25,137 nucleotides of DNA from a virus: positions 1-25,137 of IMG/VR virus record IMGVR_UViG_3300035670_001169; one strand, 5' to 3'. Shown here piece after piece: positions 1 to 25,137 of this stretch. Positions within the stretch are counted from its first letter, which is position 1. Every line of letters starts with the position of its first letter. Made by a program: the position numbers and the translations under genes. Under the pieces are notes generated by a model. The model worked only from the letters and a program-made list of their open reading frames with translations, was not told the DNA's origin and did no database searches.

Positions 1-160
1 TGCCGATCAACGCCGCTTGTACCAGCAGCTCATCATCGTCCAGGCTCTCGAGCGGCGGGATATACGCGCATCCGATCTTGACTCGGCCAGTGTTGACACA
101 GAAGACCGTATCCCGTCTTTTGTTGTCAATAACAATTTGATTGTTGATTTTGACAAGCAT
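1..160 (-). CDS. Partial hypothetical protein (N-terminal 53 residues)
   Basis: The reading frame starts at ATG 158-160 and runs off the left edge of the window, so the C-terminus is missing. The visible protein begins MLVKINNQIVIDNKRRDTVF and continues to ELLVQAALIG; it looks soluble, with an early beta-rich part and an acidic SLDDDELL segment that probably starts a helix. An AGAGGAGG Shine-Dalgarno-like run lies about 12 nt upstream, inside the end of the preceding gene. It follows the 50-residue gene with one base between stop and start, so the two are probably co-transcribed from the promoter at 344-374. I do not recognise the family. Confidence 0.6.
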   Translation of the reverse strand, partial: MLVKINNQIVIDNKRRDTVFCVNTGRVKIGCAYIPPLESLDDDELLVQAALIG

Positions 161-161
161 T

Positions 162-314
162 TTAGAACGGAGCCTCCTCTGCGTCCGGATACGGGGGCTT
201 TTTCTGCTTTGGGGGCTTAGGCCGACGAGGCGTTATGGTGCCATTGCTCTGGTACTTGAAGGGCCAGGGCCATGGGATCGTGTCCGGGGGCAGGGTCGGG
301 GCAGGTTTTGACAT
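162..314 (-). CDS. Small proline/lysine-rich hypothetical protein (50 aa)
   Basis: The ORF is open from 374, but the ATG at 312-314 is preferred because a clear AAGGAG Shine-Dalgarno lies just upstream of it, and because the promoter at 344-374 would fall inside the longer version. The product (MSKPAPTLPPDTIPWPWPFK at the start, PRRPKPPKQKKPPY in the middle) is rich in Pro, Lys and Arg, has two Trp, and is probably disordered with no recognisable domain. It is the first gene after the candidate promoter and is separated by a single base from the next gene. Such short Pro/Lys-rich early proteins are common in phages, but I cannot assign a function. Confidence 0.5.
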   Translation of the reverse strand: MSKPAPTLPPDTIPWPWPFKYQSNGTITPRRPKPPKQKKPPYPDAEEAPF

Positions 315-343
315 CAATTTCTCCTTTCTGAACTGGAAGCGAT

Positions 344-374
344 ACTGTAGCACACTACATTTAGTGTTTGTCAA
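344..374 (-). promoter_or_regulatory. Sigma70-like promoter with an inverted repeat in its spacer
   Basis: Read on the minus strand, a consensus TTGACA (369-374) is followed 19 bp later by TACAGT (344-349), which is preceded by TGC as in an extended -10. The spacer contains a perfect 6-bp inverted repeat, ACACTA-CATT-TAGTGT (352-367), well placed for a repressor. The -35 overlaps the stop codon of the 71-aa gene. Transcription would start near 337 and read the 50-aa gene. The 19-bp spacer is longer than the optimum. Confidence 0.5.
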
Positions 375-586
375 CTGTCTTCTTGAAGAGATTCGATGAT
401 TTCGTCTTCCAGGGCGAGGAGGTCTTGCTCGCCGAAATTGCGGGTGAGGTCGATGACACGGAGCCTGCCCCGTGGGCCGAGGACCGCGATCTCGATCTTG
501 GTGATGTCGATCATGGCGGGCAGGACGTAGCCTTCGTAGGCGAGTGGTTCGAGGATATTAAAAGTGAGTTCGACGGGCAGGTTCAC
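371..586 (-). CDS. Hypothetical protein (71 aa), GTG start
   Basis: The frame is open much further upstream, but that part lies over the 143-aa gene and has the Arg/Ser-rich look of an out-of-frame reading. The protein-like part begins at GTG 584-586 with NLPVELTFNILEPLAYEGYV and ends in an acidic helix, LLALEDEIIESLQEDS. The middle has PRGRLRVIDLTRNF, a short basic beta/alpha segment. It overlaps the upstream gene by 29 nt, so translation is probably coupled; there is no strong Shine-Dalgarno. The promoter at 344-374 begins at its stop codon. No family recognised. The start is the least certain part; the next in-frame Met is at residue 25. Confidence 0.5.
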   Translation of the reverse strand: MNLPVELTFNILEPLAYEGYVLPAMIDITKIEIAVLGPRGRLRVIDLTRNFGEQDLLALEDEIIESLQEDS

Positions 587-989
587 TGTCGTCGAGAATC
601 TCTGGCTCTGTGTCTTGCGTTTTTTTGCGGGTGCGTTTTGGTTTTTGCTGTTCGGCAAGTTCCTTCTCCTTTTGTCTGGTTTCTTCGATGCGTGCGAGGA
701 GCAGTGATTCCTGGTAGGCCTCCTCGAATGCGGGTTCGACGAGTGCGGCGACGATGCGGCCGAAGCTGACCTGATAGAGGCGGCCCATCTCGTGGAGTTT
801 GATGTAGGTCTCCTCTGGGATAAGGATGGTTTTGTAGCGCTTGTTCGGGCGCTGGGACGGAGACTCGCGTTTGATCTGTTTCGCTTGTTTGCGATAGACG
901 CGCTTTTGCCTCTTTCTGGGCGGTTTGCGTTCGTAGATACCGTTAACAAGTCCTGCGTATTTTTTGTTAGTCGGTGGTCCGAAGTCCAT
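558..989 (-). CDS. Basic ribbon-helix-helix-like DNA-binding protein (143 aa)
   Basis: The ATG is at 987-989, preceded by AAGAAAGAAG. The first 50 residues are very basic (ERKPPRKRQKRVYRKQAKQI). The core, KRYKTILIPEETYIKLHEMG followed by RLYQVSFGRIVAALVEPAFE, has the pattern of a ribbon-helix-helix or CopG/Arc-like fold: a short beta strand ending in an exposed basic residue, then two helices, the second starting with Ser. A Glu/Lys/Arg-rich helix (LARIEETRQKEKELAEQQ) and a basic tail follow. It could be a transcriptional regulator or a small DNA-coating protein. The gene lies directly after the terminator at 1004-1030, so its transcription depends on read-through or an unseen promoter. The family call is by pattern only. 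Confidence 0.65.
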   Translation of the reverse strand: MDFGPPTNKKYAGLVNGIYERKPPRKRQKRVYRKQAKQIKRESPSQRPNKRYKTILIPEETYIKLHEMGRLYQVSFGRIVAALVEPAFEEAYQESLLLARIEETRQKEKELAEQQKPKRTRKKTQDTEPEILDDSEPARRTHF

Positions 990-1003
990 AATTCTTCTTT
1001 CTT

Positions 1004-1030
1004 AAAAAAGTACCGGGCATAGCCCGGTAC
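1004..1030 (-). terminator. Rho-independent terminator after the DNA polymerase gene
   Basis: On the minus strand, a perfect 9-bp stem GTACCGGGC/GCCCGGTAC with a 3-nt TAT loop (1010-1030) is followed immediately by six T (1004-1009). It is about 40 nt past the polymerase stop codon and just before the start of the RHH-like gene. Confidence 0.85.
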
Positions 1031-1067
1031 AACCCTATCACACAGGAAGGGGAAGGAGACGTGGCCA

Positions 1068-2948
1068 TTATGCCGCCTCTCCCCAGCTCCGTCCAGTCTC
1101 TACATCAACACGTGAGGGGACTTCCAGCCGGACGGCATTGGCCATGATGTCAGCGGCTTCGCGGGCGTCTTCTACTTTGTCCACGGACACGGCCAATTCG
1201 TCATGGACCTGGAGCAGCATCCGGAACCCTGCTTTGTGGAGCGCGACCATGGCGGCTTTGGTCTGATCGGCTGCCGATCCCTGGATCAGGCGGTTGAGGC
1301 CTTTGTAGGTGCCGGCACGTTTGATCCGTCGGCCGTATTCCATGATGGCCTGCTCGTAGGGAAGCGCCTTGTTCACGCCCCATTCCACAGGCTCCCAAAG
1401 CGGGAAGCGGCACTTGCGGCCCAAAAGTGTACGGATCGCGCCGCCTGAGGCCGGGTGCTCGATCCGTTTCATCACGGCGTCGATGGTGCCACGAAGGAAA
1501 GGGACTTTGGAATGGAAAGTTGTTATCAAACTGCTGGCCTCATCCAGAGGCAGATCCAACTGGTTCGCAAGCTTTTGCTTACCCATTCCATACATCATGC
1601 CCAAGGAGCAGGTCTTGGCCACTTTCCTCGGCACTCCCGCCATGTCCGCTACCATCTGATGGAAGTCCGTGTTCGGATCATTCCGATAGGCCTCTGCCAT
1701 CTTCTCTGCCCCAGGCAGATCGAGCAGTGTGGCGTAGTGAATCAAGATCCGTGGTTCTTGAGCCGAGAAGTCATTCGCCGCCCAGAGCTGACCTTCCTCC
1801 GGCAGAAACAGCCCTCTGACCATGGGCCCGATGATCTCGTGCCGAGCGGGAACCTGCTGGAGGTTTGGATTCGCGGCAGAGAGCCGTCCTGTCACCGTGC
1901 CCCCGTCATCGGAACGCAGTTGATTGAAATGGGTGTGAATGCGTCCAACTGCGGCGCTATGCCGCATGTACGGATCGAGAAACGTGCCATGGGTCTTGTT
2001 CACCTCCCGGGCCTCAATGATCATCTTGGCCAGCGGATGGTCGTGAGAGTCGAGGAAGGACTTCGTGAAGCTCGGCGCACCGTTCGTGGTCCGTGGATAC
2101 TGAACCCCGAGCCGGTCAAAGGCGGCCGCAATACTGGCAGCAGCCCAGATATCCACGGTCCCCCCTGCTTGGCTCTTGATCGTGCCAAGCAGCTTCTTCT
2201 CTTGCTTTTTCAGATCATCCAGCAGTTGCTCACACTTCTGCCTATCAAAACGTATGCCTCGATAGGTTAAATCTACCAAAACAGGCAGCAGCTCGGTTTC
2301 GAGGTTGAAGATGTGTTCGATGTCCTCGGACTTGATCAAGGCTTTGAAGTGGTGCCAGAGCTTGAGCGTGAGCGAAGCGTCTTGTTCGGCGTACTCGCCG
2401 ACATGCATGGCGGGCAGTCGCCAGAGCTCTTTTTTAGCGTGGACACCAAAGTCCTGTGCGGCCTCTTTCAGTCCCTGCTCAGACTTGACTTCCTTTAGGT
2501 AATCGAAGCCCAGACTGTTGAGGGCGTAGCTGTATCGGTTTTCATCCAGGAGCGGTGCTGCGATCATCGTATCGATGATGCGGCCGTTGACCGTGAAGCC
2601 TGAGGCGCGGAGCCAGCCCAAGTCATAGGCGGCGTTGTGCATGATCTTGTCTGCTGGAGTGGCCAGCACGTTCTTGATCCACAGCTCTACGATACGGCGA
2701 TCAAGATTGCCGCCGCCAGCATGGCCAACAGGAAAATAACCTGCCCAACCATCCACTGCCACCGCATATCCAACAATGTACCCATCACGTCGCGGCCAAC
2801 CTGGACCCATCGACTCCATGTTTGGATCACACGTTTCCAGGTCAATTGCAATCTCCTTGGCCTCTGTAAGATTTGGAAATGTTTGTGGTGGGACCCATTC
2901 CGACTGGCGTGGAAAGAGGCCCATGGTCCGTGTGTCTCGGTTCTTCAC
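1068..2948 (-). CDS. polA: Family A DNA polymerase with 3'-5' exonuclease domain
   Basis: Replicative phage DNA polymerase of 626 aa. The N-terminal DEDD exonuclease shows motif I AIDLET (Asp36, Glu38), motif II HNAAYDLGWL (Asp109) and motif III YAEQD (Tyr186, Asp190), so proofreading should be intact. The polymerase domain shows motif A NDFSAQEPR (Asp393), motif B RKVAKTCSLGMMYGMG (Arg441, Lys445, Tyr453) and motif C VHDE (581-584). The residue equivalent to E. coli Phe762 is Leu449. There is no 5' nuclease domain, as usual for phage enzymes. The start is GTG at 2946-2948, supported by an AGAAGG Shine-Dalgarno and a 4-nt GTGA overlap with the helicase stop; an ATG eight codons later is the alternative. 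It is the last gene of the replication operon. Confidence 0.95.
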   Translation of the reverse strand: MKNRDTRTMGLFPRQSEWVPPQTFPNLTEAKEIAIDLETCDPNMESMGPGWPRRDGYIVGYAVAVDGWAGYFPVGHAGGGNLDRRIVELWIKNVLATPADKIMHNAAYDLGWLRASGFTVNGRIIDTMIAAPLLDENRYSYALNSLGFDYLKEVKSEQGLKEAAQDFGVHAKKELWRLPAMHVGEYAEQDASLTLKLWHHFKALIKSEDIEHIFNLETELLPVLVDLTYRGIRFDRQKCEQLLDDLKKQEKKLLGTIKSQAGGTVDIWAAASIAAAFDRLGVQYPRTTNGAPSFTKSFLDSHDHPLAKMIIEAREVNKTHGTFLDPYMRHSAAVGRIHTHFNQLRSDDGGTVTGRLSAANPNLQQVPARHEIIGPMVRGLFLPEEGQLWAANDFSAQEPRILIHYATLLDLPGAEKMAEAYRNDPNTDFHQMVADMAGVPRKVAKTCSLGMMYGMGKQKLANQLDLPLDEASSLITTFHSKVPFLRGTIDAVMKRIEHPASGGAIRTLLGRKCRFPLWEPVEWGVNKALPYEQAIMEYGRRIKRAGTYKGLNRLIQGSAADQTKAAMVALHKAGFRMLLQVHDELAVSVDKVEDAREAADIMANAVRLEVPSRVDVETGRSWGEAA

Positions 2949-4477
2949 AATCGAAACGCCTTCTGTTGGTTCTTAGGCAGTACAAGATGGAGCGCTTGCT
3001 TGGCCCGGGTGATGCCGACGTAGAGCAGCCGGTTGATGTCATCTGAATTGCGGTCGTAGTCCCTGGCGAAGTTGGTCGTGAGGTCAAGCATCAAGAGCAC
3101 GTTATCTGCCTCACCGCCCTTGGCCCCGTGGATTGTGGAGAGCTTGATTTGGGGCTTGCCCGTGAGCCGTGTGCCACGGCGCAATAGCGCGATGATGTAT
3201 CTACGCTGTGTCTCAGAGATCTTGGTCAACGCCTCGTGCCAGATTTCTGTAGAAAGAAGTCCGTGCCTTTCTTTCAGGAGACTCATGTCGTACAGGGCCT
3301 GTGGGTCAGCGCCTTTGAGTCCCTTGAAGCCGTGCCTGATTGCTTTACTGTCCAGGTATTTGTAGATTGTCAGGACGGTCTTGAAGTCCACTTCCTGACC
3401 CCTCCTCAATCGCTCCCAGCCGATCACCGCGTGAAGCACTGTCTCTGGGATGGACCGTTGCCCGTGGCGCTCGAAGAGTAGGCCCTGGGATCTGAGCCAG
3501 TCGTGCATGTCGGTCAGCATGTAGTTTGCTGCTGCGAGCACGAGCCATTCGCCTTTTGTAACGTCCACATAGCGGAAGTCATTGTGGTAGCGGACCGTGC
3601 CGAGTTCTTCTCGCGACTTCCAGGTCTTGGGCTGCCGGTGTCTGATGCGTTTGACAACAGTATTGGCAAGGGCGTGAACCTTGGCCGGGACGCGGTAGGA
3701 TTGATCGAGGACTTTGACATCTCCGTCAAAGGTCAAGAAGCTTGCGACATCGGCCCCGGCCCAGGTGTAGAGGGCCTGGTCATCGTCGCCTGCCAGAAAG
3801 CAGCGCTGGGCTCGCAACGCAAGTTGCTCGACCAGCCTCCATTGCAGTCGTGAGAGGTCCTGCGCCTCGTCAATGATCAGCGCTTCAAGGCTCGGGAGAC
3901 GATCAGCGTCTTCGACGATCATCTCCAGGAGATCGGTGAAGTCCAGAAGATTGCGGGATCGTTTGTAGTGCCGGTAAGCACGCTCCACGAACTCGAAGTG
4001 GAACCACTCGATGTCCATAGACGAGCGGTTGTAGTGCTCTCGCAGGTCCAGTCCCCTGATCCGTGCAATGTTGATCTCGTTCAGCACCGGGTGATCCGCG
4101 TTCACCATGAAATCGTCTTCACCGCTACTGACCGTGAGATCGATTCGTGCTTCTTGAGCGAACTCCTTGAAGTTCTCTGGACTCATCATGTCCTTGTTGC
4201 CCACGCCCAGACACCGGTAGGCAAGACTGTGTAGTGTCTTGAACCAAGGGAAATCGGTCTCGGGACGAAGATGCGGGAACTTCTCGATCGCACGATCGCG
4301 GGCCTCGGTCGCGGCCTTCTTGGTGAAGGCGAAATAGCCGATCTGTACAGGCAAGACGCCCGACTCCAATTCGTGCTGAACGATGTTAAGAAGGAAGGTC
4401 GTTTTTCCTGATCCTGGTCATGGGGGGCCGAAGACTTTGGTGATCTTCGGCCCCAGCTCCTTTTCAGTGTTGTTCAT
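2945..4477 (-). CDS. UvrD/Rep-like superfamily 1 DNA helicase, interrupted by an in-frame TGA in the Walker A motif
   Basis: With one stop read through, the frame gives 510 codons with a full set of SF1A motifs: FAFTKKAATEA (Ia), TLHSLAY (Ib), IIDEAQDLS (II, about residue 203), AGDDDQALYTWAGA (III), LDQSYRVP (IV), LSTIHGAKGGEADNV (V, about 446) and YVGITRAKQ (VI, about 486). The P-loop reads VFGPP, then TGA (4418-4420), then PGSGKTT. Removing TGACCA would leave GPPGSGKTT, a perfect Walker A. The ATG at 4475-4477 is the natural start because it makes an ATGA overlap with the preceding 81-aa gene. If the stop is real, only codons 1-19 are made normally, and any restart (for example TTG near 4369) gives a protein without the ATP-binding loop. 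Sequencing error, mutation or recoding are all possible. The role would be replication-fork unwinding. Confidence 0.85.
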
Positions 4478-4719
4478 TCTTCCAGCCCGAATTCATCTTG
4501 TGTCCAGACCAACACCGGTGTGCAGGTGCCGACATACGCGCCTTCAATGTTGAACTCGATGTATTCCCGGGCCTCGTCGTGGCTCATGCCGTCGCGCTTC
4601 ATCAGCGTCTCACGGATCTTCTCTGCATCGTACACAAGTACTTCTGCCATGCCGCCGTCACGCCAAATCATGGCCGGTCCGAGGATAGCGTCGTCGTGTC
4701 CTTCGATTTTGAGTGTCAA
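4474..4719 (-). CDS. Small acidic hypothetical protein (81 aa), TTG start
   Basis: The start is TTG at 4717-4719, overlapping the primase stop as TTGA, with an AAAGGGAG Shine-Dalgarno upstream; the first in-frame ATG is only at residue 17. The stop overlaps the helicase ATG as ATGA. The protein begins MTLKIEGHDDAILGPAMIW and contains MSHDEAREYIEFNIEGAYVG, with an acidic C-terminus (TQDEFGLEE). It has no membrane segment. Its position between primase and helicase suggests a replication accessory role, but this is context only. The layout resembles small conserved proteins next to replication genes in other podoviruses; I do not know a function. Confidence 0.75.
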   Translation of the reverse strand: MTLKIEGHDDAILGPAMIWRDGGMAEVLVYDAEKIRETLMKRDGMSHDEAREYIEFNIEGAYVGTCTPVLVWTQDEFGLEE

Positions 4720-6245
4720 AATGGGCTCCCTTTCTGTTGTTCCGGCGTGTCAAACGGTGCGCTCTGTTTCGCAAACGCAGGCATCCTCCAACACCGCACC
4801 GCCCGGCCCTTCAGAAAAAGACTCAAGGGCTCTGCGCCAAGATCGCGCAATCGTTGTGAGACCTTCGCCCCCGTCAGGCTCTTGAAGTTCTGTCTCACCA
4901 GATGAGCCTCAAGGTCCTTGAGCCGAAAATAAACCTTCGCTTCGTCTTCATTCACCCATGGGCGGCCCATGAGTATTTCATCACGGTCCATGGCCTGCTG
5001 CATATGCGCCGCGAACTCCTCAAGGAGATCATTGAACTTCCCGGTGATGCCCACGTCCTCGGGCGCTTCGACGATCTGCTCGGTCTCGACCATCTCCCGC
5101 AGCAACTGATTAAGCACCTGCTCCCAATCCTGTCTACGCAGTGTTGGCGGCAGCACGTTAAGCTTCTCAAGGCACGCTTTCTGGAAGGCGGCCTGATTGA
5201 AAAGGCTCTCAGTGTCCAGCTCGATACGCTTGCCATTGATATCCAGAAACCAGAGCGGCGGTTCGGCGTTGTACTTTGACAGACTGGACATGGCCGGCGC
5301 ATCAGGGCCATCGGAGCCGACCCCATACTTACGAGTACGGCACAGCCCTGCGTTACAAAAGCTGTTGATCGGTGCGTCCTTGCACTTGTACTTGTAGTCC
5401 TTCTTGACCATCTGCTTGATGATGGTCTGCAGTTCATTGTTTGGCAAAGGCGGGGCGACGTACTTGATGTTGTGTTCGACAAGCTTGTCTTGCCAGTCGG
5501 ACTCATACACCTTCTTCAGGTAGACGGAGATGTTGAAAAGCGCGTTGTTCCGTGTTCCTTCAGGCACGCCCTGTGCGCAGATCGCCTGAAGACAGGGCGG
5601 TCCATCCTTGATCGGGTGGTCAGGCTTCTTGGGTTCTTCTGGAGGTTGGACATCCGGTCCCTGTACCCAGAGGTCGTAGAGGGCATAGAACTCGTCCAAC
5701 GTTGCGGCCGTGCCATCGTCCTTAATGGCATAACGCAGGGTCTGGTCGCCGCCGAAGTAGGGCAGGTTCAGGAAGTTCCCGGTGTCCCCGCGCTCGACCA
5801 GGATCTCGGACTGCTTTGGGAAAATCTCTCGGCCCGCTTCGCCCAGCACTGCAGCGCAGGCCTTGAGGTAGCGCTGCATGTGGGCAGCGGACATTGGCTC
5901 ACGGACGAACAGAAAGACGTGCGCACCGCCTGACTTGCTACGACAGACCACTAGGGGCAGCTCGAGCTTTCGGATCTTATGGATGAGACCGAGATGATCC
6001 AGGGGGTACTGGTCGATGTCGATACAGCCCCAGATACAGGAGTTATCGGCCTGTATCGGAATGATGCCAAGGGAGGGCTCTATTCCTTCAAGATGCTTGG
6101 CCCATAGGTCATCGACCGGGGGCTTTCGCACAACGATGGCCTTGCCTGCCTGCTTCCCATTTTCTTTGGCCCCTTCAATTCGGTAGGTACCGTAGGCGAC
6201 GTCAAGGCCGCTGAAGATTGCTTTGAATCGGGTGATATCAGTCAT
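4716..6245 (-). CDS. Archaeo-eukaryotic-type (AEP/PrimPol-like) DNA primase
   Basis: This 509-aa protein has the AEP catalytic signature: an acidic pair in CIDIDQY (Asp76, Asp78), the SGGAHVFLFV motif (Ser105 to His109) and a GNFLNLPYFGGDQ segment near 156-168 where the third motif is expected. A second region has conserved-looking cysteines (Cys218, Cys223, Cys288, Cys297, Cys302) around GTRNNALFNISVYLKK and KDYKYKCKDAP, which could bind zinc or an Fe-S cluster; this arrangement recalls the primases of TOTE-type elements and of AEP-encoding phages. The C-terminal 200 residues are less clear. It would make RNA or DNA primers for the PolA at the end of the operon. ATG at 6243-6245 with a weak GAAAGAAG Shine-Dalgarno; a hairpin lies in its leader. 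Confidence 0.8.
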   Translation of the reverse strand: MTDITRFKAIFSGLDVAYGTYRIEGAKENGKQAGKAIVVRKPPVDDLWAKHLEGIEPSLGIIPIQADNSCIWGCIDIDQYPLDHLGLIHKIRKLELPLVVCRSKSGGAHVFLFVREPMSAAHMQRYLKACAAVLGEAGREIFPKQSEILVERGDTGNFLNLPYFGGDQTLRYAIKDDGTAATLDEFYALYDLWVQGPDVQPPEEPKKPDHPIKDGPPCLQAICAQGVPEGTRNNALFNISVYLKKVYESDWQDKLVEHNIKYVAPPLPNNELQTIIKQMVKKDYKYKCKDAPINSFCNAGLCRTRKYGVGSDGPDAPAMSSLSKYNAEPPLWFLDINGKRIELDTESLFNQAAFQKACLEKLNVLPPTLRRQDWEQVLNQLLREMVETEQIVEAPEDVGITGKFNDLLEEFAAHMQQAMDRDEILMGRPWVNEDEAKVYFRLKDLEAHLVRQNFKSLTGAKVSQRLRDLGAEPLSLFLKGRAVRCWRMPAFAKQSAPFDTPEQQKGSPF

Positions 6246-6263
6246 TTCTTCTTTCTCGAAATG

Positions 6264-6297
6264 GCGGGGAATGATCCCATGCTAACTCATTCCCCGC
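6264..6297 (-). other. Perfect 11-bp inverted repeat between the SSB-like and primase genes
   Basis: GCGGGGAATGA (6264-6274) and its exact reverse complement TCATTCCCCGC (6287-6297) flank a 12-nt loop. The hairpin fills most of the 57-nt gap between the two genes. It is followed on the minus strand by CATTTCG, not a T-run, so it is a poor intrinsic terminator. It may be an mRNA processing or stability element, or a translational control site for the primase. Confidence 0.6.
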
Positions 6298-6302
6298 TTT
6301 AA

Positions 6303-7070
6303 TCAGAACGGGGCAGCTTGCTGGTTCATCCCATCAGCGTGCTCGTGCTTGACCTTCACCTCACCAGAACTGATGGATTGAGCAAAGCTCTTGCATGCTT
6401 GATACAGCGCAACGCTTTCAACCGGGCCCACCCGTTCGATCTCCCAGCCAAACCACTTGCCCTTGTCGTTGGACTCGGCGACGGTGGTCAGACGGTAGAC
6501 CTGACTGTACATGGGTGGCGTGAACAAGCCGTTGGTACCCTGGACTTTGACGGACTGCATCATGCTGTTCCACTTGCGGCTCTTCTTAAGCTGCGTGGAC
6601 TTCATGGAGATCAGCGCGGCATTGGGAACATCATTTTCGTCGATCACCATCACGTAGTGATTGGCGGTGTTCTCGATGTAGTTCCCGTTGTCCAGGTAGT
6701 CCTTGTTCTCGCCCGGCTCTCGATGCGTCTGCGACAGGATGTCGCTTGTGGCCGGGTAGATGTGCACAGGGGCACCACTACCTTGCCCACGCGGAGCCCA
6801 TTCGATGTACTGACGAACATAGGCGCACGGCACAACGAAGATTCCTTCTTTTCCGTTGTACAGCTCCCCCGTGACGCTGTTCAAGATCATCCCGGGCATC
6901 GCCCCTTCGACCTCGCCAACCTCAGGGCTGGTGTTCGTCAGCAGGCGCAAAAACGGAAGCGCGTAATCGTCTGGCGTCATGCCGTCAAAGCCCGCACCCG
7001 CGTCCTGCTCAAGATCGCTCAGGATTGCCAGAGCGGTTTCGTTCTTCACTGCGACTTGGTTCTTAGCCAT
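6303..7070 (-). CDS. Putative phage single-stranded DNA-binding protein (255 aa)
   Basis: Starts at ATG 7068-7070 behind an AAAGGAAA Shine-Dalgarno. The protein begins MAKNQVAVKNETALAILSDL and contains YALPFLRLLTNTSPEV, GMILNSVTGELYNGKEG, YIEWAPRGQGSGAPV, LISMKSTQLKKSRKWNSMMQ and KGKWFGWEIERVGPV. This pattern is familiar to me from a widespread podovirus family usually encoded between early genes and the primase or polymerase, often treated as SSB-like. The C-terminus ends NQQAAPF; a terminal Pro-Phe recalls the partner-binding tip of bacterial SSBs, though the usual acidic run is missing. The aromatic- and lysine-rich middle fits nucleic-acid binding. The SSB role is inference from family memory and position; the gene itself is clear. 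Confidence 0.7.
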   Translation of the reverse strand: MAKNQVAVKNETALAILSDLEQDAGAGFDGMTPDDYALPFLRLLTNTSPEVGEVEGAMPGMILNSVTGELYNGKEGIFVVPCAYVRQYIEWAPRGQGSGAPVHIYPATSDILSQTHREPGENKDYLDNGNYIENTANHYVMVIDENDVPNAALISMKSTQLKKSRKWNSMMQSVKVQGTNGLFTPPMYSQVYRLTTVAESNDKGKWFGWEIERVGPVESVALYQACKSFAQSISSGEVKVKHEHADGMNQQAAPF

Positions 7071-7093
7071 GATTCATTTTCCTTTGGTAGTGG

Positions 7094-7657
7094 TTAGCTT
7101 TTCTTCGGGGTGGCGACAACGGCCTTCTGGCCGATGTACACCCCAAAGAGTTCCGAATCGACGGGCTGCCCCTTCTCGATTCGCTCCTTCACCCAGGCCT
7201 TCAAGGTCTGGGGCTCGACCTTCTCCGTTTGCTCCGGCGTGTAGCCCTTGCTGCGAAGAAGATTGATCATGTCCGTGGCAAGTTCGTCTTCTTTCCGACC
7301 AAACCTGACACTGACCGTGTTCTTGATGATGTCGTCAAAGCCATGGTCCCTGAGCCACTTAAAAGCCTCAGCCTGCCGGGCCTTGCTGATGCTGGCACCG
7401 TAGAAGGGCTTGATGTCGACCATTGACCCGTCTTCCATGACAAACTTTCTCATGCCTGCTTCTGTCATGGCCTCAGGGATGGTTGTCTCAGTCAACAACC
7501 GATAGCTTTCCTGCTTTTCCTTGAGCGACGCTTCAAGCTCCTCGATCTCACGCTCAAGGAGCTTGGCTCGTCGAGCAAGGCCCGCGATCCCTGATACGCT
7601 TTCGTCCTTGACCTTCAGGGCGTCGGCGTCGTTCTCAAACAAACTCGCTAAAGTCAT
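7094..7657 (-). CDS. Conserved phage early protein with N-terminal coiled coil (187 aa)
   Basis: The frame stays open to 7984, but the real start is ATG 7655-7657, directly behind AAAGGAGATTACG, an excellent Shine-Dalgarno; upstream codons overlie the 114-aa gene. Residues about 25-60 (ARRAKLLEREIEELEASLKE) form a charged coiled coil. Then come TIPEAMTEAGMRKFVMEDGS, KPFYGASISKARQAEAFKWL, DIIKNTVSVRFGRKEDELA and LKAWVKERIEKGQ, ending in a basic tail. Proteins of this shape are regularly found beside the SSB-like gene in podovirus genomes, so a role in DNA replication or recombination is likely, but no activity is known to me. It overlaps the upstream gene by 23 nt. Confidence 0.8.
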   Translation of the reverse strand: MTLASLFENDADALKVKDESVSGIAGLARRAKLLEREIEELEASLKEKQESYRLLTETTIPEAMTEAGMRKFVMEDGSMVDIKPFYGASISKARQAEAFKWLRDHGFDDIIKNTVSVRFGRKEDELATDMINLLRSKGYTPEQTEKVEPQTLKAWVKERIEKGQPVDSELFGVYIGQKAVVATPKKS

Positions 7658-7979
7658 CGTAATCTCCTTTCTTGAACAAATCCACCTCGATTGGGATGTA
7701 ACGGCGTTCACGCTTGTCCCATTTGAGGCACTTAAATCTCCCGTGGTTACGGGAGGCAGCAACGGCGCAACAGATGCCGATTGCAGACGGGTCTCCGATG
7801 AGCAACAGGTAGTCGTCATCTGAGAATTTCTCCAGCTTGCGCTGAATCCTGCGGACGGTTGGTACGATTGAAAACGCCACCTGCGCGTTAGGCGGCAAGA
7901 TGGGCTCAATGCGGCCGTAGTCGAGGGCTGGGGCAATGTTATGCGTCGTGGTTTCGGACACGACGTAGACGGTTGGCAC
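7635..7979 (-). CDS. Conserved phage early protein (114 aa), GTG start
   Basis: The open frame reaches 8081, but the start is placed at GTG 7977-7979 because AAAGGAG sits just upstream and the earlier codons read through the divergent promoter region. The protein begins with PTVYVVSETTTHNIAPALDY and contains FSIVPTVRRIQRKLEKFSDD, DYLLLIGDPSAIGICCAVAA and GRFKCLKWDKRERRYIPIEV. The central hydrophobic strand followed by GDPSAIG and an Ala-rich helix suggests a small alpha/beta fold. It resembles a protein often found as the first gene of podovirus replication operons. It is the first minus-strand gene after the promoter at 8009-8038. Function unknown. Confidence 0.75.
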   Translation of the reverse strand: MPTVYVVSETTTHNIAPALDYGRIEPILPPNAQVAFSIVPTVRRIQRKLEKFSDDDYLLLIGDPSAIGICCAVAASRNHGRFKCLKWDKRERRYIPIEVDLFKKGDYDDFSEFV

Positions 7980-8008
7980 TGCAATCTCCTTTCTCAAAGC
8001 GAGGACCC

Positions 8009-8043
8009 AGTGTACACTACGTGAACCAGGGCCTGCAAGCCCT
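8009..8043. promoter_or_regulatory. Divergent promoter/operator region between the replication operon and the SNF2-like helicase
   Basis: The gap from 7980 to 8061 separates divergent genes. On the minus strand TTGCAG (8033-8038) and TACACT (8009-8014) are 18 bp apart, a fair sigma70 promoter. The -10 lies in a perfect 10-bp palindrome, AGTGTACACT (8009-8018), which also supplies a TACACT (8013-8018) on the plus strand, with a weak TTCTCA 16 bp upstream. A small inverted repeat AGGGC-CTGCAA-GCCCT (8028-8043) has the minus-strand -35 as its loop. One regulator binding the palindrome could control both directions. Confidence 0.45.
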
Positions 8044-8061
8044 ATCCAGAAAGAGAGACAA

Positions 8062-9513
8062 ATGGACCAGTTTTTAAGCACCTATCCCTTCAAAAACAAG
8101 CCCTTCTCGCATCAAGCCGCATACCTTGATCGCTTTTGGGATAAGCCCGTTGCGGCGTTGTTTGCAGACATGGGCACAGGCAAAAGCTACATGCTCATCA
8201 ACAACGCAGCCCTGCTGTATGACCAGGGCAAGATCAACGCACTGTTGGTGGTTGCACCCAAGGGTGTGTACCGCAATTGGTACGACATCGAGATCCCAAA
8301 GCACCTGCCAAGCCATGTTGTGTATCGCATGGCGCTTTGGAACTCCTCTCCAAAGAAGGCGGACAAGGAGGCCCTTGATCAGTTGTTCGAGGTTAGTGAA
8401 GACCTGAAGGTGCTGCTGATGAACGTCGAAGCCTTCAGCACAAAAAAGGGAACTGACTTTGCCAAGCGGTTTCTGTTGGGTCACGATGCAATGATGGTGA
8501 TTGACGAGAGCACGACCATCAAGACGCACACTTCAAGCCGCAGCAAAAACACTGAAAAAGTAGGCAAGGGCGCGAGGTATCGAAGGATTGCTACAGGATC
8601 GCCGGTGACCAAGTCCCCATTGGACCTATACCAGCAGTGTGAGTTCCTGTCCCCGCAGTGCCTGAACATGCACAGCTTTTACGGCTTTCAGTCGCGTTAC
8701 GCCGTGGTGGTTGAACGTCAGCTTGCGTCACACTCGTTCAAGCAGGTGGTCGGCTATCGACGGCTCGAAGAGCTCAAGGAAAAGCTGGACCGTTTCAGCT
8801 TTAGGGTGACCAAGGAGGAGTGTCTCGATCTCCCTGAAAAGTGGTACGTAAAGCGGGACGTGGAGCTGACGGAAGAGCAGCTCAAGGCCTACAACGAAAT
8901 GAAGAACTTTGCCCTGGCGCAACTGTCCGGGGGCCTTGTTTCGACGGCCAATGCTCTGACTCAACTGATGAGACTCCACCAGATTGTGTGCGGTCACGTG
9001 AAGATGGATGACGGCACGGTGGTCGAGCTTCCAAGTAAGCGCATCCAGGAGTTGTTGGATGTGATCGAAGAGAATCAAGGCAAGATCATCATCTGGGCCA
9101 CATACCGGAGGGACATCGAAGCGATTCGTCTTGCCCTTCAAAAGGTCTACGGGATGGACTCCGTGGGTACGTACTACGGGGATACGGGAGGCGACGAACG
9201 CCAGCGCGTGGTGACGAATTTTCAGGATCCCAAAAGTCCCCTGCGATTTTTCGTCGCAAACCCTAGTACAGGCGGCTACGGCCTGACCCTGACTGCGGCC
9301 AATACGGTCATCTACTACAGCAACAGCTTTGACTTGGAAAAGCGCATGCAGTCAGAGGACCGTGCGCATCGAATCGGCCAGACGAAGAATGTGACTTACA
9401 TCGATTTGATCGCGCCGAATACGGTGGACGAAAAGATTGTCAAGGCACTGCGCGACAAGATTGACATCGCCACTCAGGTGCTTGGAGAGGACATTCGACA
9501 ATGGCTCATCTGA
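8062..9513 (+). CDS. SNF2-like superfamily 2 helicase/ATPase
   Basis: A 483-aa DNA-dependent ATPase with the SF2/SNF2 motifs in order: a Gln-type motif near PFSHQAAYLDRFW, Walker A DMGTGKS (36-42), LLVVAPKGVYRNW (Ia), VIDEST (II, 148-151 as DEST), IATGSPVTKSPLDLYQQ (III, about 176), KIIIWATYRRDIEAI (IV), NPSTGGYGLTLTAANTVIYY (V) and QSEDRAHRIGQ (VI, 430-440). The RAHRIGQ form of motif VI is typical of the SNF2 group. Phage enzymes of this group are thought to act in replication, recombination or fork remodelling. The start is ATG 8062-8064 with a weak AAGAGAG Shine-Dalgarno. Its end overlaps the nuclease start by 13 nt, so the two form a plus-strand pair and probably work together. Confidence 0.9.
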   Translation: MDQFLSTYPFKNKPFSHQAAYLDRFWDKPVAALFADMGTGKSYMLINNAALLYDQGKINALLVVAPKGVYRNWYDIEIPKHLPSHVVYRMALWNSSPKKADKEALDQLFEVSEDLKVLLMNVEAFSTKKGTDFAKRFLLGHDAMMVIDESTTIKTHTSSRSKNTEKVGKGARYRRIATGSPVTKSPLDLYQQCEFLSPQCLNMHSFYGFQSRYAVVVERQLASHSFKQVVGYRRLEELKEKLDRFSFRVTKEECLDLPEKWYVKRDVELTEEQLKAYNEMKNFALAQLSGGLVSTANALTQLMRLHQIVCGHVKMDDGTVVELPSKRIQELLDVIEENQGKIIIWATYRRDIEAIRLALQKVYGMDSVGTYYGDTGGDERQRVVTNFQDPKSPLRFFVANPSTGGYGLTLTAANTVIYYSNSFDLEKRMQSEDRAHRIGQTKNVTYIDLIAPNTVDEKIVKALRDKIDIATQVLGEDIRQWLI

Positions 9514-10199
9514 TCCGACACAGTCAGGAATTTGACTACCCACACATCACCCGCGAGGACGCGCTCACCGGTCGCGTGTACAAGGTGCCGGGGTTCGCGG
9601 GCGTGCCTTCAGTGACCACGATCCTCGACCGGACCAAGGACAAGGCCAAGCTGCAGGAATGGGCGGATCGCGTCGGCCAAGAGGAAGCGGACCGTATCAA
9701 GCGGGAAGCGGCGTATGTGGGCACTCACATGCATGAAACCATTGAGTGTTTCTTGGCCGCTGATCTGTTGACCGTGGGCCAGGACTGGTTAGCCCTGAAG
9801 GGCCATCAGATGGCCTTTGCGCTGATCAACAACTACTTTAAGTACCTGGACCGGGTTTACGGTTCGGAGGTCGCGCTGCATTACGACGCCCGCTACGCCG
9901 GAACGACCGATTTGGTCGCCGAGTACAGGGGAAAACTTGCGATCGTTGACTTCAAGCAGTCCATGAGGCCGAAACGAAAGCAGTACATCACCGACTACTT
10001 CCACCAACTCGCGGCCTATGCCTGTGCGCATGACCGGATGTTCGGCACGAAGATCGACTTCGGGGTGGTGTTGGTCGCTGTCCAAGACGGCAGCGTCCAG
10101 GAGTTCACTACCACTGGACGGGAGTTTGAGGACTTCCGCGCCCAGTGGTGGGAGAGGGTCAGCCGGGCGGAGGAGGCTGTTGCGCCGCCATCCCGCTGA
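9501..10199 (+). CDS. PD-(D/E)XK nuclease, Cas4/RecB-like exonuclease family
   Basis: This 232-aa protein carries the ordered motifs of the RecB/Cas4/MGME1-type nuclease fold: GTHMHETIECFL (Gly74 to Glu79), AGTTDLV (Asp137), LAIVDFKQS (Asp150, Lys152, the D-x-K core) and FHQLAAYACAHDRMF (Gln169, the QxxxY-like motif). The N-terminal PSVTTILDRT segment is also typical of phage members. No Cys cluster is present, so an Fe-S cluster is unlikely. It probably degrades or trims DNA ends during phage replication or recombination, or breaks down host DNA. It is translated with an overlap from the helicase gene. Its last 41 bp overlap, tail to tail, the end of the 1126-aa virion gene. Confidence 0.85.
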   Translation: MAHLIRHSQEFDYPHITREDALTGRVYKVPGFAGVPSVTTILDRTKDKAKLQEWADRVGQEEADRIKREAAYVGTHMHETIECFLAADLLTVGQDWLALKGHQMAFALINNYFKYLDRVYGSEVALHYDARYAGTTDLVAEYRGKLAIVDFKQSMRPKRKQYITDYFHQLAAYACAHDRMFGTKIDFGVVLVAVQDGSVQEFTTTGREFEDFRAQWWERVSRAEEAVAPPSR

Positions 10200-13100
10200 T
10201 GGTGTCAAACGGGAAGAGCGACTGCAGCATGGCGCGGCTTTGTGAGGGTGCGCCCCCTTGTGGAGCACCTCCGCCTTGCGGCCCCTGGGCCTGAGGTCCT
10301 TGGCCCATGCCGGGAAGTCCACGGGTCATGGGTGCAGGCGGCAGTTGCCGGAAAAGCTGTTGCGCTGAAGACTGCGGTGCAGGCGGGAACAGGGACTCTT
10401 CTTCCGGCTCCGGGCCGAGGGCCGTTAGACCTGAGGTAATGAGGTAGCTGCGGAACTTTTTGGCCAGCTCCAGCGACTCACGTTGCGTGCGGCCACGTTT
10501 GAGCATGTCCGCCAGCATCTGCGGGTTTTGAGAGGCTACTTCAATGATGCGACGCATCTCCAACAACGGAGTTTCATCGAGGACTTGGCGCACGTACTTT
10601 GACCCGGATGAGGCCATGAGCAGTGAATTTGGGTCGATTGCTTTTCCGATTCGCGTTCCAATGAACCGCAAAAACAAGTCCTCTGCTGCGGACGCCCCGG
10701 TCAGGAACTTTTCGAGAGGCACATTGGCCTCGATGCCTTGTTCAATGCGAATCATCGGGTCAAGAATGCGCTTCAGGCCCTTGAGCTCTGTAAGCGTCAG
10801 GAGCCCTTGACTGCGCATGATATTGACGATGGAAGGCTGCCCCCGGGAGACGGGCTCAAACAACAGCTTTTGGTACTCGGTTGGGCTGAAGTTCTTGTCT
10901 CCACCCGCTGTTTTATACAGATACTCATAGACAAGGGACTTCATACCGTCCATCGCCTCTTGGCCGTCTGCCTTAGCCAGCCTGACCAGGTGCGCCATAT
11001 CACGCGTTGGGTGTTTGCTTTTCATGGCGGTTACGACCGCCTCCACCGGGTTTTCTCCCGATGCCAGCACCTTTGCGAACGCGGTTTGATTCCGCAGATC
11101 CTTGTTCAGGGCGCTGTTTTGCATGCGCACGAGCTCTAGGGCGTTCTGCGCTTTAGTGGCGTCTTGTAAAACGCCTACGAGGCCCAGGCGATCCAGAAGC
11201 TCGCGGTTCTCGCTGACAAATTGCGTCAGCGCAGCGGGGTTGACCTCCGTGCGCACGGTCCCCGTCACGGGATCGTTGATTTGACGAAGCGTTTTGGCAG
11301 CAGCTCCGAGCAGGATGGAGCGCTGCGCATTGGTCATCGTCTCAAGGGAGTCATCGGACAACTGGACCAAAGGCGCAAGGCCCTTGGTGATTTCGTTATC
11401 CGGACCAAGCCTCGCCAACGCATCTTCATATGTCCGACGTGGGAAACTGACCGCATCAGTGATGTCGTCCATGCGCTGGGTGTCTTGACGCAGACGCGAG
11501 ACAATCTGTTCCGGCGACATCTTCTCCGCCCCACGCGGGTTGACCGACATGATGTCGTTTGCATAGGTACGAGTGAAGGTGTCGTTGAGTGCCTTGGAAA
11601 AGGAGCGAGCCTCGTCTAAGAGCGGGCTGTCTAACTGCCTCAGATCTTCCAGTATTCCGGCCGCTACTTTGCTGTAAATAGCAGCATCACTAAGCTCACC
11701 CTTGGCCCGCGCTGCACGAGCCAAGTCCAAAAATTCGGATCGGTTGTTCAAAAGATCAACCGCATTCATCGGCCTGGTTCTGGGAAGGTAACGATACGGC
11801 ACGACCCCCGATTCAATACCCTCAGCTGAACGCATCCCGTTCTTGTACTGAAGAAAGTTACTCTTGGTAACTCCCATGCTTTGCATGATGTTGCGCAACG
11901 GCGCGGGCAAAAGGTCAAAATTCGCGTCGCTCTTGGTCTTAACCGCATCCAGGAAATTGGCAGCAGCCGTAGAGGGCCTGATGTCCAGTGGGCTGACGAT
12001 ACCGATCCCAGCCCTCAAGTCTGATTCCAGGTCTTCCAGTTCAAAGAAATCCTGATAGCTCTTACCTTGCTTGACACGGGCGTTTGCCTGTTGATCGGTG
12101 AGCCCCTGTGCCTTCCAATCGTCTATTGTTTTTCCAGCATCAACCCGGATGTCCGGGAACCGTTCAACCAGGGCCTTAGTCCGCTCATATGAGTCCCGCG
12201 TCATCTTCTTTTTCTTGAGCGCCGCTGCGAATACCTCATCAGCCGTCGGCGCAGGATTCTCTCGCATCAGGCGAGAAAGTCCTTGGTTCCAGAACTCACG
12301 CTCGACCATGCGGGCGTTGTCCAAAGCAAGGCCTACTTCTGACCGCACGACATCGCCGATCTCTTGACGCGCTGCAACATTGGCGGACGGGATTTTGCTG
12401 ATTTGATCAGCGGCCCGTGCTTCTGCAGCAAATAGCCTGTTGGCAAGCACCTGATTGAAGATGTCGTCCCGCATCTTCGCCGCCGCCTGAACCGCAGCCG
12501 GATCCCCGGTGCTCTCAAGGCGCTTAACCAGAACACGCATTGCCGTAAACGCCTGTTCCGCCTTGGCCAGGGTCTCCGGTTTGTACCGATCCGATCCGAT
12601 TGCCAAACGAGCCTCAAGGCCGGCAAGCGTCTTGTTGCCTGTCTTTTGCGCGGCCGTCATGTCGGGAACACCCGGCAGGTCTGGTGCCTCAAGCGAACGG
12701 ATTAGCGCAGGGATGTCTTCGTCCGCGCCCTCTAGTATGTCAAGAATCTGATTGACGGCCCGATTCATCTGACGTGACCCAATCGCCTGAGCCACGGCTT
12801 GTCGTTGTCCCTGAAAGTCCGTGACCCATGAGACAGGGTTCAACGCCGAGGTCAAGCTTGGACCGACATTGGTGATCGCATTCTGCAAAATCGTCGCAGG
12901 CAACTGAAAAGACAGGCCGCCCACGATCCCGCCCGCAGCTTGGGCAATCGGATCTCCGGGGTTCAAGCCCTCCCCAACACCGGCCCCGATTCCTGAGCCA
13001 AGGCTCATAATGCCTTCGGCGGTCATGTATGCGCCCGGCGACTTACGGGCGGACTCGCCAATCCTTGAAATAAAGTTGGCAACGCGACCTGCGGTCTGTC

Positions 13101-13539
13101 CGGCCTGCGGCAGCCCAAAAGCCACAGGCGCGGTCATCAGGGAGTCGGCAAAGAACTTGGTCCCCACTCGCAAGGGCGAACCCTCCGGCGGCATCGGCGG
13201 AAGCGTCTTCTTGGCCTGCTCTCCCATGAACCAACCGGTCAAGAGGCCTGCCCCGAGACCTATGGCAGCCCCTGGAGGACCACCAAATGTTGCCCCCGCC
13301 TTAAGTCCTAACAGTCCACCAGTAAGCGGCGCGCCAGTATTAGCCACTGCCTCCAATGCACCCGTCAACATCTCCTGGCCAGCACCGGCCATCGTCCCGC
13401 CCGTGGTCGATGAGCCAAGGACCATGCGTTCAAAAGCCTCTGGGTCGAAAGCCGGAGGCTGATCCGGGGTCACTGGCTCTTGAGCCGGGATATCGGCTCC
13501 GGCCATCGGGTCAAACGGGCTGATGTCGTCTGGATTCAT
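10159..13539 (-). CDS. Very large putative internal virion/DNA-ejection protein (1126 aa)
   Basis: The ATG at 13537-13539 is chosen over the ORF's upstream extension because it follows the preceding stop by 10 nt and has AAGGG upstream. Residues about 1-45 are acidic and Pro-rich (MNPDDISPFDPMAGADIPAQ). About 60-130 holds Gly/Ala-rich hydrophobic helices (KAGATFGGPPGAAIGLGAGL), and another Gly-rich segment follows near 200 (LGSGIGAGVGEGL), both able to enter membranes. The long middle is charged and helical. The last 70 residues are Pro/Gln/Gly-rich and end AAQQPPPPG. I see no lytic transglycosylase motif. Size, composition and position at the end of the virion operon fit an ejected inner-core protein like T7 gp15/gp16 in role, not in sequence. 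Function is inference. Confidence 0.75.
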   Translation of the reverse strand: MNPDDISPFDPMAGADIPAQEPVTPDQPPAFDPEAFERMVLGSSTTGGTMAGAGQEMLTGALEAVANTGAPLTGGLLGLKAGATFGGPPGAAIGLGAGLLTGWFMGEQAKKTLPPMPPEGSPLRVGTKFFADSLMTAPVAFGLPQAGQTAGRVANFISRIGESARKSPGAYMTAEGIMSLGSGIGAGVGEGLNPGDPIAQAAGGIVGGLSFQLPATILQNAITNVGPSLTSALNPVSWVTDFQGQRQAVAQAIGSRQMNRAVNQILDILEGADEDIPALIRSLEAPDLPGVPDMTAAQKTGNKTLAGLEARLAIGSDRYKPETLAKAEQAFTAMRVLVKRLESTGDPAAVQAAAKMRDDIFNQVLANRLFAAEARAADQISKIPSANVAARQEIGDVVRSEVGLALDNARMVEREFWNQGLSRLMRENPAPTADEVFAAALKKKKMTRDSYERTKALVERFPDIRVDAGKTIDDWKAQGLTDQQANARVKQGKSYQDFFELEDLESDLRAGIGIVSPLDIRPSTAAANFLDAVKTKSDANFDLLPAPLRNIMQSMGVTKSNFLQYKNGMRSAEGIESGVVPYRYLPRTRPMNAVDLLNNRSEFLDLARAARAKGELSDAAIYSKVAAGILEDLRQLDSPLLDEARSFSKALNDTFTRTYANDIMSVNPRGAEKMSPEQIVSRLRQDTQRMDDITDAVSFPRRTYEDALARLGPDNEITKGLAPLVQLSDDSLETMTNAQRSILLGAAAKTLRQINDPVTGTVRTEVNPAALTQFVSENRELLDRLGLVGVLQDATKAQNALELVRMQNSALNKDLRNQTAFAKVLASGENPVEAVVTAMKSKHPTRDMAHLVRLAKADGQEAMDGMKSLVYEYLYKTAGGDKNFSPTEYQKLLFEPVSRGQPSIVNIMRSQGLLTLTELKGLKRILDPMIRIEQGIEANVPLEKFLTGASAAEDLFLRFIGTRIGKAIDPNSLLMASSGSKYVRQVLDETPLLEMRRIIEVASQNPQMLADMLKRGRTQRESLELAKKFRSYLITSGLTALGPEPEEESLFPPAPQSSAQQLFRQLPPAPMTRGLPGMGQGPQAQGPQGGGAPQGGAPSQSRAMLQSLFPFDTISGMAAQQPPPPG

Positions 13540-13549
13540 CTCTTTACCC

Positions 13550-16162
13550 TTATTTCGTCTTCTGCCGCAGTACAGGGCCTCGTCGACCATTGAACACGAA
13601 CCACGAGCCTGCTGGCAACGAATTAAATGTCGATTGTCCGTTTACCGTCGCGTCAATTCTAGGCAGATCGGCAGTGCCGAGCAGAGATCGAATCTGACGT
13701 GCTTCGTTGTAGTCTCGAGCATGTTTTTGCAACTCTGAACGCGGCAGCGTCGCGTCTTCATAGCTGCGACGGGCACGGTTCTCAACGGACTGAAGAAGCG
13801 CATCCAAGCCCAACAGGCGATTGCGATACGACTCAGGGTTATCAATCAACTGCGGCAGTAGCGAGAGGTCGCTCCTGACCTGTTGTCGTTCGCTTTCTGT
13901 GAAGCGATCGCCAACCGCCAATGAGCGCGTGAGCTGGTTGACGCCTGCACGCAGGAAAGATGTGGCCTGCTGCTCGCCTGGCGCAAGATCCCCGAGTAAC
14001 GGAAACTTGGCAACGAACGACGCTGTGACCGGAACAATGCCAGTGCCTTTGCCGGCGACGTTGAAGAACGTAAACGGCCGCTCTTCTGGCGTGAGCGCAA
14101 TTGGGCGCGTATCCAAAGGCGGACGCGGCGGCCCGGGGGGAGCGGCAGGAGCCCCTGCGGGCGCAGCCGGTGGTGACGGAGCAACCCCCATTGGTGCGAC
14201 AGTACCCGGTGTGACAGGAGTTCCCGCCGCAGGCGAAGCGCCGCGTTGCTGCGGCGGGATCAGATCCGTCTGGCCGCGCGCCTGCAAGGCGCTCACCATA
14301 TACTGAGGTAGCGTCGGATACTGCTCATACGAGTTGCCCAGCGCATCAGTGCCCGTCCTGCGATTCGCCGTGATGTAGTTCGACACAGCCGTCTCAAAGA
14401 CACGGTCCTGATCCGGACCCAATGTATTTGACCCGTAACCAGGGGCCAGGGACGTGAAGATGTTCAGGGTCGCGCCGGTGATCCCCCGCCCAAACCCAGG
14501 AGTCATCATCGCCTGTGTGCGTTCGCTCTGAATACGAAGACTCGTGGTGGTCCTATCCAGCGTGTTCAACCGACTGGTTAGATTGTTTTCATCTGCAATC
14601 TTCTGCTTCAAGTCCCGTTCCGCAGATTCCAACTCTGCCCGGGCCGCGATCCGTCGCTCTTCCAACTCTTTACGCCCTTCAATGGTCAGAGTGAGCTGCG
14701 CCATCTGCGCATCCAGACGCTGCACTTGTGCCTCAGCCGCTTGTTTCAAACGCTCGGCCTGCATCCGCTCTTGCGCGCCAATCCGCGCATCTGACAATGC
14801 CGTCCTGAAATTGCGATCAGCCTCCGCCAATTGCGCTCTGGCCGTAGCCTGCTGTTGTGCAATGTCCTCTTTCGACCGTGCAGACAGTTGAGCCTGCTCC
14901 AGCTGACCCGCGAGCCGTGTTTCAAGATCCCTGGCCCGTGCAGCACGGTTCTCCGCGCCTTCGCGTTCCTTAGAGAGCAGCGCCAATGAGTTGCGAAGAT
15001 TGCGCCCTTCCTCTTGGGCCGTGGACAGTTTTTCTTGAAGAGTCAGGCCTTCTCTGGCCAATCGCTCCCGCCTCTCATCCGCTGTTTCCCTAACCGCCTG
15101 CCCACTCAACTGACCGATAAGCTTTTCACGGCTCGACTCGATCTGTTGATTCATCCGCTTGATGTTTTCGACCTCTTTCTCGGCCGCGCTAAGGGCAGAA
15201 GTCTTGATGGCGCGTTCGCCTTTTTCAATCTCCGCGATTCGCGCACCGATCGTAGCCGGCAGTCCTTGGAAGGCTCCGGCCAGACGAGAAAGCGCACCAC
15301 CGGTCATCGGGCGGCCGCGTTCGTCCAAGTTGGCCGCGTACCCAAAGGCACGCTGCGCGATATCGAACAGCATTTGCGCCTGAGACGTGTCCCGCGTGTC
15401 ACCCAACAGTTCCCGATACATGGGGAGCCGTTGTTCATAAAGTGTCTTCAGCTCCGGGACTGGCGCAGGCCTTGCCGCCAAAGTACTGCCAATGCGCTGG
15501 CGCAATGCAGCAAGGACTTCAGGGTCATAAAATCGGCCCTGAGCGGATTGACTGGACGGCATTTCATCGTCTGCAGGGGTCACACCGTCCTCATCTGACC
15601 CCGCTTGAAAATGCTGAACGAGCCCGCCTTTGGCCATCTGCAGCGGAGGCGGTCCAGGGGGTCCCGGTGGAGGGCCAGGTGGCAAGCCCATCGCACCCTC
15701 AGGCGGCATCGCACCTAGTCCGCCGCCCATCGGAGGAGCACCCGGCGGCATTCCCGGCGGCATTCCCGGCGGCATTCCCGGCGGCATTCCAGGGGGAGGT
15801 CCAGGGGGCATCGGAGCCTGTGGCCCTTGAGCCATGGGCGCTGATTGAGGAAGCCCACCAAGCCCGCCACCGCCTTGTTGCGCGAGCACAGGCTGCAGCA
15901 TTGCGAGTACAGACTCAGGGGTCTCGGTCGCAGCGGCGTAGCCCACCAGATCGGCGAGTTCGTCACGACGTGCGTCAATCGAGCGCATGTCGCCTCGGAG
16001 GTTGTTCATGAGGATTTCAGGGGAATCTGGACGACGCTCGGGCATCATCACCTCGTCCTCGTCGTCGTCGTCGGATTCATCGTCACCAAGGGCGTCCATG
16101 AACCCCTGCATGATGCCTACGTTCTCAACATCAGGCGCTTCTTCCATCATATTGTCTTTCAT
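13550..16162 (-). CDS. Putative internal virion protein with acidic, collagen-like and coiled-coil regions (870 aa)
   Basis: ATG at 16160-16162 with AAGAGGG upstream. Regions in order: a very acidic patch (DDESDDDDEDE, 27-37); a helix; a Pro/Gly/Met-rich stretch at about 113-173 with PPGM units; QMAKGGLVQHFQAG at 175-188, a motif echoed in the 689-aa protein; a long coiled coil from about 310 to 560 (EVENIKRMNQQIESSREKLI and onwards); a Pro/Ala linker; and a conserved-looking C-terminal helical domain (FLRAGVNQLTRSLAVGDRFT). The last region resembles C-terminal domains of large virion proteins in other uncultured podoviruses. It lies 14 nt after the 1106-aa gene and 10 nt before the 1126-aa gene. 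The role, probably part of the ejection apparatus, is inferred from context. Confidence 0.75.
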   Translation of the reverse strand: MKDNMMEEAPDVENVGIMQGFMDALGDDESDDDDEDEVMMPERRPDSPEILMNNLRGDMRSIDARRDELADLVGYAAATETPESVLAMLQPVLAQQGGGGLGGLPQSAPMAQGPQAPMPPGPPPGMPPGMPPGMPPGMPPGAPPMGGGLGAMPPEGAMGLPPGPPPGPPGPPPLQMAKGGLVQHFQAGSDEDGVTPADDEMPSSQSAQGRFYDPEVLAALRQRIGSTLAARPAPVPELKTLYEQRLPMYRELLGDTRDTSQAQMLFDIAQRAFGYAANLDERGRPMTGGALSRLAGAFQGLPATIGARIAEIEKGERAIKTSALSAAEKEVENIKRMNQQIESSREKLIGQLSGQAVRETADERRERLAREGLTLQEKLSTAQEEGRNLRNSLALLSKEREGAENRAARARDLETRLAGQLEQAQLSARSKEDIAQQQATARAQLAEADRNFRTALSDARIGAQERMQAERLKQAAEAQVQRLDAQMAQLTLTIEGRKELEERRIAARAELESAERDLKQKIADENNLTSRLNTLDRTTTSLRIQSERTQAMMTPGFGRGITGATLNIFTSLAPGYGSNTLGPDQDRVFETAVSNYITANRRTGTDALGNSYEQYPTLPQYMVSALQARGQTDLIPPQQRGASPAAGTPVTPGTVAPMGVAPSPPAAPAGAPAAPPGPPRPPLDTRPIALTPEERPFTFFNVAGKGTGIVPVTASFVAKFPLLGDLAPGEQQATSFLRAGVNQLTRSLAVGDRFTESERQQVRSDLSLLPQLIDNPESYRNRLLGLDALLQSVENRARRSYEDATLPRSELQKHARDYNEARQIRSLLGTADLPRIDATVNGQSTFNSLPAGSWFVFNGRRGPVLRQKTK
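15741..15788. repeat. Four perfect tandem copies of a 12-bp unit inside the 870-aa gene
   Basis: CCCGGCGGCATT is repeated four times without mismatch. On the coding (minus) strand each unit encodes a GMPP block of the collagen-like stretch. Imperfect Pro/Gly-rich flanks continue on both sides. Such a repeat can change length by slippage in 4-residue steps without a frameshift. Confidence 0.9.
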
Positions 16163-16176
16163 GTTGCCCTCTTAAC

Positions 16177-19100
16177 TTAAAACAGCTTCATTCCGGTGGC
16201 CTTCTGGAACCCCGCACCTGCGGCCATGGCCCCGAGACCAACACCCGCGACCTGCTGGAAGGGGCTCGGCGAAGGTTGGCTCGTGATTGCCGTTTGCATC
16301 TGACTAGACGGAGTCTTGCTGTAAACATCCGACATGAATCCGACTTGCTGATACGGCGCGTACATGGTCTGCATGGCCGTGGCCCGTGCTGCATCCAACT
16401 GCTGCTGGTTCAGCGCCTGTTCCGCTTGACCAATCCCGTACAGGAAGCTGATGTCGCCCTGGTTCATCGCTTGCGCAGTCTGGCCCAGCGCAGCTTGCTG
16501 GATACCCAACTGCCCCAGCTGACCGGCCATCTGACCAAGGCCCGCTGCCTGCTGCTGACCAATACCAAACTGTTGTCCTGCCAGCTGCCCAATCCCTTGG
16601 CCAAGATTCTGGTACTGAGCGGCCTGCTGCCCGTACAACTGGCCCATGCCCAATCCCGCCTGCTGACGAGCCTGAGCATTCTGCAACATCAAATTGGCAA
16701 TGTTCTGATTGACTGACGCCTCTTGACCCGCCAGCGCGCCCTGCTGTGAGGCAAGATTGCCATACTGTTGCGCCGCTTGACTGTAGATACCCGCCGCACC
16801 TTGGCCCAACTGAGCCTGGCTCAGGCCCAACTGACCAAGGCCTTGGCCGGCAGCAACCTGCTGTGAGGCAAGATTTCCATAAAGTCCGGCTGCCGCTTGT
16901 CCAAGCTGCGCTTGTTGAGCGGCTTGTTGGCCAGCGATCTGTCCGATATTGGCCAACTGCCCAGCGCCCGCTTGTCCAAGCTGCGCTCCCTGCGCAGCAA
17001 ACTGGCCCAGTTGCGCCCCGCCCTGAAGACCAAGCTGCGCTTGTTGCATGGCAGCCTGCGCTGCCTGTTGGCCCAAGGCTCCCTGAGCCTGCGCTTGTTG
17101 CCCATACATCTGGCCAATGCCCGAATAAAGCTGTGACTGCTGCGCCGCCTGCTGCTGTTGCACTTGTTGCAGTTGCGCCATCTGCATGGCGGTTTGCGCA
17201 TCAAACCCAGCCTGCTGAAATTGCTGTTGCGCAGCCGCCAGTCCGAGCTGGCCCTGTTGCCCCGCAAGTTGGCCCGTGAGCCCTGCTTGTTGAGCCTGGA
17301 TCTGCGCGGCTTGCTGTCCCAGTCCCCCCAGTTGAGCACCTGCTCCAATGGCCCCGGTCCCTGCTGCTTGCGTCATCTGCGCGGCTTGCTGACCCAGTTG
17401 GGCCTGCTGCGCGCCAGCACCAATCTGCCCGATTCCCGCCTGACGGAGCATTTCTGCTGCTTGCTGCCCCATCTGAGCCCCGGTCAATCCGTACTGACCC
17501 TGCAAAGCCTGATTCGCCAAGGCCGCCTGTTGGGCCATTTGTGCATTCTGCTGGCCCGTGGTCATTTGCGCCTGCTGGTTGGCCAGAGCCGCTTGCATCG
17601 CGGCCTGCTGGTTCATGCCAGAAGCTTGCAGACGATTAGCCTCGTTTTGTACACGCGCTTGTTGTTCGGCATTGAGGTTCGCAAGAGAAGTCTGAAGACC
17701 GGCCTGCGTACCAAGTTGCTGGACGCCAAGCTGAGATGCAAGATTTTGCTGACCGACCGTGAGGCCTGCCTGCTGATTAGCCTGTTGAGCCGCGAGCCGT
17801 GCTTGTTCTTCGACGTTAAACTGCTGTTGAGCCTGTTGATAAGCCTGCTGCAGCCCTCGAGCTTGAATGTCGGCTTCCAGTTGACCAAGGTTACGGGCCG
17901 CCTCGGCTTCCATTACCCCTTCACGTGGTCCACCAAACGCACCCGCTCGAACAGCCTGTGCCGATCGTCCTTGACGTGCAATTTCATCTGCGCGACGAGC
18001 CTCCCTCAACTGGATATCAACGACCCCCTGCATATAGGGAGACATGTACTGACCAAGGGCACCCGGGGCCGTGATTGATCCGGTTTGAACCTGTTGCGCA
18101 GGGCCCATTTGAAACGCCTGAAGCCCGGTGGGGGCTGCCGCCTGCGCCGCCGCAATGCCCTGCGTGGCGACTTGTTGCGCGCTAACCCTTTCAGGGGCAG
18201 CCATCTGCGCCGCTTGGACGGTGGGCGCAGCTCCAAGACCCGCTGCGGCCTCGGACGCTCGCTGCGCAGCCAAGAACTGAGTGTCAATGCCTTGTTGGAA
18301 CTCTGGACGAGTAGCAGCCGCCCGGGCCTGTTCGGCTCCTTGGAAGAGCGCTCCAATTCCTTGTTGGATGGCGGGCTGTGCAGCAGCCTGCTGTGCCATG
18401 GCAACAGCATCTTGCCCCTGCTGAAGCGCTGTCCCAAAGCCCGGCTGTGCAGCCGCCTGCTGTGCGGCTGTGGTCGCGCCTGCCGCCACACCGCCCGCAC
18501 CAGCGAGCCGTCCCGTTACTCCCGTGAAATCAGACGGCCCCGCCTGTCCGGCTGCCGTGCGCGCTTCACCTAGCAAATCGGCTTGTTGCAAGAATCCCGG
18601 CTGTTGTGCAGCAAGCGCAGCCTGTTGTGCAGCGCTTTCCGCCTGACCCACACCACGACCCGTGACATACTGCGCCTCCCTGAAATCAGGTTGCGCAGCG
18701 GCTGTTCCGGCCGCCGCTTGCGACAGTAGTTGCTGTGCGCCGCTCAGATCCGCCCCGCCTGACTGCAGCGCTAGCTGCTGCGCTCCGGTCAAACCTGCCA
18801 GCCCCTGCCCGATGGCCGCAGTAGCCGGAGCAAGGTCCGCTTGACTGGACCTTGCCGCCAGATTCTGAGCCGTGGCCAGTGAGCCAATGCCCGTGTTGAT
18901 GTCTTGAAAAGCCGGCGTAAAACGCGCCGTCGTATCAGAGGCCAGCGCACGCTGACCCGCTACGTCCAGGTATCCGGGGACGTACTGCCCGGTGGCAGGA
19001 TCAGTGTACCCAGTCGCCGTCTGGAACTGCCCCAGTCCAGCAGTGATTCCGGCGGTCGCACCACCGGCCTGCTGCATCGCGGCCTGAGCATCCTGGAATT

Positions 19101-19497
19101 GCTGACGTGTGTCCGCGCCACGGAGGATGTCCGCCGCTTCGCCCGTGGTTGCATAGGCTGAACCAAGGGCCGTGTTGGCTGCGCCAATATACGGCATAAA
19201 CGACCCAACACCCGTCGTCTGGGCAGCCTGCATAGCACGCGTTTGTGTCGGAGAAAACCCGGCGACCTGATACGCACCACCTCCTGGCGCATATCCGGTG
19301 AGATTGCCTGCCTCATCGTATTGAGGCGTTTGGCCCCGGCCAAGGAAGTCCTGCAGGGTTTGACCTGCTGGAAGCGGCTCTCCGGTTACGGGATCGAGGT
19401 TTTCGCCAATCCTTTGCGCTTGCTGCAAAAGCTTGGTGCGATAGTCCTCAATGCCCTCAATCTCACGTGTAATGACTTCCTGAGTGCTCGTTGCCAT
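16177..19497 (-). CDS. Giant Ala/Gln/Gly/Leu-repeat virion protein, putative ejection protein (1106 aa)
   Basis: ATG at 19495-19497, overlapping the preceding stop by one base, with GGGAG upstream. The N-terminal 100 residues contain LDPVTGEPLPAGQTLQDFLG. Residues about 483-550 form a conserved-looking core (LREARRADEIARQGRSAQAV, AGAFGGPREGVMEAEAARN), a pattern I recall from large virion proteins of many uncultured podoviruses. From about 560 to 1010 the protein is low-complexity helical repeats of LGQQAAQ and YGNLASQQ type. It has no Cys, Trp or His, and only four Lys (22, 1061, 1099, 1104). Between Arg685 and Glu926 the only charged residue is Asp766. The C-terminus (VGLGAMAAGAGFQKATG) is hydrophobic. 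A flexible protein that leaves the capsid with DNA would fit; this is inference. Confidence 0.75.
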   Translation of the reverse strand: MATSTQEVITREIEGIEDYRTKLLQQAQRIGENLDPVTGEPLPAGQTLQDFLGRGQTPQYDEAGNLTGYAPGGGAYQVAGFSPTQTRAMQAAQTTGVGSFMPYIGAANTALGSAYATTGEAADILRGADTRQQFQDAQAAMQQAGGATAGITAGLGQFQTATGYTDPATGQYVPGYLDVAGQRALASDTTARFTPAFQDINTGIGSLATAQNLAARSSQADLAPATAAIGQGLAGLTGAQQLALQSGGADLSGAQQLLSQAAAGTAAAQPDFREAQYVTGRGVGQAESAAQQAALAAQQPGFLQQADLLGEARTAAGQAGPSDFTGVTGRLAGAGGVAAGATTAAQQAAAQPGFGTALQQGQDAVAMAQQAAAQPAIQQGIGALFQGAEQARAAATRPEFQQGIDTQFLAAQRASEAAAGLGAAPTVQAAQMAAPERVSAQQVATQGIAAAQAAAPTGLQAFQMGPAQQVQTGSITAPGALGQYMSPYMQGVVDIQLREARRADEIARQGRSAQAVRAGAFGGPREGVMEAEAARNLGQLEADIQARGLQQAYQQAQQQFNVEEQARLAAQQANQQAGLTVGQQNLASQLGVQQLGTQAGLQTSLANLNAEQQARVQNEANRLQASGMNQQAAMQAALANQQAQMTTGQQNAQMAQQAALANQALQGQYGLTGAQMGQQAAEMLRQAGIGQIGAGAQQAQLGQQAAQMTQAAGTGAIGAGAQLGGLGQQAAQIQAQQAGLTGQLAGQQGQLGLAAAQQQFQQAGFDAQTAMQMAQLQQVQQQQAAQQSQLYSGIGQMYGQQAQAQGALGQQAAQAAMQQAQLGLQGGAQLGQFAAQGAQLGQAGAGQLANIGQIAGQQAAQQAQLGQAAAGLYGNLASQQVAAGQGLGQLGLSQAQLGQGAAGIYSQAAQQYGNLASQQGALAGQEASVNQNIANLMLQNAQARQQAGLGMGQLYGQQAAQYQNLGQGIGQLAGQQFGIGQQQAAGLGQMAGQLGQLGIQQAALGQTAQAMNQGDISFLYGIGQAEQALNQQQLDAARATAMQTMYAPYQQVGFMSDVYSKTPSSQMQTAITSQPSPSPFQQVAGVGLGAMAAGAGFQKATGMKLF
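16740..16880. repeat. Direct 24-bp repeat pair, 117 bp apart, in the Q/A-rich gene
   Basis: 16740-16763 and 16857-16880 are identical except for one base. Both encode a YGNLASQQ block. The spacing is exactly 39 codons, which shows recent duplication or selection on a 39-residue period in this part of the protein. Confidence 0.8.
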
Positions 19498-21566
19498 TAT
19501 GCTTTACTCCCTACAGGGCCGCCCTCAAGCATTTTCATTAGCTTGTACATTTTGGCCGCGCCCTTGCGTCGGCTGCCACTGCCTGCATTACGCACCGCTT
19601 TAGCCGTAAAGACAAACTCGCCATCCGACAACATCGCCGGAATGGAGTCAGATGTCCCGGTTCCTGGGCCGTTGATCGCGCCATTTTTACGGGGGAACTC
19701 ACGAACATCCGTTGGGCCGCCCTGCGCCCGGTAGATTAAAGGAACCCCATACAGTCCGGCAATGTTATAGGGCTGCGCCACGGCCCCCTGACTTCGAGTA
19801 ATTCCAGGCGCTGGAACAGACGGCGTGTCTTTTTCCGTGTCCGCCAGGAAGCGCGCCAAGGACGGCGTCGGAACAAGCACGTTGGTTTCGCTCGGCACCC
19901 CTACCCGGGATACCGCACCTCCCGGAGTCAAAGGATATTTGATGGGCCGTTTTGCACGCTCCGCCGCACTTGTATCAACTTCACCTTCCTTAAATGCGCC
20001 CAAGGCCGCAGCAGCGGCAGTGCCTGCAGCCGCAATCGGACCGTATTTACGGATAATCCCCGCATCTTCCGGAAGCCCGGCACGGCTGGGGGAGAGGTAT
20101 TTGTCGTACAGGTCTGTAGCACCCTGGACCGTCCGACCAAAAAAGCCTTGATCCGCAAGCCTAGGCGTACTCGCTGCTTCGGACATCGGCATGGTCATGC
20201 TCATTGGGCTCGTGGCTGCAGGCTGTGTCAAAGACTGATAACTTGGCGTGGCGTATGAAGTCTCTGGGACGACAGTAGGTGCCCCTCCGGTAGGTCCGGT
20301 GACGGCTTGTCCAATAGGCCCGGGAGAGACGGCTGGACCCATGTCGCCATAAGGTCCGCCCGGTGCCATGGCAGCTTGTTGCAGCGGAGACATCTGCCCC
20401 GCCTCAGCCATCGGCATGGAAACCATGTCCTGGGCCGTGGGCACTGATTGAATACCACCCGTCCCGGGTACAGGAGCGGCAGGCGACGGCCCAGTAGCCC
20501 CCGCAGCAGGAGCGGCAGGTCCAGGCGGACCCATAAGCGGTGCGCCCTGAACACCCGCAATGCCGCCCGAAACTGCCCCAGCAGCCAGGCCCATCTTAAG
20601 TGCCTCAGAGGGCTTCATGCCCATCAGCAAACCTGCGCCCGTGCCTAAGGCCCCTGTAGTAAGACCCGTGTTAATCGCAGAGCCAGCCGCGCCGGGCATA
20701 AACTCGCCCACAGCCTTCAGCGGACTTCCCAGGCCACCAAAGTCACCGCCACCGCCCACATATCCCAGCGCACTGGAAATCAACGCCTCTTTAACGCTCC
20801 CGCCACCGGCCAACGTGACACTTCCTGCTGCCAATGCGGCGGTGCCCGCTTTTCCTAGAGCCAGTCCGATGGAAGTTGGACCAAGGACCGCTGCAAGCGC
20901 GATCGTCCCAAGAATCCTTCCAACAGGTGAGGACAGGGCCTTTTTAACGGTATTGCCCAGTTTTTTGAAGAATTTCTTGAAGTACTCTGGTAGGCCCGTT
21001 TGAGGATTGATGGTCCCCGCACCGCCTTGAGCCTGCAGCATCCTCGCCTCTTCCGGCGTGATGTGCGCAAGCATCGTGTCACCGTTTCGACCACGCGATG
21101 CAAGGTACTGGGCCATGTCCGCCAGTCCACCCTGCGCCATCTGCATCGTGGGCATCATGCTCGGGCCGGATTGCATAGGGGCCATGGCCCCTTGCACACG
21201 GCCCATTTTCATCTCATTCAGAACCGCGAGCGCTGCGCCAATGAAAGTCGGATCGTATTGGTCGGGCATGTCACCCGGATCCATCAGGTCTTGCGCAACA
21301 AGGCTTTGGACTACACGGTCGTAATCATTCGGATTACGCGTCAAGTACTCAAAAACATCGATCATTTGATCGATTTCTCGAGGCGTAAAGTCGACGTCGG
21401 CAAGCTCATCGCGCAACATCGTCTTCATCGCTTCCAAAGCCTGGGGATCTGACATCCCCAAAGCTGTCGTCGCCGCATCGTAAGATTCGGCGCTAGAGAC
21501 AGTCATCGGCTCTTGCTGCGACATGGGAGCTTCCATGGGAAGCGCCATGATTCCTTCGTTTTCCAT
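19497..21566 (-). CDS. Putative internal virion protein with the conserved LAHITPEEA and GPGTGTSDSIPAMLSDGE motifs (689 aa)
   Basis: ATG at 21564-21566 behind AGGAAAGGA. After an acidic helical N-terminal part (FTPREIDQMIDVFEYLTRNP), the segment QMAQGGLADMAQYLASRG leads into GDTMLAHITPEEARMLQAQG and GTINPQTGLPEYFKK (about 162-198). Hydrophobic Ala/Gly-rich helices follow at about 217-290, then a Pro/Gly/Met-rich linker. The C-terminal 73 residues contain NGPGTGTSDSIPAMLSDGEF (632-651) and a basic helix. I recall both motif blocks from large virion and tape-measure-like proteins of many marine phages, but no activity is established to my knowledge. It is the first of four large genes probably expressed from the promoter at 21641-21670. 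Role in DNA ejection or the inner core is inference. Confidence 0.75.
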   Translation of the reverse strand: MENEGIMALPMEAPMSQQEPMTVSSAESYDAATTALGMSDPQALEAMKTMLRDELADVDFTPREIDQMIDVFEYLTRNPNDYDRVVQSLVAQDLMDPGDMPDQYDPTFIGAALAVLNEMKMGRVQGAMAPMQSGPSMMPTMQMAQGGLADMAQYLASRGRNGDTMLAHITPEEARMLQAQGGAGTINPQTGLPEYFKKFFKKLGNTVKKALSSPVGRILGTIALAAVLGPTSIGLALGKAGTAALAAGSVTLAGGGSVKEALISSALGYVGGGGDFGGLGSPLKAVGEFMPGAAGSAINTGLTTGALGTGAGLLMGMKPSEALKMGLAAGAVSGGIAGVQGAPLMGPPGPAAPAAGATGPSPAAPVPGTGGIQSVPTAQDMVSMPMAEAGQMSPLQQAAMAPGGPYGDMGPAVSPGPIGQAVTGPTGGAPTVVPETSYATPSYQSLTQPAATSPMSMTMPMSEAASTPRLADQGFFGRTVQGATDLYDKYLSPSRAGLPEDAGIIRKYGPIAAAGTAAAAALGAFKEGEVDTSAAERAKRPIKYPLTPGGAVSRVGVPSETNVLVPTPSLARFLADTEKDTPSVPAPGITRSQGAVAQPYNIAGLYGVPLIYRAQGGPTDVREFPRKNGAINGPGTGTSDSIPAMLSDGEFVFTAKAVRNAGSGSRRKGAAKMYKLMKMLEGGPVGSKA

Positions 21567-21589
21567 AGCGATCCTTTCCTTGTTTGGCC

Positions 21590-21628
21590 AAAAGCCCTCA
21601 GTGGGGCTGCGCGTCAGGAAAGGACGCG
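21590..21628 (-). terminator. Two adjacent leader hairpins, the second terminator-like
   Basis: On the minus strand, hairpin 1 is CGCGTC-CTTTCCT-GACGCG (21610-21628) and hairpin 2 is AGCCC-CACTGA-GGGCT followed by TTTT (21590-21608). Hairpin 2 is a short, weak intrinsic terminator or attenuator. Both lie between the promoter at 21641-21670 and the 689-aa gene. The loop of hairpin 1 is complementary to the Shine-Dalgarno at 21572-21580. Confidence 0.45.
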
Positions 21629-21640
21629 GATATGGCCCAA

Positions 21641-21670
21641 ATTATGGACGATTTACCTACGTTCTGTCCA
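21641..21670 (-). promoter_or_regulatory. Strong sigma70-like promoter before the large virion genes
   Basis: On the minus strand, TGGACA (21665-21670) and CATAAT (21641-21646) are 18 bp apart; each differs from consensus at one position. The -35 lies in the last codons of the 110-aa gene, and the -10 lies beyond its stop. Transcription would begin near 21634 and give a leader of about 68 nt before the 689-aa gene. Confidence 0.55.
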
Positions 21671-21989
21671 TTTCCAAAAACGAAATCCAAAAGTCCACAC
21701 TGGCCACTGAAGCGGTTACTTTTATGACGTCCGTCGCCTCTAGTACACAGGGCACCCCTGAAAGAACGTCCATGGTTTGGCTGGTGGGCAACGAATAATT
21801 ACGCAAGAGGTAGTACGGAGTCGCCCCGCCCAATGGATACGCCGCCACGGTCAACGTGGCCGTACTGGCGTTTTCGTTTGTGATCCGCAGTGACGACAAG
21901 ATCGCCGTGTTTGCCGATGGAACCGTATAAAGCGTGGTTTCAGTGGTTGCCGACGGGGTCAGATACTTGCGCAGATACTTGTTCGCCAT
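21657..21989 (-). CDS. Small beta-rich virion-associated protein (110 aa)
   Basis: ATG at 21987-21989 directly follows the stop of the 236-aa gene (TGACATG). After a basic start (MANKYLRKYLTPSATTETTL) the protein is mostly predicted beta strands rich in Ser, Thr and Val: YTVPSANTAILSSLRITNEN, ATLTVAAYPLGG and DVIKVTASVASVDFWISFLE. This looks like a single Ig-like or jelly-roll domain. Small beta proteins of this kind occur in phage tail and decoration regions next to fibre genes. A neck, decoration or fibre-accessory role is possible. There is no strong Shine-Dalgarno, so expression may depend on coupling to the upstream gene. Confidence 0.7.
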   Translation of the reverse strand: MANKYLRKYLTPSATTETTLYTVPSANTAILSSLRITNENASTATLTVAAYPLGGATPYYLLRNYSLPTSQTMDVLSGVPCVLEATDVIKVTASVASVDFWISFLEMDRT

Positions 21990-21990
21990 G

Positions 21991-22701
21991 TCACATCGCC
22001 GATAAGAAATTGATGGTCAGGATCACCGATGGAATCTCAGGGCGTGTGGGCGACGTGTCGGTCGCATAGTGCTCCAAAAACACGTCCGTGCTGCTGGCCC
22101 ACCAAGCAAGCTCCAAGTAGTTGGTGCTTGGATCGTTGACCGTGAAGATGCCGCTGACGGCCGGGACAATGTGCGCCCAGGTGCTGGAGTCCTTGCGGGC
22201 CGCGATGTCAAAACGCCTGCGACTGGAAGGAAAATTGGCTCCGGTGTCCTTGGCCCACACCTCAAACTCCTGAACCGCGTTGCTGCGGTTGGAGACCTGC
22301 AAGGTGAAGGTGACCAGGTACTGCCCGCCACACGGCACGTAAATCTTGCTGTTGTCCACGACCTGGATGCCGTTGGAGACACCAATCACGTCATAGGTCA
22401 AAAGCTCCTCGGTTGTGGTGCTGGTGAGGTCCTGGTCCACGTTGGAGATCAGCATCGCGTGCGGCAAGATGATGCCGTTGGAGAGCTGAAAGCCGCGAAC
22501 CCCGCCAGCAAAGCCGCCCCCTGCACCGCTGCCCGCCGCGAACCAAGAGGCTGCTCCGGCCTTGTCCTCGCTGGTGGTTGGCGTGTAGGTGTTGTTGAGC
22601 TGAAAGACCACCTGCTCCAGCGAGCGCACAAGCTGGTCGAACTGCTCGGCGCTGTACTCGGGCCGAGCGTTGGGCAGTCGGACGTTGTTGATCTTGCTCA
22701 T
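21991..22701 (-). CDS. Putative tail fibre or appendage protein with C-terminal beta-sandwich (236 aa)
   Basis: ATG at 22699-22701 overlaps the stop of the 619-aa gene as ATGA. The N-terminus (LPNARPEYSAEQFDQLVRSL) forms a helix that probably attaches to the virion. A Gly-rich hinge follows at 57-70 (GSGAGGGFAGGVRG). The rest (IYVPCGGQYLVTFTLQVSNR, FEVWAKDTGANFPSSRRRFD, SVILTINFLSAM at the end) has the alternating strand pattern of a C1q/TNF-like or similar jelly-roll domain as found in receptor-binding phage proteins. A trimeric fibre tip or knob would fit. The fold is my pattern judgement. Translational coupling to the 619-aa protein suggests assembly in the same structure. Confidence 0.7.
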   Translation of the reverse strand: MSKINNVRLPNARPEYSAEQFDQLVRSLEQVVFQLNNTYTPTTSEDKAGAASWFAAGSGAGGGFAGGVRGFQLSNGIILPHAMLISNVDQDLTSTTTEELLTYDVIGVSNGIQVVDNSKIYVPCGGQYLVTFTLQVSNRSNAVQEFEVWAKDTGANFPSSRRRFDIAARKDSSTWAHIVPAVSGIFTVNDPSTNYLELAWWASSTDVFLEHYATDTSPTRPEIPSVILTINFLSAM

Positions 22702-24557
22702 CTTAGGCCATCAGGCTGGAGCTCGACACGCATCGTGCCAAAGCGCCAGTCACTGTCCAAGTCCGCACTTTCAATGCGAAGCTGAATCTGTCGACCCCGC
22801 GCACGTGTATCGACTTTTTCCGTAGTCGGAGTGATGACATACGGATCCAAAGAACTGGGAGAGGCCGTCGCCTGCGGGAAAGGACGCAACAACAAGCGGA
22901 CCGTTAAGTTGCCAACCTGATTCTTGAAGTCCGGGATGAACCGGCTCATGAGCAGCATCTGATCGCCGTCGCCGATGTCAAAGTACCCGGACACAATAAA
23001 CGCGCTGATCGGATCCCCGGCCGCGTTGGCCCCGTCCTCTTGACTGTACAACCGAGTGCGACCAGCGGTAAGCCCGTAGATCGTATCGTTGAAAGTCGGC
23101 GTTTCCGTGTTATCAGGCAGATAAACCGATGCGATCGGCTTTGAAAAGGTGTTCATGTCCACCCATGAAGTCCTGGCCATCGTACCAATCGACCAGACAT
23201 TTTCAAGGTAGTTATACGTTACAAAGCGATCCACATAGTCACTGGTGAACGAGCAGTACCACCAGGTCACCTCATTAAATTGGGTGTTGATGCCTACATG
23301 AGTCTTGGAGCTTTGAATCAGATTGATATCCTTGAAAACGTAGTCCTGCACCGTGCAAGGAATCTTCTTGACCGTACCATCGAACATGAAAAACGCATCA
23401 CGGCCCATCCAATACGCCACACCGTTCACGTCTGCCGCTGCATGTGGCCCGATACAGCCGCAGTTGGCCCCCAGCTGCTGGAAGCCAAAAGTGTAAGGCG
23501 GTCCCAAGTACTGCTGACCATGGAGCGACGTGTCGGTGAAGATCAGAATCTGACCGCGCGAACGGATCGCGGTAACAATGGTGTTGCCGTCCGTGAGCCG
23601 TTGTCCACCAGCCGTGTTGACAACAGTAGGCACAAAGTTAGTGATGTCCTCCTGATTGGAGAACCGCACAAACATCGGATCCTGCGAAGTCGCAGTGCCA
23701 AGCACCGTCTCCGTTCCAAAGCACACCAAATGCCTGTCCGGGGTGGACACCAGCGCGTACTTGCTTTTGGTAGGTGCTCCGGAAATGGCCGTGGCACGGG
23801 TGGTCAATCCCCCTGCAGGAGTCCACTCGTAGATACCCCCATCCACTATTTGGGCAATCAGGTTCTCACCGTAATTGTCAAACTGCCATACACGCGCATT
23901 CAACTGCACTCCGGCAGACGGCGGACGGGGTGTGCCCCAGGTGAAGAAACCCCACGTTCCTATGCCCCAGCCGAAATCAAGGTACCCCTGGTCGGAGCCT
24001 ACGTTGATCTGATAGTCGGCGTCGGCCGTCCCTGCCCCGGTTGCCGTGCTGGTGGCTGCGGTGGGCGACGTAATACGGTAGGTGTTAGCGCTTAGGACCT
24101 CAACGATCTCAAACTCATTGTCCAAGTCCGCATTCGGAATGCCGCCCGGGTCCCCTGTGGTGTTGGAGAGCGTGACAAAGTCACCGGTGATCGCGCCATG
24201 CGCCGTGTCATTGACCACCACGTTGGTCGAGCCGTTGGTCGTATCAAACGTCACGCCCGTGCTCGTATGACGGATGGGAGTGATATCGGCCCACTGTCCG
24301 CCATAAAACACATAGAGCTTGCGATTAGTTCCGATGGCCGCGCGCGGCGATCCATCCAGCGCGGTCCAAGTAAAGACCTCACTGGTGTAGCCAATGAAGT
24401 AAGCTTCAGTGTTGTTGAAGTTGGTCCAGCCGCCCATCTTCTCGGGCAGGCCATAGCGGAAACGCACGTAGTCGCAATCGACCCAGCCGCCTTCCGCACC
24501 GTACTCGGTGTTTTGTTTGTCAACACCCGGCTTAAGAGCTAGTCGAAGAAGTGGCAT
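22698..24557 (-). CDS. Tail/packaged-DNA stabilisation-like structural protein with FCCH-like insert (619 aa)
   Basis: ATG at 24555-24557. The N-terminus (MPLLRLALKPGVDKQNTEYG, GGWVDCDYVRFRYGLPEKMG, FTWTALDGSPRAAIGTNRK) matches a structural protein family I recall from many marine podoviruses, often annotated as P22 gp10-like stabilisation or tail protein. Repeated beta segments through the body (TDTSLHGQQYLGPPYTFGFQ, YLENVWSIGTMARTSWVDM) suggest a beta-propeller-like or multi-sheet fold. At about 102-175, NGSTNVVVNDTAHGAITGDF to ITSPTAATSTATGAG resembles the FCCH domain named from ubiquitin-activating E1 enzymes and common in phage structural proteins. It probably sits at the head-tail connector or tail hub. 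The basic gene upstream ends 3 nt before it. Confidence 0.75.
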   Translation of the reverse strand: MPLLRLALKPGVDKQNTEYGAEGGWVDCDYVRFRYGLPEKMGGWTNFNNTEAYFIGYTSEVFTWTALDGSPRAAIGTNRKLYVFYGGQWADITPIRHTSTGVTFDTTNGSTNVVVNDTAHGAITGDFVTLSNTTGDPGGIPNADLDNEFEIVEVLSANTYRITSPTAATSTATGAGTADADYQINVGSDQGYLDFGWGIGTWGFFTWGTPRPPSAGVQLNARVWQFDNYGENLIAQIVDGGIYEWTPAGGLTTRATAISGAPTKSKYALVSTPDRHLVCFGTETVLGTATSQDPMFVRFSNQEDITNFVPTVVNTAGGQRLTDGNTIVTAIRSRGQILIFTDTSLHGQQYLGPPYTFGFQQLGANCGCIGPHAAADVNGVAYWMGRDAFFMFDGTVKKIPCTVQDYVFKDINLIQSSKTHVGINTQFNEVTWWYCSFTSDYVDRFVTYNYLENVWSIGTMARTSWVDMNTFSKPIASVYLPDNTETPTFNDTIYGLTAGRTRLYSQEDGANAAGDPISAFIVSGYFDIGDGDQMLLMSRFIPDFKNQVGNLTVRLLLRPFPQATASPSSLDPYVITPTTEKVDTRARGRQIQLRIESADLDSDWRFGTMRVELQPDGLR

Positions 24558-24560
24558 GGC

Positions 24561-24791
24561 TTATCGGAACCCCGCTGTTTTCTTGGCAATTCGCGTGGGC
24601 TGCTTCACAAACTGCTTGCCCTTGGCGTTGCCCTTGGCCTTGGCCCGGTTGGTCGCGGCTTTCTCGCCCGGCGACAAAGCGCCCCAGGCCGCATCGGGCA
24701 AATAGCGCTTCTTGCCCTTGCTGGGCTTGCCGTCAGACGTTCGCCACTTCTGTGTGGTCCAGTCCTTGAGCGATTGCTGTGGCGCTTTCAC
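24561..24791 (-). CDS. Small basic conserved phage protein (76 aa), GTG start
   Basis: The frame is open to 24857, but GTG at 24789-24791 is preferred: it overlaps the preceding stop as GTGA and has a strong GGTGGAGG Shine-Dalgarno. The product has KDWTTQKWRTSDGKPSKGKK, RYLPDAAWGALSPGEKAATN and a Lys/Arg-rich end (KGKQFVKQPTRIAKKTAGFR). This sequence type is common beside capsid and tail genes of marine phages, possibly the DUF5872 group; I am not certain of that name. The high basic charge and paired Trp suggest nucleic-acid or virion binding. Function unknown. Confidence 0.75.
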   Translation of the reverse strand: MKAPQQSLKDWTTQKWRTSDGKPSKGKKRYLPDAAWGALSPGEKAATNRAKAKGNAKGKQFVKQPTRIAKKTAGFR

Positions 24792-24988
24792 GACGTGTAG
24801 CCTCCACCCTTTTTCTTGTATTGCTGGGCCAGAAGCTGGGCCTTGCGGGCGCTCCATTCCCCAGGATCGCCGCCCTTGGTGCCTGCCTTGATACGCTCAA
24901 AAAGCGCTTTGCGCATGCCGGGCTTGGTATAGTTCCCTGCTGCGTTGACCGTGGACCGGGTCTTAGAGGTTGATTTTTTTGTAGGCAT
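24788..24988 (-). CDS. Small basic conserved phage protein (66 aa)
   Basis: ATG at 24986-24988 with AAGGA six bases upstream. The protein starts MPTKKSTSKTRSTVNAAGNY and continues TKPGMRKALFERIKAGTKGG and GEWSARKAQLLAQQYKKKGG. The TKPGxRKxLFxxIKAG and GxWSARKAQLL blocks are familiar from small proteins widespread in phage structural regions. It has a basic N-terminal tail and one amphipathic helix. It is coupled to the next small basic gene through a GTGA overlap, so the two may work as a pair. No function is established to my knowledge. Confidence 0.8.
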   Translation of the reverse strand: MPTKKSTSKTRSTVNAAGNYTKPGMRKALFERIKAGTKGGDPGEWSARKAQLLAQQYKKKGGGYTS

Positions 24989-25032
24989 GACTGTCCTTGG
25001 GCGGGAGACTGGGCGCTAGTCTAGCCGCAACG

Positions 25033-25137
25033 CTATGATGCGTCCAACATTTCAAGTGCTGATTGACGAACTTCTTCAACCCTTCTGCCCCAACCTTTGC
25101 CAAACACGTCCCAAGTGCTTAACTCTTGGAGGAAGGC
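25033..25137 (-). CDS. Partial hypothetical protein (C-terminal 34 residues)
   Basis: The frame enters from the right edge and ends at TAG 25033-25035. The visible part begins AFLQELSTWDVFGKGWGRRV and ends in a helix, EEVRQSALEMLDAS. It lies upstream of the two small basic genes on the same strand, 44 nt away, and so belongs to the virion module. The gap holds a small inverted repeat (AGACT...AGTCT) without a T-run and nothing else recognisable. Too little is present to name a family. Confidence 0.6.
   Translation of the reverse strand, partial: AFLQELSTWDVFGKGWGRRVEEVRQSALEMLDAS

Follow-up and report, generated by a model that had tools for sequence, protein, structure and literature searches.

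We found that the gene for a UvrD-like SF1 helicase, on the minus strand of the window (the whole stretch of viral DNA that was analyzed, 25,137 nucleotides), has its Walker A loop broken by GGC-CCC-CCA-TGA-CCA-GGA. With a probability of roughly 85%, we read this interruption as a programmed translational bypass (stop-hop) element belonging to a mobile homing-endonuclease cassette. More than 90 viral contigs share its layout, which runs from a hairpin through a Pro codon (CCN), a stop (any of the three), and CYN to the remaining P-loop, with the 3' arm of the hairpin stopping 0 to 1 nt ahead of the takeoff codon. When these sequences were read with a 6-nt skip, a canonical P-loop was given back in every case.

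In the window, the frame that starts at the ATG at position 4477 on the minus strand reads MNNTEKELGPKITKVFGPP, then TGA, and then PGSGKTTFLL. Aligned with 70 uninterrupted homologues, which have GPPGSGKTT or close variants of it, the gene has two surplus codons and an unchanged frame. This confirmed, at the coordinates originally given, the in-frame TGA that the first-pass annotation had described as a 6-bp addition to the Walker A loop. The same annotation had called all other SF1 motifs intact. Apart from the interruption the helicase is indeed intact, with a reading frame that stays open past the stop to position 2945 and matches to the UvrD helicase N- and C-terminal domains (PF00580 and PF13361). 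The start at 4477 gives the protein an N-terminal extension, MNNTEKELGPK, that is missing from the uninterrupted relatives. On the 5' side of the stop, a 12-bp hairpin (4454-4424, minus strand) abuts the CCA that we propose as the takeoff codon. Because the upstream gene encodes a PHROG 13182 protein and no homing endonuclease, the window copy of the element is endonuclease free. The features are as follows.

2945..4477, minus strand: UvrD-like SF1 helicase gene with an interrupted Walker A loop (the ATG at 4477 overlaps the TGA of the upstream gene; PF00580, PF13361)
4457..4462, minus strand: Shine-Dalgarno-like AAGGAG just 5' of the hairpin (from the sequence)
4443..4454, minus strand: 5' arm of the hairpin, GGGGCCGAAGAT (stem search)
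4436..4442, minus strand: hairpin loop CACCAAA, 7 nt (stem search)
4424..4435, minus strand: 3' arm of the hairpin, GTCTTCGGCCCC, flush with the takeoff codon (stem search; shuffle z of about -4.0, obtained on L081, a copy of the window stretch)
4421..4423, minus strand: proposed takeoff codon CCA (Pro) (63 distinct elements have CCN here, and N is never C)
4418..4420, minus strand: in-frame stop TGA (TAA, TAG, or TGA in relatives)
4415..4417, minus strand: proposed landing codon CCA, with decoding resuming at GGA 4414 (comparison with relatives)
4474..4719, minus strand: upstream gene, 81 aa, PHROG 13182 (function unknown), not a homing endonuclease

We fetched 80 viral relatives, 75 of which cover the interruption site. 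Seventy of these 75 are uninterrupted, and four have the same two-codon interruption (L004, CCT-TAA-CCG; L052, CCT-TAA-CCA; L020, CCT-TAG-CTT; and L026, CCG-TAG-CTG). The random error that had been considered for the TGA does not square with this alignment. All five interrupted genes, that of the window included, have the N-terminal extension, which the uninterrupted relatives lack. Furthermore, the stretch TGGGGCCGAAGATC-NNN-AAAGTCTTCGGCCCCCC is identical in all five, in genes with nucleotide differences of up to 27%, and it folds as a 12-bp hairpin ending exactly ahead of the takeoff codon. The first-pass annotation had seen the interruption; it had missed the hairpin, the N-terminal extension, the rule linking takeoff and landing codons, the occurrence in unrelated genes, and the association with homing endonucleases.

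We then scanned viral contigs with the pattern GPP-[stop or Trp]-x-GxGKT (TRR), in which the codon after the stop was unconstrained. Of 45 matches, 43 were real helicase genes; a stop was present in all 43 and TGG in none, and CYN followed the stop in all 43 although that codon was free in the search. Relaxed patterns returned 14 and then 39 further elements, in P-loop kinases. Their hosts are small AAA_33 proteins of about 140 aa and AAA_33 proteins with a CPD domain (L159 and others), and a T4-Pnk-type kinase-phosphatase (L182) is a further host. A Gly version, GGT-TGA-GGC, lies in the Walker A loop of the terminase large subunit in 18 contigs (within L213-L236), where the roughly 50 nt ahead of the stop are almost invariant, the next 1.2 kb are 68 to 99% identical, and a folded structure is again flush with the takeoff codon. 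An Ala version, GCC-TAG-GTA, was found in one contig, in a RecD/Dda-like helicase (L211:11966-13051, minus strand) with a hairpin ending at the takeoff codon. Since the pattern searches covered P-loops only, a true preference for P-loops is inseparable from the search design; their strong conservation does make P-loops plausible targets for homing.

Several searches gave no additional members. The GPP pattern had four matches in bacterial and archaeal genomes (84,980 species), none of them a real member, and an SF2-type PTGxGKT pattern with a Pro hop returned only noise. A search for a hairpin, stop, and matched codon in other genes of the collected loci gave no additional class. Protein searches of named phages with the helicase, the kinases, and two endonucleases found relatives; the element was absent from those fetched, and no cultured phage carrying it was found in those searches.

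One element-bearing helicase (L103:2385-5270, minus strand) also has an intein in the motif II region (Pfam Intein_splicing). Phage tRNA genes, some of them called with odd two-base anticodons, are close to the element-bearing kinases of L159, L169, L170, L187, and L189 (AAA_33; L159 also has a tRNA-ligase CPD domain). A 726-aa kinase-phosphatase-RNA ligase resembling the RNA repair enzyme Pnkp (L158:2352-4529), on a 232-kb phage contig, has the stop-hop layout with a weak hairpin.

Next, we examined the codons on either side of the stop. The 63 distinct Pro elements use CCT (29), CCG (26), and CCA (8) for takeoff, and never CCC; their landing codons are CTA (23), CCA (14), CCG (10), CTG (8), CTT (6), and CCT (2), and never CYC. 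Among 51 uninterrupted helicases, 17 have CCC as the second Pro codon, versus none of the 63 takeoffs (p = 2e-7; the p values here and below treat sequences as independent and, with many contigs closely related, overstate that independence). Calculated from the codon use of the same genes, again with sequences taken as independent, the probability of having no takeoff codon that ends in C was about 10^-5.9 for helicases and 10^-2.8 for kinases, and that of having no such landing codon was 10^-4.5 and 10^-4.4, respectively. The tRNA-Pro anticodon UGG reads CCA, CCG, and CCU, and it could also re-pair with CUA, CUG, and CUU via a middle G-U pair. The absence of C-ending takeoff and landing codons fits the re-pairing of one tRNA-Pro(UGG). 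The rule treats the landing codon as a pairing partner, and normal decoding of this codon would hardly account for it. In the Gly version (GGT to GGC), the landing codon matches the takeoff tRNA; in the Ala version (GCC to GTA), pairing needs wobble or is relaxed. One kinase element (L241, about position 1795) has TCA in place of CYN as its landing codon and would need a G-U pair at position 1. The position of the stop directly after takeoff follows from the search design, except in L255 and L257, which were found without a stop in the pattern.

In 59 of the 63 distinct Pro elements, the hairpin has an uninterrupted stem of 8 bp or more that ends 0 to 1 nt from takeoff, with a spacer of zero in 50, and no near-flush stem was found in the uninterrupted helicase and kinase controls. 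The stem arms are unrelated in sequence between genes, with pairs as different as GGGGCCGAAGAT/GTCTTCGGCCCC, CACTCCCC/GGGGAGTG, GATGCCTTTT/AAAAGGCATC, and GGCCCCAGGAT/GTCCTGGGGCC, and most pair positions have several pair types. The mean hairpin z was -4.6 in the elements versus -0.07 in 51 uninterrupted helicases; for kinases, it was -5.5 (eight elements) versus +0.16 (54 uninterrupted kinases). L094, which is unpaired by the strict stem rule, has a CCCAAAA/TTTTGGG stem three nt from takeoff. Among the distinct Pro elements, L158 and L164 have no convincing simple stem and L104 has a weak one, and thus the hairpin may be dispensable in places or may fold otherwise. Structure 3' of the landing codon gave no signal (mean z of -0.06 and -0.26). 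A Shine-Dalgarno-like core is present in 30 of 31 helicase elements versus 7 of 32 kinase elements.

We also determined what lies upstream of the elements. Of 27 helicase elements, 13 had a homing endonuclease gene upstream, as against none of 50 controls (p = 1e-7); for kinase elements, the figures were 17 of 31 and, in the controls, 0 of 53 (p = 1e-9). Such genes thus precede about half of the elements and 0 of 103 uninterrupted relatives. These endonucleases were mostly called by motif, with Pfam confirmation on nine genes, and belong to the Pfam families HNH_3 (helicases), NUMOD3 and TnsA-like (kinases), and NUMOD4 with HNH_3 (terminase); in L214, about 80 nt separate the end of a NUMOD4/HNH gene from the terminase element downstream of it. 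The pair L052/L006 provides an occupied and an empty allele: a 538-nt insertion with the HNH gene and the element lies, in L052, between the primase end and the P-loop, and the flanks are 97.9% and 95.6% identical. Differences between L026 and L028 are essentially confined to the surroundings of the P-loop, and L004 (stop) and L003 (open) have nearly identical helicases. On the helicase tree, which was made by a quick method and has long branches at its root, there are 13 changes between stop and open labels, at least 6 of which are forced by well-supported branches. At the level of sequence comparison, these results show gain and loss of the element among phages that are otherwise nearly identical.

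No endonuclease lies near about half of the elements, and Pro-Pro-stop is a slow-termination context. Both points would suit a stop-hop that serves as a regulatory device (sensing, for example, levels of tRNA-Pro, release factor, or EF-P) with the endonucleases merely hitchhiking. We consider that reading unlikely, as the endonuclease association is strong and is absent from uninterrupted relatives, and an element that comes and goes among near-identical phages is more easily reconciled with mobility than with a fixed regulatory role.

For this putative mobile stop-hop element, we propose the following mechanism. The ribosome would stall with peptidyl-tRNA-Pro on CCN and the stop in the A site. 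Termination is slow when the stop in the A site follows Pro. By analogy with the T4 gene 60 stem-loop, the hairpin would refold behind the ribosome and favor forward movement, its full formation being possible only after the ribosome had advanced. The tRNA would then release, shift 6 nt, and re-pair with CYN, and decoding would restart at GGN to yield an intact GPPGSGKTT Walker A loop. At the DNA level, uninterrupted alleles would be targets of the endonuclease, with cleavage in or close to the P-loop, and repair would copy the element into the cut allele, which would then resist cutting; the host gene would be spared by the element because the ribosome skips it. We infer the ribosomal hop in these genes from their sequences. 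The homing steps that we propose, cleavage of empty P-loop alleles and protection by the element, follow the published view of T4 mobA and gene 60 (PMC3014915, PMC5009743).

Two contigs that differ elsewhere, L255 (about 1540-1560) and L257 (about 1790-1805), contain an out-of-frame version, GGGGGGTG-CCT-TGAG-CTA-GGT-TCG-GGA-AAA. LYLVRGVP-stop closes the upstream frame, and a different frame encodes the P-loop; as the frames read, a 7-nt hop onto CTA reinstates the protein and readthrough cannot. The samples may be related, and a shared artifact behind the two contigs is unlikely. This version bears on stop-codon readthrough, in which a near-cognate tRNA would decode the stop and leave two extra residues in the P-loop. 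A stop followed by C is a leaky context, and C follows the stop in all of the Pro elements except L241 and L255/L257; the frame is also mostly the same upstream and downstream. However, the GxxxxGK[ST] spacing is fixed, and two added residues would disrupt it in each of several unrelated enzymes; readthrough also leaves the CYN landing rule, the missing third-position C, and the flush 5' hairpin all unexplained, whereas the out-of-frame element is not readable through at all. We therefore regard readthrough as very unlikely. The first-pass annotation had allowed for a tolerated or recoded stop, and in pointing to recoding it had the direction right; its assumption of readthrough, and with it the two extra P-loop residues, gave way to evidence favoring a 6-nt hop that would leave none.

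We also asked whether the interrupted genes could be dead or act as off-switches, with termination giving no helicase or only a regulatory leader peptide. An in-frame stop 10 to 40 codons from the start resembles a leader peptide, and the hairpin could regulate initiation. Against this, purifying selection persists 3' of the stop: dN/dS there was 0.07 to 0.21 in seven of eight pairs (the eighth, L155/L163, was compared without alignment and is uninformative), and for the window helicase it was about 0.16 to 0.17 in comparisons with related element-bearing genes. The P-loop sequence 3' of the stop has been conserved through changes that are synonymous, and there is no usable start codon between the stop and GSGKTT. 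Furthermore, 18 contigs carry such an element in the terminase gene; terminase is essential for packaging, and thus at least this protein must be expressed despite the stop. These points make loss of expression highly improbable. A single contig represents this phage, but an error of assembly or base calling, or a chance insertion that occurred recently in one genome, both of which had been suggested for the TGA, is practically discounted by a site that dozens of independent metagenomes and diverged phages have in common, with three different stops and a conserved RNA structure.

Other candidates were considered and rejected. A group I intron is at odds with an insert of 6 nt, and the window has no Rfam match; likewise, no intein domain is present at the window site. 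A reassigned code or a suppressor tRNA does not agree with the use of all three stops across the elements. We found no tRNA genes in the window and no stop anticodon among the tRNAs called in 54 loci, and the earlier opinion that general TGA recoding is unlikely therefore holds. A split protein with internal reinitiation lacks a start codon in front of GSGKTT, and the part ahead of the stop already encodes the first beta strand (KVFGPP, LYLVRGVP). A net +1 or -1 frameshift does not apply where the frame is the same on both sides, as it is everywhere except in L255/L257.

The T4 mobA/bypass cassette is reportedly the subject of Bonocora et al. 2011 (PNAS), which is said to be the basis of the reviews cited on it. 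Programmed translational bypassing has been described in T4 gene 60 and in one yeast mitochondrial group (PMC5009743). In T4 gene 60, a 5' stem-loop folds behind the ribosome and promotes forward directional sliding (PMC11194080), the HNH homing endonuclease gene mobA adjoins the interrupted gene (PMC3014915), and protection from the nuclease has been attributed to the insert (PMC5009743). The elements described here are similar in that standard decoding terminates while an uninterrupted homologue gives a continuous protein, the stop comes directly after takeoff, the landing codon can pair with the takeoff tRNA, a 5' stem-loop lies behind takeoff, and a homing endonuclease gene is adjacent (for about half of the elements). 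They differ in that 6 (or 7) nt would be bypassed rather than 50 noncoding nt, and in having neither 3' structure nor a stop-containing takeoff stem-loop, for which a gap of one stop codon is too short. The upstream peptide is also as short as 9 to 12 codons, with no long KKYK-type nascent-peptide signal; several members have 9 to 14 codons ahead of takeoff, which leaves them without a signal 25 to 30 residues before the P site. Thus, neither a nascent-peptide signal nor a takeoff stem-loop appears to be needed here. Finally, bypass in T4 concerns one gene of one phage, whereas Pro, Gly, and Ala elements occur here in several unrelated P-loop genes.

Other known systems are similar in part. 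In synthetic Escherichia coli stop-hop constructs, matched codons flank the stop and nine nucleotides specify one amino acid (PMC5009743); the elements have the same matched codons but are natural, numerous, and accompanied by a hairpin. The byp elements of Magnusiomyces capitatus mitochondria also consist of many bypassed inserts across many genes, and they are apparently independent of mRNA context (PMC5009743), unlike the phage elements with their nearly universal 5' hairpin. The Hau3 terminase is another phage candidate that may use bypassing (PMC5009743). Phage methylases with out-of-frame HNH insertion elements (the ShiLan domain) are read in frame with no stop, and no bypass has been proposed for them (PMC11855218); there, as here, an HNH endonuclease insertion in a phage gene is neither intron nor intein, but in our loci the endonuclease has its own gene upstream, and what breaks the host gene is a short stop-hop element.

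According to a 2016 review, in-frame stop-hop had been shown with synthetic constructs only and no natural occurrence was known (PMC5009743), which would make the elements a new form of programmed bypassing and, if homing is confirmed, a new kind of homing-associated element. Our literature search, with subscription journals mostly outside it, found no published description of the element or of a natural in-frame stop-hop after 2016. We think it probable that these loci represent a new class of mobile element, in which a homing endonuclease (of one of several families) is combined with a minimal stop-hop (a flush 5' hairpin and XYN-stop-XYN) in the P-loops, the most conserved codons, of essential genes at no cost to them, and that bypass is widespread, has arisen many times, and includes here the first natural in-frame stop-hop. 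If true, bypassing would be more than a T4 curiosity and would rank as a recoding strategy in wide use, and the elements suggest a third route, besides introns and inteins, by which homing elements can reside harmlessly inside essential genes. Dozens of natural, compact (about 45 nt), independently evolved examples with a clear sequence rule make the mechanism (5' hairpin, P-site tRNA, and stalled termination complex) testable with simple reporters. Gene callers will split or drop element-bearing helicases, polynucleotide kinases, and terminases, which look like pseudogenes.

Elsewhere in the window, three very long minus-strand reading frames of 1143, 870, and 1106 aa (10162-13590, 13553-16162, and 16180-19497), which are without a PHROG match, adjoin a tape-measure-like reading frame at 19500-21566.
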